A stretch of 64,000 bases of DNA from Christiangramia sabulilitoris (GTDB taxonomy: Bacteria; Bacteroidota; Bacteroidia; Flavobacteriales; Flavobacteriaceae), in the NCBI RefSeq assembly GCF_007050985.1, contig NZ_VHSF01000003.1, forward strand, positions 62,001 through 126,000. The letters run 5' to 3'. Of this stretch, positions 1 through 64,000 are shown piece after piece (position 1 is the stretch's first letter; every line of letters starts with the position of its first letter). Position numbers and translations under genes: made by a program. Below the pieces are notes generated by a model. It was not told the DNA's origin, ran no database searches, and saw only the letters and a list, made by a program, of their open reading frames with translations.

Positions 1-460
1 TTACTCTGCCACATATAATTGAGCCCACAGAAATATGATTATGGGATCCAATTTGGACTTCATGTTCCAGAATGGCTCCTGTGTTTATTATATTATTATC
101 CCCAATTCCGACATTAGCATTTATCAGGACGTTTCCAAATACTAAATTGGAGGCACCTAATATTGAAGAACTTTCGAGAAAACAACAGGAGTGAAATATA
201 TTACCAGAATAAACCTGTTTCGGAAAATCATTAAATAATTCCTTTCTCTTCTTATTATCTCCAATGGCGAGAACTAGCCTATAACTACCAATACTATCTT
301 GAATCTTACCAACCAGCCTTACTGTATTTATTACCTCATTCTCCCCTTCTTTATAAGAATTATCATAAATCCTGTCAACTTCAAACCCCTGATCTTTTAA
401 AAGAGCTATTACAGATCTACTGTGTCCACCTGAACCAATAACAGAAACCTTATTGTCCAT
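1..460 (-). CDS. NeuD/PglD-like sugar O-acyltransferase (partial, 3' end outside window)
   Basis: Only the first 153 residues are inside the window. The frame opens with MDNKVSVIGSGGHSRSV, whose GxGGHxR signature is the nucleotide/acyl-CoA-binding start of NeuD/PglD-type acetyltransferases. From about residue 100 it runs into hexapeptide-like repeats (ILGASNLVFGNVLINANVGI) of a left-handed beta-helix. Such enzymes transfer an acetyl or other acyl group to an amino sugar during surface glycan synthesis. The ATG at 458-460 overlaps the 3' end of the upstream aminotransferase (stop 450-452) by 11 bases, which suggests translational coupling. An aminotransferase followed by an acetyltransferase is the usual order for making an N-acetylated amino sugar. 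The acyl donor and exact substrate cannot be read from the sequence. Confidence 0.85.
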   Translation of the reverse strand, partial: MDNKVSVIGSGGHSRSVIALLKDQGFEVDRIYDNSYKEGENEVINTVRLVGKIQDSIGSYRLVLAIGDNKKRKELFNDFPKQVYSGNIFHSCCFLESSSILGASNLVFGNVLINANVGIGDNNIINTGAILEHEVQIGSHNHISVGSIICGRV

Positions 461-1562
461 TTTTTAAGGTTTGATAGGAAAATAAAGAATGTACTATCTT
501 TTGAATATCTGTCTGTGTTAGACCTGGATAACTAGGAAGATTTATCCCTCTTCTAGCTAAATATTCAGCCACTCTATGCTTCTCATACTTTTGTGCATAA
601 ATCGGCATGGTATGTACTGGATAGAACATAGGCCGGGTTTCAATTCCATTATTTAACAAGTATTCTTTCAATTCACGCCTGTCAATCTCCACGGGCAGTA
701 AAATAGTACACATCCAGTAAGAATGAACTACATTTTCGGTTTCTGTATGAAATTCAAAATTACTTTCTTTGAATTCCTCTCGGTACCAATTAGCGATTTC
801 TATTTTATCCTCAATTATGGTGTTTATACGTTCTAACTGAGCAAGGCCAATAGCGGCACATATATTCGTCATACGGTAATTATAACCAATGGCATCATGC
901 CAGTACTCTCTATATTTAGCAAGACCCTGACCTTTTAAATGAATAATTCGCTCATAAAGAGTTTCATCATTTGTTGTTACCATACCTCCTTCTCCGGTGG
1001 TAATAGTTTTATTTCCATAAAAGCTGAAAGTAGCAACATCTCCAAAGACCCCAACGTGCTCCCCATCATATCGTGAACCTATGGCTTCTGCGCAATCTTC
1101 TACTAAAAATAGGCCATGTTTTTCGCATATTACCACAAGACTTTTCATTTCACATGGATGGCCATATAAATGAACACAAAGAACTGCTTTAGTTTTTGAG
1201 GTGATTTTTGTTATAACATCTTCAGGATCTAATTGCCAGGTGCTTTCTAAAGAATCTACGAAAACAGGTTTGGCACCGGTGTAGGTAATAGCATTTACTG
1301 AGGCAACGTAAGTTAGCGTAGGGACAATTACTTCATCTCCTTCTCCTATACCCAGTGCTTCAAGAGCAAGATGTAATGCTACTGTGCCATTACAAACACC
1401 GGTTGCATGATTAACACCAATGTATTTTGCAAAATCATTTTCAAATTTGTCAATAAACTTACCTTTACCCGAAATCCACGTAGAGTCTAAACATTCATTC
1501 ACATATTTTTTTTCATTACCATTTAAATTGGGCTGGTAAACTGGATATTTTAATTCTCCCAT
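450..1562 (-). CDS. DegT/DnrJ/EryC1/StrS-family PLP-dependent sugar aminotransferase
   Basis: This 370-residue protein has the full length of the family that transaminates nucleotide-linked keto-sugars. Residues 154-160 (VEDCAEA) match the PLP-ring-stacking aspartate region. The motif GNKTITTGEGG places the Schiff-base lysine at K185. The N-terminal YPVYQPNLNG and the C-terminal YPVHTMPIY blocks are also typical. It probably makes a 4-amino or 3-amino sugar for the polysaccharide encoded by this operon. The ATG (1560-1562) overlaps the stop of the upstream gene by one base (TAATG), and the acyltransferase start overlaps its own end. The sugar specificity is unknown. Confidence 0.93.
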   Translation of the reverse strand: MGELKYPVYQPNLNGNEKKYVNECLDSTWISGKGKFIDKFENDFAKYIGVNHATGVCNGTVALHLALEALGIGEGDEVIVPTLTYVASVNAITYTGAKPVFVDSLESTWQLDPEDVITKITSKTKAVLCVHLYGHPCEMKSLVVICEKHGLFLVEDCAEAIGSRYDGEHVGVFGDVATFSFYGNKTITTGEGGMVTTNDETLYERIIHLKGQGLAKYREYWHDAIGYNYRMTNICAAIGLAQLERINTIIEDKIEIANWYREEFKESNFEFHTETENVVHSYWMCTILLPVEIDRRELKEYLLNNGIETRPMFYPVHTMPIYAQKYEKHRVAEYLARRGINLPSYPGLTQTDIQKIVHSLFSYQTLKNGQ

Positions 1563-2482
1563 TATATTTTTTCCATTTGGTTAGTATCTGTATTATAAAT
1601 GAGCAAATCCTTTATTACCTCAATTCTGTCTCCTGCTCTTTTATAATTTAAATGCCCGTTTGCATCTCTAGACTCTCGAAATCTAGATTCTATATATCCA
1701 GTTTCCGGATCCAAAATTTTCAAATCCTTACTATATCCTTTCTTTACAAAATATGCGTTGTTACCGGCACTATTACAACCAATAAAATTATAATCTTTTT
1801 TTTCAGCCAATTTACACATGGCCTTTAGAGAAGCTCCGGCATATAAACCACTATAATGTGCTTTGAATCTATAAAAATCTTCTGAATAAGGAATTGTAAT
1901 AGCTCTTTTGCTTCCATATATGCTATTATATTCAACAATCATTATAATGGGATCCACAACTTCTAAAGCTTTCCAGATCCAGTAATCATTCCCATCAATA
2001 TCGATATGTAATAATCCTATTTCACCTTCAATGCCTTCATCCTTTATTAATTCATTAATATTCTCGGTGGTAACAAATGCATGTTTTGCAATTAAATCGT
2101 ATTTCCAGTAAATAGTAGATCTTTTGATCTTGTCTATATTGCTTTTTGATCCGTCGAGAATTAGACCAGACCAATTATTATTCATTAACAAAAAGCGCGT
2201 ATTCGATTCCAGGTAATCTTCTACACCAAATTCTACAAACGTTTTATTTTCAATTGAAAGGTAATTAATTAGATATTGTATGATGCCATCATCTCCCCAT
2301 TGAGAGAAAACCTTAAATTCAGTATTTTGTAAAGGAACTGGAAAATCCTTTGGTAATAACGCTGCCCAAAGCTTTCCATTTTGAAACAAAATATTTTCCA
2401 TCTCTTGACTACTAGATCTTCTCAATTTGTCAAATTCTAGTCGGATAAATGATTTAATTACTTTCTTAATATATTTTATCAT
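1562..2482 (-). CDS. FkbM-like methyltransferase-fold protein of the polysaccharide cluster
   Basis: I do not recognise this 306-residue protein as a named family member, but it shows the layout of a class I SAM methyltransferase. Residues around 82-88 (FVEFGVED) resemble motif I. The block LLHIDIDGNDYWIWKAL near residues 157-173 resembles the KIDIEGAE block of FkbM methyltransferases. There is no signal peptide or membrane segment. It lies inside the capsule operon between a sugar aminotransferase and a kinase/methyltransferase fusion, with one-base overlap downstream and 7 bases upstream. A role in O-methylating a glycan precursor is an inference; a non-catalytic SAM-fold protein is also possible. 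Confidence 0.6.
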   Translation of the reverse strand: MIKYIKKVIKSFIRLEFDKLRRSSSQEMENILFQNGKLWAALLPKDFPVPLQNTEFKVFSQWGDDGIIQYLINYLSIENKTFVEFGVEDYLESNTRFLLMNNNWSGLILDGSKSNIDKIKRSTIYWKYDLIAKHAFVTTENINELIKDEGIEGEIGLLHIDIDGNDYWIWKALEVVDPIIMIVEYNSIYGSKRAITIPYSEDFYRFKAHYSGLYAGASLKAMCKLAEKKDYNFIGCNSAGNNAYFVKKGYSKDLKILDPETGYIESRFRESRDANGHLNYKRAGDRIEVIKDLLIYNTDTNQMEKI

Positions 2483-2489
2483 ACCTATA

Positions 2490-3800
2490 CTACAAATTTT
2501 TTGAAAAATATATGAAAGTCCTATTTACTCCATCTTCTTTACTTGTTTCTTTAATTTTCGAATTAGGAAATTTATTTTTCAAAAAATACTTTATTGTCTC
2601 AATGTCATAATCTTTTGGTATACTTTTTTTCCAAGATTTAACATGTTTATCTTCAGGATCTACAAATTCTAAAATAATACCTTTTTCTGCATACTTCATT
2701 ATAGTCTGACAAAATAAAAATACAGGGATTTGTTGCGTAATACATATATGATGTATCAATCCAATTGCGATTACAATATCAGAGGAGAATCTTTGAAATG
2801 AATTACCCCATGCCAATGCCGGGCCTAAAGAGGGTGTTGGCTCGTTAAAATTCATATGTACAGGTGTAACTTTTGCTGAGAAGTCATTCGCTTCTAAAAT
2901 AGAATCTACGACTTCATCTTCATAATCCATAGCAAGCACATTAGCCCCCATAGACGCAGCTAAGTAAGCAAAGTAACCTTTGTTTGAAGCCAAATCAAGA
3001 ACATTTTCAGGCATTTCATTTTTTAAAATTTTATATACAAATTTTTCTTTAATGGTCTTTGGGATCTTGAAATCCATACCAGAAGGTTGATAATAATTGG
3101 ACCAATATTTCGGTAAAGGCTTGATTGGCTTATGGCTTTCCAGCCAATCCAACAATTCTTTAAAAAAAGTCTCAGGATTTGACCTAAATTTGGATATAGA
3201 CCTCGATCTACGAAAAAAAATATCTTCTATTTTTTTTGATTTAAAAAGTGTTCGCCCAAAACCAATTTTATGTTCTCGGCGATATTCTTTAGAAAATTTC
3301 CTCGTTCTTTTCTTACTTGCCAACGTAATGGGCACCATAAAAAAGTAAAAAAACTCATTAAACCAACCCATACTTACTTCATTCCCTCTAAGAATTGATC
3401 CTAAATCATAAAATACAGGTTTCTTACCAAAGAAACTGATATTCCAAGGATGTGAATCATGGGTTATAAAACCACTTTTATAAAGCTCCAAATTTAGATT
3501 GACAAACATCTTAGCAGCTTTCCAAAACATGAGATCAGTATATTCACATGGATGTAAAATAAATGGTATAGTCTCATGTTCTACTACCATATATTCTTTA
3601 TCATTATAAATAATTTCACTGTTCACTAATCCAGCATCATATAGATTTTTCAAAATCTTATCTTCCAACAAACTTTTGAGATCAAAAATTTTTTCTTTAT
3701 TTTCTATAATTCTGTAAACCTTGTTGTTTTTTAAAATTATCCTACTAGAAATATCAAACAAATAAGGTGCATTATTTATCTCTTCTTTATTTAAGCACAT
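2490..3800 (-). CDS. two-domain protein: kinase-like N-terminus and SAM-dependent methyltransferase C-terminus
   Basis: The N-terminal half carries HDSHPWN (114-120) followed by YDLGS (131-135). These correspond in spacing to the catalytic HxDxxxxN and D(F/L)G motifs of protein/sugar-kinase-like folds. The C-terminal half, from about residue 255, has VLDLASNKGYF (267-277), a SAM-binding motif I, and then an acidic residue (MDYEDE) suited to binding the ribose. The combination resembles NoeA-like and glycan-capping proteins. In other organisms, capping kinase/methyltransferases stop O-polysaccharide growth before ABC export, and a Wzt with a C-terminal domain lies directly upstream here. That parallel is inference. 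The gene is visibly AT-rich. It directly abuts the upstream stop codon (3801). Confidence 0.7.
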   Translation of the reverse strand: MCLNKEEINNAPYLFDISSRIILKNNKVYRIIENKEKIFDLKSLLEDKILKNLYDAGLVNSEIIYNDKEYMVVEHETIPFILHPCEYTDLMFWKAAKMFVNLNLELYKSGFITHDSHPWNISFFGKKPVFYDLGSILRGNEVSMGWFNEFFYFFMVPITLASKKRTRKFSKEYRREHKIGFGRTLFKSKKIEDIFFRRSRSISKFRSNPETFFKELLDWLESHKPIKPLPKYWSNYYQPSGMDFKIPKTIKEKFVYKILKNEMPENVLDLASNKGYFAYLAASMGANVLAMDYEDEVVDSILEANDFSAKVTPVHMNFNEPTPSLGPALAWGNSFQRFSSDIVIAIGLIHHICITQQIPVFLFCQTIMKYAEKGIILEFVDPEDKHVKSWKKSIPKDYDIETIKYFLKNKFPNSKIKETSKEDGVNRTFIYFSKNL

Positions 3801-5096
3801 TTAATGATCAAAATTTTGAGATACCCAAGAGGTCTTATATATTACCTTCGCCAAATTATGACTATCCATAGTTTTGTTACTTCCAAGGTAGTTATCATTC
3901 ACAACATCAAAAAATATCTTATTAGCTATATGGTCTTGAAGTGTTGATCCAGTAAATACTGCAATGTTTACTGAATATCTTCCGGGTATAATGTTCAGCT
4001 TTTCTTTAACAGAACAGGTAATATATAAATCCTTTCCTAAATTTCCTGAATTTAAATTTAGATCCAATTGAGAGTCACTATCAAATCTCAGAATACCTTC
4101 ACCTCTTTCATTATAAATACCAACTAGAAATCTAATTTTTTCAAACACTTGTTTTCCTATTATTAAATGGAAATTAAATTTAAGTTCGTCCCCTAATTTA
4201 AAGACATTAGTATTTAAACATTGGTTTACCAATTCCAATTTTTTGAACTTAATATCCCCATTTCCAGATCTATCCTCTAAATTTGAAAAATCTGAAATGG
4301 ATATTTCGCCTCCGGACAGATATTTTGATATAGCAATATGGGTATCACCACAATACGAAACAATTCCCCTCTCTAAAAGCATGGCACTTGTACAAAGACT
4401 CTGAACACTATTCATGTTATGACTAACAAAAAGTACAGTTCTTCCTTCTCCAGTTGATAGGTCCTGCATCTTACCTATAGCTTTTTTCTGGAACTCAGCA
4501 TCTCCAACGGCCAGTACTTCATCCACAACTAAAATTTCAGGTTCCAGGTGTGCGGCAACCGCAAAACCTAATCTTACCGTCATCCCGCTACTATAGCGTT
4601 TAACAGGGGTATCTATATACATTTCACAACCAGAAAAGTCTATGATCTCGTCTATCTTGGAGTTTATTTCTGGTTTGGTCATCCCCAGGATCGCACCATT
4701 TAAATATATATTTTCCCTACCGGTAAGTTCACCATGAAAACCGGTACCTACTTCGAGTAAAGAAGCTATTCGCCCTTTGGTTTTAATACTTCCGGTGGTT
4801 GGAGATGTCACCCGGGAAAGAATTTTCAAAAGAGTAGATTTTCCTGCCCCATTCTTACCAATAATTCCCAGAACCTCGCCGGGTTTTACTTCAAAATTTA
4901 TATCCTTAAGCGCCCATACATAGTCTTCTCTAGCCTTTGCTCCGCGATCATTTACAGCTCCCACTTTTAAAAAGGGATCTTCCTTTCCACGAATATTATA
5001 CCACCAGCGTTTTAAATCATCACTAATAGTACCTGTACCCACAAGCCCTAAACGGTATTGTTTAGATATATTCTCTGCTTTTAAAATACTACTCAT
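3801..5096 (-). CDS. Wzt-like polysaccharide ABC transporter ATP-binding protein with C-terminal extension
   Basis: Residues 1-260 form an ABC ATPase. Walker A is GKNGAGKST (80-88), the signature is YSSGM (168-172) and Walker B with the D-loop is LVVDEVLAVGD (189-199), all typical of the polysaccharide/teichoic-acid export subfamily. The extra C-terminal 150 residues are beta-rich and match in position the Wzt carbohydrate-binding domain, which recognises a capped glycan end before export. It should pair with the permease encoded at 7665-8528, although six genes separate the two. The start ATG is 16 bases downstream of the FkbM gene stop. The energy-coupling role is firm; the substrate is unknown. 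Confidence 0.92.
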   Translation of the reverse strand: MSSILKAENISKQYRLGLVGTGTISDDLKRWWYNIRGKEDPFLKVGAVNDRGAKAREDYVWALKDINFEVKPGEVLGIIGKNGAGKSTLLKILSRVTSPTTGSIKTKGRIASLLEVGTGFHGELTGRENIYLNGAILGMTKPEINSKIDEIIDFSGCEMYIDTPVKRYSSGMTVRLGFAVAAHLEPEILVVDEVLAVGDAEFQKKAIGKMQDLSTGEGRTVLFVSHNMNSVQSLCTSAMLLERGIVSYCGDTHIAISKYLSGGEISISDFSNLEDRSGNGDIKFKKLELVNQCLNTNVFKLGDELKFNFHLIIGKQVFEKIRFLVGIYNERGEGILRFDSDSQLDLNLNSGNLGKDLYITCSVKEKLNIIPGRYSVNIAVFTGSTLQDHIANKIFFDVVNDNYLGSNKTMDSHNLAKVIYKTSWVSQNFDH

Positions 5097-5112
5097 TCTG
5101 GAATTAAAATAA

Positions 5113-5889
5113 TTAATTAATATCTCTTCTATAGCAAAAAATGTTTAACTGCAGATCCATTCCTACATTCGTCTTTCGGGAAACGAAAGGTTTTTGCCTG
5201 GTAAAGGCTTCCTTAATATGATACCTGAATCCTGCTTGTTGCACCCAATCCAGGATCTTATGTAATTTTTGTTCTTCCCCTGGAAAGCTATGATATTCTA
5301 TAAAAAGATGTTGCACGTTTTTTAATAAATGCCGGCAATTCTCAAGAACTTTAAATTCTGCTCCTTCAATATCTATTTTTAAAAAATCGACCTCCTTATC
5401 TTCTAAATAAGGTGCCAGGCTAATTGTTTCCAGTTTCTTATATTTTTTGCCGTCTTTTCTTTCTTCGATTCTCCCCCCGGCACCGCCTTCATCATAAAAG
5501 AAAAGGGTTTCCTCTCTATCCCATAATGCTTTGTTAATAATCTCTACCTTAGTGAAACGAAATGAGGAAATATTTTTTTCTAAAAAACTAAAAATATATG
5601 GATCTGCCTCGAATGCAATGATTTCTGCTTCGGGATACAACTCTTTAAAATAAATAACACTCATTCCGAGGTTTGCTCCACAGTCAATAATGAGAGGGTT
5701 TGGCTTTTCACTTTCAAATAAATAAGGTTCTTTTTCAAAAAGCTCCTTTTGGCCTAATTTAAATGATGCTATATCATGCACATATAGTGTATTCCCTCTG
5801 AAATCCATCTTTAAAGGTTCAAACCTTTTTGGGTCATTATTCTTGCCGCCTTTTTTTAGAATATTTTTTAGCCTGTTTTTTACTCCCAT
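5113..5889 (-). CDS. FkbM family methyltransferase
   Basis: At 258 residues this has the normal FkbM length. Motif I is LIIDCGANLG (66-75), the SAM-ribose acidic segment is IIAFEADP (90-97), and the family hallmark KIDIEGAE is at 171-178. FkbM enzymes O-methylate sugars and polyketides, and in surface-glycan clusters they usually methylate a sugar hydroxyl. The gene sits between the Wzt ATPase and another methyltransferase, with 18 bases separating it from the latter. It is expected to be cytosolic. The acceptor is unknown. Confidence 0.88.
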   Translation of the reverse strand: MGVKNRLKNILKKGGKNNDPKRFEPLKMDFRGNTLYVHDIASFKLGQKELFEKEPYLFESEKPNPLIIDCGANLGMSVIYFKELYPEAEIIAFEADPYIFSFLEKNISSFRFTKVEIINKALWDREETLFFYDEGGAGGRIEERKDGKKYKKLETISLAPYLEDKEVDFLKIDIEGAEFKVLENCRHLLKNVQHLFIEYHSFPGEEQKLHKILDWVQQAGFRYHIKEAFTRQKPFVSRKTNVGMDLQLNIFCYRRDIN

Positions 5890-5907
5890 TTTGATTAAAA
5901 TTAGAAA

Positions 5908-6756
5908 CTACAGGTTCTTGTATATTATAAGTTGACTTCTGGTAAAAGTTTTATTCACCCACAAAGGCAACCTTTTTTCATTCTCCAGGGCCCATCGTCT
6001 AAATCGATTCTTTTGTTCTCCCCATTTAAATAACCTACTGAATCTCTCCAAAGTTCCCACAGGAATGATTTCCACCGATTTAAAATATTTTTCCCCTGTT
6101 TTCTTAAAATGCCGTGAACTAAAGGTTCTATCTGGATGAGGATCATTTCTTTTCCACTCTTTAAAGGCCCGCCTTTTTAAACTAGATGGTCTTTCACCTA
6201 TAGGTATCATCCATCTCATGGCATCCAAAAATTTAGAATTTACGGCAGGTTCAAAAAATCTAGCCTCTCCACCTTTTTTGAGCAACCGATGAGTTTCTTC
6301 CAGAAACTCATTCTCTAATGATAAACTTAAGTGATGTAAGAAAGCTTTACCAATCACAAAATCAAAAGTATTTTCAGGTAGTTCATTTTTCAAAAAATCA
6401 CCTTCAATAAAGGTAATAGGATAGTCAAAGTCACAAGCTTGATTAAGCTTAGCAACAATTTTTCCACTTTCAGAAGATATATCATTGGCAAAGACCTGGG
6501 CACCAAGAGCTGCCATAATGCCAACATTCACACAATCTCCACATCCCATCTCCACTACTTTACTGCCTCGCAGTCTATCCCTGAAATTTCCCTGGTACAA
6601 AGCAAACCAACTTGTCTCTGTGGTTATGGCAGTCTCTAAAAAATTATCAAGATTATTTATCCAGTATAGAATATTTCCAATAGGATAGTTGGCATAAAGC
6701 TTATCATAATGCTTCTTGTTCTTTTCAATATTTTGATCGCTCTCTATTGTTCGCAT
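5908..6756 (-). CDS. class I SAM-dependent methyltransferase (Methyltransf_11 type)
   Basis: The protein of 282 residues contains VVEMGCGDCVNVGIMAALGA (motif I), the acidic FANDIS motif and EARFFEPAVNS, the usual post-catalytic strand, followed by basic helices. A longer frame opens at a TTG at 6783, but that would overlap the upstream gene. I chose the ATG at 6754-6756, which starts MRTIESDQN, is preceded by AGAAGG six bases upstream and lies 8 bases after the previous stop codon. It probably methylates a glycan or lipid-linked intermediate in the operon. No membrane segment or signal peptide is visible. Confidence 0.82.
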   Translation of the reverse strand: MRTIESDQNIEKNKKHYDKLYANYPIGNILYWINNLDNFLETAITTETSWFALYQGNFRDRLRGSKVVEMGCGDCVNVGIMAALGAQVFANDISSESGKIVAKLNQACDFDYPITFIEGDFLKNELPENTFDFVIGKAFLHHLSLSLENEFLEETHRLLKKGGEARFFEPAVNSKFLDAMRWMIPIGERPSSLKRRAFKEWKRNDPHPDRTFSSRHFKKTGEKYFKSVEIIPVGTLERFSRLFKWGEQKNRFRRWALENEKRLPLWVNKTFTRSQLIIYKNL

Positions 6757-6764
6757 TAGACCTT

Positions 6765-7586
6765 CTAAGAAATAAAAGGGCAATTTAAGATTAATCCCTG
6801 TTTTAATTGATTAATTACTTCACTTTTGGGCAAAGCTTCATATTTATCAAAATGACTTAATAGTTCTTCTATACTTATATTTGCATTAAATTCAGTAGGT
6901 GTATAATCCTTGATTTGAACGGAATTCAAATAATCGTAATATTTTATTCCGTTTCCAAATGGTTTCTGAGAAAAAGGAATCCATAAAGCTGGAATACCAA
7001 ACGCATGTGGTACGATAACTCCGTGTAAGGAAGATGAAACGATCCTTTCACATTCCAGGATTTCATCGGTTTTCCCCTCAATATCCAGAGTCATAATATC
7101 AATAACTTTAACTCCTTCAATGTTAGAATAAAGATTAGAAATTACCTCAAAATCTGTATAATGTGGGATAATCCCTATTTTATATTTTTTCTTAATGTTT
7201 GGATTATAGTAATCAGGTAATAGTAAGGCCGGATCACCGTAGATCTCCGGACAATTATAACCATAATTCATGAGGTATTTTCTTGTTTCGGGGCCTCGTA
7301 CAACCTTAAAAGTTGCCGGAGCAATTTTCTGATTTTCATCTATAATACCACTTCCCCATACTACACTGTGTTTAGTAGCGTGATGAATAATGCTTCCCGC
7401 CCCAAGAATATGGGTCTTATTAAATGAATACCATTTTTGTTTTTTAGGCTGTATCCAGTTTACTGAAACACCAGAAATTTTTTCAACTAAATATTTAGAT
7501 AACAGGTCTCCATAATTCTCTTTTTTCTTTCCTAATAGTCGAGGCTCACTCCACCAGAAAAGGGATATTTTCTTAGACTCAGGCAT
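6765..7586 (-). CDS. polysaccharide pyruvyl transferase family protein
   Basis: The 273-residue protein has the conserved blocks of this family: LGAGSI (61-66), RGPET (97-101), GDPALLLPD (117-125) and the near-C-terminal SSSLHG (184-189), which binds phosphoenolpyruvate. Enzymes of this family transfer a pyruvate ketal from PEP to a sugar, giving the polysaccharide a negative charge. Some members instead modify cell-wall teichoic acids (CsaB). A 78-bp gap separates its start from the permease gene, the largest gap inside this operon. An acidic, pyruvylated exopolysaccharide product is therefore likely. Confidence 0.88.
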   Translation of the reverse strand: MPESKKISLFWWSEPRLLGKKKENYGDLLSKYLVEKISGVSVNWIQPKKQKWYSFNKTHILGAGSIIHHATKHSVVWGSGIIDENQKIAPATFKVVRGPETRKYLMNYGYNCPEIYGDPALLLPDYYNPNIKKKYKIGIIPHYTDFEVISNLYSNIEGVKVIDIMTLDIEGKTDEILECERIVSSSLHGVIVPHAFGIPALWIPFSQKPFGNGIKYYDYLNSVQIKDYTPTEFNANISIEELLSHFDKYEALPKSEVINQLKQGLILNCPFIS

Positions 7587-7664
7587 ATTTAATTATCTGC
7601 TGTTTATTAATTATAAAGGCGAGAAGCAGAAACAAGTTCAGTTTTACGCTCTATTTATCCACCC

Positions 7665-8528
7665 TTAAACGGTATCGATAAAATTCTTTTCGGTCCTGTT
7701 AAAAATGATCAAACCAAAAAGAAATAACAATATCGATATGAAAAGGGTATAAAAGAATCCAAACCAAGTAAAAATACCGGTATCCAGGATCATAAATCTA
7801 AAACCTTCAATAATTTGTGTCAAGGGATTGTACTTAACAAGCCAGGCCCACTCTGGCATTTTCTCTGAAACTTCACTTAATGGATAAGGTACGGCCGATA
7901 TATATACCAGTAAAGAAGTTGCAAAACCAACCAAAACAGTTAGATCGCGATACTTTGTCGTAAAGGCTGAAATAGTCATTCCTAATCCTAAACCTAACAG
8001 AGCCATCATAAGAATATAAACCGGGAAAAGGATTAGATTGAAATTCGGACCAATCTCTACTCCCGTCCAAATAACGTAAAGGTAAATAATAACTAAAATT
8101 GTTAGTTGAATTCCGAATTTAAATAAGTTCGTAATTACATTAGAAAGAGGCATGATGACCCTTGGAAAATAAACTTTTCCAAAGATCCCGGCATTAGCCC
8201 TAAACGTATTGGAGGTTCCCGTTAGACATTGTGAAAAATAATTCCAGGCGGTGATTCCAGTTAGATTAAATAGAAATGGTGGAATTTTACCCGTGGGAAT
8301 ATCTGCTATATTATTAAAAACTAAGGTAAAGGTTATTGCAGTAAATAGGGGTTGAATAAAATACCAAAGCGGTCCAAGAATAGTTTGTTTATAAACTGTG
8401 ACTATATTTCTCTTCACAAACAATATTAGAAGATCCCTGTACCTCCAAATCTCTCCGAAATTCAGATCAATTAATTTTCGTTTAGGAGTTATTTCATATA
8501 GCCAGTCATTGTGATTCGTTTTACCCAT
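7665..8528 (-). CDS. Wzm-like ABC-2 type polysaccharide exporter permease
   Basis: This 287-residue protein carries six predicted hydrophobic helices in the ABC-2 permease arrangement. The cytoplasmic N-terminus WRYRDLLILFVKRNIVTVYK is the typical amphipathic entry helix. The conserved QTILGPLW block follows, and a late helix is followed by the NPLTQIIEGFRFMI loop. These permeases move lipid-linked polysaccharide across the inner membrane together with a Wzt-type ATPase (here 3801-5096). The start codon is adjacent to the stop codon of the Wzc gene (8529), so translation is likely coupled. Confidence 0.92.
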   Translation of the reverse strand: MGKTNHNDWLYEITPKRKLIDLNFGEIWRYRDLLILFVKRNIVTVYKQTILGPLWYFIQPLFTAITFTLVFNNIADIPTGKIPPFLFNLTGITAWNYFSQCLTGTSNTFRANAGIFGKVYFPRVIMPLSNVITNLFKFGIQLTILVIIYLYVIWTGVEIGPNFNLILFPVYILMMALLGLGLGMTISAFTTKYRDLTVLVGFATSLLVYISAVPYPLSEVSEKMPEWAWLVKYNPLTQIIEGFRFMILDTGIFTWFGFFYTLFISILLFLFGLIIFNRTEKNFIDTV

Positions 8529-10997
8529 TTATTCAAAATTCCTCATAAACTTTTTCCAGGACGCCCTAAGTTGCGATATTTTTGTAGGAGCTGCACCATA
8601 ATAACCTTTTGCATATTTGTTATAACCATAACCATAGCCATAGCCGTAACCATAACCATAGCCATAGCCATACTTTGCACTGTGAACAAAATGATTTAGT
8701 ACAAAACTGATATTTTTGATTTCCTCTTTGGCATATTTCTGATTAATGGTCTCAAGCATCCCTCTTTTGGTATAATCCTGTCTTACTAGATACAAGGTAG
8801 CATCGGCAAATTTTATTAGATTGAGAGCATCTGCAACCATTCCAATAGGAGGAGTGTCCAGAACTATATAGTCATATTTATTCTTTAACTCTTCAATCAA
8901 AACATCCATCTTTTTAGATAATAGAAGTTCAGATGGATTCGGTGGAACCGGGCCCGAAGTGATTACATCAAGATATGGAATTTTACTTTGTTGAATTATT
9001 TCTTCGGAACTTGCCTGATCTATTAAGAAGTTCACTATTCCAAGATCATTATTTAGTTCGAAATCATCAAAAATCTTCGGTTTTCGAAGATCGACACCAA
9101 CTAAAACTGTTTTCTTTTCACTTAAAGCAAATACCGTGGCCAGGTTCATGGCACAAAAGGTCTTACCTTCCCCAGAAACTGAAGAAGTGATTAAAACTGT
9201 TTTTGAACCGGTAACCCCCTGACGTTTATACATGAACTGTAAACTGGATCTTAATCCCCTGAAGCTTTCAGCAATGGAAGATTTTGGCGACTGAAAGACA
9301 GCCAGGTTACCATCCATTTTATTTTTTCCAATTAAACCGAGTATTGGAATAGGAGAAAGTCGCGTTATTTCCTGAGCATTATGGATGTTAGTATTTAAGA
9401 ACACCAATAGGAATACGAAGGTCAGCGGGATTAATCCACCAACCATTACCGCCATAACATAATTCAACTGTGTATCGGGGCCTATTCTTCCTCCACCGGT
9501 ATCTTTAGCTTCGTCTATAATTAGAACATCACTAACATTAGCAGCCTTAATCAATCCAGCTTCACTACGCTTTTCAAGAAACATATTGTAGGTTCGCTCA
9601 TTTATGGCATACTTCCTTTGAATTTTTAGAAGATCCTGCTCCTCCTGGGGTAATTTTCTTACTTCTGCTTCATAGCTTGCAATCCTGCGATTAAGATCTC
9701 CCAATTCACGACTTAACAAATTTTTGGACGAATTAAGATTTTCTAATAAAATTGATTTCACCGAATTGATCTGCCTATCGATATCATCAAATACGGGAGA
9801 GTTTTCTTTTAAAGTATATTGATAATTACTGCGTTCTTCTGCTAATTGAATAATTTTTCCTACACCATTTACAATACTACCTTCTGAAATTCCTGCTACG
9901 GTAGGAGCCGGGACATTAGAATAATCTGTTCTGGTCTCTAAATAGTTTCTTAGGTTATCGTAATAAGCAATCTGCCGTCTTATTTCCTCTTTTCTTATAT
10001 CAAGTTTTGCAAGTCGCGCCGACAATTCTCCGCTCTCAGTAGAAATACTTAAAATAGCATTCTCATTTCTAAAGTCATTTAATTCGTCTTCTACTAACTT
10101 TAGCTCTCTTGATTGAACATTTAAACTACTATCAATAAAACGGATAGTTTTAGTTGCGAAAAGGTTCTTTCGTTCCAACATATTTTTACTCAAAACGGCT
10201 ACAGAGCCATTCAGGTAATCTACTATTCTTGCTTTATTTAATCCTACCTGGCTTAAATTTAAAACAGAGGCTCCCTGGCTGCTGGGCTGAATACTAACAT
10301 TTCGGTATCTACCTACAGAACCGTTAAAACCGCCAAAACTTATATAAAAAACTTTATCTATTTGTAAGGGATTAGAGGTCCTATGAAAAATCCCGGTAAA
10401 AAACGGTAATTTAATATATTCCCCTACTTTGAAATTTCGGTTAAAATCAATAGGCTCAACCTGCCGGTTATCGGTTTCTTTAGATTTATAGTTTGTCCTT
10501 GATAAATTTGCAGGAATTCTGGCTTGCATATTAAAAACGGTATCACTTTTAAACCGAATTTCCATTGTAACATTATTCGCCTGAAATGCTGAGGAATCGG
10601 CAACAATTTTAAAAGGTGTTTTACCATAGGCGTCCACTCTTTGATACTCCCCTTGCTCCTGGTAATTAATATAAAATTGAAGTTTCTCCACAACTTCCTC
10701 ATTATGAGAACGAGACCTTAGGATAGTGATAGCAGTACTCACCTTATCTGAAGTTCCTCCCCAATTAAAAGTTAGACTTGTATTAGAGGTAAAAAATGGA
10801 TTCTGATCGTCCTTTATTGAAATTGTATTGCCAAGCCTATATACTGGTAATTTTCTAACATTATTGTAATATGCGACAGCCAGGCTGATTCCCACCGAAA
10901 GGAGAATTAACTTCCAGTAACTAATAACTTTAAGTATAAACCCTTTAAAATCGAAGGTGGACCCTACATCTGATATGTGATCTTCTTCCTGAGCCAT
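8529..10997 (-). CDS. Wzc-like polysaccharide co-polymerase / tyrosine autokinase with (Tyr-Gly)8 tail
   Basis: The 822-residue protein has an N-terminal Wzz-type membrane helix (about 28-48), a long periplasmic coiled region, a second membrane helix near 510-530 and a C-terminal BY-kinase domain. That domain shows Walker A SVSGEGKT (about 600), Walker A' VGVDLRKPK (about 627) and Walker B VLDTPP (about 712). The tail contains eight consecutive Tyr-Gly pairs and four more tyrosines, the expected autophosphorylation cluster that controls assembly with the outer-membrane Wza pore. The repeat DNA (8625-8672) is eight hexamers and could change length by slippage. The ATG overlaps the Wza stop codon by one base. 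Confidence 0.94.
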   Translation of the reverse strand: MAQEEDHISDVGSTFDFKGFILKVISYWKLILLSVGISLAVAYYNNVRKLPVYRLGNTISIKDDQNPFFTSNTSLTFNWGGTSDKVSTAITILRSRSHNEEVVEKLQFYINYQEQGEYQRVDAYGKTPFKIVADSSAFQANNVTMEIRFKSDTVFNMQARIPANLSRTNYKSKETDNRQVEPIDFNRNFKVGEYIKLPFFTGIFHRTSNPLQIDKVFYISFGGFNGSVGRYRNVSIQPSSQGASVLNLSQVGLNKARIVDYLNGSVAVLSKNMLERKNLFATKTIRFIDSSLNVQSRELKLVEDELNDFRNENAILSISTESGELSARLAKLDIRKEEIRRQIAYYDNLRNYLETRTDYSNVPAPTVAGISEGSIVNGVGKIIQLAEERSNYQYTLKENSPVFDDIDRQINSVKSILLENLNSSKNLLSRELGDLNRRIASYEAEVRKLPQEEQDLLKIQRKYAINERTYNMFLEKRSEAGLIKAANVSDVLIIDEAKDTGGGRIGPDTQLNYVMAVMVGGLIPLTFVFLLVFLNTNIHNAQEITRLSPIPILGLIGKNKMDGNLAVFQSPKSSIAESFRGLRSSLQFMYKRQGVTGSKTVLITSSVSGEGKTFCAMNLATVFALSEKKTVLVGVDLRKPKIFDDFELNNDLGIVNFLIDQASSEEIIQQSKIPYLDVITSGPVPPNPSELLLSKKMDVLIEELKNKYDYIVLDTPPIGMVADALNLIKFADATLYLVRQDYTKRGMLETINQKYAKEEIKNISFVLNHFVHSAKYGYGYGYGYGYGYGYGYNKYAKGYYGAAPTKISQLRASWKKFMRNFE
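8625..8672 (-). repeat. in-frame hexanucleotide microsatellite coding the Wzc Tyr-Gly tail
   Basis: Eight consecutive 6-bp units, which read TATGGY or TACGGC on the coding strand, encode eight Tyr-Gly pairs. The units differ only at third codon positions, so the array is recent or held under selection for Tyr-Gly. Gain or loss of a unit keeps the reading frame and changes the number of phosphorylatable tyrosines. Confidence 0.9.
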
Positions 10998-11785
10998 TAT
11001 CTGGTAGCTAAAATTACAATTGATGTAAGCAATGTGACCATACTAACGATAGTACTAAACACCTCCAAACCAGTGGTCCCTACACCCAAAGCTTTTTGAG
11101 GCAAAGGATTTACTATAATCATATCATTTGGCTGGATATAATAATAAGGACTCTTCATTATGTCTATATTAGTAACATCTACTTCATGAACTTCTTCACC
11201 TTGCGGATATTGCCTTATGATCTGTACATTCTCCCTATCTCCATAATCATTGATACCTCCTGCATTAGCAATCGCTTCCATGATGGTAACCTGATCTTTG
11301 TATACAACCTGGCTTCCCTGACCTATTTCTCCCAAAGTGGTATAGCGAATACCTGCTAGTTTTACGGTCACGAATATATTCGCCTCCTCTTTAAAATATT
11401 CTTCAAGTAATTTCTTTTCTATTTTCTCCCGAACTTCTTTTTCGGTAAATCCAAGTACATTAATCTCACCCATAGTAGGCACACGAATATTTCCATGGTC
11501 GTCTACGGTAAACCCATCAAAGTATACAGCTTCCTCGGTAGTGGCATTTGGGTTCTCACTGCCTATTGGGTTAAACATGCCCACTATGTCCTGATCCAAA
11601 GCCTTCACCCGTATACTTAACAGATCCCCTACCTGAATTCGGTAAGGCTTACGCATTCGCTGCACCTGTATAAGGCTATCTACTTCCTGATCATATTCCT
11701 GAAGGTAAGACATCTGCTTAGTTGATACGCAGGACGTTAAAGCTAGTAGGGAAGCGAATAAAAACAAGAAAGATTTGAATCGCAT
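10997..11785 (-). CDS. Wza-like polysaccharide export outer-membrane lipoprotein
   Basis: The 262-residue product begins with a lipoprotein signal ending in the lipobox LTSC (Cys19). It continues with the poly-export domain (YRIQVGDLLSIRV) and an SLBB-like beta-grasp domain (ITTLGEIG-like block and VTIMEAIANAGGI). A C-terminal hydrophobic helix (VSMVTLLTSIVILATR) could cross the outer membrane, as in Wza. It is the first gene of the operon. A good promoter (TTTTG, 18 bases, TATATTTG) lies 24-54 bases upstream. Together with Wzc it should form the trans-envelope channel. Confidence 0.93.
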   Translation of the reverse strand: MRFKSFLFLFASLLALTSCVSTKQMSYLQEYDQEVDSLIQVQRMRKPYRIQVGDLLSIRVKALDQDIVGMFNPIGSENPNATTEEAVYFDGFTVDDHGNIRVPTMGEINVLGFTEKEVREKIEKKLLEEYFKEEANIFVTVKLAGIRYTTLGEIGQGSQVVYKDQVTIMEAIANAGGINDYGDRENVQIIRQYPQGEEVHEVDVTNIDIMKSPYYYIQPNDMIIVNPLPQKALGVGTTGLEVFSTIVSMVTLLTSIVILATR

Positions 11786-11808
11786 AGGGGGACTTCACAT
11801 AGTTTTAA

Positions 11809-11837
11809 CAAATATAGTTTTTACGGGGAAATATCAA
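11809..11837 (-). promoter_or_regulatory. Bacteroidota-type promoter of the polysaccharide operon
   Basis: On the minus strand a -33 TTTTG (its TTG is at 11835-11837) is followed by 18 bases and a perfect -7 box TATATTTG (11809-11816). The box ends 24 bases before the ATG of the Wza gene. The match to the known Bacteroidota consensus TTG-N19-TAnnTTTG is complete apart from one base of spacing. The long heptamer tract begins 18 bases upstream of the -33 element. Confidence 0.7.
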
Positions 11838-11854
11838 AACTTTAGGGTGGAATT

Positions 11855-12214
11855 ATGTTGTTGGTTGTTTGCTGTCTGTTGTCTGTTGTGGGTTGTGGGT
11901 TGTGGGTTGTATGTAGTTTGTGGTTTGGGGTTCATGGTTTGGGGTTAGTGGCGGCAGTGGAAAGTGGAGAGTGGAAAGTTCTTGTTTGAGAGTTGTCTGT
12001 TGTTTGTTGTTTGTTGCGGGTTGAAGGTTATGCCGGGGTTGATGTTCCAGGTTGTAAGTGGAGAGTGGAGAGTGGAGAGAGAAAAGTTCATGTTTGGGAG
12101 TTTTTTGTTGCTTGTTTTTTGCAGTTTGTTGTTTGTTGTATGTTGTTTGTTGTTTGTTGTTTGTTGTTTGTTGTCTGTTGTCTGTTGTCTGTTGTCTGTT
12201 GTCTGTTGTCTGTT
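11855..12214. repeat. heptanucleotide tandem-repeat tract (consensus GTYTGTT in the core)
   Basis: About 360 bp with a 7-bp period and a few phase shifts. The core, 12124-12214, is thirteen units: seven GTTTGTT (one GTATGTT) then six GTCTGTT. Outward it degenerates through GGGTTGT and GTGGAGA-type units that keep the 7-bp step. Open frames across it on both strands encode only Gln/Thr/Asn or Val/Cys/Leu repeats and are artefacts. It separates the capsule operon promoter from the rest of the gene-free region. Confidence 0.9.
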
Positions 12215-12372
12215 AAAAGCTATCAGATATTCTAAAACGATCATTCATAATCCGAATTTATTTACCATTTAAAAAAACCTATTACTATGAAGATAATTAG
12301 AAATCTTTTACAATATAATTTCAACTCAAAACCCTAATATTTATATTAAAACCTAAGTAATTCGGCCTACCA

Positions 12373-12518
12373 AAAGTTTCCCTTAGATTTTGAAGTGAAG
12401 TGATCGTAAAATTTTATGCTGTTTGAGCCGTAACGATAATTTGCAATTTTAGGTAAATAAATATCAGACGGCGAGTTCATAAAATTTAGATCTCGAACAA
12501 TAGAATCAGGGAAACTTT
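12373..12518. repeat. 11-bp perfect inverted repeat bounding about 146 bp
   Basis: AAAGTTTCCCT at 12373-12383 is matched by AGGGAAACTTT at 12508-12518. A GATT lies just inside both arms, after two extra bases on the left. The enclosed DNA has no open frame. It could be a degenerate miniature element, but no target-site duplication is obvious. Confidence 0.4.
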
Positions 12519-12939
12519 CGTAAGCCTAGCCCTTTTTGTTTCTCCTGAGCGCAGTCGAAGGATCCGGCGATGGGAAAAAGAAAGCGGATAAATTTGAAAT
12601 TATATAATATACCATTTTGAAGAGAAACTGACTCTTAGCGGTAACAGGTTGAATTTTAATTTAGATGCTATTAATTGACTTTAGAAATTGGGATAAAAGA
12701 GATTTCTCCCTCCGGTCGAAATGACACCGCACAATAATTCTCACTCAACGGCTATAAAAACCCTCCAATGGTGATTGCTAACTGAAAAGACTTCTCCCCA
12801 TGGTAAAATCGACCTTTTTTACTTATTGTCATTTCGAAGGAGTATAGCGACTGAGAAATCTGATTTTTAAATCCATTTAGGTTCATTGCAGTTTTGAAGA
12901 TTTATAACCCAGTGAGAATTTTTTCCGACCCCTCCGTAT

Positions 12940-13166
12940 CGAAATGACTAAATCGAAATTTGAACATTAAGACCCTGAATTAAATTCAGGGTGACGAATG
13001 CTTAGCCAATAGGAAGTGTCATGCTGAACTCGTTTCAGCATCTCTGCTTACAACACAAAACTTATAAGTAATAAGCTATTATTGGCATTGAAGAAATCTC
13101 CTTATAAGGTCGAAATGACAAAATCGAATTTTGAACATTAAGACCCTGAAATAAATTCAGGGTGAC
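12940..13166. repeat. tandem composite REP-like module (two copies, 170-bp period)
   Basis: A 57-bp stretch starting CGAAATGAC and ending in the hairpin CCCTGAA..TTCAGGGTGACG occurs at 12940-12996 and again at 13110-13166 with three differences. Each copy is followed by a hairpin of the CATGCTG..CAGCATCTCT class, so the whole composite module is duplicated. Confidence 0.85.
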
Positions 13167-13285
13167 GTTCATAATTAAGCGTCATGCTATCCCGAGAAAT
13201 CGGGAGTTTCAGCATCTCTTACAGTCACAGAATCCCCAACTTATAACTGATAACTGTTTATTGATAATTGTTCATCGTTACTTCG

Positions 13286-13293
13286 TACTTTTG
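13286..13293 (+). promoter_or_regulatory. -7 box TACTTTTG upstream of the ABC-F gene
   Basis: A perfect TAnnTTTG element lies 47 bases before the ATG at 13341. A TTG at 13261-13263 is 22 bases upstream, slightly further than the usual 19-21. The spacing makes this a moderate call. Confidence 0.45.
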
Positions 13294-13340
13294 CCATCAT
13301 ACTACAGACAAGCGTCTAAAGTCTAAAGACTAAATAAAAC

Positions 13341-15215
13341 ATGAATTATCTTTCAGTAGAAAATATAGCCAAATCATACGGCGAGCGCGAGCTTTTTGAC
13401 AGTATCAGTTTTGGAATAAATAAGGATCAAAAAGTAGGTTTTGTTGCCAAGAATGGGACCGGAAAAACCAGTTTATTGAATATCCTGGCATGTACCGATT
13501 CTCCAGATGAAGGGCAGGTGATCTACCGCAATGATATCCGGGTAGCTTTCCTTTCCCAGGAACCCGATCTGGATCCTGAGCTTACCATCGAACAAAGCAT
13601 CTTTACCAGCGAAAACCCAACGCTGAAGGTGGTGGCGCAATATGAAAAGGCCATGCAAAATCCCGAAGATGCAGATGCCCTGCAAAAAGCCATGGATGCC
13701 ATGGAAGCAAATAACGCCTGGGATTTTGAAACAGAATTCAAGCAGATCCTTTTCAAACTGAACCTGCAGGATCTGCAGGCAGTGGTTAAAAACCTTTCCG
13801 GAGGACAGAAGAAACGACTGGCCCTGGCCCGGATGCTGCTTAAAAAACCAGATTTTATTATCCTGGATGAGCCTACCAACCACCTGGACCTGGATATGAT
13901 CGAATGGCTGGAAGAGTATTTTAGAAAGCAGGATTTTACGATTTTCATGGTCACTCACGACCGATATTTCCTGGAAAGGGTGTGCAATGAGATCATAGAA
14001 CTCGAAGACGGAAAATTGTATACCTATAAAGGAAATTACTCCTATTACCTCGACAAGAAAGAAGAAAGACATCAGCTGGAAGACACCAATACGGGGAAGG
14101 CGCAGCAATTATATAAAAAGGAACTGGAGTGGATGCGCCGACAACCCAAAGCACGTACCACCAAATCTAAATCCCGCATTGAAGATTTCCACGATATAAA
14201 ACATCGCGCGAGTCAGAGAAGACAGGATCATAAGGTGCAGCTGGAACTTAACATGGAGCGACTGGGTAGCAAGATCGTGGAGTTACATAATATCTCCAAG
14301 AAGTTAGGCGGTAAAAACCTGATCGAAGGCTTTAGTTATAATTTTCAGAAAGGTGAACGCCTTGGTATCATTGGTAAGAACGGAACCGGAAAATCCACTT
14401 TCCTGAATATGCTTACCGGAAACCTCCAGCCCGACACTGGCAAGATCGTGATCGGGGAAACGGTCAAATTCGGTTATTACACGCAAAAAGGCATTAAAAT
14501 TAAACCGGGTCAGAAGGTAATTGAGGTCATCAAGGAATTTGGTGATTATATCCCGCTGAAAAAAGGCCGGCAGATCTCTGCAGAACAATTGCTGGAGCGA
14601 TTTTTATTCAGCCGTAAAAAGCAATATGACTTCGTAGAGAAACTGAGTGGTGGTGAAAAGAAACGCCTTTACCTCTGTACCGTGTTAATTCAGAATCCTA
14701 ATTTTCTTATCCTGGATGAGCCTACCAATGACCTGGATGTTTTAACCCTGAACGTCCTGGAAAACTTCTTACTCGACTTTCCCGGATGTATAATAGTGGT
14801 TTCTCACGACAGGTATTTTATGGATAAGATAACCGATCATCTTTTCGTATTCAAAGGTGAAGGTGAAGTCACCGATTTCCCGGGCAACTATACAGATTAC
14901 CGCGAATACGAATCTTCGAAACCAAAGCCTGAAGCATCGGCAAATACAGATTCACCAACAAAAAAGGAAAAGAAAGAATATAAATCGAATAGCTCCGGTC
15001 CTTCCTTAAGCTTCGCCGAAAAGAAGGAATACAGCAAACTGGAAAAGGAGATCGCCAAACTGGAAGCAAAAAAAGAAAAATTACAGCAGTCTTTCCTTCA
15101 GGAATTAGATGCTGAAGAGATCGCAGAAAATTCCATGAAACTAAAGCAGATTGAAGACGATATAGATGCGAAAACTGAAAGGTGGTTTGAACTGCTTGAG
15201 AAGATGGAGGGTTAG
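13341..15215 (+). CDS. ABC-F family ATPase (Uup-like)
   Basis: The 624-residue protein has two ABC ATPase domains and no membrane segments. The first has Walker A KNGTGKTS near 39-46 and signature LSGGQKKR near 153. The second has GKNGTGKST near 345-353 and LSGGEKKR near 434. Between them lies the basic linker (PtIM) region of ABC-F proteins, and the C-terminus (about 555-622) is a Lys/Glu-rich coiled coil as in Uup (ABC_tran_CTD). These proteins act on the ribosome or on branched DNA/RNA intermediates. The C-terminal coiled coil favours Uup over EttA. The heptamer tract starts one base after the stop codon. Confidence 0.92.
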   Translation: MNYLSVENIAKSYGERELFDSISFGINKDQKVGFVAKNGTGKTSLLNILACTDSPDEGQVIYRNDIRVAFLSQEPDLDPELTIEQSIFTSENPTLKVVAQYEKAMQNPEDADALQKAMDAMEANNAWDFETEFKQILFKLNLQDLQAVVKNLSGGQKKRLALARMLLKKPDFIILDEPTNHLDLDMIEWLEEYFRKQDFTIFMVTHDRYFLERVCNEIIELEDGKLYTYKGNYSYYLDKKEERHQLEDTNTGKAQQLYKKELEWMRRQPKARTTKSKSRIEDFHDIKHRASQRRQDHKVQLELNMERLGSKIVELHNISKKLGGKNLIEGFSYNFQKGERLGIIGKNGTGKSTFLNMLTGNLQPDTGKIVIGETVKFGYYTQKGIKIKPGQKVIEVIKEFGDYIPLKKGRQISAEQLLERFLFSRKKQYDFVEKLSGGEKKRLYLCTVLIQNPNFLILDEPTNDLDVLTLNVLENFLLDFPGCIIVVSHDRYFMDKITDHLFVFKGEGEVTDFPGNYTDYREYESSKPKPEASANTDSPTKKEKKEYKSNSSGPSLSFAEKKEYSKLEKEIAKLEAKKEKLQQSFLQELDAEEIAENSMKLKQIEDDIDAKTERWFELLEKMEG

Positions 15216-15216
15216 G

Positions 15217-15321
15217 TTGTGAGTTGTCCATTCGTAGTTTGTTGGTTAATGTTTAGTGTTTGGGGTTTGTTGTTTGGTGTTTGTTGTTTGTTGTTTGTTG
15301 TTTGTTATTTGTTGTTTGTTG
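15217..15321. repeat. heptamer tract (consensus TTTGTTG), 15 units in phase
   Basis: Counting from the base after the ABC-F stop, the DNA divides into fifteen consecutive 7-bp units. The first seven are degenerate (TTGTGAG, TTGTCCA, TTCGTAG, TTTGTTG, GTTAATG, TTTAGTG, TTTGGGG) and the last eight are TTTGTTG or one-base variants. The tract ends 33 bases before the ATG of the four-helix-bundle gene. Confidence 0.9.
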
Positions 15322-15354
15322 TAAAAATCAATTTTAAATTTTTAAATTCAGCGG

Positions 15355-15768
15355 ATGGGAAAGGTTGAAAAGTTTGAAGATCTTGAGGTTTGGCAATTAG
15401 CAAGGAATATTTGTAACATAGTTGACAAACTCCTAAATGAAACCCCTTTAGGTAGAAACTATGCTCTCGCTAACCAAATGGAAAGAAGTTCCGGTTCTAT
15501 AATGGATAATATTGCTGAGGGATTTGGTCGGGGAGGCAATGCAGAATTCCACAATTTCCTAAGTTTTTCTAAAGGTTCAACTTCTGAATTAAAATCTCAA
15601 TGTTACCGTTCTAAAGACAAAAACCTGATGAAGGATTCAGATTTCGAACTACTTATAAAAGAATGTTGTAAGCTAGAAAATAAATTAGGCGCATTTATGT
15701 TCTATCTTAGAAAATCTGATCTTAAAGGAATTAAGTTCAAAAAGCCAGATAAAGATGAAATTTTGTAA
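15355..15768 (+). CDS. four helix bundle protein (S23 / TIGR02436 / Avd-like)
   Basis: The 137-residue protein shows the family pattern: FEDLEVWQLARNI near the start, then QMERSSGSIMDNIAEGFGR and AEFHNFLSFSKGSTSEL. Known relatives are encoded in 23S rRNA intervening sequences, and the Avd accessory protein of diversity-generating retroelements has the same fold. Stand-alone copies such as this have no established function. No reverse transcriptase or template/variable repeat pair lies nearby. The gene sits between heptamer tracts in inverted orientation (GTTTGTT units on the left, AATAAAC units on the right), which suggests it is part of a small repetitive element. Confidence 0.9.
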   Translation: MGKVEKFEDLEVWQLARNICNIVDKLLNETPLGRNYALANQMERSSGSIMDNIAEGFGRGGNAEFHNFLSFSKGSTSELKSQCYRSKDKNLMKDSDFELLIKECCKLENKLGAFMFYLRKSDLKGIKFKKPDKDEIL

Positions 15769-15782
15769 TTATTACAAAAAAC

Positions 15783-15810
15783 CATAAACAATAAACTCTG
15801 AACAATAAAC
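15783..15810. repeat. short heptamer tract (AATAAAC type) after the four-helix-bundle gene
   Basis: The four units CATAAAC, AATAAAC, TCTGAAC and AATAAAC start 14 bases after the stop codon. The reverse complement, GTTTATT, differs by one base from the GTTTGTT units on the other side of the gene. The two tracts are therefore inverted relative to each other. Confidence 0.7.
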
Positions 15811-15866
15811 GAATTAAACTATCCTATTAAAAATCTCACTTTCCACTCTTCTCTTTCCTCTTTTCC

Positions 15867-16006
15867 CTACATCTCAAAAAACCGATAACAGATAACAGAT
15901 AACTAAAATGCTTTTTCAATTGAAATCCCATTCTCCGCTTTCCCCTACATCTCAAATAACCGACAACCTATAACCGACATCAACAATGCTCTTTCAGCTC
16001 AAATCC
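15867..16006 (+). repeat. tandem duplication of the 5' end of the methyltransferase gene
   Basis: A 62-base segment at 15867-15928 aligns without gaps, at an offset of exactly 78 bases, to 15945-16006. By eye 49 of 62 bases match. Each copy includes CTACATCTCAAA, a run of GATAACA or ATAACCG heptamers, an ATG and the codons for MLFQLKS. The upstream ATG (15908) opens a 21-codon frame that ends at TAA (15971-15973), so it is a decoy start. Confidence 0.85.
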
Positions 16007-16762
16007 TACTTCAACTTCTTACTAAAAAGCCAAAACCAACATGGCCTCCACTCCCCTTTTGTCTATGACCTGGTTACAAAATGTTTCTATAACAAAAACG
16101 AGCATAAAGCATATAAGCTCATTAAAGATTATCGGAATAATCTTTTAGGCAACAAGAACAGAATTAGCGTTACCGATTTTGGCGCTGGGAGCCGGGTTTT
16201 TAGGTCGAACGAGAGACCGGTATTCTCCATTGCCAAAAATGCCGGGATCACTTTACACCGGGCGAAATTACTTTACAGGTTAACTAATTATCTTAAAGTG
16301 GATACCGCTTTAGAATTAGGCACTTCACTGGGAATTGCCTCTTCGGCCATCGCCGCTAAAAAGAACACCAAATTGATCACCATCGAAGGCTGCCCAAAAA
16401 CAGCAAAAATAGCCGGTCAGCAGTTTGAAAAATTTGATTTAAATAATATTGAGCTTCGCGTGAATAAATTTGACGCGGAAATGGATGCTCTGATTCAGGA
16501 GAACCAAAAGTTCGATCTGATTTATTTCGATGGAAATCATCAGAAGCAAGCCACTTTAGATTATTTCAACCAATTGCTCCCCACTGCTCATAACGATTCG
16601 GTTTTTATTTTTGATGACATCCACTGGTCTTCGGAAATGGAAGAAGCCTGGGAGGAAATCAAAAAACACCCTAAGGTTCAGGTGACCATAGATACTTTTC
16701 AATGGGGACTTGTATTTTTCAGAAAAGAACAGGTCAAACAACATTTCAACATCAGAGTTTAA
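15986..16762 (+). CDS. class I SAM-dependent methyltransferase (O-methyltransferase-like)
   Basis: The 258-residue protein has motif I as ALELGTSLGIASSAIAA near residues 108-124. The acidic TIEGCPKTA and the strand FDLIYFDGNH follow, which is the layout of small O-methyltransferases. The N-terminus HGLHSPFVYDLVT is shared with a conserved Bacteroidota group of unknown substrate. I chose the second of two duplicated start regions (ATG 15986) because the frame from the first ATG (15908) stops after 21 codons. It is expected to be cytosolic. No functional link to its neighbours is evident. Confidence 0.82.
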   Translation: MLFQLKSYFNFLLKSQNQHGLHSPFVYDLVTKCFYNKNEHKAYKLIKDYRNNLLGNKNRISVTDFGAGSRVFRSNERPVFSIAKNAGITLHRAKLLYRLTNYLKVDTALELGTSLGIASSAIAAKKNTKLITIEGCPKTAKIAGQQFEKFDLNNIELRVNKFDAEMDALIQENQKFDLIYFDGNHQKQATLDYFNQLLPTAHNDSVFIFDDIHWSSEMEEAWEEIKKHPKVQVTIDTFQWGLVFFRKEQVKQHFNIRV

Positions 16763-17030
16763 AGATCCCCCATTTAGAAATCACCCTACCAAATATTTGC
16801 TTTGAGTGAAAGCTAACTTAAATTTCAAGCTAATTACGCAAGGTATACTCTTGTAATTAAGAAGCAGAACGATAAATTCAGCTTAGATTCTTTAAGCTTC
16901 GACTTTTTTATATTTCTGGATACAGTCGAAGAAAAGTACAGGCAAAAAAATCAACATTTGAAATTATTAAATAGTTGATTTTGTAACAAAAAAACTAAAT
17001 TCCCGTCATACAGTTGAAAATTTATTCTGA

Positions 17031-17735
17031 ATGAGCAAAGTAATCGAGATTCGCGATATCACCAGGGATTTTCCTTTGGGACAGGAAGTAGTAAAAGTAT
17101 TAAAAGGTATAGATCTGGATATAGATCGCGGAGAGTATGTTGCTTTTATGGGACCTTCTGGTTCCGGAAAATCTACTTTGATGAACCTCCTCGGATGCCT
17201 GGATACGCCAACTTCAGGTTCCTATATCCTAAACGGGAAAGATGTAAGCAAGATGAGTGATGACGAACTGGCCGAGATCAGGAACAAGGAGATAGGTTTC
17301 GTTTTTCAGACATTTAACCTTTTACCCAGAACTACCGCCCTAGATAATGTAGCGCTACCCATGATCTACGCGGGCGCTTCAAAAAATGAGCGCAAGGAAA
17401 GAGCTGAAGAAGTTCTGAGAAGTGTAGGCCTGGGCGACAGAATGGACCATAAACCGAACCAGCTATCGGGTGGTCAGCGTCAAAGAGTAGCCGTAGGAAG
17501 AGCCCTGGTTAATAAACCTTCGATCATACTTGCCGATGAGCCCACCGGTAACCTGGATTCCAAAACATCCCTGGAAATTATGAACCTTTTCGATGATATT
17601 CATGCTGCCGGAAATACGGTTATCCTGGTAACTCACGAAGAAGATATCGCTGCCCATGCCCACAGGATCATCCGCTTAAAAGATGGAATGGTGGAAACCG
17701 ATGAAAGGAAAACTGTCGCAGTGAGTAGTGAGTAG
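17031..17735 (+). CDS. LolD/MacB-type ABC transporter ATP-binding protein
   Basis: The 234-residue protein is a complete ABC ATPase. Walker A is GPSGSGKST (about 41-49), the signature is LSGGQRQR (about 145) and Walker B is [11 protein letters not shown] (about 165-175). The Q-loop context QTFNLLPR is typical of the LolD/MacB/FtsE group, which works with FtsX-like permeases in lipoprotein sorting or efflux. No permease is adjacent. The last codons and the TAG stop lie inside a 7-bp tandem repeat (17719-17739), so the C-terminal tail (AVSSE) derives from repeat DNA. Confidence 0.88.
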
Positions 17736-17739
17736 TGAG
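17719..17739. repeat. heptamer repeat spanning a stop codon
   Basis: Three units, CAGTGAG, TAGTGAG and TAGTGAG, cover the last codons and the TAG stop (17733-17735) of the LolD-like gene. It shares the 7-bp period of the other tracts in this window but not their sequence. Confidence 0.75.
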
Positions 17740-17988
17740 TAAAAGATTGAAAAATCTACTATAAGCTCCTAATGAATTTTCAGAAAATGTCAATCTGAGC
17801 GCAGTCGAAGATCTTAGAGGTACCACTTCAGATTATTAATGATATTTATTTTTTCGCTATGACCACGAAGCAATCTCAAATCTGCTTCTCTCGAACTCTG
17901 AACAGCGAACCATGTACACAAAACCTTAACTACAAACTTTTGAACTTTTGAGAATCTTTTTTATCTTGTATTAACTAAGTCATTTAAG
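17736..17988. other. intergenic region with REP-like fragment
   Basis: It contains a REP-like piece (GTCAATCTGAGCGCAGTCGAAGATCT type, 17789-17814) and three units with a GAAC core at 7-bp steps (GAACTCT, GAACAGC, GAACCAT, 17891-17911). No gene is visible before 17989. Confidence 0.6.
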
Positions 17989-18168
17989 ATGATCAAGCTT
18001 GACCAGGAAACCTGGATTTATCTTACCATTATTGCTGTTTTTCTGGCTTATTTTATCTGGAGCTCTAAAAGATCCAGCAATCTGAAAAAGCAACGCAAGA
18101 ACAGGAATTTCAGAAGAAGGTATTTGGAAAGAAAAAAAGAAAAGGAATCTGATTCTGTTCTAAAATAA
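17989..18168 (+). CDS. small single-pass membrane protein, basic C-terminus (59 aa)
   Basis: An ATG at 17989 opens a 59-codon frame. It has one strong hydrophobic helix (WIYLTIIAVFLAYFIW, residues 8-23) followed by a very basic region (KKQRKNRNFRRRYLERKKEKE). The layout, a short N-terminus, one membrane helix and a positively charged tail, fits a real inner-membrane microprotein better than chance. I do not recognise a family. It lies 79 bases before the cobalamin adenosyltransferase gene on the same strand and might be co-transcribed with it. Confidence 0.6.
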   Translation: MIKLDQETWIYLTIIAVFLAYFIWSSKRSSNLKKQRKNRNFRRRYLERKKEKESDSVLK

Positions 18169-18247
18169 TTTCCAATATTTTCAATTTCACCTAAAGCCTT
18201 TTGTGGGCGTGCTATTCTTTGTAACTTTAAGCTTCTAAAAAAATAGC

Positions 18248-18820
18248 ATGAAAATTTACACCAAAACAGGTGATAAAGGAACAACTTCCTTATTTGGAGG
18301 AACCCGTGTTCCAAAACACCATATAAGAATTGAAAGTTACGGTACCGTAGATGAACTCAACTCCCATATAGGTCTTTTACGAGATCAGGACACAGATAAA
18401 GAAACGAAAGCATTGCTGGAAGAGATCCAGGACCGGCTTTTTACCATAGGATCTATCCTGGCCACAGAACCCTCTAAAGAGAAACTTAAGAATGGGCAGG
18501 ATCGTTTAAATATTCCCAAATTAACCAATGAGGATATCGAAAAGCTGGAGAAGGCCATGGATAGGATGAATGAAAATCTACCCACGATGACTCACTTTAT
18601 CCTTCCCGGAGGTCACCAAAGCGTGTCATTCTGTCACATCGCCCGATGTGTATGCCGTCGTGCCGAAAGACTTTCCAGTGCTTTATATGACATTGAGGCT
18701 TTTGATGACAAGGTTCTTATCTTCCTTAACCGACTTTCAGACTATCTGTTCGTGCTGGCACGGATGTTGTCTAAACAATTGAAAGCTGAAGAAATTCAAT
18801 GGATTCCGCAAAGATCCTGA
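18248..18820 (+). CDS. PduO-type cob(I)alamin adenosyltransferase
   Basis: The 190-residue protein starts MKIYTKTGDKGTTSLFGG, the ATP-binding N-terminal signature of the PduO/MMAB family. It also has the conserved helical blocks DELNSHIGLLRD and CRRAERLSSAL that bind cobalamin and triphosphate. It converts cob(I)alamin to adenosylcobalamin, the cofactor of mutases such as IcmF (58906-62358) and of the methylmalonyl-CoA mutase that MeaB (30303-31379) serves. The length is normal for a single-domain PduO enzyme. The start is fixed by alignment of the N-terminal motif. Confidence 0.94.
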   Translation: MKIYTKTGDKGTTSLFGGTRVPKHHIRIESYGTVDELNSHIGLLRDQDTDKETKALLEEIQDRLFTIGSILATEPSKEKLKNGQDRLNIPKLTNEDIEKLEKAMDRMNENLPTMTHFILPGGHQSVSFCHIARCVCRRAERLSSALYDIEAFDDKVLIFLNRLSDYLFVLARMLSKQLKAEEIQWIPQRS

Positions 18821-18918
18821 ATACTTCCAGATCATTAAAATTTTTATTGCGAATAATGCAAAGAATTTGATGAATTATTATGTTCTTTATATTATTGTAT
18901 AAATAATAGATTTTTTTC

Positions 18919-18948
18919 TTGGCTATTAAGTCAAAAAATTTATTTTTG
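18919..18948 (+). promoter_or_regulatory. Bacteroidota-type promoter of the DUF2795 gene
   Basis: TTG at 18919-18921, 19 bases, then TATTTTTG at 18941-18948 is an exact fit to the phylum consensus. The -7 box ends 25 bases before the ATG at 18974. Confidence 0.7.
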
Positions 18949-18973
18949 CCAAAATTTAAAACCCGATTAATCA

Positions 18974-19195
18974 ATGTATTGGACTTTAGAATTAGCATCC
19001 TATTTAAGTGATGCCCCCTGGCCGGCCACAAAAGACGAGTTAATAGACTACGCAATTAGAACCGGAGCACCGCTGGAGGTTGTAGAAAATCTTCAGGCCA
19101 TTGAAGATGAGGGTGACTCTTATGATTCTATCGAGGAGATCTGGCCAGATTATCCAACCGATGAAGACTACCTCTGGAATGAGGATGAATATTAA
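18974..19195 (+). CDS. DUF2795 domain-containing protein (73 aa)
   Basis: The product begins MYWTLELASYLSDAPWPATKDELIDYAIRTG, the DUF2795 pattern in which a short helical domain contains the conserved AxWPATKxELIDYA stretch. The C-terminal third is strongly acidic (DSYDSIEEIWPDYPTDED). No catalytic motif is present, and the role of the family is not known to me. The gene has its own promoter and is followed by a hairpin terminator, so it is probably monocistronic. Its position directly before secA is common but not explained. Confidence 0.85.
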   Translation: MYWTLELASYLSDAPWPATKDELIDYAIRTGAPLEVVENLQAIEDEGDSYDSIEEIWPDYPTDEDYLWNEDEY

Positions 19196-19218
19196 ATAAC
19201 AACAGCAAAAAATAGGGA

Positions 19219-19246
19219 AAAGTCTCATTCATGAGGCTTTTTTTTT
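19219..19246 (+). terminator. rho-independent terminator after the DUF2795 gene
   Basis: AAGTCTC and GAGGCTT form a stem around a short ATTCAT loop (one G-T pair), followed by nine T residues. It lies 23 bases after the stop codon. Confidence 0.75.
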
Positions 19247-19249
19247 GCT

Positions 19250-19257
19250 TAAATTTG
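19250..19257 (+). promoter_or_regulatory. -7 box TAAATTTG upstream of secA
   Basis: A perfect TAnnTTTG box lies 25 bases before the secA ATG, directly after the preceding terminator. No clear TTG is found at 19-21 bases upstream, because that region is occupied by the terminator hairpin. Confidence 0.4.
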
Positions 19258-19282
19258 AACCCCGTTAAACAAAAAAACCAAT

Positions 19283-22200
19283 ATGAGTTTTTTAAATTCT
19301 GTATTAAAAGCTTTCGTAGGCGATAAGTCTAAGAAAGACGTCAAAGAAATACAACCCATAGTAAATAAAATAAAAGCTCTTGAATCTGAATTTGAGGCCC
19401 TCAGCCTTGATGAACTTAGAGCTAAGACCACTGAATTTAAATCTAAGATCACCGAAGCTACCAAAGAGGTTAAGGATAAGATCGAATCTTTAAATACAGA
19501 GGCAGATGAGACTGATGATATCACCAGAAAGGAAGATATCTATGCTGAAATAGATGCTCTTAAAGATAAATCTTACGAGATTTCTGAAGCGGTCCTTAAC
19601 GAGATCTTACCCGAGGCATTTGCCACGGTTAAAGAAACGGCGAAGCGTTTTGTACATAACACTGAACTTAAAGTAAAGGCTTCTGCCTTTGATCGCGAAA
19701 TTTCCGCAGAAAAAGAATATGTTACTCTGGATGGTGATCACGCCATTTGGAGCAATTCATGGGATGCTGCCGGTAAACCGGTAACCTGGGACATGATACA
19801 TTATGATGTTCAGCTTATTGGTGGTGTGGCCATGCACCAGGGAAAGATTGCCGAGATGCAAACCGGGGAAGGTAAAACCCTGGTGGCCACTTTACCTATG
19901 TACCTTAATGCCCTTACCGGAAACGGGGTGCACCTGGTTACGGTAAACGATTACCTGGCTAAAAGGGATAGTGCCTGGATGGCTCCTATCTTCCAGTTTC
20001 ACGGGTTAAGCGTGGATTGTATAGATTATCACCGCCCTAATTCTGCTGCCCGTAGAAAGGCTTATAACGCAGATATTACCTACGGAACCAATAACGAATT
20101 CGGATTTGACTACCTGAGGGATAATATGTCTCATTCGCCTGATGATCTTGTACAGAGACCACATAATTACGCGATCGTGGATGAGGTGGATTCGGTTTTG
20201 ATCGATGACGCCCGTACGCCGCTGATCATCTCGGGACCTGTTCCTAAAGGAGATACCCACGAATTCATGGAGCTCAAACCAGCAATTGCGAATATCGTTG
20301 AGGCACAGCGTAAATACCTGGTTAAGGTCCTTGCCGATGCAAAGAGACTTATTAAGGAAGGTGATACCAAGGAAGGTGGATTTCAGTTATTGAGAGTTTA
20401 CCGTGGATTACCAAAGAATAAAGCCCTTATTAAATTCTTAAGTGAAGAAGGTGTTAAGCAGTTATTGCAGAAGACCGAGAATCACTACATGCAGGACAAC
20501 AACCGCGAAATGCCTAAGGTTGATGCCGAATTGTACTTTACCATTGAAGAAAAGAACAACCAGATAGACCTTACCGATAAAGGGATTGAATTCCTTTCAG
20601 GGAAAGATGATCCGGATTTCTTTGTAATGCCCGAGATTGGAATGGAAATTTCCAAAATCGAGAATGAAGGACTTCCACCGGAAGAAGAAGCGGAAAAGAA
20701 AGAAGAACTTTTCAGAGAATATAGCGTTAAGAGTGAGCGTATTCACACCTTGAGACAACTGCTTAAATCTTATACCCTTTTCGAAAAAGACACCGAGTAT
20801 GTGGTCATGGACAATAAGGTTAAGATCGTTGATGAGCAGACCGGTCGTATCATGGAAGGGCGTCGTTATAGTGACGGATTACACCAGGCGATCGAAGCGA
20901 AAGAGAACGTGAAGATCGAGGATGCCACGCAAACCTTTGCTACGGTAACCCTTCAGAACTACTTTAGAATGTACCGGAAATTATCTGGTATGACGGGTAC
21001 TGCGGTTACCGAAGCCGGTGAATTCTGGGAGATCTATAAGCTGGATGTGGTGGAAATTCCTACCAACAGGCCTATCGCCAGGCATGATAAAGAAGACCTG
21101 GTATATAAGACCAAACGTGAAAAATATAATGCAGTTATAGACCATGTATCAGACCTTTCCGGTAAGGGAAGACCGGTGCTAATTGGTACAACTTCAGTAG
21201 AGATCTCAGAATTACTGAGTCGTATGCTGAAACTTAGAAATGTACCTCATAATGTTCTTAACGCGAAAATGCATAAGAAAGAGGCTGATATCGTTGCTGA
21301 AGCCGGTAAATCGGGGATCGTGACCATCGCTACCAACATGGCGGGTCGTGGTACCGATATTAAGCTGAGCAAGGAAGTTAAGGATGCCGGAGGTCTCGCC
21401 ATTGTAGGTACAGAGCGCCATGACTCCAGACGAGTGGACAGGCAGTTAAGAGGTCGTGCTGGTCGTCAGGGAGATCCGGGAAGCTCACAGTTCTATGTTT
21501 CCCTTGAAGATAACCTGATGCGATTATTCGGTTCAGAAAGGATCGCCAAGCTGATGGACCGTATGGGTCTGGAAGAAGGTGAAGTAATTCAGCATTCCAT
21601 GATCTCGAAATCTATCGAAAGGGCACAGAAGAAAGTTGAGGAAAATAACTTTGGAGTTCGTAAGAGATTGCTGGAATATGATGATGTAATGAACGCCCAG
21701 CGTGAAGTGATCTACAAACGTAGATACCATGCCCTCTTTGGAGAAAGACTTAAAGTAGATCTGGCGAATATGATCTTTGATATTTCTGAAGCTATCGCGG
21801 AAACCAATAAAGCGGCAGAAGACTTTAAGAATTTTGAATTCGAACTGATCAGGAATTTCTCCATGAGTTCTCCGGTTACCGAAGAAGAATTCAAGAAAAT
21901 GAATGTGCAGAAGCTGGCGGGCGAAGTTTATAAAACTGCTTATAAGCATTACGACGAAAAGATGTCGCATAATGCCGAACGCGCTTTCCCGGTGATCAAG
22001 CAGGTTCATGAAGATGAGAGAAACAACTTTGAAAGGATCTCGGTACCATTTACTGATGGCACGAAAACCCTGCAGGTAGTTACCAATCTTCAGAAAGCTT
22101 ATGAAACTGAAGGAAAACAACTGATCAAGGATTTCGAAAAGAATATTACCCTTGCCATAATTGATGATGCCTGGAAAACGCATCTTCGAAAAATGGATGA

Positions 22201-22639
22201 GTTGAAGCAAAGTGTTCAGCTGGCGGTGCATGAGCAGAAAGATCCGTTATTGATCTATAAGTTCGAGGCTTTTGAATTATTCAAGGCCATGCTGGATAAT
22301 GTGAATAGAGACGTGATGTCTTTCCTTTTCAAAGGAGAAATACCTTCCAGTGGAGCACCAAATATTCACGAAGCCCGGCAGACGAGACAGAAAGAAAAAG
22401 TTGAAACCAAGAAAGAGGACATTCCTAACCTGGATGAGCGTGCGGCACAGAGCAGAGCTGCCGGCAATACGCAACGTCAACCAGAAATCACGGAAACTAT
22501 AGTGAGAGATCGTCCTAAAATTGGCCGTAACGATAAGGTTACGATCAAGCATGTGATGAGTGGTGAAAATAAGACCATGAAATTCAAACAGGCGATTCCG
22601 TTGCTGGATAAAGGTGAATGGGTGCTGGTAGATGAATAG
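19283..22639 (+). CDS. secA: preprotein translocase ATPase SecA
   Basis: This is the motor that drives unfolded preproteins through SecYEG. The 1118-residue chain has Walker A MQTGEGKT near residue 192, the DEVDSVLIDDARTPLIISG block near 298, and the NBD2 helicase block with TNMAGRGTDI and RQLRGRAGRQGDPGSS near 690-735. It is about 200 residues longer than the 901-residue E. coli protein, mainly through an insertion between about 330 and 480 in the preprotein-binding region. The C-terminus ends KGEWVLVDE and lacks the Cys-rich zinc motif that binds SecB in Proteobacteria. A strong terminator follows. Confidence 0.97.
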   Translation: MSFLNSVLKAFVGDKSKKDVKEIQPIVNKIKALESEFEALSLDELRAKTTEFKSKITEATKEVKDKIESLNTEADETDDITRKEDIYAEIDALKDKSYEISEAVLNEILPEAFATVKETAKRFVHNTELKVKASAFDREISAEKEYVTLDGDHAIWSNSWDAAGKPVTWDMIHYDVQLIGGVAMHQGKIAEMQTGEGKTLVATLPMYLNALTGNGVHLVTVNDYLAKRDSAWMAPIFQFHGLSVDCIDYHRPNSAARRKAYNADITYGTNNEFGFDYLRDNMSHSPDDLVQRPHNYAIVDEVDSVLIDDARTPLIISGPVPKGDTHEFMELKPAIANIVEAQRKYLVKVLADAKRLIKEGDTKEGGFQLLRVYRGLPKNKALIKFLSEEGVKQLLQKTENHYMQDNNREMPKVDAELYFTIEEKNNQIDLTDKGIEFLSGKDDPDFFVMPEIGMEISKIENEGLPPEEEAEKKEELFREYSVKSERIHTLRQLLKSYTLFEKDTEYVVMDNKVKIVDEQTGRIMEGRRYSDGLHQAIEAKENVKIEDATQTFATVTLQNYFRMYRKLSGMTGTAVTEAGEFWEIYKLDVVEIPTNRPIARHDKEDLVYKTKREKYNAVIDHVSDLSGKGRPVLIGTTSVEISELLSRMLKLRNVPHNVLNAKMHKKEADIVAEAGKSGIVTIATNMAGRGTDIKLSKEVKDAGGLAIVGTERHDSRRVDRQLRGRAGRQGDPGSSQFYVSLEDNLMRLFGSERIAKLMDRMGLEEGEVIQHSMISKSIERAQKKVEENNFGVRKRLLEYDDVMNAQREVIYKRRYHALFGERLKVDLANMIFDISEAIAETNKAAEDFKNFEFELIRNFSMSSPVTEEEFKKMNVQKLAGEVYKTAYKHYDEKMSHNAERAFPVIKQVHEDERNNFERISVPFTDGTKTLQVVTNLQKAYETEGKQLIKDFEKNITLAIIDDAWKTHLRKMDELKQSVQLAVHEQKDPLLIYKFEAFELFKAMLDNVNRDVMSFLFKGEIPSSGAPNIHEARQTRQKEKVETKKEDIPNLDERAAQSRAAGNTQRQPEITETIVRDRPKIGRNDKVTIKHVMSGENKTMKFKQAIPLLDKGEWVLVDE

Positions 22640-22660
22640 ACCTTAATCGTTAGATTAATT

Positions 22661-22692
22661 AAAAATCCTGAAGTAGATTGCTTCAGGATTTT
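22661..22692 (+). terminator. rho-independent terminator of secA
   Basis: AAAATCCTGAAG and CTTCAGGATTTT form a perfect 12-bp stem with a 7-base loop, followed by a T-rich run. It starts 22 bases after the secA stop codon. Confidence 0.85.
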
Positions 22693-22968
22693 TTGTTTTA
22701 TACGTCCTGCTGTTCTGAAGTATCGGGAGTTTCAGCATCTATATGGAAAATTAAGACCCTAAAACAAGTTCAGGGTGACGCTTCTTCTCAAATTTCCACT
22801 TGGTCCTGCTGTCCCGAAGCATCGGGAGTTTCAGCGTCTTTTAATATGATCTAGGAATATTCCTGACACTTCGGGACAAAGTGACGTCAGCTAGCTATAT
22901 AGGTCTTATTGAATTAAACGACTTGTCATTTCGAGCGAAGGGAGAAATCTCATCTCACCCCGAGCATA
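22693..22968. repeat. intergenic cluster of REP-like hairpin elements
   Basis: No gene is visible. Two elements of the class GTCCTGCTG..CAGC(A/G)TCT lie at 22704-22740 and 22803-22839, the second with a TCCCGA/TCGGGA inner stem. A GACCC..GGGTGACG element is at 22753-22780 and a GTCATTTCGAGCG..GAAATCTC element at 22924-22951. The same families occur in the 12.5-13.3 kb region, so these are dispersed genomic repeats between the convergent genes secA and the 23-kb sigma operon. Confidence 0.8.
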
Positions 22969-23355
22969 TTATAAACGGTACTCCCTATCCAAAAACCTTT
23001 TGAGAAAAGGCACCTCCAGGAAGAATAAAGCAATAAAAGCGATTGCATATTGCATGGTCCTGGAAAGATCAATCTTTGGAAAATCAGGGAAATGCAGGAT
23101 CTCAAGACTCAACATGCCGCTGAATGAGATTCCTGAATAAAGAGATAATAGTCCGCTAAAAATAATAATACTGAATGCAGCAACACTCCACCAACCCCGC
23201 GCAGAGATAAGTGGTTTATAAGGCTGAATTTCTGCCCCACGGGCCTCGACTGTTTTCATAATACGATCCCTGAAATTCACAGAGGGTTTTTCAACTCCGG
23301 CCTCATCCAGCAAATTCTTCATCAATCTGTCTTCCCTGTTAAATTGCTTTTTCAT
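22969..23355 (-). CDS. two-helix membrane protein, probable anti-sigma partner of the adjacent ECF factor
   Basis: The 128-residue protein has a charged N-terminus (NREDRLMKNLLDEAG..) and two membrane helices (about 53-72 and 101-118). Its start overlaps the sigma gene by 17 bases, so the two are translated together. The known pattern of ECF sigma genes followed by a membrane protein with a cytosolic N-terminal domain makes an anti-sigma role likely. No ZAS zinc motif (HxxxCxxC) is present, so the family assignment is inference from context. Confidence 0.6.
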   Translation of the reverse strand: MKKQFNREDRLMKNLLDEAGVEKPSVNFRDRIMKTVEARGAEIQPYKPLISARGWWSVAAFSIIIFSGLLSLYSGISFSGMLSLEILHFPDFPKIDLSRTMQYAIAFIALFFLEVPFLKRFLDREYRL

Positions 23356-23926
23356 TTCTTATTGATATTTCGGGTTGTATATAGGTTTCTAATAAGGAAA
23401 ATAACTTCTTTCTGCTACGATACAGTTTTATTTTAATATTGTCTTCTGTAAGATCGGTAATTTGAGAGATCCCTTTGACAGATTGTTCATCAAAATAAAA
23501 TAAAGTGATGATGGCGGCATCCTCTGCCGGCAATTTAGCTATGCATTTTTTAACTGTTTCACTCCTCTCCTTACTAAGCATAAATTCCAGCCCATTCTCA
23601 ATATCAGCCAACCTGTCCTCTGTGATCTCATCAATGATCTCGATGGTCTTATGCCGGGAATTCTTCTTTATCTGGTCAAGGCTTTTGTGATATACGATTC
23701 GGTATAACCAGGTCGAAAATTTCGACTCTCCCCTAAAGCTGCCTAAGGAGTCAAAAGCCTTGATAAAACTATCCTGGGCAATTTCTTCAGCCTCTTCTCT
23801 AACCTTTATAATTCTGATGGCAATCGTAAACACATAATTCTGATAGCGATCAACCAGCTCCCCAAAGGCATTTGTATCGCCATTAAGGATTAAATCTATC
23901 AATTCCTGGTCGGTTTTTTTGATCAT
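23339..23926 (-). CDS. ECF-type RNA polymerase sigma factor
   Basis: The 195-residue product has sigma region 2 (LVDRYQNYVFTIAIRII.. EEIAQDSFIKAFDSLGSF..STWLYRIVYHKSLD). It also has region 4 with the helix-turn-helix VKGISQITDLTEDNIKIKLYRSRKKL. A longer frame opens at a TTG at 23944, but that would lie upstream of the recognised -10 element. The ATG at 23924-23926 (MIKKTDQEL) matches the usual family start and leaves an almost leaderless mRNA. The gene is preceded by a TGTAAC-N17-CGTC promoter, probably its own, mirrored on the other strand. Confidence 0.9.
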   Translation of the reverse strand: MIKKTDQELIDLILNGDTNAFGELVDRYQNYVFTIAIRIIKVREEAEEIAQDSFIKAFDSLGSFRGESKFSTWLYRIVYHKSLDQIKKNSRHKTIEIIDEITEDRLADIENGLEFMLSKERSETVKKCIAKLPAEDAAIITLFYFDEQSVKGISQITDLTEDNIKIKLYRSRKKLFSLLETYIQPEISIRNEKAI

Positions 23927-23936
23927 TATTAAATAT

Positions 23937-23963
23937 GACGACAATATTTCACTTTCAGTTACA
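23937..23963 (-). promoter_or_regulatory. ECF-type promoter of the sigma factor gene
   Basis: On the minus strand TGTAAC (23958-23963), 17 bases and CGTC (23937-23940) match the general form of ECF promoters (-35 with an AAC core, -10 with CGTC). The -10 ends only 10 bases before the ATG, so the transcript would have almost no leader. Confidence 0.65.
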
Positions 23964-23992
23964 AAAGTTTAAAAAATAAATTTACATTTTTT

Positions 23993-24019
23993 TGTAACCG
24001 GACTTTCAATCTTGGCGTC
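23993..24019 (+). promoter_or_regulatory. mirror-image ECF-type promoter for the DUF6249 gene
   Basis: TGTAAC (23993-23998), 17 bases and CGTC (24016-24019) repeat on the plus strand the exact elements and spacing of the sigma gene promoter. The two -35 elements lie in a 9-bp perfect inverted repeat (GTTACAAAA/TTTTGTAAC, 23958-23998). This makes the membrane protein gene at 24065 the best candidate target of this sigma factor. Confidence 0.65.
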
Positions 24020-24064
24020 CTAATAGAAAACGAACATTATTTTCACAATTAAAAATCAAAATTT

Positions 24065-24415
24065 ATGGGATCTGAAGTCATTGTATTACCTGTTATCTTC
24101 GGAACAGTATTCGGAATGTTTTACTTATATATTTCTGCCAGAAACCGCGAACGCCTGGCGCTTATAGACAAAGGAGCAGACGCAAGCATCTTTTATAGCA
24201 AGAAAAAACGGGTCACCCCCGTCTGGAAAGTGATCGTGATCAATCTCGCTTTGTTGCTTGCTGGTATTGGTTTAGGGATCTTCCTGGCAAATCTCCTGGC
24301 GATCAACCTGGGAGTGGAGGAGGATGTAGCCTACCCCGGCACGATATTTCTTCTGGCCGGTCTTGGTCTTTTCGCGGGGTTTTTCGCGACGAAAAAACTA
24401 AATGAAGATGCTTAG
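24065..24415 (+). CDS. DUF6249-like small integral membrane protein
   Basis: The 116-residue product has a membrane helix at about 5-24 (IVLPVIFGTVFGMFYLYISA), then ARNRERLALIDKGAD, a conserved cytosolic stretch in this Bacteroidota family. Two more helices lie at about 56-80 and 90-108. No catalytic residues are evident. It is transcribed away from the ECF sigma gene with a matching TGTAAC/CGTC promoter. A terminator follows at 24442, so the unit is monocistronic. Confidence 0.75.
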   Translation: MGSEVIVLPVIFGTVFGMFYLYISARNRERLALIDKGADASIFYSKKKRVTPVWKVIVINLALLLAGIGLGIFLANLLAINLGVEEDVAYPGTIFLLAGLGLFAGFFATKKLNEDA

Positions 24416-24441
24416 ATCTTTTATTATTTGAAAATCATCAC

Positions 24442-24468
24442 ATCCCGGATTATCTATCCGGGATTTTT
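24442..24468 (+). terminator. rho-independent terminator after the DUF6249 gene
   Basis: ATCCCGGAT and ATCCGGGAT form a 9-bp stem with a TATCT loop, followed by TTTTC. It lies 26 bases after the stop codon. Confidence 0.8.
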
Positions 24469-24530
24469 CATTTATAAAGGTGGCTAAAAGAATTTCACTA
24501 ATTTTAACCCTGAACCAATCAAACCAACCA

Positions 24531-25010
24531 ATGAAAAAATTCGCAATTGAAATCAAGTGGGGTATAATTTTCAGCCTCATTTCTCTGGCCTGGGTATTCC
24601 TTGAAAAAATACTGGGCTGGCATGATGAGAATATCGCTCAACATGCGATCTATACCAACTTGTTTGCTATCGTCGCAATTGTCATCTATGTTCTGGCCTT
24701 GCTGGATAAGCGAAAGAATTTCTACAACGGCCACATGACCTGGAGCCAGGGATTTATATCTGGAATAGTGATCAGCATCGTAGTCGCTATCCTCTCTCCT
24801 GTTGCCATGTATATTACTCATAATTTTATCACACCAGATTATTTCACCAATGTGATAGACTATTCTGTAGAGAGCGGGGTGATGAAAAGGGAAGATGCCG
24901 AAGAATATTTTAATCTGACCTCATACATCATCCAGTCATTCTTTTTTGCTTTAGTTGTGGGGGTGGTTACCTCTGCGGTAGTGGCGTTTTTTGTGAGGAC
25001 GAAGAAGTAA
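24531..25010 (+). CDS. DUF4199 family membrane protein
   Basis: The 159-residue protein shows the DUF4199 layout of four membrane helices. It starts KKFAIEIKWGIIFSLISLAW and contains MTWSQGFISGIVISIVVAI followed by the variable loop with the YITHNFITPDYF stretch. A GTG at 24480 would give a longer frame, but the ATG at 24531 matches the family start and follows the terminator by a reasonable leader length. Function is unknown. The first repeat of the REP-like array begins 5 bases after its stop codon. Confidence 0.85.
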   Translation: MKKFAIEIKWGIIFSLISLAWVFLEKILGWHDENIAQHAIYTNLFAIVAIVIYVLALLDKRKNFYNGHMTWSQGFISGIVISIVVAILSPVAMYITHNFITPDYFTNVIDYSVESGVMKREDAEEYFNLTSYIIQSFFFALVVGVVTSAVVAFFVRTKK

Positions 25011-25015
25011 CACCT

Positions 25016-25101
25016 GTCATTCAGAGCGGAACGAAGTGAAGCGAAGAATCTCAATCGGTCATACTGCAAACACATAGAGATTCCTTCTACGTCGGAATGA
25101 C
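25016..25101. repeat. REP-like 86-bp palindromic repeat, copy 1
   Basis: It starts GTCATTCAGAGCGGAACG and ends CGTCGGAATGAC. The outer GTCATTC/GAATGAC and the inner GAATCTC/GAGATTC pair as imperfect inverted arms around an AT-rich centre (AATCGGTCATACTGC type). Confidence 0.9.
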
Positions 25102-25111
25102 AATAAACACT

Positions 25112-25196
25112 GTCATTCAGAGCGGAACGAAGTGAAGCGAAGAAACTCAATCGGTAATACTGCAAACCATATAGATTCCTCCTTTGTCGGAATGAC
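25112..25196. repeat. REP-like palindromic repeat, copy 2
   Basis: An 85-bp near-identical copy in the same orientation, separated from copy 1 by 10 bases. It has GAAGAAACTC in place of GAAGAATCTC at the inner edge of the left arm. Confidence 0.9.
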
Positions 25197-25203
25197 ACCA
25201 ACA

Positions 25204-25290
25204 TGTCATTCAGAGCGGAACGAAGTGAAGCGAAGAAACTCAATCGGTTATACTGCAAACACAAAGAGATTCCTCCTGCGTCGGATTGAC
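25204..25290. repeat. REP-like palindromic repeat, copy 3
   Basis: An 87-bp copy in the same orientation, 7 bases after copy 2. Its right end reads GATTGAC instead of GAATGAC. Confidence 0.9.
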
Positions 25291-25298
25291 AATAAAAT

Positions 25299-25660
25299 GT
25301 TATTCAGAGTAAAGAGAACTAAAGGAAAGAAATGAAAACTCTAGGAACACATAATTACTATGTATACATACTTACTAATAAAAATAAAACTGTTTTATAT
25401 ACCGGAGTTACTAATGATCTGAATACTAGATTATACCAACATCAGAATCCTGAAAACCTTACGAAGGCATTTACTGCAAAGTATAGATGTTTCTATCTAA
25501 TATATTTCGAAATCTTTCAGGAAATTGAATCTGCGATAAAATGGGAGAAAACTATCAAAGGCTGGTCAAGACAAAAGAAAGATGAATTAATAACTAATTT
25601 TAATTCTGAATGGAGATTTCTCAATAATGAAATTTGAGATTCCTCCTGCGTCGGAATGAC
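25299..25660 (+). mobile_element. REP-arm-bounded GIY-YIG element (gene inserted between repeat arms)
   Basis: Positions 25299-25331 align without gaps to the 33-base left arm of the neighbouring repeats (23 of 33 by eye). Positions 25636-25660 are the 25-base right arm (GAGATTCC..GAATGAC). Between them lies exactly one gene, the GIY-YIG nuclease at 25332-25637. The ATG directly follows the left arm, and the last two bases of the TGA stop are the first two of the right arm. The roughly 30-bp centre of a solo repeat is thus replaced by an ORF. This looks like an autonomous unit beside four non-autonomous copies; mobility itself is not shown. Confidence 0.7.
25332..25637 (+). CDS. GIY-YIG nuclease family protein (YhbQ/UPF0213-like, 101 aa)
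   Basis: The protein is essentially one GIY-YIG domain. YYVYILTNKN carries the first strand (GIY equivalent VYI), LYTGVTND the YIG equivalent, LNTRLYQHQ the catalytic arginine helix, and AIKWEKTIKGWSRQKK the metal-binding glutamate. All key residues are present, so it may be an active DNA endonuclease. No additional DNA-binding domain is visible. The gene fills a REP-like repeat copy from arm to arm, which points to a role in repeat maintenance or movement, comparable to REP-associated tyrosine transposases. That comparison is inference. Confidence 0.9.
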   Translation: MKTLGTHNYYVYILTNKNKTVLYTGVTNDLNTRLYQHQNPENLTKAFTAKYRCFYLIYFEIFQEIESAIKWEKTIKGWSRQKKDELITNFNSEWRFLNNEI

Positions 25661-25668
25661 AAAAGGAT

Positions 25669-25754
25669 GCCATGCATAGGGGAACGAAGTGAAGCGAAGA
25701 ATCTATACAAATTCTATCGTGCATCTATATAGATTCCTCCTGCGTCGGAATGAC
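25669..25754. repeat. REP-like palindromic repeat, copy after the GIY-YIG gene
   Basis: An 86-bp gene-less copy in the same orientation as the others, with a diverged left end (GCCATGCATAGGGGAACG) and a diverged centre. The right arm is the same as that next to the nuclease gene. Confidence 0.85.
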
Positions 25755-25760
25755 ACATTA

Positions 25761-26456
25761 CTAAATCTTCAACAACAAATTTGGATCAGGGCAGTTCTGT
25801 AGGTAATTGTCCTGATCTTCTTTTTTTATTACTCCGGGATAATCTCCAATATTTCCCTGCATGCTTTCCATGATCTGAAAATGCAGGTGCGGGGCGTAAT
25901 CACCATTTTCATGAAAATCACCTAATTCTGCGATCTTATCCCCTGCTCTCACCCTATCGCCAACAGCAAGCGTCTCCAGTGAAGCACGCGAAAGATGACC
26001 GTAAAGGGTATAAAAAGTTCTGTCGTTTTGAGAATGCTCTAAAATGATTGTAGGACCGTAGTCGCCAAAATTATCATTATCCCTGAAACTATGAATACTT
26101 CCATCCAGGGGACTCAAAATATCTGTATAAGCAGGCACCCAGATATCAAGACCTATGTGGATGTTTCGGTTGGCTTCCTTGTTATTATTGAACAATTCAC
26201 TGCGGTTATATAAAGTTCTTAACTCATTATAACCCCCATAGGCTGCTTTCGCGTTTCTATTCTTAAGGAACTCGTCAATAAACATGGAAAATGCTTCTGA
26301 AGAAGCAACCTCAAGTCTTAACAGATCCCTGTTATTTGCAGAAAGGTCTATAAAAACATAATCCTCTTTAAGATAATCACCTCCAATAACCGGAGTGAAT
26401 CCCGGGGTTAAATCATAAATAAAATCAGGAAAATCCTGGGTGTGATTTGGCTTCAT
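25761..26456 (-). CDS. M23-family peptidoglycan metallopeptidase (no signal peptide)
   Basis: The 231-residue protein has the LytM-type zinc site: H100 and D104 in HIGLDIW, H154 in YGHLS, and the HxH pair H190/H192 in HLHFQI. These enzymes cut peptide cross-links in peptidoglycan. No export signal is visible at the chosen ATG, and no upstream start codon would add one. Location is therefore unclear, either cytosolic or exported by an unrecognised route. The final residues lie next to the REP-like array. It is 24 bases downstream of the DUF4097-like gene and could be co-transcribed with the ECF operon. Confidence 0.87.
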   Translation of the reverse strand: MKPNHTQDFPDFIYDLTPGFTPVIGGDYLKEDYVFIDLSANNRDLLRLEVASSEAFSMFIDEFLKNRNAKAAYGGYNELRTLYNRSELFNNNKEANRNIHIGLDIWVPAYTDILSPLDGSIHSFRDNDNFGDYGPTIILEHSQNDRTFYTLYGHLSRASLETLAVGDRVRAGDKIAELGDFHENGDYAPHLHFQIMESMQGNIGDYPGVIKKEDQDNYLQNCPDPNLLLKI

Positions 26457-26480
26457 AAAGCCAAATGTAATGGCTTAGTT

Positions 26481-27878
26481 TTAATTTATCAATACATCAC
26501 TAAAATTTGCCTTTATAGTGATATTGGAATTCCCTGTTCTGGATTTATTGTACCCATTAAGGATCTCATTATCATAAGATTTTGTTGACTTTAATTTAAG
26601 GCCGGAGGGATGCTTAATTGAACTTTGCATGCCATTGAAGCTGAAATTAAAGGCCGTGTCTGGAACATTTAATTCAAGGTCGCTGTTTTCCAGACTAATA
26701 TTGAGAGTCTCAAACCCCGATCCAAGATCATTAATCTGAAGTTTTCCAAAAGAACCCGTCAATACACCGGTGCTCTCCAGCTCATTGATCACCACATCAC
26801 TGGAATTGGAATCCAGCTTGATACTTACCACTTTATCTAGCTTACAGCTCTTCACAAATTGGGTGGAAAGTACTCCATATTCCCAAAAAGCTACTTTTAC
26901 CGGGGAATAGGCAGCACTGATGTTCGTATTTTTTCCCGAGATCCTGTTGGCAGAAAGCCGACTGTGAGAAAGGTCGGCTTTAAGGTTTTTAATATGGTTT
27001 CCTAATTTCAGCTCCCCGTGGCGAACATTGAGTTCCAGTTTCGCGTCTTTAGGTATTTTAAGTTTAATCGTTTTCTTAGAATTTACAGCTTTACCATTTT
27101 CCATGATAAAGGCAGGACCTCTACGATTTTCCATTTGGGCTTCAAACTTCTTCCCAAATTCTTCTCCCCAGGCTTCCATCCTTTTACCAAATTCCTCACC
27201 CCAGGCTTCCATGTCTTTTTCAAGATCCTTGCCCCAGGCTTCCATTTTCATTTCATAATCTTTCTCCCACTTTTCAGAATTCTTTTCCATTTTCTCGGCC
27301 CACTTCTCCATCTTCATCTCGTACTTCTTCCCGAATTTGTTCTCAAATTCAGCCTCCCATTTCCTGAGATATTTATCTCCGTCTTTCTTATAAGCGTCAT
27401 AATCGAATTTCATTCCCTTCATGTCATCTGCAAAACCAGGTGGAAGCGGATTCTCGGCGATATTTGATAATATTGGGCCTACGAGATTTTCCATTAAAGG
27501 TCCCAACATGTCCGGTAATTCTGATAATGAACCTTCCAGCGCGGTCATATCTATATCCATATCCATTTTCCATTTACCGCTGCCACCCGAAGATTCTATG
27601 GTAACACGGTCGCTATTTCCTGAAGTTTCCAGGTTCCAGGATGCCAGTAATTTTTTGGTCATCTCTTTGTCACCCGTATCTCCCTCGAGATAAGCCTCGA
27701 TCTGTACCTCATTCCTGTCCCAGTTTTCGATGATGATGTTGGTATGACGGGAATCGAGTTCTACCTTCACGTTTGGCGAAGTCTTATAGGTTTTACTCAT
27801 TTTCCTGGTTTGAGCAAAACTTCCCGCTGTGATAAATAGCAGTGATAAGATCACATATTTAAGCCTGATAGTTCTCAT
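26481..27878 (-). CDS. exported DUF4097-like beta-repeat protein with an 11-residue Trp repeat
   Basis: The 465-residue protein starts with a signal peptide (YVILSLLFITAGSFAQ). An early segment (VKVELDSRHTNIIIENWDRNEVQIEAYLEG) and the C-terminal part form beta-strand repeats of the DUF4097/head-GIN adhesin type. Between them, five 11-residue units place tryptophans exactly 11 apart (residues 193, 204, 215, 226, 237; for example MEAWGEEFGKR), consistent with a hendecad amphipathic helix. I chose the ATG at 27878 over the TTG at 27902 because it begins the signal peptide. It overlaps the anti-sigma gene by 20 bases and is the last gene of an ECF operon, so it may be an envelope sensor or effector. 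Confidence 0.7.
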   Translation of the reverse strand: MRTIRLKYVILSLLFITAGSFAQTRKMSKTYKTSPNVKVELDSRHTNIIIENWDRNEVQIEAYLEGDTGDKEMTKKLLASWNLETSGNSDRVTIESSGGSGKWKMDMDIDMTALEGSLSELPDMLGPLMENLVGPILSNIAENPLPPGFADDMKGMKFDYDAYKKDGDKYLRKWEAEFENKFGKKYEMKMEKWAEKMEKNSEKWEKDYEMKMEAWGKDLEKDMEAWGEEFGKRMEAWGEEFGKKFEAQMENRRGPAFIMENGKAVNSKKTIKLKIPKDAKLELNVRHGELKLGNHIKNLKADLSHSRLSANRISGKNTNISAAYSPVKVAFWEYGVLSTQFVKSCKLDKVVSIKLDSNSSDVVINELESTGVLTGSFGKLQINDLGSGFETLNISLENSDLELNVPDTAFNFSFNGMQSSIKHPSGLKLKSTKSYDNEILNGYNKSRTGNSNITIKANFSDVLIN

Positions 27879-28473
27879 ATCTGTTGTCTTTTGATTGTTC
27901 AATTTCGTTTAATTTTGTTTTCAGTTTTTTGAGAAGATCCAGTCTTAGCTGTAAGTTCGCGATCATCGCTTCCACTGTTTCTTCATTAATACCGGTCTCC
28001 TGAATTTCCGCATTCAAAGCGATATATTCTTCATTCAGGGTTTCCAGCTTCTTCATAAATGCATCTATAAGTTCTTTATTTCCGGGAGTAAGCTCCAGTT
28101 TGGCTAGTTGCAGATTTACACTGGCCATATAATAATCTTCTATTTTTTTAAATTCAGGCGACACATCACTCAGTCTGTAATCTGTTTCCCGGTCAGTTTT
28201 TTCTTCAGATGCTTCCTTTACCGGAGTTTCCACGATACCATTGGTATTCTGAACAGGATTCTCTCCATTATTGAAAAGGAAGAAACCACCAATCCCCAAC
28301 GCCACCACGATCACCGCTGCTATCTGGAGAAGACTGCCCAGGTTCTTTTTCTTGCTTTGAACCGGCAGGGCCTTATCAAGCCTCGCTTCAAATCTCTGCT
28401 GATGTCCTTCTCGCAACTTTTTTCTATCTGTATGTTTCTCATTTCGAAACATTTCTCTAATATCCTGTCCCAT
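27859..28473 (-). CDS. membrane-anchored putative anti-sigma factor
   Basis: The ATG at 28471-28473 (MGQDIREMFRNEKHTDRKKL) was chosen over a longer TTG frame because it overlaps the sigma gene by just 17 bases, the same overlap seen in the other ECF pair. The 204-residue protein has a basic cytosolic N-terminus (REGHQQRFEARLDKAL) and one membrane helix (LGSLLQIAAVIVVALGIGGFFLF, about 45-67). A periplasmic helical region with no cysteines follows. Position and topology fit an anti-sigma factor. No conserved zinc motif supports it independently. Confidence 0.68.
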   Translation of the reverse strand: MGQDIREMFRNEKHTDRKKLREGHQQRFEARLDKALPVQSKKKNLGSLLQIAAVIVVALGIGGFFLFNNGENPVQNTNGIVETPVKEASEEKTDRETDYRLSDVSPEFKKIEDYYMASVNLQLAKLELTPGNKELIDAFMKKLETLNEEYIALNAEIQETGINEETVEAMIANLQLRLDLLKKLKTKLNEIEQSKDNRYENYQA

Positions 28474-29002
28474 TGTGCAATGTTTTAAGTTCTTCCTGTA
28501 ATTTTTTCTTGCCTCTGTGTACAAGTGTTCGTGAGGCCACCTGGGATATATCCAGGATCTCACTGATCTCTTCATGATCGTAACCCTCTATGAGATATAA
28601 CATCAGAGGATATTTATATTTTTCGGGCAGGTTCTCCATCTTTTCCTTTACCTCCTCGACTCCAATTCCGTCTTCAACCTGCCAGTTATTTTCTTCTTCT
28701 ACCGTACCCAGGGTTTGCTCATTTATAGCTACAAGCTCAAGTTTTCTGGCCTTTAGTTTGTCTAAACATTTATTGATGACGATCCTTTTTAACCAGGCCC
28801 CGAAGGAGACCTCACCGTTAAACTGATGTAATTTTTCAAATGCTTTTACAAAAGCTTCCTGCATCGCATCTTCTGCTTCCATCGAATCTTTCATGAATCT
28901 CAGCGCTACATAATACATCCCGTCGCAATACTTGTTATACAGCTTGAGTTGAGCCCTGCGGCTGTTTTGTTTACAAGCTTCTATTAGCTTATGCTGTATC
29001 AA
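28457..29002 (-). CDS. ECF-type RNA polymerase sigma factor (TTG start)
   Basis: Region 2 (LYNKYCDGMYYVALRF..MEAEDAMQEAFVKAFEKLHQF..FGAWLKRIVINKCLD) and region 4 (LPEKYKYPLMLYLIEGYDHEEISEILDISQVASRTLVHRGKKKL) are complete in 181 residues. No in-frame ATG exists before the conserved N-terminus and an in-frame stop lies upstream, so the TTG at 29000-29002 is the likely start. A TGCAAC-N16-CGTC promoter precedes it. It heads a three-gene overlapping unit with a putative anti-sigma factor and a secreted protein. Confidence 0.9.
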   Translation of the reverse strand: MIQHKLIEACKQNSRRAQLKLYNKYCDGMYYVALRFMKDSMEAEDAMQEAFVKAFEKLHQFNGEVSFGAWLKRIVINKCLDKLKARKLELVAINEQTLGTVEEENNWQVEDGIGVEEVKEKMENLPEKYKYPLMLYLIEGYDHEEISEILDISQVASRTLVHRGKKKLQEELKTLHNGTGY

Positions 29003-29037
29003 TTTTATTGGTTTTTGATGGGTTAGTTCATTTTAAA

Positions 29038-29063
29038 GACGAGACAAAAAATCCCGCGTTGCA
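29038..29063 (-). promoter_or_regulatory. ECF-type promoter of the second sigma operon
   Basis: On the minus strand TGCAAC (29058-29063), 16 bases and CGTC (29038-29041) resemble the elements at the first sigma gene (TGTAAC-N17-CGTC), with one base changed in the -35 and one base less spacing. The -10 ends 35 bases before the TTG start. Autoregulation is inferred. Confidence 0.5.
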
Positions 29064-29175
29064 AAAATTCGGAAAAAAATTCCAGATTCAATTCATATTC
29101 ATACATTTAATAGCAATAATGCCGGGATATAATCGTTCTGGCCAAATAATTGAAAAGCAATTTCAAAAAAACATT

Positions 29176-29760
29176 ATGAGCAGAAATACCAGGCTTATTT
29201 TGAAAATTGGAGGTATTATTATCTTTCTCGCATTGGTGATCGCCCTGATATTCAGATATACTACAAAAGCGCATAGCCCGGAGGATACGGTGGTATATAC
29301 CAAAGAGGACCTGGAAATTGAAGTTTTTTATAACCGTCCCTATAAGCGAGATCGCGACATCTTTGGAAAACTTGTTCCTTATAATGAAGTGTGGAGGACC
29401 GGTGCAAATGAAGCAACTACCTTTGAAACGAATAAGGATTTACAGGTTGACGGAAGTCTCCTGAAAGCCGGAAAATATACGCTATGGACAATTCCTATGG
29501 AAAACAGCTGGAAAATAATGTTCAATTCAAAAATGTATCCCTGGGGAATAAATATGGACAAACAAGCCTACCGTGACCCTAGATTTGACGAGCTTGTGTT
29601 GGAAAGACCTGTTCAACAGACCGGGATGGTATATGAACAGTTCACTATTGCCTTCGAGGCATCTGGTGAGTTTATTTTTATGAGTCTGGCCTGGGATGAT
29701 ACTCTTATCAATATCCCAATAAAAGAAAAAGAGGCGCCTACTGGCACCTCTTTAGACTAG
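29176..29760 (+). CDS. DUF2911 family protein with N-terminal membrane anchor
   Basis: The 194-residue protein has a signal-anchor helix (ILKIGGIIIFLALVIALIF, about 8-26). A DUF2911 domain follows with typical blocks: VFYNRPYKRDRDIFG, VPYNEVWRTGANEAT and AGKYTLWTIPMENSWKIMFN. The family fold is beta-sandwich-like and its function is not established. An upstream TTG at 29008 gives a longer frame, but the ATG at 29176 starts directly before the anchor. It is divergent from the ECF sigma operon; I do not see a second ECF-like promoter on this side. Confidence 0.85.
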   Translation: MSRNTRLILKIGGIIIFLALVIALIFRYTTKAHSPEDTVVYTKEDLEIEVFYNRPYKRDRDIFGKLVPYNEVWRTGANEATTFETNKDLQVDGSLLKAGKYTLWTIPMENSWKIMFNSKMYPWGINMDKQAYRDPRFDELVLERPVQQTGMVYEQFTIAFEASGEFIFMSLAWDDTLINIPIKEKEAPTGTSLD

Positions 29761-29773
29761 TGGTATATATACT

Positions 29774-30199
29774 TTACTCGTCTAAAAGCAAATTTAGAGT
29801 AACGTCTATATTATCCCTGGTAGCTCTTGAATAAGGACAGATTTCATGCGCCTCATTAACAAGTTTTTCTCCGGTTTCCACATCTACCTCAGGAATATAA
29901 GTATCCAGAATGGCAGATAACTGCAGGTTACCAGATTCAGTCTTACCCAGCTTGATTGTTGCGGTAACACTATAATCCCCAAGATCTACTTTATGCTTTT
30001 TTGCCACTACTTCCAGTGCGCTTCCATAACAGGAAGAATAACCGGCTGCAAATAACTGCTCAGGATTTGAATAATCTCCTCCTTCGCCGCCAAGTTCTTT
30101 CGGCATTCTTAATTCCATGTCTAAAACACCATCTTCACTGCGTGTATGACCATTACGACCGGCATGTGTAGTAACTTTAGTTTTATACAAATTCTTCAT
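29774..30199 (-). CDS. ohr: organic hydroperoxide resistance protein (Ohr/OsmC family)
   Basis: The 141-residue protein has the two catalytic cysteines of Ohr, C57 in SSCYGSAL and C121 in HEICPYSRA, with a conserved arginine and glutamate (E47 in NPEQLF) around the active site. It reduces organic hydroperoxides, using lipoyl or other thiols for recycling. A TTG-initiated frame extends to 30385, but the ATG at 30197-30199 matches the family N-terminus (MKNLYKTKVTTHAGRNG). The neighbouring meaB gene is transcribed divergently. An OhrR-type regulator is not adjacent. Confidence 0.93.
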   Translation of the reverse strand: MKNLYKTKVTTHAGRNGHTRSEDGVLDMELRMPKELGGEGGDYSNPEQLFAAGYSSCYGSALEVVAKKHKVDLGDYSVTATIKLGKTESGNLQLSAILDTYIPEVDVETGEKLVNEAHEICPYSRATRDNIDVTLNLLLDE

Positions 30200-30302
30200 T
30201 GCGTGAAATAATTTAAGTAATTTAGTTTTTCTCAATATAGCATGCATTTGAGGATGCCTGAAACCGCAATTCATAAATTTGTCATAAATATTCAAGTTAA
30301 CT

Positions 30303-31379
30303 TTGAGTAAAGACCAGCAAAAATCAGCCTTAAGCGAGTCTGGAAACAAACCTGCATCGGGAAACGTGAGCCCGGAATCTGCCAAAAAGATCAGAAATTT
30401 CAGGAAAAATAAATTTTCTGAACAAGACCTGCTGAAGGATCTGCTGAATGGGAATAAGACAGCCTTGAGCCGCGGAATAACGCTTATAGAAAGTAATCAA
30501 CCAGCTCATAGGAATCAGGCAGAATTCCTGATTGAAGGTGCTTTGCCTTACGCGCACAAATCCATGAGAATTGGAATAACCGGTGTGCCGGGCGTGGGAA
30601 AGAGCACTTTTATAGAAAGCTTTGGCTCCTATCTTATCGAAAAAGGAAAAAAAGTAGCCGTGCTCGCGGTAGATCCAAGCAGCTCTGTTTCCCACGGAAG
30701 TATCCTGGGAGATAAAACCAGGATGGAAAATCTGGTGACCAAACCCAACGCTTTTATAAGACCTTCCCCCAGCGGTGATTCCCTGGGCGGAGTAGCCCGT
30801 AAAACGAGGGAAAGCATTCTTTTGTGTGAAGCCGCAGGATTTAATGTAATTCTAATTGAAACTGTGGGAGTGGGCCAGAGTGAAACTACGGTACATAGTA
30901 TGACCGATTTTTTTCTGCTGCTAAAACTTGCCGGTGCCGGAGATGAACTTCAGGGAATTAAAAGGGGGATCGTGGAAATGGCTGACGCGATCGTGATCAA
31001 TAAGGCCGACGGCGAAAATAGGAAAGCGGCACGGGATGCAAAACTTGAGTTCCGCAGAGCCCTGCAGCTATATCCTGCTAAGGAAAGCGAATGGAAACCG
31101 GAGGTGAAATTATGCAGTGCAATTTATAATGAAGGTGTGGAAGATATCTGGGAAATGATTTCAGATTTTAAGTCTAAGGTTGATGAGAATGGGTATTTTA
31201 AACATAACCGGCTGGAGCAAAATAAATTCTGGCTGTACCAAACCGTAAATGATCATTTAAAAAGCAGGTTCTATGAGAAACCAGAGATACGGGCTGCATT
31301 AAAGGAACAACTTGAACTAATCGAGAATAACAAAACCACTGCTTTCGCCGCGGCGAAATATTTATTAAGCCTCGCTTAG
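30303..31379 (+). CDS. meaB: MeaB/ArgK-type methylmalonyl-CoA mutase-associated GTPase
   Basis: The 358-residue G3E-family GTPase has Walker A GVPGVGKST (about 97-105), switch region IETVGVGQSET (about 188-198) and the guanine-specificity motif NKAD near 236. It chaperones adenosylcobalamin loading and protects methylmalonyl-CoA mutase. IcmF in this window carries its own fused GTPase, so the partner of this protein is probably a separate mutase outside the window. No ATG is available: the start is either the TTG at 30303 or the GTG at 30366. The last 15 bases overlap the convergent PAP2 gene. Confidence 0.93.
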   Translation: MSKDQQKSALSESGNKPASGNVSPESAKKIRNFRKNKFSEQDLLKDLLNGNKTALSRGITLIESNQPAHRNQAEFLIEGALPYAHKSMRIGITGVPGVGKSTFIESFGSYLIEKGKKVAVLAVDPSSSVSHGSILGDKTRMENLVTKPNAFIRPSPSGDSLGGVARKTRESILLCEAAGFNVILIETVGVGQSETTVHSMTDFFLLLKLAGAGDELQGIKRGIVEMADAIVINKADGENRKAARDAKLEFRRALQLYPAKESEWKPEVKLCSAIYNEGVEDIWEMISDFKSKVDENGYFKHNRLEQNKFWLYQTVNDHLKSRFYEKPEIRAALKEQLELIENNKTTAFAAAKYLLSLA

Positions 31380-31946
31380 ATCCTTTGGTAATAATCTTTT
31401 GCTGAGATATTTTCTCAACAGGTGAAATAAATAACCAAATACAGCTCCAATGGCCATCCCGGTTAAAACATCTCCCGGATAGTGCACTCCCAGGTATATC
31501 CTGCTGTAAGAAACGACCACCGCCCAGAATAGAAGAAAAACTAAAAGTTTGGGATAATGCTTTCTGAAGAGTAAACTTAAAAATACCGCAACCCCGGTAG
31601 AGTTTGCTGCGTGGGCAGAAAAATAACCAAACCTCCCGCACCTCTCAGCTACATAGCGGGCATATTCCATAACGCCTTCCTGCCGGCAGGGCCTTGGTCT
31701 TTCATAACCGTGTTTAAAAAGATTTGCCAACTGGTCTGTAGCGGTGATCAATAAGGCGACAACGAGCATCGTAATAAGAGTTGGTTTCCAGCCGAATTTC
31801 CTGAATATAAGATAGAGTAAAAGAGCATATAAAGGAATAGCCATCCATTTATCGCTGATGGCAATCCATAACCAGTCCCAGTTTTCCGTACCCAGGTTAT
31901 TAAGAAATAAAAACAGCTCCCTGTCTAATTCGGCCAGTTTTTCCAT
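31365..31946 (-). CDS. PAP2-family membrane phosphatase
   Basis: The 193-residue protein has five to six hydrophobic helices and the three phosphatase motifs: KHGYERPRP (KX6RP), SAHAANS (the PSGH equivalent) and SRIYLGVHYPGD (SRX5HX3D). Such enzymes remove phosphate from phosphatidate, undecaprenyl diphosphate or phosphatidylglycerol phosphate in the outer leaflet. The substrate cannot be told from sequence. The start codon immediately follows the stop of a small conserved gene (31947), suggesting co-translation. Confidence 0.9.
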   Translation of the reverse strand: MEKLAELDRELFLFLNNLGTENWDWLWIAISDKWMAIPLYALLLYLIFRKFGWKPTLITMLVVALLITATDQLANLFKHGYERPRPCRQEGVMEYARYVAERCGRFGYFSAHAANSTGVAVFLSLLFRKHYPKLLVFLLFWAVVVSYSRIYLGVHYPGDVLTGMAIGAVFGYLFHLLRKYLSKRLLPKDLSEA

Positions 31947-32177
31947 TTAATCCTCCTCGTAACGATTTACCTCCCGGTCATAAAATTCGCTGGCCTGTAG
32001 AATAAGACCTTCAGTTTCGCTTGAAAGTTCTTTCTCATCTTCCTTATCAAAATCTTCCAGCCACTCTACTTCATCGTCTTTAAGATCAATGATAAATCTT
32101 GGGAATTCGGTATGAATTACATAAATAGATTCTGGATGATCTGTATTATCCCCTAATATAAATTTTGGAAGCTCCAT
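31947..32177 (-). CDS. small acidic protein of unknown function (76 aa)
   Basis: I do not recognise the family. The product starts MELPKFILGDNTDHPESIYVIHTEFPRFI and ends in a Glu/Asp-rich helix, with no membrane segment or signal. It lies 4 bases downstream of the MATE gene and abuts the PAP2 gene, so it is a real operon member rather than a shadow. The conserved-looking FPRFIIDLKDDEVEWLED core suggests a small soluble beta/alpha domain. Confidence 0.75.
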   Translation of the reverse strand: MELPKFILGDNTDHPESIYVIHTEFPRFIIDLKDDEVEWLEDFDKEDEKELSSETEGLILQASEFYDREVNRYEED

Positions 32178-32181
32178 ATAT

Positions 32182-33546
32182 TTAATTAATTAGTATTGAT
32201 TCTTTAGTTCTGATTAATTTCCGGCTAAGATAATTGAACCGGAAATATAATAATAATGCCGAGGAGGTCAACCCTGCCAGCAGGCCAAGCCAAATTCCCA
32301 TACTCCCCAATTTATCTGCCTGACCAAAATAATAACTTACCGGAAAACCAATGATCCAGTAAGAAATAAAACAGATCACGGTTGGGATCTTTACATCCTG
32401 CAGGCCACGCAATGCCCCCAGGATAACCACCTGAACACCGTCGCTTAACTGGAATAAAGCTGCGATAATAAGCAGTTGTGCCGCCAGTGAGATCACTTCT
32501 ATATTGTCTATATAAAAAACCGGAAGTATATCTTTTAACAGGATAAAAAGAATAGCAAAGACCGCCTCGATTAGAAATACCAGCAAAAATATGGAGTATC
32601 CAATCCTTCTTAGTTCCCGGTATTGTTTTAAACCCACCTGGTTTCCCACTCTTATTGTGGCGGTTACACCAAGGCCTACGGCGATCATAAATGTCATGGA
32701 AGCAAGGTTAAGTGCTATCTGGTTTGCGGCCTGTGGATTGGTACCGAGGTTACCGGCTAGAAATACGGTAGCGGTAAAGATGGCCACTTCAAATAACATT
32801 TGTAAGGCCGTTGGCAATCCAAGGGAAAGCAACCTTTTAAAGATGGCCCATTTAAGCATTTCCTTTTTGGACCACTTGAAATATTCAGCAAACTTGGTTT
32901 TCCTTCTCAGGATTTCCCACACGAACCAAAGCATAAAAAATCGTGAAATAAGGGTTCCCCAGGCGGCACCTTCCAGTTCGAGTCTAGGAAAAATCCAGAT
33001 CCCGTAAATAAGCAGGTAATTAAAAACAACATTTACCACGTTAGCCAGTAAAGTAGCATACATAGCATATCTGGTTTGGGAAAGCCCGTCGGCAAATTGT
33101 TTAAATGCCTGGAAGGCCATTAACGGCAGCATTGAAAGTGCAACGATGTTGAGATATGGAATAGCTAATTCCACTACTTCTGGCGGCTGATCCAAATAAT
33201 ACAGGATGGGTTTTGCCACCAGTAAAAGAATGAACAGCAGTAATCCATTGATCGTACTCAAAATAAGCCCGTGATGAAAGTAACTACGGCCGCCTTCGAG
33301 GTCATTCGCTCCATCGGCTTCTGCGATCAAAGGAGTTATGGCGAAGGAAAAACCAATTCCCATAGACATGGCGATAAATACAAGGGCATTTCCCAGGGAA
33401 ACCGCAGCCAGTGGAGCTGCACCCAGCCTTCCTATCATCAGGTTGTCAACCAGGCCAACCATTACGTGACCTAACTGCCCCAGCATCACCGGGTAGGCGA
33501 TGTTAAGATTTTTTCCGAATTCTCTGGTATAAGCCGAAAGTTGCAA
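32182..33546 (-). CDS. MATE-family multidrug/sodium antiporter
   Basis: The 454-residue protein has twelve predicted membrane helices and begins with the family pattern IAYPVMLGQLGHVMVGLVDNLMIG. MATE pumps export cationic drugs in exchange for Na+ or H+. No ATG precedes the first helix: the TTG at 33544-33546 is in frame and an upstream in-frame TAG excludes earlier starts, so TTG initiation is likely. It is the first of three genes (MATE, 76-aa protein, PAP2) that are almost contiguous. Confidence 0.9.
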   Translation of the reverse strand: MQLSAYTREFGKNLNIAYPVMLGQLGHVMVGLVDNLMIGRLGAAPLAAVSLGNALVFIAMSMGIGFSFAITPLIAEADGANDLEGGRSYFHHGLILSTINGLLLFILLLVAKPILYYLDQPPEVVELAIPYLNIVALSMLPLMAFQAFKQFADGLSQTRYAMYATLLANVVNVVFNYLLIYGIWIFPRLELEGAAWGTLISRFFMLWFVWEILRRKTKFAEYFKWSKKEMLKWAIFKRLLSLGLPTALQMLFEVAIFTATVFLAGNLGTNPQAANQIALNLASMTFMIAVGLGVTATIRVGNQVGLKQYRELRRIGYSIFLLVFLIEAVFAILFILLKDILPVFYIDNIEVISLAAQLLIIAALFQLSDGVQVVILGALRGLQDVKIPTVICFISYWIIGFPVSYYFGQADKLGSMGIWLGLLAGLTSSALLLYFRFNYLSRKLIRTKESILIN

Positions 33547-33630
33547 AAACTATTTTTTTAAGTCTGCAAAGGTAGCCTCTTTAGATTTCTTTGAAAGGGA
33601 TAAAATCTAAATTCTTCAGGTGAAGACTGC

Positions 33631-35052
33631 TTAATCGGCAAGTTCAGTATTGGTTTTACTAATATTATCCAGCCCGTATTTGTCCACAAGATACATAAGC
33701 GAGGTCATGGTAGCGGCTCCAAGCTCCAACTCCCTTTTATTCACTTTATCAAAAGTATCATTCGCCGCATGATGGTAATCAAAGTATCTCTGTGAATCAG
33801 GTCTCAACCCGGCCAGCACCATATCCCCTCCTTTTAATGGATTGATGTCTGCACCGCCACCACCTTTTTCAAAATAATGAATAAGGTATGGTTTAAATAA
33901 ATTTTTCCAGGACAATATTTTCTTGAATTGAGCATCTGTGGCCGTAATTCCAAAACCTCTGGGGGTGAAACCTCCTGCATCACTTTCCAAGGCAAACACA
34001 TGGTTTTCAGAATTAGACCTGGCAACCTCAGCATACTTGTTACCGCCTCTCAAACCGTTTTCTTCATTTATAAAAAGTACTACTCTAATGGTCCTTTTTG
34101 GCTGATAACCTATTTCTTTTATAAGTCTTAAAACCTCCAGTGATTGAACCACTCCCGCACCATCATCATGCGAACCATCTCCCAAATCCCATGAATCCAG
34201 GTGACCACCAACCACCATGATCTCCCCGGGATATTCAGAACCAGTTATTTCTCCAATTACATTATAAGACTCAACATCTTCATGTTGTTCACAATTCATT
34301 TTATAATAAAGCTCAAGATCGTTCTGTATCTTTAAAATTGAACTCAGGTATTCAGCATCATTTGTAGAAACCGCGGCTGCAGGTATTCTTTTGTCTTCTG
34401 GGAGATCACCGTAACTCATGGAACCGGTATGTGGAAAATCATCCAGTCTTAAATTCATTGATCGCACTATCACTCCAACTGCGCCATAATTTGCCGCTTC
34501 CCGGGCACCGGAATATCTTTGATCTACGCATCCTCCATAGGCTTCAAAGGTTTGAATAAGATCTGCCTGCATGGGCCGGTTAAAAAAAACGATCTTACCT
34601 TCTATATTTTCGCGTCCATATTCTTTGAGCTGTTCGATCCCTTCAACCTCCAGAACCCCGGCTTTAATTCCGCCTGCCGGAGTAGCAATAGAACCACCCA
34701 GGGCTGTAATATTTATATTCCTGGTTTCTCCCGGTCCTGTTTGTACATAAGCAAATTCTCTTTCTCCCCTGGTCCATTTAGGAACCATTACCGGCTGCAA
34801 CCATACCTTATCAAGGCCTAGTTTCTCCAGCTCTGCTTTAGTATATTTAACCGCCTGCTCTGCACCATAAGAACCAGATAAGCGACTACCAATATCATTG
34901 GATAAATGATCCAGCCATTCATAGCTTTTACCATTTAATAGTGACATATCATAGATCTTCCTGATGTTAAGGGAATCGTCTGAAGAAGAGGTTTGTGCAG
35001 AAGCCATTATCCCTATACAAAAGAAGGTGACAGCTATATAAATTGATCTCAT
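33631..35052 (-). CDS. M28-family zinc metallopeptidase, carboxypeptidase Q-like, secreted
   Basis: A signal peptide (IAVTFFCIGIMASAQ) precedes a 473-residue protein with a PA-domain insert and the M28 metal-binding blocks: GGHLDSWDLG near 282, DGSHDDGAG near 290 and NEENGLRGG near 329, which includes the catalytic glutamate. HYHHAANDTFD-like residues near the end (FDYHHAANDT) supply the last ligand. It should cleave dipeptides or release N-terminal residues in the periplasm or outside the cell. No operon partner is obvious; 84 bases separate it from the MATE gene. Confidence 0.9.
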   Translation of the reverse strand: MRSIYIAVTFFCIGIMASAQTSSSDDSLNIRKIYDMSLLNGKSYEWLDHLSNDIGSRLSGSYGAEQAVKYTKAELEKLGLDKVWLQPVMVPKWTRGEREFAYVQTGPGETRNINITALGGSIATPAGGIKAGVLEVEGIEQLKEYGRENIEGKIVFFNRPMQADLIQTFEAYGGCVDQRYSGAREAANYGAVGVIVRSMNLRLDDFPHTGSMSYGDLPEDKRIPAAAVSTNDAEYLSSILKIQNDLELYYKMNCEQHEDVESYNVIGEITGSEYPGEIMVVGGHLDSWDLGDGSHDDGAGVVQSLEVLRLIKEIGYQPKRTIRVVLFINEENGLRGGNKYAEVARSNSENHVFALESDAGGFTPRGFGITATDAQFKKILSWKNLFKPYLIHYFEKGGGGADINPLKGGDMVLAGLRPDSQRYFDYHHAANDTFDKVNKRELELGAATMTSLMYLVDKYGLDNISKTNTELAD

Positions 35053-35110
35053 TAAAATTTCTTTTGGCGCTAAATAACAGCTATTTTTTTATTTATACGA
35101 ATTGATCGTT

Positions 35111-35995
35111 TTAATTCTCCTCTTTTGTGAGTTGTTCACGATAATCGGCAATATTTTTTTTGATTTCCGGAGCCAGTTCAGGCTCCTGTATATCCTGATA
35201 TCTGGTTAATTGATCGTGCAGTATTTTTGCTACGAGATACCGGGCCGTTGATTTATCATCTGCGGGAATGATATACCATGGAGCCTTTTCTGTAGAAGTT
35301 TTGTTGATAGCCTCCTGGTAGCATTCCTGATATTTATTCCAGAGTTTACGTTCCTCAAGATCTCTCGGGGAGAATTTCCAGTTCTTATTCGGTTTATCCA
35401 GCCTCCTGAGAAGACGCTGACGCTGTTCCTCTTTGGAAAGATGCAGGAAAAATTTAAATATTATCATTCCGTTATCGGCGATATGATCTTCAAACTGGCG
35501 TATATTTTCAAACCGCTGCTCCCAGAAATTGCTATTAATGTCTTCTTTCTTTTTAATTCCCGGCAGGTTTTCATTGAGAATATATTCCGGATGCACCCTG
35601 GTAACCAGGACATTTTCATAATGGGTTCGGTTAAAAACACCAAATTTCCCTCTTTCGGGAAGAGCTATATAGTGTCTCCAGAGAAAATCATGTTTTAATT
35701 CCTTTTCAGATGGAACCTTAAAACTATGCACAACTACTCCCCTACTATTAAAATCCTTAAATACTTCCCTGATAAGGCTGTCCTTTCCGGCCGTGTCCAT
35801 ACCCTGCAGGCAGATCAATACTGAACATTTACCATAAGCATAAAGGGTGTCCTGCCAATCACCAAGATCCTTACGAATCTTTTTGAGCTCTTTCTTAACT
35901 TTATCCTCGGGAACACCCAAGTCGATCCTGGTCTTTACTTTGGTAAGTTCAATCTTTGAAGTAACTCTAAATCCGGAGGTATCTATTTGCTTCAT
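35111..35995 (-). CDS. PPK2-family polyphosphate:nucleotide phosphotransferase
   Basis: The 294-residue protein has Walker A GMDTAGKDS (65-73) and the lid module blocks RGVVVHSFKVP and HDFLWRHYIALPERGKFGVFNRTHYENVL typical of one-domain PPK2 enzymes. They use polyphosphate to phosphorylate ADP/GDP or AMP. A central RRLDKPNKNWKFSPRDLEER segment is shared with the class that can act on both mono- and diphosphates, but the preference is not certain. The gene is divergent from the GNAT-like gene at 36074. Confidence 0.92.
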   Translation of the reverse strand: MKQIDTSGFRVTSKIELTKVKTRIDLGVPEDKVKKELKKIRKDLGDWQDTLYAYGKCSVLICLQGMDTAGKDSLIREVFKDFNSRGVVVHSFKVPSEKELKHDFLWRHYIALPERGKFGVFNRTHYENVLVTRVHPEYILNENLPGIKKKEDINSNFWEQRFENIRQFEDHIADNGMIIFKFFLHLSKEEQRQRLLRRLDKPNKNWKFSPRDLEERKLWNKYQECYQEAINKTSTEKAPWYIIPADDKSTARYLVAKILHDQLTRYQDIQEPELAPEIKKNIADYREQLTKEEN

Positions 35996-36026
35996 ATTAA
36001 GTGTTTGTATAGTTAAATATACAATC

Positions 36027-36055
36027 TTTGTAAGAGTTAATTTTTTTTATATTCG
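36027..36055 (+). promoter_or_regulatory. probable promoter of the GNAT-like gene
   Basis: TTTG at 36027-36030, 17 bases and TATATTCG at 36048-36055 match the consensus with one base difference in the -7 box. The box ends 18 bases before the TTG start. Confidence 0.4.
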
Positions 36056-36073
36056 CAACAAAATACAATCAGC

Positions 36074-36679
36074 TTGGAGACAATAGAAAGAAAAGATATC
36101 ATTGATAAGGTTACCATTCTGCTTAAGGAGATTCCATCTTCCATGGATGTCGTAAAAAAAGGAGGTAATCGTGATGCCAGATTTAAATACCTGGCGACTC
36201 ATATGGTTGATAAGGCTATTGCTAAAGATGCCCTTATAGTTTCTGAAAATGGACAGGGAATTGCGATCCTTTTTAAGACCAGCAAAAAAGATGATAATCT
36301 TTGGAAAGATCTATGGACCGAGCTAAAACTTGTGTTTAATGTCACCGGAGTTAAAAATGCTTTAAATATCTTAAAAACTCAGAAGTATATAAAAAATCAG
36401 CGGCCACAGGAAGGTGAATACCTCTACTGCTGGTTTTGGGGAATACTCAAGGAATATCGCGGGGCAGACACTCAGGTAGGAAAGGAAATGAAAGATGTAT
36501 TCTTTAGAACGGCTCATGATACCGGCTTACCCTTATATGCAGAAACCCGCGGAAGAACGAATGCGGTCGTTTATCAACGGGTAGGTTTTGAACTTTTTCA
36601 TGAATGGGACCATCCCAGTGGAGATACTATGTACTTTCTGAAATACGACCCTAAAAATCCGAGAAATTACAGGCCTTAA
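36074..36679 (+). CDS. GNAT-like acetyltransferase of unknown substrate (TTG start)
   Basis: The 201-residue protein shows a GNAT-style layout. A strand runs LYCWFWGILKEYRGADTQVGKEMKDVFF, with a V-x-G-x-x-M stretch in place of the canonical Q/RxxGxG/A acyl-CoA loop. It is followed by LPLYAETRGRTNAVVYQRVGFELFHEWD, which is the usual GNAT C-terminal pattern. No ATG exists near the N-terminus, so TTG at 36074 is used. The last 4 bases overlap the convergent response-regulator gene. The substrate is not predictable. Confidence 0.7.
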   Translation: METIERKDIIDKVTILLKEIPSSMDVVKKGGNRDARFKYLATHMVDKAIAKDALIVSENGQGIAILFKTSKKDDNLWKDLWTELKLVFNVTGVKNALNILKTQKYIKNQRPQEGEYLYCWFWGILKEYRGADTQVGKEMKDVFFRTAHDTGLPLYAETRGRTNAVVYQRVGFELFHEWDHPSGDTMYFLKYDPKNPRNYRP

Positions 36680-37842
36680 AACCTGCTGCCAAAAAGTTTT
36701 ACATCATCCTCGGTGATCTCTTTACCACCCAGAATGAATAAGCGTTCTACCACATTACGCAGTTCCCTTACATTACCTCGCCATTCGCTGTTTTTGAGAA
36801 CCTCAATTGCCTCGGGAGTAAATTCTTTTTTATGAGTACCCTGTTCTTTAGCGACTTTCTCACTAAAATAATCTACCAGTAACGGGATATCATCCTTGCG
36901 ATCTTTTAGAGCCGGTACTTCTATCAGAATCACAGCTAAGCGGTGATAAAGATCCTCTCTGAAATTATTTTCTTCGATCTCTTTTTTGAGATCTTTATTG
37001 GTGGCGGCCACAACGCGAACGTCAACTTTGATATCCTTGTCACTACCTACCCTGGAAATTTTATTTTCCTGTAAAGCTCTCAAAACCTTAGCCTGAGCAG
37101 AGAGACTCATATCCCCGATCTCATCCAGAAAGATAGTTCCTTTATTAGCCGCTTCAAATTTACCCGCTCTGTCTTTATTGGCAGAAGTAAATGCTCCTTT
37201 AACATGCCCAAACAATTCACTTTCTATAAGTTCTGAAGGAATGGCAGCACAATTCACCTCGATCATAGGACCTTTGGAACGATCACTTTTCTGATGCAAC
37301 CAGTGCGCCACCAGCTCTTTTCCGGTTCCATTGGGACCGGTAATAAGAACCCGTGCATCTGTATGCGCCACCTTTTCTATCATATCCTTGATATTATGGA
37401 TAGCTTCAGACTCACCAACCATTTGGTAATTCTTACTTACCTTCTTTTTAAGCCTGGTATTTTCCACCACCAGCTCCTTACGATCCAGTGCGTTTCTTAC
37501 AGTATTAAGCAGCCTGTTCAGGTCTGGTGGTTTCGAGATATAGTCAAAAGCACCGAGTTTCATGGTATTCACCGCTGTATCCAGATCGCCATGCCCCGAG
37601 ATCATAACAACCGGAATTTCGGGCTTGATCTTTTTAACCGCTTCCAGAACTTCCACCCCGTCCATCTTCGGCATTTTAATATCACACAAGATCAGGTCAA
37701 AATCTTCATTCTTAACCAGTTCCATTCCGGCCAGACCGTCTTCTGCTTCGGCAACTTCATAGTCCTTACTCTCTTCGCTTAATATTTTATTCAGCACTCT
37801 TCTTATAGATGCTTCGTCTTCTATCAGTAATATTTTTGCCAT
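36676..37842 (-). CDS. NtrC-type response regulator with sigma-54 AAA+ domain, no DNA-binding domain
   Basis: The 388-residue protein has a receiver domain (phospho-acceptor D54 in [14 protein letters not shown]104) and an AAA+ domain with Walker A GPNGTGKE (169-176) and Walker [11 protein letters not shown] (235-244). Two features stand out. The sigma-54 contact loop, canonically GAFTGA, reads GAFTSA (216-221). The protein ends at GSRF shortly after the AAA+ lid, so the C-terminal Fis-type helix-turn-helix is missing. It could act from solution on sigma-54 promoters. No sensor kinase is adjacent. It is directly followed by the DUF6268 gene. Confidence 0.9.
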
Positions 37843-38745
37843 TTAGAAAATTGTAAATTTTATTCCGCTTCTACCATAAAAGGTATTAGTCTCATTTATT
37901 TGTAAAACATCATCCATATTACCATCACGTAATCGGATATCATTTCTTATGGTGTGCCCTCCATAAATATAGAACTTGAGATGATCTGTAAGGCTATATT
38001 CATAACCTATACCACTGAGCACAATGGTCATTGAAATATTCTCGGCAATGTTATCATTACCTGCATTTGATGGGGTTGCATCAAAATTCTCTTGAATATT
38101 GGCGAAAAATCCATCCAGCGTTACAAAAGCCTGGATCTCATGTTTTGAGTTAAAATAATACTTTAAATTGGATTTAGGTGTCCCCAGTGCGAAAGACCAT
38201 TTTTCATCCCAGCGCTTATAATAATTCACTATTGGCAGGGGAAACGGGAAACCGGCCGTAGTAGAATAGCGCAAACCGAGAATCCACCTAGTTGCATCAT
38301 CGGTTAAAAGGTCTTCCCTGGTTTTGACGAATACGACCGTACCCGTATAAATAAGATCATCACTTATTACATCACCAGTAGAAAAATTAGATGCTATCTT
38401 TACTCCCGTTTCTGCACCGAACCGCCAGTGCTCCCCGATCTTAAAAGTATAACCCAGCGTAGCAGTAAATGATTGAAACCTATCCAGCTCACTGGTATCG
38501 AAGGCTTCAGGATCTTCATATTTAAAATTCACATTTCTGTATTCAAGACTGGGCACCAGGTAAGTTCCCTCTTTCTTCAGCTTTATAGGAAATGCCCCAA
38601 TAGCCCGGGCACGCCTGAAGGAATTATCTGAATTTTTCTGAGGGAAATAGGTATACTCAAATCTAAACAGATCGGTCTGCTGGGCGGTCATACCCAGGCA
38701 ACCAAAAATCACCAGGCTTATAAAAATTATTTTATGCTTCATCAT
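37843..38745 (-). CDS. DUF6268-like outer-membrane beta-barrel protein
   Basis: Starting at the ATG pair at 38743-38745, the 300-residue product has a signal peptide (IIFISLVIFGCLGMTAQ). Alternating hydrophobic/aromatic strands and many Tyr/Phe residues follow, typical of an outer-membrane barrel; it ends in a Phe (KFTIF), the usual barrel-insertion signal. A longer frame from 38799 would run inside the mscS gene and is unlikely; the chosen start overlaps mscS by 14 bases. No substrate or ligand can be inferred. Confidence 0.72.
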   Translation of the reverse strand: MMKHKIIFISLVIFGCLGMTAQQTDLFRFEYTYFPQKNSDNSFRRARAIGAFPIKLKKEGTYLVPSLEYRNVNFKYEDPEAFDTSELDRFQSFTATLGYTFKIGEHWRFGAETGVKIASNFSTGDVISDDLIYTGTVVFVKTREDLLTDDATRWILGLRYSTTAGFPFPLPIVNYYKRWDEKWSFALGTPKSNLKYYFNSKHEIQAFVTLDGFFANIQENFDATPSNAGNDNIAENISMTIVLSGIGYEYSLTDHLKFYIYGGHTIRNDIRLRDGNMDDVLQINETNTFYGRSGIKFTIF

Positions 38746-39667
38746 CACTCTGCAGTTCATCTGTATCCTGAATTCCCCGGGGATAGAACATATGTACATC
38801 TCTTTGCGGGAAAGGAATGGTAATATTGTTCAACCTGAACTTGTTATTAACCTTGAACCTTAGTTCACTCTTTACTTTTGGATCCACAAAGCTATCTGAA
38901 ACATAAAAATGTAAACCAAAAAGCAGAGCAGAATCTCCAAAATCTTCAAAAAGAACGAAAGGTTCCGGTTTTTTTAAAATCCCTTTTTGTTCCCGGGCAC
39001 ATTCCAGCAATACTTCTCTCACCTTTTCCACATCACTACCATAAGATACTCCAACCTTAACTGCTTCCCGGGTAGTTTTATGGTTCTGGGTGTAATTAAA
39101 AACGGTATCACTAATGAATTTATGATTTGGAATGATCATTACTTTGTCATCCCTGGTCAATGCCCTGGTAGTCCTGAGTTTTATTTCGAATACCCTGGCA
39201 ACCCTTCCATCCATTTCGATCACATCTCCCACTAAAAGAGATTTATCCAGAATTATAAAGATACCTCCAATCACATCCTGAAATAATTCCTGTAAGGCGA
39301 GACCCAGACCAACAAACAACGCTGCCGAGGCTGTAAGAAGAATGGTTACATCTATCCCGGTAGAGCTAAGGGTAATCAGGATCACCACAACATACACAAA
39401 GTACTTGATGAATTTAAAGACAGAAATGAATTTCATTTTGTCCTCCTCCATCAGCTTAGAAGTAATAAATGATCTAACGATCCTTAAGACCACACTGGTT
39501 ACTAAAAATGCCAGGATAATAAGAACCATCAGTCCTACCGTGATCTCTATTTCCTCTCCACCTATTGAATAGCTAAAACCGGCATTCCAGATCTCCTTTA
39601 TAAGGCCCCAGATATCCTGCTCGATCACTTCAGTAACTTTCTCTTTAGTGGTTTGATCGTCCTGCAT
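38732..39667 (-). CDS. mechanosensitive ion channel of the MscS family
   Basis: The 311-residue protein has N-terminal membrane helices (about 41-63, 86-106, 110-130). The pore helix is glycine/alanine-rich (ASAALFVGLGLALQELFQDVIGGIFIIL), and the MscS beta-domain follows (VGDVIEMDGRVARVFEIKLRTTRALTRDDKVMIIPN). These channels open on membrane tension and release solutes in hypo-osmotic shock. The C-terminus is slightly extended and acidic. It is 2 bases downstream of the ABC-2 permease gene and overlaps the DUF6268 gene, so it belongs to the same transcript. Confidence 0.92.
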   Translation of the reverse strand: MQDDQTTKEKVTEVIEQDIWGLIKEIWNAGFSYSIGGEEIEITVGLMVLIILAFLVTSVVLRIVRSFITSKLMEEDKMKFISVFKFIKYFVYVVVILITLSSTGIDVTILLTASAALFVGLGLALQELFQDVIGGIFIILDKSLLVGDVIEMDGRVARVFEIKLRTTRALTRDDKVMIIPNHKFISDTVFNYTQNHKTTREAVKVGVSYGSDVEKVREVLLECAREQKGILKKPEPFVLFEDFGDSALLFGLHFYVSDSFVDPKVKSELRFKVNNKFRLNNITIPFPQRDVHMFYPRGIQDTDELQSDDEA

Positions 39668-39669
39668 AC

Positions 39670-40965
39670 CTAATATTTAAGCCATTTGTACAATTCCTTG
39701 TACGTAGGTTTTTTACCATACATTAAAATCCCTACTCTGTATATTTTAGCCGATATCCAAAGAACGGCAAAATTTGTCGCCAGTAGAAGTGTAAGTGAAA
39801 TGGCAATTTCCCACCATGGTACTCCAAAAGGAATACGCATTAACATTACTATAGGCGAAGTAAGGGGGATCATTGAAAATATTGTAGAAACTGTCCCGTG
39901 TGGGTTTTCAACTACAGAAAAGAATCCAACGTATATACCTAATATTAAAGGCAGGATAATAGGAAACATGAATTGTTGGGTATCTGTCTCACTATCTACA
40001 GCTGCTCCTATTGCGGCATAAATCGCACTGTAAAGAAAATATCCTCCTAAAAAGTATACCACAAAGAAACTTATCAAAGTGGCATAAGGTAATTTAAGTA
40101 TGTCTATAACAAGTTGATTGATCTCAGGCTGGGAAGCACCGTTTATGGCTGCTGTTGCCGGGGTCTGGGCGTTGGATGGGTCAATCCCTAAAAATGAAGA
40201 CACTCCAAATAATAGGATACTCCCCAGAATGATCCAGACACTAAATTGGGTAATCCCGGCAAGAGAGGTTCCTAAAACTTTCCCCAGTAACAACTGAAAA
40301 GGTTTGACCGAGGACACAATGATCTCGATGATACGATTAGTTTTTTCCTCAATAACACTGCGCATCACCATGTTTCCATAGATAATTATGAACATCATTA
40401 GCAAGTAACCCGCAGCACCTCCAAAGAACATTTTAATATAATTAGACATTTTAGAACTCTGTTCGCCGGCGAAGTTCTGGATCTCCACACTCACATTTCT
40501 GCGTGCCTTGTCTATTTCTGATACATCTATGCCTTTGGCTATAAGCTGTTCACGGGTTAATTTATCTGAAATGGTTTTTTCAATATTCTCTATTGTTCCA
40601 AAACCGGGGGTATCCTTACCAAAGAATTCAACCGCGGGTTTCCCAAAATCCTTATCGACCTCAGAAATATGGATTAAGCCAAAATATTCATTTTCCAGCA
40701 CTTCCTGCCGGGCAGACACCAGTGATTTATCTGAATAGTTGAGATATTGTACCTGTGCACCGTCCTTGAATTCTTCAGCGAAAAGTCCGCTTTCATCATG
40801 TATACCAATGATCTTTTGTTCTGTGCTGTTCAGCATGCTCAAATAGGCAATAAGCATGATCATACCCACAAAAATGAGCGGGCTTAAAAAGGTCATGACG
40901 ATAAAGGTCCTGTTCCTGACCCTGGCCATATATTCCCGGTTGATGATTAGCCTGAGGTTACGCAT
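39670..40965 (-). CDS. ABC-2 type transporter permease (NatB-like)
   Basis: The 431-residue protein has one membrane helix near the N-terminus (VMTFLSPLIFVGMIMLIAYL). A large extracytoplasmic domain of about 150 residues follows, then five or six helices with the conserved EEKTNRIIEIIVSSVKPFQLLLGKVLG block between them. This is the topology of NatB/YhaP-type exporters. It pairs with the ATPase encoded directly upstream, whose gene it overlaps by 8 bases. Substrate unknown; Na+ or drug export is the usual suggestion. Confidence 0.9.
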   Translation of the reverse strand: MRNLRLIINREYMARVRNRTFIVMTFLSPLIFVGMIMLIAYLSMLNSTEQKIIGIHDESGLFAEEFKDGAQVQYLNYSDKSLVSARQEVLENEYFGLIHISEVDKDFGKPAVEFFGKDTPGFGTIENIEKTISDKLTREQLIAKGIDVSEIDKARRNVSVEIQNFAGEQSSKMSNYIKMFFGGAAGYLLMMFIIIYGNMVMRSVIEEKTNRIIEIIVSSVKPFQLLLGKVLGTSLAGITQFSVWIILGSILLFGVSSFLGIDPSNAQTPATAAINGASQPEINQLVIDILKLPYATLISFFVVYFLGGYFLYSAIYAAIGAAVDSETDTQQFMFPIILPLILGIYVGFFSVVENPHGTVSTIFSMIPLTSPIVMLMRIPFGVPWWEIAISLTLLLATNFAVLWISAKIYRVGILMYGKKPTYKELYKWLKY

Positions 40966-41887
40966 TTTGAGTGACAGTTTTAATAAAAATATCGTTTACA
41001 GAAGGAATGACCTCGACAAAATGATTGATCGTGGCCCGGGGCAACAAAAATTGAATAAGATCATTAGAGTTTTCATGATCCTTTAATTTAATGCTCAACT
41101 TCAAATCCTCCTGGATACTCTTAAATTTTGCAGGACCGGTTTGAAACCTGTCTTTCAGCTCTTTTAGCAGTACCGGCTCGTTAATCGCATCCAGGCCAAC
41201 TTCAAAAGTATTAGACTTATATTCTTTCTTTATCTCTGAAACTTTACCGTCCAGCAATTTATTGGACTTATGGATTAGGGCAATATAATCACATAACTCC
41301 TCAACACTTTCCATTCTATGGGTTGAAAATAATATGGTAGCACCTTCTTCCCTTAACTGAAGAATTTCATCTTTGATCAGGTTTGCATTCACAGGATCAA
41401 AACCACTAAAAGGTTCATCGAAGATCAGCAATTTTGGGCGGTGTAAAACGGTGATTACAAATTGTACTTTTTGAGCCATTCCTTTAGAAAGCTCCTGTAT
41501 CTTTTTATCCCACCACTCTTCAATATTCAGCTTCTTAAACCAATAATTAAGTCTTTCTTTTGCTTCAGCTTTACTCAAACCCTTTAATCTCGCCAAATAC
41601 AACGCCTGTTCTCCCACTTTCATGGATTTGTAAAGTCCGCGCTCTTCCGGAAGATAACCTATGTGAGCAATATCATCAGGGTGCAACGGTCTGCCATCAA
41701 GGTAAACCATTCCCTCATCTGGCATGGTGATTTGATTTATGATACGAAGAAGCGTGGTTTTACCGGCACCATTGGGACCAAGTAAACCAAAAATACTTTC
41801 TTTGGGAATATTTATTGAAACATTGTTGAGTGCAGTAAAATTTCCGAAGCGTTTGTAGATATTCTCCGCAACCAAAAGATTTTCCAT
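40958..41887 (-). CDS. ABC transporter ATP-binding protein (NatA-like)
   Basis: The 309-residue ATPase has Walker A GPNGAGKTT (about 37-45), a signature block LSKGMAQKVQFV near residue 133 (S-K-G-M in place of SGG-Q, common in this group) and Walker B LLIFDEPFSGFDP. The C-terminal 80 residues form the usual accessory domain of NatA-like exporters. It forms the exporter with the adjacent permease. The upstream gap to dnaJ holds a terminator, so this gene starts its own transcript of ATPase, permease, mscS and further genes. Confidence 0.92.
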   Translation of the reverse strand: MENLLVAENIYKRFGNFTALNNVSINIPKESIFGLLGPNGAGKTTLLRIINQITMPDEGMVYLDGRPLHPDDIAHIGYLPEERGLYKSMKVGEQALYLARLKGLSKAEAKERLNYWFKKLNIEEWWDKKIQELSKGMAQKVQFVITVLHRPKLLIFDEPFSGFDPVNANLIKDEILQLREEGATILFSTHRMESVEELCDYIALIHKSNKLLDGKVSEIKKEYKSNTFEVGLDAINEPVLLKELKDRFQTGPAKFKSIQEDLKLSIKLKDHENSNDLIQFLLPRATINHFVEVIPSVNDIFIKTVTQNA

Positions 41888-41974
41888 ATAGTCATTTGAG
41901 TAATGTTAAAGATATAGAAATACAGAGAGAGTTAAAGGGCATTAAGAAGATTTTATAAATTACAAAATGGTCCT

Positions 41975-42011
41975 AAAAACAAAACCCACCCTTAATAAAA
42001 TTAAGGATGGG
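41975..42011 (-). terminator. rho-independent terminator of the grpE-dnaJ unit
   Basis: On the minus strand, CCCATCCTTAAT pairs with ATTAAGGGTGGG (one mismatch), followed by TTTTGTTTTT. It lies about 87 bases after the dnaJ stop codon. Confidence 0.75.
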
Positions 42012-42097
42012 AAAAAAATTGCTATGAAAAAGAAAAATTATCACTAATAGACTTAGTGATACTCAAATATATAAATTTTTTCTTAAAACGGGTTTTT

Positions 42098-43216
42098 TTA
42101 AGAAAACATATCTTTTACTTTCTCAAAGAACGATTTATCGCTTTTCTCAGGATTTGGCTGGAAATTTTCATCTTCGGCCATTCTTTCAAAAAATTCTTTC
42201 TGCTCTCTGGACAGGGTTTTCGGAGTCCATACATTTACATGAACCAGTAAATCCCCTTTACCATAGCCGTTTATGTTGCTTATACCTTTTCCTCTTAATC
42301 TCAGAATTTTTCCAGACTGTACCCCTTCTTCGATCTTAATGCGAACTTTGCCGGTTACGGTATCGATCTCTCTGGATGATCCAAGAGCTGCCTCAGAATA
42401 ACTTATGTAAAGATCATAATGTAGGTTATCCCCTTCTCTTTGTAAGCTCGGATGTTCCTTTTCTTCGATAGCAACCAATAAATCACCGGCAATACCATTA
42501 CCAGGAGCATCATTTCCTTTACCAGAAACCTTCAATTGCATTCCGTCTTCAACTCCCGCTGGAATTTTTATCGAAACGGTTTCCTCTTTCAAAACAAGTC
42601 CCTGAGCATCTGAACCTTCCGGTTTTCTATCTATCATCTGGCCACTACCTCCGCAGGTAGTACAGGGAGATGCAGTTTGCATTCTACCAAGAATAGTATT
42701 CGTCACCCGGGTAACCTGACCTGATCCATTACAGGTACTACAGGTCTTATAAGTGGTCCCTGAAGCCTGAACTTTACGTTTTACCTTGATCTTTTTCTCG
42801 CATCCATTGGCGATCTCTTCAAGATTAAGGCTTACTCTGATTCTTAAATTGCTGCCTTTAGCACGACGCTGACCGCCGCCAAAGCCACCGCCAAAGCCTG
42901 AAAATCCGCCGCCGAAGCCACCGCCAAAGATATCACCGAACTGACTAAAAATGTCATCCATGTTCATACCTCCGCCGCCGCCGAAGCCACCACCTTCAAA
43001 GGCCTGGTGACCAAAACGATCATATTTGGCTCTTTTTTCCTGGTTTCCCAGAACTTCATAAGCTTCAGCAGATTTTTTAAACATATCTTCTGCCTTAGGA
43101 TCTCCCGGATTCTTATCAGGATGATGCTTTAAAGCCATTTTTCTATATGCCTTCTTAATCTCTGCTGCCGAAGCGTCCTTGCTAACGCCTAATATTTCGT
43201 AATAATCTTCTTTCAT
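42098..43216 (-). CDS. dnaJ: chaperone protein DnaJ with a single zinc centre
   Basis: The 372-residue protein has the J domain (HPD at 32-34), a Gly/Phe-rich linker (about 76-115) and C-terminal substrate domains, so it is a type I-like DnaJ that stimulates DnaK. A canonical DnaJ has four CxxCxGxG motifs, but here only two exist (CSTCNGSG near 158 and CTTCGGSG near 185). Their positions correspond to motifs II and III, so zinc centre II is kept and centre I is lost (VQASGTT and RKPEGSD stand in place of motifs I and IV). It follows grpE by 33 bases. Confidence 0.96.
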
Positions 43217-43249
43217 GTTGGGTTTTTACAAATTTTGTAAAAGCGATTC

Positions 43250-43843
43250 TTATTTTCCTGTCACCACTTTTGGATATCGAATAATCCTTTCTCCTAACTT
43301 ATATCCAGGCTCCACTACATCAACAATCTTGCCTTTAAGTTTATCTGAAGGTGCCGGCACCTGGGTTATCGCCTCGTGGATCTCTGAATCAAAATCACTT
43401 CCCTGTTCAACCTCCATTCTTTCCAAGCCTTTAGCCTTGAGGGTTTCCCTGAGTTTATTGTGAATAAGCTCTATTCCCTTCAGCAGGTTTTTATCGCCAG
43501 ATTTTTGCAATTCGTTCATCGCCCTGTCAAAATCGTCCATGACGGGCAACATAGCTGTCATTACTTCCTGATTAGCTGTTTTAAACAGTTCCAATCTTTC
43601 TTTTGAGGTACGCCTTTTATAATTTTCAAATTCGGCGAAAAGTCTCAGAAACTTATCCTTTTCCTTCTGAAGATCCTCTTTTAACAGCTCTTCTTCGGTA
43701 AGCTCCTGTTCTTTTGTATCCACTTGCTCCTCTGTGTTTTCATCCTTTCCATCAACCTCATCGATAGCATTATCTATCGCTTCTTCCATCTGGTCTTTGA
43801 TATCCTTATTAGTGTCTTTTATCTTATCTTCTTTTCGACTCAT
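43250..43843 (-). CDS. grpE: nucleotide exchange factor GrpE
   Basis: The 197-residue protein has a long acidic N-terminal region (EEQVDTKEQELTEEELLKED). The GrpE coiled coil follows with FLRLFAEFENYKRRTSKERLEL, then the beta-wing domain with FDSEIHEAI and GYKLGERIIRYPKVVV-like ends. It releases ADP from DnaK. dnaJ follows directly, so the two are likely co-transcribed; dnaK is not in the window. Confidence 0.96.
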   Translation of the reverse strand: MSRKEDKIKDTNKDIKDQMEEAIDNAIDEVDGKDENTEEQVDTKEQELTEEELLKEDLQKEKDKFLRLFAEFENYKRRTSKERLELFKTANQEVMTAMLPVMDDFDRAMNELQKSGDKNLLKGIELIHNKLRETLKAKGLERMEVEQGSDFDSEIHEAITQVPAPSDKLKGKIVDVVEPGYKLGERIIRYPKVVTGK

Positions 43844-43884
43844 TACTTATAATTTTACTTACGTCCACAACAGGTCAAATTCAC

Positions 43885-43914
43885 TGCCAATTCTTTAAAA
43901 ATGTCAAAATGTCA
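43885..43914 (-). promoter_or_regulatory. possible heat-shock control elements upstream of grpE
   Basis: Two direct copies of TGTCA separated by three bases (43902-43914) and a TGCCA at 43885-43889 lie 42-71 bases upstream of the grpE ATG. On the minus strand they read TGACA-TTT-TGACA and TGGCA. They overlap a weak promoter-like pair (TTTTG, 21 bases, TGAATTTG). A regulatory role is a guess from position and repetition. Confidence 0.3.
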
Positions 43915-43963
43915 CAAGATTTATTTTAGGAAATATTTATGAAATGACGAATAATAAAGCTCA

Positions 43964-43971
43964 TATTTTTG
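43964..43971 (+). promoter_or_regulatory. -7 box TATTTTTG upstream of the YceI gene
   Basis: A perfect TAnnTTTG lies 30 bases before the ATG at 44002. No clear TTG sits at the expected distance. Confidence 0.4.
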
Positions 43972-44001
43972 CGGCTAAACTTTTTAATTAATTATAATCA
44001 A

Positions 44002-44670
44002 ATGAAAAGAATTTTTCTAAATGCATTTGTGATCGCGGGTCTTGGCCTGGCGGTAACCGGATGTAAGGACAATAATAATGAAGCAGAAGTTGCTGAAGAG
44101 AAAGAAGTAGCTACTGCTCAGGAAGAAGCGATGCTTTTTAATGTGAATACTTCAGAATCTGTGATCGAGTGGCAAGGTGAAAAACCTACCGGCACTCATA
44201 CCGGAGTAATTAAGGTTGCTAATGGAAGCTTTAAAGCTAATGACAGTGTTATTGAAAGCGGAACTTTTGTAATCGACATGAAATCTATAGAGGTTACAGA
44301 TCTTGAAGGTGATCAAAAAAGCAATCTTGAAGCTCACCTAAAAGGAACTGTGGAAGGACAGGAAGGTGATTTCTTCAATGTAAATGAATATCCTGAAGCT
44401 ACTTTTGAAGTAACCGGAATTACCGAAGAAGCAGGACAGGCTATGTTACAGGGAAATCTTACTCTTAAAGGTGAGACTAAAAATATCGCTTTCCCGGTTA
44501 GTATTTCCAGAGAAGGAGAAACTATTAGCATTAAAAGTGAAGAATTTACTATAGACCGTACTAAATGGAATGTGAACTACGGTTCTAAATCTGTATTTGA
44601 CGGACTGGGTGATAAATTCATCAATGACGATGTAGCTTTAAAAATAAACCTTACCGCAAGTAAGGCCTAG
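44002..44670 (+). CDS. YceI-family lipoprotein
   Basis: The start at ATG 44002 (MKRIFLNAFVIAGLG) gives a lipoprotein signal with lipobox VTGC (cysteine near residue 21). After an acidic linker, the YceI lipocalin-like barrel runs from about residue 50 (ESVIEWQGEKPTGTHTGVIK) to the end (DDVALKINLTASK). YceI proteins bind long polyisoprenoid or other lipid ligands in the periplasm. The gene stands alone and is closed by a bidirectional terminator shared with the convergent SDR gene. Confidence 0.92.
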   Translation: MKRIFLNAFVIAGLGLAVTGCKDNNNEAEVAEEKEVATAQEEAMLFNVNTSESVIEWQGEKPTGTHTGVIKVANGSFKANDSVIESGTFVIDMKSIEVTDLEGDQKSNLEAHLKGTVEGQEGDFFNVNEYPEATFEVTGITEEAGQAMLQGNLTLKGETKNIAFPVSISREGETISIKSEEFTIDRTKWNVNYGSKSVFDGLGDKFINDDVALKINLTASKA

Positions 44671-44686
44671 TTTGTATTTGAATTTT

Positions 44687-44720
44687 AAAAAAAGGCTGCT
44701 TTTTGGCAGCCTTTTTTTTT
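44687..44720. terminator. bidirectional terminator between the yceI and SDR genes
   Basis: A GGCTGC/GCAGCC stem is extended by A/T runs on both sides (seven A and nine T residues), giving a U-tract in either direction. It sits between two convergent genes. Confidence 0.85.
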
Positions 44721-44724
44721 GCGA

Positions 44725-45627
44725 TCAGGTAAGATCTCCCAAAGCGCGCGATAGATTTGTATATTCAAAATTATAACCTACCTCTTCTATTTTTTTACTA
44801 CTTACCAATTGACTCGAAAGAACGATCTGGGACATTTCCCCCAGCAAAGTCTTTAAAGCAAATTTCGGGACATTAGGCAACCATACAGATTTCCCCATTT
44901 GCCGGGCCAGTTCATCGGTAAGCTCCTTATTGGTAACCGGATTTGGCGCAACAGCATTATAGGTGCCGGTAAGATCATTCTCTATGGCATACAGGAAGAT
45001 ACCGGCCAGGTCTTCAATATGTATCCACGACTGCCATTGTTTACCACTACCCAGAGCTGCGCCCATATTCATCGATATAGGTTTTTTGATTTTTTCCAGC
45101 ATACCACCGTCTTCAGCCAGAACCAGACCAACTCTGATTTTGGCCACATCCAGGCCTAAATTTTCAAACTGATCTGCTGCATTCTCCCATTTTCTAACTA
45201 CTTCGCCTACAAAATTATCAGCGATATCTGTATTATCTTCAAAGTATAATTTCTCCAGCGAGCTGGGATAGACTCCTATAGCGCTGGCAGAAATAAAATT
45301 TTCAACCTGCATAGGATCTTTCTTAAGAGTTTCAAACAGTAGCCCCGCCGTTTCGGTTCGGCTTTTGATAATTTTCCGTTTATAAGATTCAGACCATGGC
45401 TCAGCGATACTGGCACCGGCAAGATGAACTATCGTTTTCACTCCTTCCAGACAACCCTTTTCCAATTCTCCACGGTTGGGATCCCAATAAAAGCCCTGGT
45501 AACCTTCTTTCTTTTCTATCTTGGATTTACTAGTGGTGAGGTAATTCACTTTGATTCCTTTATCCCGGCATAACTCACTCAATTTTGAGCCAATAAGACC
45601 TGTTGCCCCTGTAATTAATACCCGCAT
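44725..45627 (-). CDS. TIGR01777-family SDR oxidoreductase (YfcH-like)
   Basis: The 300-residue protein begins with the Rossmann motif ITGATGLIGSKL. It has the family blocks VHLAGASIAEPWSESYKRKI and FISASAIGVYPS, then the C-terminal DUF1731 region with YNAVAPNPVTNKEL and FALKTLLGEMSQIVLSSQ. It binds NAD(P); the physiological substrate of this family is unknown. Single gene; the preceding MnmD gene on the same strand is 67 bases upstream. Confidence 0.92.
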   Translation of the reverse strand: MRVLITGATGLIGSKLSELCRDKGIKVNYLTTSKSKIEKKEGYQGFYWDPNRGELEKGCLEGVKTIVHLAGASIAEPWSESYKRKIIKSRTETAGLLFETLKKDPMQVENFISASAIGVYPSSLEKLYFEDNTDIADNFVGEVVRKWENAADQFENLGLDVAKIRVGLVLAEDGGMLEKIKKPISMNMGAALGSGKQWQSWIHIEDLAGIFLYAIENDLTGTYNAVAPNPVTNKELTDELARQMGKSVWLPNVPKFALKTLLGEMSQIVLSSQLVSSKKIEEVGYNFEYTNLSRALGDLT

Positions 45628-45694
45628 AAGTTTTTCCTGTTAAGATACATAAGACATTATGGCAATGCTTGATTTTATAAGAGGTTTAACGAGT

Positions 45695-46375
45695 TTAACT
45701 CATTTTTTTAACAGCCCTTAACATTTCTCTTTTTCCTGGTGGGCCCGGCAACTTCTCCACCAGGAATCCGGTGGCCAGCATAGCCCTGCGTACACTACCT
45801 TTTGCAGCATAAGTTACGAGAACGCCATTATCTTTCAACGCCCGGTACATAATCGCGAATATCTCCTCTGTCCATAATTCGGGTTGAACCCGTGCCCCAA
45901 AGGCATCGAAATAGATGATATCATACAAATTATCATCAATTATCTCATCGAATTTCTTTTGCTGTTTGGTTAATTTAAAGGAAGGACTTATCTCACCGGC
46001 TTTTTCCCACGGTATATCATGGATCTTTTTAAAATATGTAGTTTTATCACCGGCTTCAGAAGCCTCAGGATAATTTAATTGTAATACTTCTTCTGAGGAC
46101 ACAGGATAAGCTTCTACTCCAGTATAATTGACTTTCAGGTCTGATTTTTCAGCTTCCAGAAAGCTTAGAAAAGCATTCAAACCTGTACCAAACCCAATCT
46201 CGAGAATGGAGACATTCAAGGTCTGGTTAAACTCCAGAAAGTAATGTAATCCCATTTTCAAAAATACATGCCGTGCTTCCTGCACCGCTCCGTGTTTGGA
46301 ATGATACTGTTCGTCCCATTCAGGCAGGTGTATGGTAACCGAGCCATCACCGGTCTTTATAATCTTTCTTTCCAA
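45695..46375 (-). CDS. mnmD: tRNA (5-methylaminomethyl-2-thiouridine)(34) methyltransferase MnmD (TTG start)
   Basis: The 226-residue protein matches the stand-alone MnmD (MnmC2-type) family. Its N-terminus is KTGDGSVTIHLPEWDEQYHS, motif I is ILEIGFGTGLNAF, and the block DIIYFDAFGARVQPELWTEEIF is followed by LVTYAAKGSVRRAM. It methylates the aminomethyl group at the wobble uridine of certain tRNAs. No ATG is available, and the TTG at 46373-46375 gives the conserved N-terminus, one base after the preceding stop codon. The FAD-dependent MnmC1 half is not encoded here. Confidence 0.92.
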   Translation of the reverse strand: MERKIIKTGDGSVTIHLPEWDEQYHSKHGAVQEARHVFLKMGLHYFLEFNQTLNVSILEIGFGTGLNAFLSFLEAEKSDLKVNYTGVEAYPVSSEEVLQLNYPEASEAGDKTTYFKKIHDIPWEKAGEISPSFKLTKQQKKFDEIIDDNLYDIIYFDAFGARVQPELWTEEIFAIMYRALKDNGVLVTYAAKGSVRRAMLATGFLVEKLPGPPGKREMLRAVKKMS

Positions 46376-46376
46376 A

Positions 46377-46889
46377 CTATTTTTTTATTAGAACTCCATT
46401 AGCCAGAAAACCCATAGATATGGATGGTTCTGTTATTGCCTCTACTTCCCCGGCAGATTTCCCTGCATCCTGTGCAAAGTGCCTGCGATCTTCAACACTT
46501 GTTTCTTCTATAAATGCTATACCCTCTACGATTACCTCCTTACCAGCAATATCCTTCGGCACAAAAAAACCATAATTTTTAAATTTCACCATAGGGTCTT
46601 CATCTTCTCCGGGCAAAGCCAGGGTAATCCAACAACCTTTCATTTTACAAACGCTTAAAACCTCTGTACTAAATTTAGCGTTTACAGTATCCCCCGGCTT
46701 CAGGGACCGGTAAACTTCCTGCATCTCTTTAGCTGAAAGACTATTATCTGGCGAGATCTTTTCTCCATAACTCTCAAACTCATTCTGAGAGTTTTCCAGC
46801 TGAGCCAGATCATTATTTTGTTTTAAAGAATTTTCCTTGCAGGAGATAAGACTTAGAAATAGCAAACCAGTTAGTAGTAAAATTTTCAT
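46377..46889 (-). CDS. DUF4920 lipoprotein
   Basis: The 170-residue product starts with a lipoprotein signal ending in the lipobox LISC (Cys17). A DUF4920 domain follows, an OB-fold-like domain with the pattern VCKMKGCWITLALPGEDEDPMVKFKNYGFFVPKDIAGKE. The conserved cysteines (VCKMKGC) may bind metal. Function unknown. It precedes mnmD by one base, so the two are co-transcribed. Confidence 0.87.
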   Translation of the reverse strand: MKILLLTGLLFLSLISCKENSLKQNNDLAQLENSQNEFESYGEKISPDNSLSAKEMQEVYRSLKPGDTVNAKFSTEVLSVCKMKGCWITLALPGEDEDPMVKFKNYGFFVPKDIAGKEVIVEGIAFIEETSVEDRRHFAQDAGKSAGEVEAITEPSISMGFLANGVLIKK

Positions 46890-46940
46890 ATATATAGGAA
46901 TTATAAGGCCTTCAGCATCAAATTTACCAAAACTTTAGAT

Positions 46941-46970
46941 TTTGATTCTGCTATTATTATGGTAAATTTG
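46941..46970 (+). promoter_or_regulatory. Bacteroidota-type promoter of ilvE
   Basis: TTTG at 46941-46944, 18 bases and a perfect TAAATTTG at 46963-46970. The -7 box ends 17 bases before the ATG at 46988, so the leader is short. This placement argues against the upstream GTG (46970) as the start. Confidence 0.65.
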
Positions 46971-46987
46971 TGTCTAATCAAAAAATT

Positions 46988-48058
46988 ATGAAAAATCTCA
47001 CCTCGATGATAGATATACAAAGATCTCCCAACTCTAAGATAAACGATATAAATTTTGATAGTCTCGTGTTCGGGCAGGTCTTTACAGATCATATGATGGA
47101 GTGTGATTATAAAGATGGAGAGTGGCAAACGCCAAAAATTAAGCCATACGGCCCCCTGTCTCTGGAACCATCTGCGAGGGTTTTTCATTACGGGCAGGCG
47201 GTATTTGAAGGTATGAAGGCCTATAAAGACAAGGATGAGAAGATCTGGCTCTTTAGACCAGACCAGAACTTTGAAAGGATCAATAAATCCAGTAAGAGAC
47301 TTGCAATTCCTGAATTTCCAAAAGAGTATTTTTTCAATGCTCTGGAAGAGCTTTTAAAAATTGATAAAGATTGGATCAAACAGGGATTTGGAAACAGTTT
47401 ATATATAAGACCGTTCGTAATTGCTACCGAGGCCGGTGTTTCAGCCTCTGCTGCCAGGGAATATAAATTTATGATCATTTGTTCCCCCGCCCAGGCTTAT
47501 TATAGCGGTGAGGTAAGAGTGAAGTTTTCAGAAAAATTTAGTCGTGCTGCAGATGGCGGAGTTGGTTTTGCCAAAGCTGCCGGTAATTACGGAGCACAGT
47601 TCTATCCTACAAACCTGGCCAAGGAAGAAGGCTTTCAGCAGATAATATGGACAGATGCTAATACACACGATTATCTTGAAGAAGCGGGTACTATGAATAT
47701 TTTCTTCAGAATCGGGGATAAACTGGTAACCGCTCCTACCAACGATAGAATTCTTGACGGGGTTACCAGAAAAAGTGTCCTTACCCTGGCCGAAGAGTTT
47801 AATATAGAAACAGAGGTTCGCCGGGTTAGTGTTAATGAAATCGTTGAAGCTGCTGAAAAAGGAGAGCTTAAAGAAATGTTTGGATCAGGAACCGCAACGG
47901 TTATAAACCCCATCGCCGGTTTTGGCCATAAAGATCAAAAATTTGAACTGCCAAAGATCGAGGATTCATATGCAAAATTCTTTAAGGATAAATTGATGAA
48001 GATACAATATAACGAAGCCGAGGATAAATTTGGCTGGAGATATGAAGTAAAGCAGTAG
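46988..48058 (+). CDS. ilvE: branched-chain amino acid aminotransferase
   Basis: The 356-residue class IV aminotransferase has the PLP lysine in GFAKAAGNYGAQ (about residue 195). The HYGQAVFEGMKAY block near the N-terminus and the phosphate-binding GSGTATVINPI near 305 complete the type II layout. It interconverts Leu, Ile and Val with their 2-oxo acids. A GTG at 46970 would add six residues but overlaps the -7 box; the ATG at 46988 is preferred. A terminator hairpin follows. Confidence 0.95.
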   Translation: MKNLTSMIDIQRSPNSKINDINFDSLVFGQVFTDHMMECDYKDGEWQTPKIKPYGPLSLEPSARVFHYGQAVFEGMKAYKDKDEKIWLFRPDQNFERINKSSKRLAIPEFPKEYFFNALEELLKIDKDWIKQGFGNSLYIRPFVIATEAGVSASAAREYKFMIICSPAQAYYSGEVRVKFSEKFSRAADGGVGFAKAAGNYGAQFYPTNLAKEEGFQQIIWTDANTHDYLEEAGTMNIFFRIGDKLVTAPTNDRILDGVTRKSVLTLAEEFNIETEVRRVSVNEIVEAAEKGELKEMFGSGTATVINPIAGFGHKDQKFELPKIEDSYAKFFKDKLMKIQYNEAEDKFGWRYEVKQ

Positions 48059-48080
48059 TATTCAATTTAAGAAATATAGA

Positions 48081-48107
48081 AATCCCGGTCTGCACCGGGA
48101 TTTTTTA
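48081..48107 (+). terminator. rho-independent terminator of ilvE
   Basis: AATCCCGGT and ACCGGGATT form a 9-bp stem with a CTGC loop, followed by a T run, 22 bases after the stop codon. Confidence 0.85.
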
Positions 48108-48152
48108 TTATAAATCAGCCTCTTAAAGATTTAATTTATCACAATAAACTGC

Positions 48153-48539
48153 CTAACTCTCGAGGATCTTTTCTATATCTGGTTTAAAATAATTGGGCCC
48201 CTTTAAAACTTTTCCATCCTCACGATAAATAGGTTTCCCATCTGCTCCAAGTTTACTCATATTACTGGACTGGATTTCATCAAATACTTCCTCGATCTTA
48301 TGTTGCATACCATGCTCAATGATAGTACCGCAGAGTATATAGAGCATATCACCCAGAGCGTCGGCCACTTCTGCCAGATCATTACTATTCGCTGCTTCCA
48401 GGTATTCCTCATTCTCTTCTTTCATTAGATTAAACCTGAGCAAATTTTTTGCTTCCCCCAGGTTAGCGACCGGTTTTTCATTAATTCCAAGACCAAAAGC
48501 CGAATGAAATTCTTTTACCGCGGCAATTCTTTTCTTCAT
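48153..48539 (-). CDS. MazG-like nucleoside triphosphate pyrophosphohydrolase family protein
   Basis: The 128-residue protein has the EENEEY motif (about residues 41-46), followed by LAEVADALGDMLYILCGT (about 55-72), which matches the EExxE-12..28-ExxD metal site of all-alpha NTP pyrophosphatases (MazG, HisE, dUTPase-2). The C-terminal LGADGKPIYREDGKVLKGPNY segment is typical of the phage/Bacteroidota PRA-PH-like subgroup. It may clean damaged nucleotides. Divergent from the small membrane protein gene at 48586. Confidence 0.85.
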   Translation of the reverse strand: MKKRIAAVKEFHSAFGLGINEKPVANLGEAKNLLRFNLMKEENEEYLEAANSNDLAEVADALGDMLYILCGTIIEHGMQHKIEEVFDEIQSSNMSKLGADGKPIYREDGKVLKGPNYFKPDIEKILES

Positions 48540-48540
48540 A

Positions 48541-48569
48541 TTGTTTCAAGCATTAAAAAGTTAACTTTG
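48541..48569 (+). promoter_or_regulatory. Bacteroidota-type promoter of the 62-aa membrane protein gene
   Basis: TTG at 48541-48543, 18 bases, then a perfect TAACTTTG at 48562-48569, 16 bases before the ATG. Confidence 0.6.
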
Positions 48570-48585
48570 CATAAAAATAGTCAAA

Positions 48586-48774
48586 ATGTTTTCTAACGGA
48601 CAGCTCATCTTCGCAGGTCTTTTTGTGATCGCTTTTATTATCATAATGATCTTCAGCTACAGGAAGGATATTAAATTACACCAGAAGTATTACAAAGGAA
48701 GTATATATGTATTGGTAGGTTTCATTGTATTTATCCTTATACTTTTCCTAATAAAATCCAGACTCAACCACTAG
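48586..48774 (+). CDS. small membrane protein with two helices (62 aa)
   Basis: I do not recognise a family. There are two hydrophobic helices, GQLIFAGLFVIAFIIIMIF (5-23) and GSIYVLVGFIVFILILFLI (38-56), joined by a basic loop (YRKDIKLHQKYYK). Its own consensus promoter and its clear topology support a real gene. Function unknown; it could interact with membrane proteins. Confidence 0.7.
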   Translation: MFSNGQLIFAGLFVIAFIIIMIFSYRKDIKLHQKYYKGSIYVLVGFIVFILILFLIKSRLNH

Positions 48775-48844
48775 TCGCATAGGAATTAACTTACGCCCGA
48801 TTTCTGAATTTACTTATATTAGCACTACCAAATTGTAATTAACC

Positions 48845-49894
48845 ATGAAAATTTTCAAGTATCTACTTTTCCTTTTACTCATATTTATTATTGGCGCCTC
48901 AATATATATTGCCACCAAAGACGGCAAATTCCAGGTGGAAAAAAAGGAAATGATGGCTGCTCCCCAGGAAGTGATTTTCAATGAAGTAAACGATTTTACA
49001 ACCTGGAAGAGCTGGGAACCATGGTCTCAGGAAGCTACAGATATGATCATTAACTATGGAGAAAAAACCAGTGGTGAAGGAGCTTCCTATTCGTGGAGCA
49101 GTGAAGAAATGGGTGAAGGCGAAATTGAAACAACCAAAGCCAATCCATTTACCAACCTGGAGCAAATCATCACTTTTAAAACTCCCTTTGGCGAATCTAC
49201 CAGTGATATATACTGGGAATTTCAAAAAGAAGGCGATAGCACCCTGGTCACCTGGGGAATGAAAGGAGAGCAAAATTTTATGGAAAAAGCCGCCTTTTTA
49301 TTTCAGGATGAAAGTCTTAATGATATGATGCAACCAATGTTCACAAAAGGCCTCAATAATCTCGAGGAAGTACTTCGCGAAAAAATGGATACCTATTCTG
49401 TGAATATAGCCGGGATTACCCAACATGGTGGTGGATATTATATGTATGTTACCACGGCAAGTAAAATAAGTCAGGTTTCAGAAAGGATGCCAAAGATGAT
49501 CGATGAAGTGGATAACTATATGACCGAAAATAATATTGAACAGGTGGGTAACCCATTTGTACTATACAATCAGTGGAACGAAGAGGCGGGCACAGCCATT
49601 TATTCTTCAGGCTTCTTTACTCCCAGTGAGGTGATTGTTCCGGCAGAAAGTTCAGTTCTAACAGGTTTTATGCCTAACCAAAGAACCTTGAAAATCACAC
49701 TTAAAGGCGACTATACCAATTTAAAAGAAGCATGGGATACTGCTTACGCCTATATTCAGGAAAACGGCCTGGTGGCAGACGTTGAAGCACAAGCTTTTGA
49801 GGTATATGCAACGGGGCCTAAAGACAATGCGAACCCGGCAAAATGGATCACCCATATCTATATTCCTCTAAAAAAGGAAACTCCTGTTAAATGA
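48845..49894 (+). CDS. SRPBCC-fold protein with C-terminal GyrI-like domain, membrane-anchored
   Basis: The 349-residue protein starts with a signal-anchor helix (YLLFLLLIFIIGASIYI). A SRPBCC (START-like) ligand-binding domain of about 150 residues follows (EKKEMMAAPQEVIFNEVNDFTTWKSW..). A GyrI-like domain fills the C-terminal half (ITQHGGGYYMYV.. VTTASKIS.. AYIQENGLVADVEAQAFEVYATGPKDN). The combination occurs in Bacteroidota; the ligand is unknown. Its stop overlaps the crcB start in an ATGA, so the two are coupled. Confidence 0.85.
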   Translation: MKIFKYLLFLLLIFIIGASIYIATKDGKFQVEKKEMMAAPQEVIFNEVNDFTTWKSWEPWSQEATDMIINYGEKTSGEGASYSWSSEEMGEGEIETTKANPFTNLEQIITFKTPFGESTSDIYWEFQKEGDSTLVTWGMKGEQNFMEKAAFLFQDESLNDMMQPMFTKGLNNLEEVLREKMDTYSVNIAGITQHGGGYYMYVTTASKISQVSERMPKMIDEVDNYMTENNIEQVGNPFVLYNQWNEEAGTAIYSSGFFTPSEVIVPAESSVLTGFMPNQRTLKITLKGDYTNLKEAWDTAYAYIQENGLVADVEAQAFEVYATGPKDNANPAKWITHIYIPLKKETPVK

Positions 49895-50262
49895 TCAAGA
49901 ATCTGATACTGGTATTTATAGGTGGAGGCCTGGGCAGCAGCCTAAGGTATATCATTACTAAATATCTGAATGCAGGGCACCTTCTCCCCTATGGGACAAT
50001 TCTGGTAAATGTTGCCGGAAGCTTAATTCTGGGAATTTTATTAGGATGGGCCTTAAAGACAAATTCACTGAACAGTCCTGCAAATATCCTTTTAGGAATC
50101 GGTTTTTGTGGTGGCTTTACCACATTCTCCACTTTTTCATTTGAAAATTATTCACTTATCAAGTCAGGCGACTATTTAAGTTTCTCAGTTTATTTCTTCG
50201 GAAGTCTTATTTTAGGAATTCTAGCTATCCTCATCGGCATTATTATATCAAAATACCTATAA
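49891..50262 (+). CDS. crcB: fluoride ion channel/transporter CrcB (Fluc)
   Basis: The 123-residue protein has four membrane helices and the Fluc signatures GGGLGSSLRYI near the start and GFCGGFTTFSTFSFE in helix 3, where the TFST stretch provides the fluoride path. It exports toxic fluoride as a dimer. The start overlaps the upstream stop in ATGA, which is unusual company for crcB. No fluoride riboswitch is visible because no leader exists. Two hairpins follow the gene. Confidence 0.94.
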   Translation: MIKNLILVFIGGGLGSSLRYIITKYLNAGHLLPYGTILVNVAGSLILGILLGWALKTNSLNSPANILLGIGFCGGFTTFSTFSFENYSLIKSGDYLSFSVYFFGSLILGILAILIGIIISKYL

Positions 50263-50267
50263 ACAGA

Positions 50268-50294
50268 TTTTTCAGAATATAGAATTCTGAAAAA
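50268..50294 (+). terminator. hairpin directly after crcB
   Basis: TTTTTCAGAAT and ATTCTGAAAAA form a perfect 11-bp stem with a 5-base loop, 5 bases after the stop codon. It lacks a clear T run and may protect the mRNA 3' end instead. Confidence 0.5.
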
Positions 50295-50310
50295 ACACTT
50301 ATTTAAAATA

Positions 50311-50343
50311 AACACCCCTAATTTTTTAGGGGTGTTTGTTTTT
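50311..50343 (+). terminator. rho-independent terminator downstream of crcB
   Basis: AACACCCCTAA and TTAGGGGTGTT form an 11-bp stem with a short T loop, followed by a T-rich run. It separates crcB from the PII gene. Confidence 0.85.
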
Positions 50344-50431
50344 TATATGATAAAAATAAACAATTAACCCTATTTATTAAGGGGTTAGGTTCTTGATTTT
50401 AATACATTTAACCAATAATTAAACAAAAATC

Positions 50432-50770
50432 ATGAAAAAAATTGAAGCGATCATTCGAAAATCAGAATTCGATGAAACCAAGGAGGCACTTCACGAAATA
50501 GGAGTGACTTTTTTTAGTTACTGGGATGTTACCGGGGTTGGTAATGAGAAAGTAGGTCATGTCTACAGAGGCGTAACCTACAGCACTGCCGATATTCAAA
50601 GACGATATCTCTCAATCGTGGTGACCGATTCATTCCTGGAAAAAACCGTGGAAACATTATTAAAAGCTGCCTATACCGGTAAAGTTGGAGACGGCAAAAT
50701 CTTCGTTTCAAGCATCGAGGAGGCTTACAGAATAAGAACCAAAGAAAAGGGCGCAGACTCCTTAAAGTAA
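50432..50770 (+). CDS. PII nitrogen-regulatory protein (GlnK/GlnB family)
   Basis: The 112-residue protein has the PII core MKKIEAIIRKSEFDETKEAL. The T-loop contains GHVYRGVTYS, with Y50 at the position of the E. coli uridylylation tyrosine (Y51). The ATP-binding block TGKVGDGKIFVSSIEEAYRIRT follows. It senses 2-oxoglutarate and ATP/ADP and gates the adjacent ammonium transporter (30 bases downstream). The T-loop after the tyrosine (STADIQRRYLS) differs from the classical sequence and lacks the GlnB-type MVDFLPK stretch. Confidence 0.94.
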   Translation: MKKIEAIIRKSEFDETKEALHEIGVTFFSYWDVTGVGNEKVGHVYRGVTYSTADIQRRYLSIVVTDSFLEKTVETLLKAAYTGKVGDGKIFVSSIEEAYRIRTKEKGADSLK

Positions 50771-50800
50771 AATTATTAGAATCTACTAACAGAAAAAATT

Positions 50801-52027
50801 ATGGAAGGATTACTAACAGTAAATAATGTATGGATGATGATCTGTACAGCCCTGGTTTTCTTTATGCATCTTGGTTTTGCATTATTGGAGATAGGTCTAA
50901 CCAGGCAAAAGAACACAATCAATATCTTATTCAAAAATCTTTTTATTATCACCGTTGGCCTGCTCCTTTACTGCCTTCTGGGCTTTAATTTAATGTACCC
51001 CGGAGAATTTAACGGCTTTTTTGGCTTTGCCGGTTTTGGGCTTAGCAGTCCTATCGCAGATGGATCATTAGACCTCGCTTACAATGAAGGCTATACCTAC
51101 TGGACAGATTTCCTATTCCAGGGAATGTTCGCAGCCACTGCTGCCACTATAGTTTCCGGGGCCGTAGCAGAACGTATCAAATTGAATAGTTTTATGGTCT
51201 TTGTAGTGTTATATGTTGGCCTGGTTTACCCTATCGCAGGATCATGGAAATGGGGCGGTGGATTCCTTGATGAAATGGGATTCTATGATTTCGCGGGATC
51301 GACCCTGGTCCACTCAGTTGGAGGATGGGCAGCACTGGTAGCCATTTGGTTACTGGGTGCAAGAATTGGCAAATTCAAAGATGGAAAAATTGGTGCTTTT
51401 CCCGGTCACAATATGCCCTTTGCTACCGCAGGAGTTTTAATATTATGGTTGGGCTGGTTTGGATTTAATGGCGGCTCGGTATTATCTGCAGATCCAGAAT
51501 TAACTTCACTCACTTTGGTTACAACCTGTTTAGCAGCTTCGGCTGGAGGAGTCTCATCATTTATAGTTTCTTCATTAAGATATAAGAATTATGACATCAC
51601 CATGTTCCTAAATGGTATTCTAGGAGGACTGGTAGGAATTACCGCGGGTGCAGACCAGATGTCGCCTACAGATGCCGTTCTAATTGGCGGTATTGCCGGA
51701 GCGATCATTGTATTTGGCGTAGCCCTGATTGATAGAATAAGGCTGGATGATCCTGTGGGAGCTGTGGCCGTGCATTTGATCTGCGGTATTTGGGGAACAC
51801 TTGCGGTAGGTATATTTGGGAATCTTGCCGGGTTCGATCAGTTTATAACGCAACTAATCGGGGTAGCCTGTTATGCGGCTATATGCATAGTAGGTTCTTT
51901 CCTTATTTTCTATGTTCTCAAGGTAAGTATTGGAATTCGTGTTCCTGCGAAAGAAGAGACCGAAGGCCTGGACATACATGAACATGGGATGGATGCCTAT
52001 CCAGATTTTGGATTAAATCAGCATTAG
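50801..52027 (+). CDS. amt: ammonium transporter (Amt family)
   Basis: The 408-residue protein has about eleven membrane helices, the vestibule and pore motifs DFLFQGMFAATAATIVSGAVAER and the twin pore histidines in STLVHSVGGWAAL and AVHLICGIWGT. The conserved GxxFxAHNxxxP-like stretch FPGHNMPFATAG is present. It moves ammonium through the inner membrane and is normally blocked by the PII protein encoded just before it. The C-terminus is short and cytosolic (EGLDIHEHGMDAYPDFG). Confidence 0.95.
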   Translation: MEGLLTVNNVWMMICTALVFFMHLGFALLEIGLTRQKNTINILFKNLFIITVGLLLYCLLGFNLMYPGEFNGFFGFAGFGLSSPIADGSLDLAYNEGYTYWTDFLFQGMFAATAATIVSGAVAERIKLNSFMVFVVLYVGLVYPIAGSWKWGGGFLDEMGFYDFAGSTLVHSVGGWAALVAIWLLGARIGKFKDGKIGAFPGHNMPFATAGVLILWLGWFGFNGGSVLSADPELTSLTLVTTCLAASAGGVSSFIVSSLRYKNYDITMFLNGILGGLVGITAGADQMSPTDAVLIGGIAGAIIVFGVALIDRIRLDDPVGAVAVHLICGIWGTLAVGIFGNLAGFDQFITQLIGVACYAAICIVGSFLIFYVLKVSIGIRVPAKEETEGLDIHEHGMDAYPDFGLNQH

Positions 52028-52051
52028 TAAACCTTTTCTGTTAAACAAAAA

Positions 52052-52077
52052 ACGGAGCGTTTTGCAGAACGCTCCGT
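52052..52077 (+). other. GC-rich hairpin between the amt and porin genes
   Basis: ACGGAGCGTT and AACGCTCCGT form a perfect 10-bp stem with a 6-base loop, 25 bases after the amt stop. No T run follows, so partial termination or RNA processing that lowers downstream expression is more likely than full termination. Confidence 0.55.
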
Positions 52078-52166
52078 ATAAAATAACAGCTTTTAATATT
52101 AGATCAATAAAAGATCAACCAAGTCGCTAAACTAAAAGTTAAACCAATTCATTAATCAGTTTTATT

Positions 52167-53255
52167 ATGAAAGCAATTACTTTTTCAAAATTAGTAAAAA
52201 TTATGTTTTTACTACCGGTTGCCTTTACTACTTCTATTTTATTTTCTCAGGAAGAAGAGCCTTCTTCCAGATTCTCCATTAATGGAAGCGTAGACGCCTA
52301 TTTCAGAACCAATTTTAATGGATTAAATAAATCTGAAGAGATTGTAGGAGGAGATCCCGCAACCTTTATTCCTGCAGCCCCGGCAACTTCGTTTGCCAAC
52401 GATCCCGGATTCGCCATAGGTATGGCAAACATAATTTTAGGATATGAAGACGATAAAGTTGGTTTTGTGGCCGACCTGGTTTTTGGTCCCCGTGGTGAAG
52501 ATGCCGTATTTCTTTCCACTCCTTCCACCAATATTGTTAATCAGTTGTATGCTTATTACAAGGTGAATGACGCACTGAAGTTTACCCTGGGAAACTGGAA
52601 TACCTTTCTGGGCTATGAAGTTATCTCACCTGCTGCCAATTTTAATTACAGCACTTCCTACTTGTTCTCCTATGGCCCTTTCTCCCATACCGGACTAAAG
52701 GCAGATTTTAGCTTCGATGATAACTGGACAGGAATGCTGGCTGTTATGAATCCCACAGATTATACGGAATTCAATCCAATTGGAAAATATTCATTCGGAG
52801 GACAGCTGGGCTATTCCAATGCCTCCGGGAGCGCTTTTTTGAATCTTCTGTATGGTGAACAATCTTTATCTAACGACGCATTATTTCAAATAGACCTTAC
52901 TACCGGTTGGGATCTATCTGAAAGTTTCTATCTAGGTTTCAACGGGAGCTATCAAACAACAGACGGGACAGGATTTTACGGAGCGGCCCTTTACCCTCAA
53001 GTCGCTTTAACAGAAAGTTTCGGTCTGGGTCTACGGGCTGAATATTTTAAGGAACTTGAAGATGGCGGTCCGGTTTACGGAGCAGATGTGCGCTCCCTCG
53101 ATTTTACTTTAACCGGAAGTTATGTGGTAGGAGGACTCATTATAAAACCTGAATTTAGATTGGATAGCATTTCTGAGGAGGTTTTCCTGGATCAGGACCT
53201 TACGGCTACAGACAATCTCGCTTCCTTCATCCTGGCAGCCATATATGCGTTCTAA
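52167..53255 (+). CDS. outer-membrane porin-like beta-barrel protein of the ammonium unit
   Basis: A signal peptide (MFLLPVAFTTSILFSQ) precedes a 362-residue protein with many amphipathic strands and a C-terminal Phe (LAAIYAF), as in the BBP2-type porin family. Its position right after PII and amt suggests it lets ammonium or other nitrogen sources through the outer membrane; that role is inference from context. It is separated from amt by a hairpin, which may tune its level. It abuts the convergent DUF1684 gene. Confidence 0.8.
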   Translation: MKAITFSKLVKIMFLLPVAFTTSILFSQEEEPSSRFSINGSVDAYFRTNFNGLNKSEEIVGGDPATFIPAAPATSFANDPGFAIGMANIILGYEDDKVGFVADLVFGPRGEDAVFLSTPSTNIVNQLYAYYKVNDALKFTLGNWNTFLGYEVISPAANFNYSTSYLFSYGPFSHTGLKADFSFDDNWTGMLAVMNPTDYTEFNPIGKYSFGGQLGYSNASGSAFLNLLYGEQSLSNDALFQIDLTTGWDLSESFYLGFNGSYQTTDGTGFYGAALYPQVALTESFGLGLRAEYFKELEDGGPVYGADVRSLDFTLTGSYVVGGLIIKPEFRLDSISEEVFLDQDLTATDNLASFILAAIYAF

Positions 53256-53873
53256 TCAATAGTTATTAAATGCTTTTACACCGGCAAATATTTCAATTTC
53301 CAGATCGTTCTCTGCAGGAGGAATGGGACAGGAATATTTGCCGCTATAAGCACAATAAGGGTTATAAGCCTGGTTGAAATCAATGATCACCTCATTAGTC
53401 TCTGGTATTCGCAGGTCTAAATATCTGCCACCGCCATAGGTAGATTTCCCATTGGTCCTATCTGTAAAGGGTAAGAAGAGATAATCAAAATAATCCGGAT
53501 CCTGTACTAATTCCTGGTTCTGATACACATTAAGCTTAAAATCTTCTCCCTTTAAAGTAAAATAGAGCTCCCCATACTTCACATAGACAGGCATTCTTTC
53601 TGTACTTGTTTTCATGGCAAATGGAGGCTCTGCCGGAGTTCGCACAAATTCTGCTGCTACAATGAATTGCGGATCGATTTCAAAAAAATCCAGTCCCTGA
53701 AAATCCATCAGATCTTCATCTTCCAAAGGAGATTTTTCGGGATCTGCAAATTCCAGATCCAGATGTGACTGAAAGTCTTCTGCATCTTCTATTAGCCTGG
53801 ATTCCTGAGCAGTTAAAGAACCAGAAACCGAAATTACCAGAATTAAGCTTAGAACATATAAATATCTCTGCAT
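53256..53873 (-). CDS. DUF1684 secreted protein
   Basis: The 205-residue product has a signal peptide (LYVLSLILVISVSGSLTAQ) and the DUF1684 motifs: STYGGGRYLDLR, DFNQAYNPYCAYS and YSCPIPPAEN with conserved cysteines. The family is widespread in Bacteroidota and Actinobacteria, and its function is unknown. It is convergent with the porin gene without any intergenic base and divergent from the MFS gene. Confidence 0.9.
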   Translation of the reverse strand: MQRYLYVLSLILVISVSGSLTAQESRLIEDAEDFQSHLDLEFADPEKSPLEDEDLMDFQGLDFFEIDPQFIVAAEFVRTPAEPPFAMKTSTERMPVYVKYGELYFTLKGEDFKLNVYQNQELVQDPDYFDYLFLPFTDRTNGKSTYGGGRYLDLRIPETNEVIIDFNQAYNPYCAYSGKYSCPIPPAENDLEIEIFAGVKAFNNY

Positions 53874-53951
53874 GGAAAATCTAATTATGGTTTTAAAATT
53901 AATGATAATTACAGGAGTAATTAATTTAATTTTGAACCTTCATCAGAGAGC

Positions 53952-55172
53952 ATGAAGAATTTATTTAAATCTTATTATGGATCTTTTCAGGGTTTACGAA
54001 AAGAGATCTGGTTGCTGGCAGTTATTACCCTTATTAACCGGGCCGGCACCATGGTCATTCCTTTCTTATCCCTTTATCTTACCAAAAGCCGCGGCTTTAC
54101 GCTAGAAGAGGTAGGCTGGATCCTTACATTTTTCGGCCTGGGATCGGTAACCGGTTCGTGGCTGGGAGGCAGACTTACAGACCTGATAGGGCATTATAAA
54201 ACTATGGCCATAAGCCTTATCGTGTCATCGGTCTTGTTTGTATTGTTACAATTTCCAGAATCGTTCTGGCCCATTTGCCTGGGTATTTACCTGGTGATGA
54301 CCGTTGCAGATATATTCAGACCTGCCGTATTTGTGGCAATTAGCGCCTATAGTAAACCTGAAAACAGGACCAGGTCTGTTACCCTGATAAGATTAGCGAT
54401 CAACCTCGGGTTTTCAGCAGGACCCGCTGTGGGAGGATTAATTATCGCCACAAGTGGCTACAGTGGTCTGTTTTGGATAGACGGAATTACCTGCCTGGCT
54501 GCAGGGCTGCTTTTACTGCGCCTGCTGCACCCCAAAAGATCTGCCCCTGAACCGGAAGATATTGTGGTTCAAGCTAAATCTGCTATGACCGACGGGATCT
54601 ATATGGTATTCATTGTTGCAATGATGATCTTTGGCTTCATTTTTATCCAGTACTTCTCCACTATGCCTCTTTATTATGCTGAAGTTCACGATTTAAATGA
54701 ATTCGAAATAGGATTATTACTAGGCCTAAACGGACTTTTTATTTTCCTGTTTGAAATGCCACTTATTAAATTCCTGGAAAACAAAAATTTTTCGGCGACG
54801 GCTTATGTAATTCTTGGAACCCTATTAACGGGTATAAGTTTTCTGGTAATCAATTTAACTGGCTGGGTGGGAATACTCGTGGTTGGAATGCTTCTGGTGA
54901 CTATTGGCGAGATGATCGGGTTCCCCTTCTCTAACAGTTTTGCCTTGAACAGGTCTGATGGTAAAAAAAGAGGATCCTATATGGCGCTTTACAGTATTGC
55001 ATTTTCCGTAAGTCACATTTTTGGTCACAATACAGGGATGCAGCTAATTGATAACTTTGGTTTTAAATTCACCTGGTATACCATGTTCGCCCTCGCTATC
55101 CTTACCTGTGTGCTTCTATTTGTCCTAAAGGGATTACTTAAGAAAGAATCTGACGGGGCACCTATTCATTAA
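53952..55172 (+). CDS. MFS transporter
   Basis: The 406-residue protein has twelve hydrophobic helices. The MFS loop 2-3 motif appears as GSWLGGRLTDLIGHYKT (G-x-x-x-D-R-x-G-R-R type), and a central cytosolic loop follows (LHPKRSAPEPEDIVVQ). The helix 4-5 region (RTRSVTLIRLAINLGFSAGPAVGG) resembles drug-efflux permeases. Substrate unknown. A TAATTTTG box (53927-53934) lies 17 bases before the ATG. The 3' end overlaps the convergent hydrolase gene by 11 bases. Confidence 0.9.
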   Translation: MKNLFKSYYGSFQGLRKEIWLLAVITLINRAGTMVIPFLSLYLTKSRGFTLEEVGWILTFFGLGSVTGSWLGGRLTDLIGHYKTMAISLIVSSVLFVLLQFPESFWPICLGIYLVMTVADIFRPAVFVAISAYSKPENRTRSVTLIRLAINLGFSAGPAVGGLIIATSGYSGLFWIDGITCLAAGLLLLRLLHPKRSAPEPEDIVVQAKSAMTDGIYMVFIVAMMIFGFIFIQYFSTMPLYYAEVHDLNEFEIGLLLGLNGLFIFLFEMPLIKFLENKNFSATAYVILGTLLTGISFLVINLTGWVGILVVGMLLVTIGEMIGFPFSNSFALNRSDGKKRGSYMALYSIAFSVSHIFGHNTGMQLIDNFGFKFTWYTMFALAILTCVLLFVLKGLLKKESDGAPIH

Positions 55173-56571
55173 AAAACTTAGACTCTCCCAGATATCTTTT
55201 AATGATCGCATTATACTCCGGATTGAACTGAAGATCCAGCGCCCCCTCAATATTGTACAGGGATTCCAGGTCATTGTAACCTGTTTTGAGTAGATCTTCG
55301 AGATATAACAAGGCTGTTTCTTCATCTCCATCCAGGGCAGCTAATGAAATGATCTTAAAATAAGCCTCCGGATCTTCTTTATTAATTGCCGTACGCAAAA
55401 CGCTAATAAAGATCTTTATGTCTATGTTTGCCTGCGATCTCATAATTTCATCAAACTCCCTTTTCGAAACAAAATCAAGATACCCCAATAGCCTGTGCGC
55501 CATATTAGACTGTGCGACCTCATCTTTGTCTTTAAGCTTATTCAACTCATCTATCTGGTAGGCCCACCAACCTATATTTTGAAAATTAGCGGTCATGATA
55601 TCTGTTTTTAATAGATATTCATATTCTCTTTGCTGTTCTTTCTCGAAAGCCACAGCCTGACGGAATTTGTTTTTTTGTGAGCGGTAGTTCTTAATCCGCT
55701 TTATCTCCTTCTTCTTTTCTTCAATCACCTCTTCAAATCCATAATCCTCATACTTCACTTTCATCCTGTCTAATTTTTCAAAAGCAGCATGATACTGACG
55801 GGTTCTACGCAAAGATTCAGAAAAGGCCAGTTCATCTTCAAAAAGTTTTTTTATAAATTCAGGATCATCAGGCCGTTTTCCTTTCCGGATGGCTTCCAGG
55901 GTAAATCCTGTAACTGCATTTGATATTACCTGTGCTGAAGGCCATTCATTTTGCTTTCCATCAAAGTAATAAACATCTGTAGGGAAATCCAGATCATCAT
56001 AAAATCTCAAATAATCTTCCATCTCATAGACCATATAGTCTTTTTTCCCGGCTATCCCAATAAACATATATGGATTCTCCTTATCGAGATAGTTAGCATT
56101 TACAAAAGAGTTTCCAATGGCCATCACACCAGCCATTTTTTTATAAATCAAAGGTAATGCTGATGCTACCTGGGCGCCTTCTTCCATACCTGCAGTATAG
56201 ACCAACAGTGGATCTACTGGAAAACTCCTCAAAACATTGTCCATCATTGCCGCTGCTTTTCTAACTATGCTGTCTACGGGCCGGTTTTGCAGATTAAAAT
56301 TTGAAGCAGCGATAATATATTGTTGATTTTCAGCGGCCAGCCGGAACAGGCTGGCAGATTTCGCTCCTCTGCCCTGCGGATCAAAGGTAAAAATCACCGG
56401 CCAGTTCATTTCGGGAGAATAATCCCTGGGGATATATAATGCATAGGTTTCCCCCGGAGCTCCGGGAATTGCCAATGAATTTGTAACTCCACCTTTGGTG
56501 ATCCTATATTCCTGAGCACCTAGACCTGATAATATAAAAATTGTAAAAAATGCAAATAATAGTCCTTTCAT
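55162..56571 (-). CDS. secreted alpha/beta-hydrolase-fold protein lacking the serine nucleophile
   Basis: A signal peptide (LFAFFTIFILSGLGAQ) is followed by an alpha/beta-hydrolase-like part. It includes the strand YALYIPRDYSPEMNWPVIFTFDPQGRG and the predicted nucleophile elbow LVYTAGMEEGAQVA. The elbow, normally GxSxG, reads G-M-E-E-G, so the catalytic serine is missing. The C-terminal 200 residues are helical with Lys/Glu-rich segments and resemble helical tandem repeats. The protein is probably a binding or structural pseudo-hydrolase rather than an esterase. Confidence 0.7.
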   Translation of the reverse strand: MKGLLFAFFTIFILSGLGAQEYRITKGGVTNSLAIPGAPGETYALYIPRDYSPEMNWPVIFTFDPQGRGAKSASLFRLAAENQQYIIAASNFNLQNRPVDSIVRKAAAMMDNVLRSFPVDPLLVYTAGMEEGAQVASALPLIYKKMAGVMAIGNSFVNANYLDKENPYMFIGIAGKKDYMVYEMEDYLRFYDDLDFPTDVYYFDGKQNEWPSAQVISNAVTGFTLEAIRKGKRPDDPEFIKKLFEDELAFSESLRRTRQYHAAFEKLDRMKVKYEDYGFEEVIEEKKKEIKRIKNYRSQKNKFRQAVAFEKEQQREYEYLLKTDIMTANFQNIGWWAYQIDELNKLKDKDEVAQSNMAHRLLGYLDFVSKREFDEIMRSQANIDIKIFISVLRTAINKEDPEAYFKIISLAALDGDEETALLYLEDLLKTGYNDLESLYNIEGALDLQFNPEYNAIIKRYLGESKFFNE

Positions 56572-56621
56572 AAAAACAGAATAGATTTAAATATAAGGAT
56601 TGTCTCAGTATTTATTCCATA

Positions 56622-56653
56622 AAAAAACCCACAAACAAAATTTGTGGGTTTTT
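56622..56653 (-). terminator. terminator after the 65-aa membrane protein gene
   Basis: AAAAAACCCACAAA pairs with TTTGTGGGTTTTT, with a U tract on the minus strand. It lies 19 bases after the stop codon of the gene at 56673 and is nearly symmetrical. Confidence 0.85.
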
Positions 56654-56672
56654 AATCTCTTGAATTATTCTT

Positions 56673-56870
56673 TTATTTCTTAACCGGTTGGTATTTCATT
56701 CTTGGCTTATCTGGAAAAAATAACTTTGCCATTAGTGATATGATAAGCAGGTCTGCAAAAATCAGGAATAACACTCTGATCACTTCAATTCCCGAAAACG
56801 ACAAACCGGTAAATCCTACCAATCCGGTAATTAGTGCTAACACTAAAAATAATAACGCCTTCTTCTTCAT
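56673..56870 (-). CDS. DUF1328-like small membrane protein (65 aa)
   Basis: The product has two helices: ALLFLVLALITGLVGFTGLS (5-24), with the DUF1328-like Gly/Phe-rich pattern (LVGFTGLSFSGIEVIRVLF), and VLFLIFADLLIISLMAKLFF. Family members are small stress-linked membrane proteins with no defined biochemistry. A perfect TAAATTTG box lies upstream on the minus strand at 56899-56906 (28 bases before the ATG), and a terminator follows, so it is a single-gene unit. Confidence 0.75.
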   Translation of the reverse strand: MKKKALLFLVLALITGLVGFTGLSFSGIEVIRVLFLIFADLLIISLMAKLFFPDKPRMKYQPVKK

Positions 56871-57077
56871 AACTTGATTTTTACTTTCAATTTTGCATCA
56901 AATTTAGGTACATATAAGGCGTACTAGTCATAAGGAAAATACAATTAATTCCATTTTAACTAAAAGAAATATTTGCAGGGAGAAAGCTGTTAACAGAAAC
57001 CTTTAAAATCGTAAATTTTAACATTTATGCCCGAACAGATTCTTGCATTATATTAAGAAATCCCGGGAGGTCTAAAA

Positions 57078-57518
57078 TCAGCCAATACGTTGCACAATAG
57101 GAGCATCTTTTATCACATTCGATAAAACAATATGGGTCCTGGTTTCGCCGTAAGTAATCAATTTATCAATTAGTTTTTCCAGATGTACCTGGTCACGAAG
57201 CACAACTTCCATTATTATATTTTCGTTCCCGGTAATACGATAACAGTTGATCACCTCTGGATATTCTTTTACCGTTTCCAGAAACGCTTTAAGCCTTCCC
57301 GTAAAAGCCCGCAAGGTAATTATGGCCCGTAATTGATATCCGGCTTTTTGATGCGATAGATGAACGTGATATGAATCAATTATTCCACTATCCTCCATTT
57401 TACGAACACGCTCTGCAACCGCTGGCGAAGTTAGACCTACCTTTCTTCCAATTTCTGCAAATCCTACCCTGGCATTTTTTTGTAATTCCTCAAGAATTGC
57501 CCAATTTAGTTTATCCAT
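57078..57518 (-). CDS. Lrp/AsnC-family transcriptional regulator
   Basis: The 146-residue protein has the N-terminal helix-turn-helix (LQKNARVGFAEIGRKVGLTSPAVAERVRKMEDSGII). A C-terminal RAM domain follows (VINCYRITGNENIIMEVVLRDQVHLEKLIDKL). Such regulators respond to amino acids as octamers. It is divergent from the gene at 57634, a possible target. Effector unknown. Confidence 0.92.
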   Translation of the reverse strand: MDKLNWAILEELQKNARVGFAEIGRKVGLTSPAVAERVRKMEDSGIIDSYHVHLSHQKAGYQLRAIITLRAFTGRLKAFLETVKEYPEVINCYRITGNENIIMEVVLRDQVHLEKLIDKLITYGETRTHIVLSNVIKDAPIVQRIG

Positions 57519-57633
57519 AATATTAAAGTTACAGTGTCTAATTTATTTAATTTTTAAATATTTTATATCATTTTACCTTAATTTATAAATCACAGTATTA
57601 AGTTTGCTTAGTACTTTAGAGTAAAAATCAGCG

Positions 57634-58032
57634 GTGAAATATTTTTCAGGTTACAGGGATAGAAAGTATTCAGCTTTATATTATAAAGCCTGCGAGATCA
57701 TGCAGATTTCACGCCGCATTTCAGATTATCTTGTTCCAGATCTGGCGTCGCTGAACGATCAGGGTAACGAAGATAATCGCATCTATTTTACCGGAGATAT
57801 AATTAGAAATTCTCATTCCCTGATCTTCAATATTCAAAGAGCTGAAACAGAATTTTTCCAGGATACCAGGATGCAGTATGTGGCCAGTGTTGGAAACCTG
57901 ACCGACAGGTTGTATAAAAGTTGTGAGCGACTGGAATATGTTAGCAGTAACGGGAGAGATTTCCTGATCATATTGCAAAAGGAACTACAAAAATTCAGAA
58001 AACTTCAAAGGAACTGGAAACTTAACTTATGA
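57634..58032 (+). CDS. hypothetical helical protein (132 aa, GTG start)
   Basis: I do not recognise the family. The product is helix-rich with many Arg/Tyr residues (ACEIMQISRRISDYLVP; DIIRNSHSLIFNIQRAETEFFQD; LTDRLYKSCERLEYVS; LQKELQKFRKLQRNWKLNL). It has no membrane segment or signal. It reads like a small helical bundle but does not show the S23 pattern. The start is uncertain: GTG at 57634 or ATG at 57700. A TAAGTTTG box at 57599-57606 is a plausible -7 element and leaves 27 bases to the GTG. Confidence 0.6.
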   Translation: MKYFSGYRDRKYSALYYKACEIMQISRRISDYLVPDLASLNDQGNEDNRIYFTGDIIRNSHSLIFNIQRAETEFFQDTRMQYVASVGNLTDRLYKSCERLEYVSSNGRDFLIILQKELQKFRKLQRNWKLNL

Positions 58033-58185
58033 TTTCCGGTATTGCTAAACAAGATTTTCCATTAAGCAGGAACTTATAGAATATCTGCTAGTTTTTACTA
58101 ATTTACTTCCTGTTTTATAATTACTTATCTTCACCTGTAATTATTCTAATCTCAAAAATTGATTTTTTATTTTAACTGATGTAAG

Positions 58186-58665
58186 ATGAGTAATCAATGG
58201 AAATCACACCCCAGGTTTGAAAAGTTACAGATCAAAGAAGATGGTTCTGAATTAAAATTCGATGGCAAATCACTTAACATAAGGGATCACCGTGGTAAAA
58301 CCGGAAAAACCCTGAAAATCGTATACTTTAACCGTTCTCAATATTCGGTTCCAAAGTTAATTCTGGAAACTTACAAAGGTCTTAGTCCTGAAGGCAGATA
58401 TTATGCTACTTATAAAGACGGTAATATTGAGAACCTGCACCCTGATAATCTTTACTGGAGTAAAACTCATAAGATCAGTAAAGAAAGAAAATTTGAGAAT
58501 GATCTCAAGTTAAGTAAGCTTACTAAAGATCAAACCTATTCTGCCCTGGTTAGCAACTCTAAAGGCATCCCCATTTCGAAAATCGCTAAGAACTATAATG
58601 TTTCAGATATGACGGTTTATCGGGCGATCCAGCGGCTTAAAAGAAAAATCAGGGATAAAGAGTGA
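58186..58665 (+). CDS. DNA-binding protein: degenerate HNH-like N-terminal domain plus C-terminal HTH
   Basis: The 159-residue protein ends with a clear helix-turn-helix of the resolvase/sigma type (IPISKIAKNYNVSDMTVYRAIQRLKRK). Its middle part (SVPKLILETYKG.. YYATYKDGNIENLHPDNLYWSKTH) has the spacing of HNH_3-type nuclease domains (VHRLVLEAF.. LHKDGNxxNNRLENLRW). The two catalytic histidine positions appear as Pro and Thr, so nuclease activity is unlikely. It may have kept DNA binding only. No phage or recombinase gene is nearby. This reading is by motif spacing and not by profile search. Confidence 0.6.
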   Translation: MSNQWKSHPRFEKLQIKEDGSELKFDGKSLNIRDHRGKTGKTLKIVYFNRSQYSVPKLILETYKGLSPEGRYYATYKDGNIENLHPDNLYWSKTHKISKERKFENDLKLSKLTKDQTYSALVSNSKGIPISKIAKNYNVSDMTVYRAIQRLKRKIRDKE

Positions 58666-58905
58666 TCTTCCTTGGTCACTGGAACTGACTTCAACCAGTG
58701 ATTCGCACCATTTTGAATCAGATTTTATCTGAATCTACATAGAAACATCATCTTATTAATGGTAAAAAACTCATCAACAGTTGCAGGGAAGGCTGCATCC
58801 CGGAATTTTCAGTAAGATCGAAACTCGCCAGAGATCCTGAAATCGCTAAGGCTCATCGGGATAAGCGATCTCTACGCCCTCGCAAGAGCGAGGGCGAGAG
58901 CCTGC
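58666..58905. other. intergenic region between convergent genes with hairpins
   Basis: It contains a hairpin CACTGG..CCAGTG (58677-58700) and a perfect 9-bp GC-rich stem CGCCCTCGC/GCGAGGGCG with an AAGA loop (58875-58896), 9 bases after the icmF stop. No gene is seen. Confidence 0.6.
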
Positions 58906-61900
58906 TTACATATTTCTTCTGTATTGTCCTCCAACTTCAAACAAGGCATGGGTGATCTGCCCTAATGAACAAACTTTGGTTGCTTCCATAAGCTCTTCAA
59001 AAAGGTTCTCATTGTTTACAGCCGCCTTTTTAATTCTCTCCAGGGTTGCTTCAGCCTTAGACTCTTTAGCTTTATGCAATGTTTCTAAAGTGGTGATCTG
59101 GTGTTCTTTCTCTTCTTCAGTAGCTCTAATTACCTCTCCCGGGGTAACCGTTGGAGATCCTGTTGAGCTTAAAAATGTATTTACGCCAATTATTGGGTAA
59201 TCCCCATTATGTTTCAATGTCTCATAGTAAAGACTTTCTTCCTGGATCTTACCACGTTGATACATGGTTTCCATCGCACCAAGAACTCCTCCTCTTTCAG
59301 TGATTCTGTCAAATTCTGTCAGCACAGCTTCTTCAACCAGGTCTGTCAATTCTTCAATTATAAAAGATCCCTGGATAGGGTTTTCATTCTTGGTAAGACC
59401 TAATTCCTTATTTATGATCAACTGTATCGCCATGGCTCTTCTAACCGAAGCTTCTGTAGGCGTGGTGATCGCTTCATCATAAGCATTTGTATGCAACGAA
59501 TTACAGTTGTCATAGATCGCATAAAGTGCCTGAAGCGTTGTTCTTATATCATTAAAATCGATCTCCTGGGCATGCAAAGATCTACCTGAGGTCTGTATAT
59601 GGTATTTCAGCATCTGTGCCCTGGAATTAGCACCATATTTATGCTTTAATGCTTTAGACCAGATCCTTCTCGCTACACGACCAATAACAGCATATTCCGG
59701 ATCTACTCCATTCGAGAAAAAGAAAGATAAATTTGGCCCGAACTTATTAATATCCATGCCTCGGCTTAGATAATATTCCACATAAGTGAAACCGTTCGCC
59801 AAAGTAAAAGCAAGCTGTGTTATAGGATTGGCTCCTGCTTCTGCAATATGGTATCCAGAAATTGAAACCGAATAAAAGTTCCTTACTTTTTCCTCGATGA
59901 AATATTCCTGGACGTCACCCATTAGCCTAAGAGCGAATTCCGTTGAGAAAATACAGGTATTTTGTGCCTGATCTTCTTTTAGTATATCTGCCTGGACAGT
60001 TCCACGAACCACACTGATGGTTTCAGCCTTGATCTTTTCATAAACATCCTTAGGCAATACCTGATCTCCTGTTAATCCCAGAAGCATCAAACCTAAACCG
60101 TCATTACCTTCCGGCAGTTCTCCACGATATACAGGTCTCGCTATACCATTGTCATCATATAATTCTTTCAGCTTAGCTTCAACTTTCTCTTCCAGGCCAT
60201 TTTCCTTGATGTACTTTTCACAATTCTGATCTATGGCCGCATTCATGAAAAATCCAAGTAACATGGGGGCAGGTCCGTTGATGGTCATACTCACTGAAGT
60301 CATCGCGTCTGCCAGGTCGAAACCAGAATACAATTTCTTGGCATCATCAAGACAGCAAATAGATACTCCTGAATTTCCAATCTTTCCATAGATATCCGGA
60401 CGGTGATCCGGATCGTTTCCATAGAGAGTTACCGAGTCAAAAGCCGTAGATAAACGTTTTGCAGGTAGTCCCGCACTAACATAATGAAAACGCCTGTTAG
60501 TTCTTTCTGGTCCACCTTCACCGGCAAACATCCTGGTAGGATCTTCTCCTGTTCTTTTGAACGGATACAATCCTGCGGTGTATGGAAACTCTCCCGGTAC
60601 ATTTTCCTGCAAGATCCAGCCTAGAATATCTCCCCAGGCTTTATACTTTGGAAGTGCTACTTTCGGGATCTGGGTATGTGAAAGTGATTCTGTATGTGTA
60701 TCGATCTTTATCTCTTTATCGCGAACTTTAAAACTGTAAACCGGCTCCCTGTATTTAGTTACCTTTTCGTTCCATCCAAGGATCATTTCCCAGTTATATG
60801 GGTCCAGATCCATTTTGGTTTTATCAAATTCAGCAATAAGCAATTTTAGAAAATCATCATTCCCGTCATTCTGAACCTGGTTCAGGATCTCATCTGCATC
60901 CAGTCCGTTTTTTGTAAGGTAAGCTGTCTCATTACCGGCCGATGAGAAATTAGCTACAGAAAGTATTGTTTTATATATTCCGTAAAGCCTCTGCGCAACC
61001 TCTACCTGGGCACTGGCTTTTTCATCGTAACCTCTGTTATTTTCAGCAATTTCTGAAAGGTAGCGGGTACGCTTTGGCGGGATCACGAAGATCTTCTCAC
61101 TCATTTCCTTAGAAATTTCGAAAGTAGAAGTTAAACCCGATTTCGTTTTCTCCTCTACAACATCCATGATGCTTTTGTAAAGTGTGTTCATCCCGGGATC
61201 GTTGAACTGAGACGCTATAGTTCCAAATACCGGAAGCGTATCTGCATCTGTATGCCATAACTGATGATTACGCTGATATTGCTTTTTAACATCTCTAAGT
61301 GCATCCTGTGCTCCTCTTTTATCGAATTTGTTGATCGCAACGAGGTCTGCGAAATCCAGCATATCTATCTTTTCCAGCTGAGTGGCAGCTCCAAATTCTG
61401 GTGTCATCACATATAAGGAAACATCAGAATGATCTAAAATCTCAGTATCACTTTGGCCTATTCCCGAAGTTTCAAGAATGATCAGGTCAAAACCTGAAGC
61501 TTTAAGCACATCTACCGCTTCTGCCACATGCCTGGATAATGCAAGGTTTGCCTGCCTTGTAGCCAATGAGCGCATGTAAACACGCTCGTGATTAATTGAA
61601 TTCATACGAATTCTATCCCCGAGTAAGGCTCCACCAGTTTTCTTTTTTGAAGGATCTACAGATACGATCCCTATATGCTTATCTGGAAAGTCCATTAAGA
61701 ATCTTCTTACCAGCTCATCTACCAGACTAGATTTCCCTGATCCACCGGTACCGGTAATACCCAGAACCGGAGTGTTCTTAGTTTTATAAGAATTCTTATC
61801 AAAAAATCTTTCGAATTCCTCATGCCTGTTTTCAGCCAATGAGATAAGCCGGGAAATGGTGTTAACATTTTTATTCTGCAGGTTTTCTGCAACTTTATCA

Positions 61901-62358
61901 GAATCTTTCAAGCAAGGAACTTCATTATCTACTCTTTTGATCATATCATTGATCATCCCCTGAAGTCCCATTTCCCTGCCATCATCTGGAGAATAGATAC
62001 GATCTATTCCATAATCCATCAATTCTTTGATCTCATCTGGAAGGATCACTCCACCTCCACCACCGAAGATCTTAATATGCCCGGCTCCTTTTTCATTCAA
62101 AAGGTCAAACATATATTTAAAATATTCGGTGTGCCCTCCCTGATAAGAGGTCATGGCGATGGCCTGGGCATCCTCCTGGATCGCACAATTCACCACTTCT
62201 TCCACACTACGGTCATGCCCAAGGTGGATCACTTCAACTCCGGTAGCCTGGATGATACGGCGCATAATATTTATAGCTGCATCGTGGCCGTCAAAAAGGG
62301 AAGCTGCGGTTACAATTCTTATTTTATTTTCAGGTTTATAAGGGGTTTGTTGTTCCAT
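58906..62358 (-). CDS. icmF: fused isobutyryl-CoA-type mutase IcmF
   Basis: The 1150-residue protein joins three parts. A B12-binding domain (about 12-145) has the DGHD motif at 23-26 (H25 is the lower cobalt ligand). A MeaI-type GTPase has Walker A GTGGSGKS (203-210) and a downstream NKFD motif. A mutase domain (about 560-1120) contains [25 protein letters not shown]. Phe in RMFAGEG replaces the Tyr of methylmalonyl-CoA mutases, which fits isobutyryl- or pivalyl-type acyl-CoA substrates. It interconverts branched and linear acyl-CoAs using adenosylcobalamin. A probable promoter lies at 62386-62414. Confidence 0.93.
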
Positions 62359-62385
62359 TTCTAATTCTTAGGGATTTTAAGAGCC

Positions 62386-62414
62386 GCAATTTACGAAAAT
62401 TGTAAATTTTTCAA
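62386..62414 (-). promoter_or_regulatory. probable promoter of icmF
   Basis: On the minus strand TTG (62412-62414), 18 bases and TAAATTGC (62386-62393) fit the consensus with two differences at the end of the -7 box. It lies 27 bases before the ATG. Confidence 0.4.
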
Positions 62415-62501
62415 GGCTTTCTTCACAATAGTATAAATTTCTATGAAGCATGATATGAAGTGAGGTCATTTGTTTAATTTTAAAAGAACAAAAAGCATAG
62501 C

Positions 62502-63353
62502 ATGGCTAAAATCACTCTGCTAATTCATTGCGCGGACACCTCCGGGATCATAGCCTCTGTCACTTCATTTTTTCATTCCCATAAAGGTAATATAATCTAT
62601 ATCGATCAATATGTAGATAACGAGAACAAAACCTTCTTTATGCGTCTGGAATGCGAATTTCAATATGAAATTAAGTTGAATGAATTGAAGAATAAATTTG
62701 AATACGAAATTGGCACTCCATATAATATGGTCTGGCAGTTGTTTAGTAGTGATACCAGGTTGAGAATGGCAATTTTCGTTTCTAAATATGATCATTGTCT
62801 TTATGATATTTTAAGCAGGTACAAATCCGGTGAATTAAGCCTGGATATCCCTATGATTATTAGCAATCATGAAGATCTTAAGCATGTAGCCGAGAATTTT
62901 GATATTCCGTTTTACCATATACCCGTCCAGAATGGAGAGAAGAACATAGCCGAACGTGAACAGCTTGAATTACTGGAACAGGAGAAAATAGACTTTATAG
63001 TTCTGGCCAGGTATATGCAAATTGTTTCGACCAGAATGATCGATAAGTATCCGAACAGGATTATTAATATTCATCATTCATTTCTACCCGCCTTTGCCGG
63101 GGCCAAACCATATCATTTCGCTTATAAACGCGGGGTAAAGATCATCGGGGCAACCTGTCATTATGTTACAGATGAGTTAGATGCCGGACCGATCATCGAA
63201 CAGGATATTGCGCGAATTTCACATAGCCATGCGGTAAGGGATCTTATTTTGAAAGGAAGGGACCTTGAAAAAATAGTTCTTGCCCGCGGAATTAAACTAC
63301 ATCTTGAAAGAAAAACCATGGTTTATGATAACCGGGTTATAGTTTTTACCTGA
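62502..63353 (+). CDS. purU: formyltetrahydrofolate deformylase
   Basis: The 283-residue protein has an N-terminal ACT domain (LLIHCADTSGIIASVTSFFHSHKGNI). The formyl-hydrolase catalytic domain follows with INIHHSFLPAFAGAKPYHFAYKRGVKIIGATCHYV and the DELDAGPIIEQD block that supplies the catalytic Asp. It releases formate from 10-formyl-THF, balancing one-carbon pools. It is divergent from icmF. Confidence 0.95.
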   Translation: MAKITLLIHCADTSGIIASVTSFFHSHKGNIIYIDQYVDNENKTFFMRLECEFQYEIKLNELKNKFEYEIGTPYNMVWQLFSSDTRLRMAIFVSKYDHCLYDILSRYKSGELSLDIPMIISNHEDLKHVAENFDIPFYHIPVQNGEKNIAEREQLELLEQEKIDFIVLARYMQIVSTRMIDKYPNRIINIHHSFLPAFAGAKPYHFAYKRGVKIIGATCHYVTDELDAGPIIEQDIARISHSHAVRDLILKGRDLEKIVLARGIKLHLERKTMVYDNRVIVFT

Positions 63354-63454
63354 ATTGTGTCAACACCATTAAATTCCTCGGTTTTAGGTTTATTATAACT
63401 TTTATCAAACCGGGAATTTACTTTTTGCTTTTATATTTGAAGAAACTACTATTC

Positions 63455-64000
63455 ATGAAAAAGCTTACCGTCCTTTTTGCGATCCTGCTATTCTCTTCCT
63501 GCGCTGAATTACAACAAATTGCCACGCAATTACCTAATGGATACGGTGTATCTGATAGTGAAATAGGCTCTGGCCTGAAACAGGCATTGCAGTTTGGGAT
63601 AGACAAGGAGGTTAGCAGCTTAGCCAGAGAAGATGGTTTCTTTAAAAATGAACTGGTACGTATTGGGCTTCCGCCAGAATTGCAAAAGGTGGATAAAACC
63701 CTGAGAGATGTTGGCCTTGATGCCCTTGCCGATAAAGGAATAAAGGTTTTGAATCGTGCAGCGGAAGATGCTGTAAGCGAAGCGATTCCGGTGTTCGTGG
63801 ACGCAGTGAAAGGTATTAGCTTCACAGATGCGCGTAATATCCTTTTAGGAGCAGATAATGCCGCCACGGTATATCTTTCCTCCAGAACAGAAAAAGAGCT
63901 TTATGCCAGGTTCAATCCTATTATTACAAATTCGTTAGATAAGGTTGGCGCTACCCAGGTCTGGAAAAGTATAATTCAAAAATATAATTCGCTTCCTATT
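63455..64000 (+). CDS. DUF4197 lipoprotein (partial, 3' end outside window)
   Basis: The ATG at 63455 begins a lipoprotein signal (KLTVLFAILLFSSC, lipobox FSSC, Cys15). DUF4197 follows with the pattern GLKQALQFGIDKEVSSLAREDGFFKN and VFVDAVKGISFTDARNILLGADNAAT. The 182 codons seen have no stop, so the protein continues past the window edge. Family function is unknown. The start fits the short leader after purU. Confidence 0.88.
   Translation, partial: MKKLTVLFAILLFSSCAELQQIATQLPNGYGVSDSEIGSGLKQALQFGIDKEVSSLAREDGFFKNELVRIGLPPELQKVDKTLRDVGLDALADKGIKVLNRAAEDAVSEAIPVFVDAVKGISFTDARNILLGADNAATVYLSSRTEKELYARFNPIITNSLDKVGATQVWKSIIQKYNSLPI

Follow-up and report, generated by a model that had tools for sequence, protein, structure and literature searches.

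The window, a stretch of 64,000 nucleotides from Christiangramia sabulilitoris, holds a 750-bp intergenic region (25011-25760) between a forward-strand DUF4199 gene (24480..25010) and a convergent, reverse-strand M23 peptidase gene (25761..26456), which serve as left and right anchors of the site compared across the genus. Within this region lie a forward-strand gene for a GIY-YIG nuclease of 101 aa (25332..25637) and four gene-less doublets of a repeat that we call family A, all in forward orientation and each 87-88 bp long, three of them 5' of the gene (25015..25102, 25111..25197 and 25204..25291) and one 3' of it (25668..25755). The gene itself sits between the arms of a copy of the same repeat. 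Its right arm (25636..25660, forward strand) shares its first two bases, GA, with the TGA stop codon and is identical to two solo right arms at 24 of 25 positions. The 34-bp left arms of the three upstream doublets are identical to one another, and that of the gene-bearing copy (25298..25331, forward strand) agrees with them at 24 of 34 positions, as compared to 22 of 34 for the best non-family 34-mer in the 64 kb; weak when taken alone, its identity thus rests on its position and on the relatives, and the arm is a decayed one. A first-pass annotation of the window had described a gene set between the arms of a palindromic repeat, four gene-less copies around it, a right arm starting in the stop codon and a left arm joined to the ATG without spacer. 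The bracketing, the four copies and the overlap are borne out, the first by the adjoining doublets as well as by copies elsewhere in the genome. The lack of a spacer is correct for the window copy and does not extend to a rule, for the two closest relatives of the protein (73% and 75% identical) have 30-31 bp at this place. The term palindrome is apt only loosely for family A, in which three of the four window doublets, folded as single DNA strands, gave weak hairpins (z -1.8, 0.0, 0.0); two family-E arms, introduced below, gave z -3.7 and -4.6.

Elsewhere in the organism's own genome (G000, 3.2 Mb), whole gene-less family-A doublets are found at C17:520391 and, as a pair, at C12:197942-198062, with an additional right-arm match at C1:855175. 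A strict left-arm pattern matched the three window copies alone in this genome, and the right arm together with a looser pattern was required to recover the repeats beyond the window; this pattern, for its part, does not match the right arms of the window, which differ in loop length. The same genome has 11 matches to PF01541, eight of them in small ORFs.

PF01541 is the sole domain found in the window protein by Pfam scan (E 1.7e-18, 67.1 bits). Alignment of 22 diverse members shows the GIY-YIG active-site columns Y, Y, G, R, H, E and K to be invariant (the roles of the individual residues belong to the general background on this fold), and the window protein family thus has both the domain and its catalytic residues. 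The AlphaFold model is confident (pLDDT 90.8), and its nearest solved fold in Foldseek is UPF0213 protein BH0048 (1zg2, E 6e-5), the single match below E 0.001, followed by Slx1, weakly (E 0.005-0.06), and then UvrC. dN is smaller than dS in 7 of 9 gene pairs, that is, in every pair for which both were computable, dS being saturated in the two pairs that include the window gene. From this and the invariant residues it follows that the family has in general been kept as a working nuclease, and the intact frame and residues of the window copy agree with its being one. The first-pass annotation had called the element possibly domesticated, which it may be; besides the dN values and the single home locus at which genes of the genus mostly remain, broken gene copies occur (L088, L093, L098).

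Matches to the window protein are present in 18 of the 24 genus genomes, and these matches, together with neighbouring loci, gave a set of 74 distinct small GIY-YIG ORFs that includes broken ones. Fifty-six of the 74 are flanked on both sides by members of one repeat family (50 REP-like, 6 involving tRNA 3' ends), 12 have a family on one side and 6 on neither, as scored with patterns for ten REP-like families that were defined after the flanks had been inspected; here and in all other counts, kinship is ignored. Control placements in the same loci had one family on both sides in 0 of 2089 cases and on one side in 100 of 2089; being random positions and not matched small genes, they leave a little room for coincidence. 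The arms of family C follow the pattern GTCATTTCGACCGnAGGGAGAAATCT ... AGATTTCTCAGTCGC..CGAAATGAC and those of family E the pattern CGTCACCCTGAACTTGTTTCAGGGTCT ... GATGCTGAAACAAGTTCAGCATGACG, and a common plan is recognized in families C, D and E, consisting of GTC, an A-initial stem, a loop, the return stem, T, then C and T. The two arms of family E differ in a like manner (left CACCC, right ATGC) in 10 of 12 genes, and the right arm begins one base past the stop in 7 of the 12; it lies directly at the stop in two of three family-A genes, that of the window included. In families A and C, the gene is found inside the doublet with both arms in one orientation. The layout of an ORF between two inverted REPs is seen for families A, C, E and F; family D differs, in that an additional right arm, intact in two cases and decayed in three, separates five of its six genes from the left arm, so that the gene follows a whole doublet and does not split one.

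Other small GIY-YIG genes in the genus have different surroundings. One (L087, G008:C1:1684956-1685192), scored as having no repeat family among the 74, is enclosed by an unclassified inverted repeat recognized by eye, and an 80-aa ORF of more distant type (L011, G000:C12:510284-510487) has flanks without coded repeat families. A separate clade lies directly 3' of tRNA genes (L012 at G000:C1:901878-902457, L089, L090, L091, L095, L096 and L097), the tRNAs being Phe, Val and Met where ARAGORN detects them (none detected in L096 and L097). Copies of the tRNA 3' segment follow these genes, as judged by eye, and L089-L091 and L012 form arrays of 2-4 genes. Judging from this arrangement, members of the clade are apparently tRNA-targeting elements that would restore the tRNA 3' end.

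Repeat families are specific to nuclease clades. A tree was drawn for 60 of the 74 ORFs, after removal of rows that were short, unlabelled, or overlong and lacking an ATG; on it, 11 repeat labels require 10 changes, which is the minimum, as compared to a mean of 43.1 for shuffled labels (0 of 200 as low). Most families have a single home neighbourhood in the genus (A, 3 ORFs in one; C, 8 in one; D, 6 in one; F1, 6 in one; E, 12 in two), and the match between clade and family is therefore partly one of shared descent. As evidence for arms travelling with the gene, the genus tree is weakened accordingly; REP-like families occupy one to three neighbourhoods each, not the many unrelated sites among close relatives that would be expected of a mobile element. 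Free of this problem are the contrast between families A and C at the DUF4199-M23 site and the wide set from outside the genus. Of 22 DUF4199 loci collected, one (L070) was incomplete and dropped. The 21 resolved sites comprise 11 having gene and arms (three family-A genes with A arms, six family-C genes with C arms and two broken C genes), four having repeats only (three E, one A) and six without repeat by the coded patterns, four of which are just 24-32 bp long. Presence and absence at one site between relatives, as expected of a mobile element, is thus found here, and gene-bearing and repeat-only versions of the site both exist. The family-C gene of G003 at this site is about ten residues shorter. 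The region as a whole (25011-25760 in the window; L050-L071) is a hot spot, ranging from 24 bp to about 1 kb in relatives and hosting different nuclease/repeat pairs, and a third family (F3) is located about 2 kb away in several genomes. In G008 (L071), the site measures 873 bp and lacks these repeats; judged by eye from a motif, it appears to contain a nucleotidyltransferase/HEPN-like pair of small genes.

Outside the genus, searching with family-E proteins matched at least 585 stretches in named genome contigs, 562 of which were confirmed, and the best 80 of these at least 562 loci make up the wide set. The 80 are mostly from Bacteroidota, with few or single records from Chloroherpetonaceae, Ignavibacteriae, Melioribacteraceae, Balneolaceae, Mesoaciditogaceae, Alphaproteobacteria, Deltaproteobacteria, Gastranaerophilales and candidate-phyla bacteria; the records from beyond Bacteroidota are nearly all MAG contigs, so that their phylum assignments may err through binning. 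The E core, derived from the genus flanks and coded after the wide-set flanks had been viewed, was found within 150 bp at up to one substitution on at least one side of the gene in 68 of these best 80 loci and on both sides in 48, as compared to 5.1% and 0.16% of 16000 control placements. Cores with the tag outward were present in 38 of the 80 (0.08% of placements), and exact cores occurred at 5.3 per kb near the gene and 0.075 per kb beyond 1 kb. The 48 both-sided loci represent 26 neighbourhoods, all 80 represent 45. A family-blind test for GTC plus hairpin gave both sides in 46 of the best 80 of at least 562 loci, against 0.3% of 1580 placements, and several of the 12 loci without E core show other tagged arms by eye (L107, L172, L174). 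Among 50,697 phage records, none matched a family-E protein.

In the sections of the survey by Di Nocera, De Gregorio and Rocco (2013) on which we draw, CGTC-tagged REPs are described as GTC-tagged hairpins, mostly in tag-outward dimers, defined by a CGTC (or TGTC/CCTC) tag, a stem of 8-9 bp and a loop of 4-5 nt, found in five phyla with S. meliloti, A. lipoferum, N. aromaticivorans and Neisseria among the named hosts, and apparently without a dedicated transposase, what mobilises them being left open (PMC3733652). A tblastn search of plasmids returned 37 places in 33 records, Sinorhizobium meliloti, Azospirillum lipoferum 4B, Novosphingobium aromaticivorans, Neisseria and Sphingobium among them, and 16 loci were fetched. 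The "S. chlorophenolicum" among the CGTC hosts of 2013 we take to be a Sphingobium. By eye, the Shinella gene (L186) lies between CGTCATCCTCGGGCTTGACCCGAGGATCC and its near-inverse, that of Azospirillum (L191) has CGTCATCCCCGCGAAGGCGGGGATCCAGG-type units on both sides and that of Neisseria (L193) has GTCATTCCCGCTCAGGCGGGAATCC after the stop and an inverse unit upstream. A GTC hairpin was present on both sides at 9 of the 16 loci (control 2.2%) and on at least one side at 11 (control 19%; n=320); L185, L188, L189, L190 and L192 had none, some of them showing other repeats by eye. Relatives of the nuclease in Sinorhizobium, Azospirillum, Novosphingobium and Neisseria are located next to repeats of CGTC type. 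Dispersal was counted in seven records, three of which matched the single pattern used, with W08 and L195 left out. Pattern matches lay within 1 kb of the gene in 5 of 5 cases on S. meliloti pSymB and in 6 of 7 in Rhizobium CIAT894; in Shinella, 4 of 12 were by the gene and the others dispersed. Both arms of family E fold with a stem of 8 and a loop of 5, within the definition of a CGTC REP, as do L186, L191 and L193 by eye. Family A falls outside of it, having a TGTC tag, a right arm of 5-bp stem and 9-nt loop and an unfolded left arm at the gene.

The number of repeats follows the presence of the gene in part. The window protein has no match in six genus genomes, two of them incomplete (G020, 67%; G012, 90% complete), and these six have 0, 0, 0, 0, 3 and 1 family-C repeats; the remaining 18 genomes have 1-39 each (Mann-Whitney p 6e-4, kinship ignored). 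When gene and repeat are compared clade by clade, the coupling across the genus is modest, with p 0.02 for family C (G002 included, although the coded patterns detect no arms at its C-like gene) and p 0.015 for family D (kinship ignored in both). Genomes with a D gene have 25, 6, 17, 5 and 11 family-D repeats and those without have 0-2, except G010 (38), G021 (12), G009 (11), G019 (8) and G007 (7). In 296 genomes of the class, 183 have a match to the family-E model (E 1e-5), in a search whose loose first pass and limited scoring of candidates may miss some genes. Family-E repeats occur in 67 of the 296, that is, in 55 of the 183 with a match and 12 of the 113 without. Strong E-type genes (cut-off 1e-33, chosen after the match table had been viewed) are present in 28 genomes, and 14 of these have four or more copies, as compared to 21 of the 268 others (Fisher 1e-7, kinship ignored); nine of the 28 lack the E pattern. 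G000 has 69 family-E matches and one intact family-E gene. Strict coupling of repeat and gene is rejected, for G010 in family D and G272 (83), G207 (23) and G266 (4) in family E carry at least four repeats without a detected gene.

Small GIY-YIG genes are, in summary of these results, bracketed by the arms of repeat families that are also scattered without a gene; the families are specific to nuclease clades, and the arrangement is met with again at unrelated loci well beyond the genus. Bracketing and branch-specific repeats suggest the nucleases as the missing partners that spread or maintain the repeats. The interpretation that we favour, and consider rather probable, is that small GIY-YIG nuclease and tagged repeat doublet form an autonomous/non-autonomous pair, analogous to RAYT and REP and built on an unrelated enzyme. 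The first-pass annotation had proposed a likeness of this kind, and it has held up: homologues of the subfamily do have arms at their borders, the arms of the window do match solo repeats elsewhere in the genome, and clade matches family. The annotation's further proposal, a nuclease that recognises or maintains the repeat, is a putative role. A Y1 (RAYT) transposase was considered as driver and rejected. PF01797 gave no match in the organism's own genome and matches in 8 of 24 genus genomes; of 11 Y1 loci located in relatives, 0 are flanked by the families described here. Y1-type transposase ORFs in G003, G011, G013 and G004 (L200-L203) have a close palindrome of their own on both sides (AGACCTCACAGG..CCTGTGAGGTCT), unlike the GIY-YIG families.

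In the proposed course of events, the nuclease would recognise its own arm (in families E and CGTC a GTC-tagged hairpin, probably extruded or single-stranded) and nick or cut there, near the GTC tag. Host repair or replication would then copy doublets into new intergenic sites. Local multiplication of doublets next to the gene would account for the tandem arrangement at several genes, and the gene itself would move rarely, being inherited at its home locus. GIY-YIG enzymes act by hydrolysis, and strand joining is not known of them, so that they would not by themselves account for the copying step. This weighs against the pairing, as do the home loci, the repeat-bearing genomes without gene, the strong-gene genomes that lack the E pattern, the layout of family D, the MAG contigs and the weak hairpins of family A. 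A simple mobile element is further disfavoured in that the zero-spacer fit is confined to the window copy.

Among the alternatives, the one that survives best, and is still unlikely in our judgement, has the gene as a homing-endonuclease parasite of independent repeats, cutting empty doublets and being copied into their centre by repair via arm homology. The gene inside a doublet with arms of one orientation, as in families A and C, would be in keeping with such a course, as would the repeat-rich genomes in which a gene was not detected, and the tRNA-associated clade resembles site-specific insertion. Efficient homing should, however, fill many doublets, and instead one or few genes per family are found against up to tens of repeats; neither clade-specific repeats nor the scarcity of family-C repeats in the six no-match genomes would be expected if the repeats were independent. 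Less probable again is a role in repeat maintenance as opposed to mobility, whereby an Slx1-like, structure-specific nuclease resolves repeat hairpins or cruciforms, and repeats spread by another agent persist where the nuclease renders them tolerable. The weak Foldseek similarity to Slx1, a nuclease of branched DNA, the dN below dS in the seven computable pairs and the stable home locus are compatible with maintenance; yet it requires another agent of dispersal, where 16 of 24 genus genomes are without a Y1 transposase match, and does not by itself explain the gene's position between arms of its own family. Functionally unlinked repeats and small genes that both gather in crowded intergenic regions, as clustering in few sites like DUF4199-M23 might intimate, are very improbable and largely contradicted already by the absence of two-sided placements in the 2089 controls, the match of clade and family and the recurrence in 26 neighbourhoods among the best 80 of at least 562 loci.

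A wider generalization of the pairing of nuclease and repeat, to which we give slightly less than an even chance, is that small GIY-YIG nucleases, standing alone, are the makers of a large superfamily of interspersed palindromes in bacteria, which would comprise CGTC-tagged REPs and related repeats and extend from Rhizobiales and Neisseria as far as Bacteroidota and further groups. The nucleases would constitute a second, independently evolved REP-making machinery that operates by nicking and repair without a strand-joining transposase, and a separate clade would use tRNA 3' ends as arms. Our study has importance in offering a candidate enzyme for each repeat family, including the CGTC repeats whose mobiliser is left open in the consulted sections of the 2013 survey (PMC3733652), and in bringing the question within reach of an experiment with a single small protein and a single oligonucleotide. 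If true, REP-like repeats have been paired with an enzyme at least twice, on unrelated folds, and genes annotated just as "GIY-YIG nuclease family protein" acquire a role. In the open-access literature (PMC), we found no report of a link between GIY-YIG and REPs and no paper with "GIY-YIG" and "repetitive extragenic palindromic" together, nor a repeat partnership for UPF0213-type or Slx1 nucleases; subscription journals or preprints could hold a report of the link.

With regard to known systems, RAYT/REPs are described, in the portion of the source that we use, by an ORF between two inverted REPs, more REPs and doublets elsewhere, and a comparison of enzyme and repeat trees (PMC2817692). The families of this study resemble them (REPINs, REPtrons) in the ORF between inverted repeats and in the further copies and doublets elsewhere. 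They differ in the enzyme, which is a GIY-YIG protein (PF01541, nearest folds GIY-YIG) and not a Y1/HUH transposase (PF01797), and in the tag, arms of families C, D and E and of most proteobacterial loci starting with GTC, unlike the GT(A/G)G (GTAG-tagged) REPs of RAYT type. The likeness to UPF0213-type and Slx1 nucleases is one of fold. GIY-YIG homing endonucleases bring the same catalytic domain inside a short target-like sequence; distinct from them, no intron or intein is seen here, few genes face many repeats, and the arms themselves are dispersed. Closest in the repeats are the CGTC REPs, with which GTC-tagged hairpins, tag-outward layout and the hosts S. meliloti, A. lipoferum, N. aromaticivorans and Neisseria are shared, whereas the loops of families A, C and D exceed 4-5 nt and, unlike in the CGTC REPs as published, a GIY-YIG gene lies between or beside the repeats.
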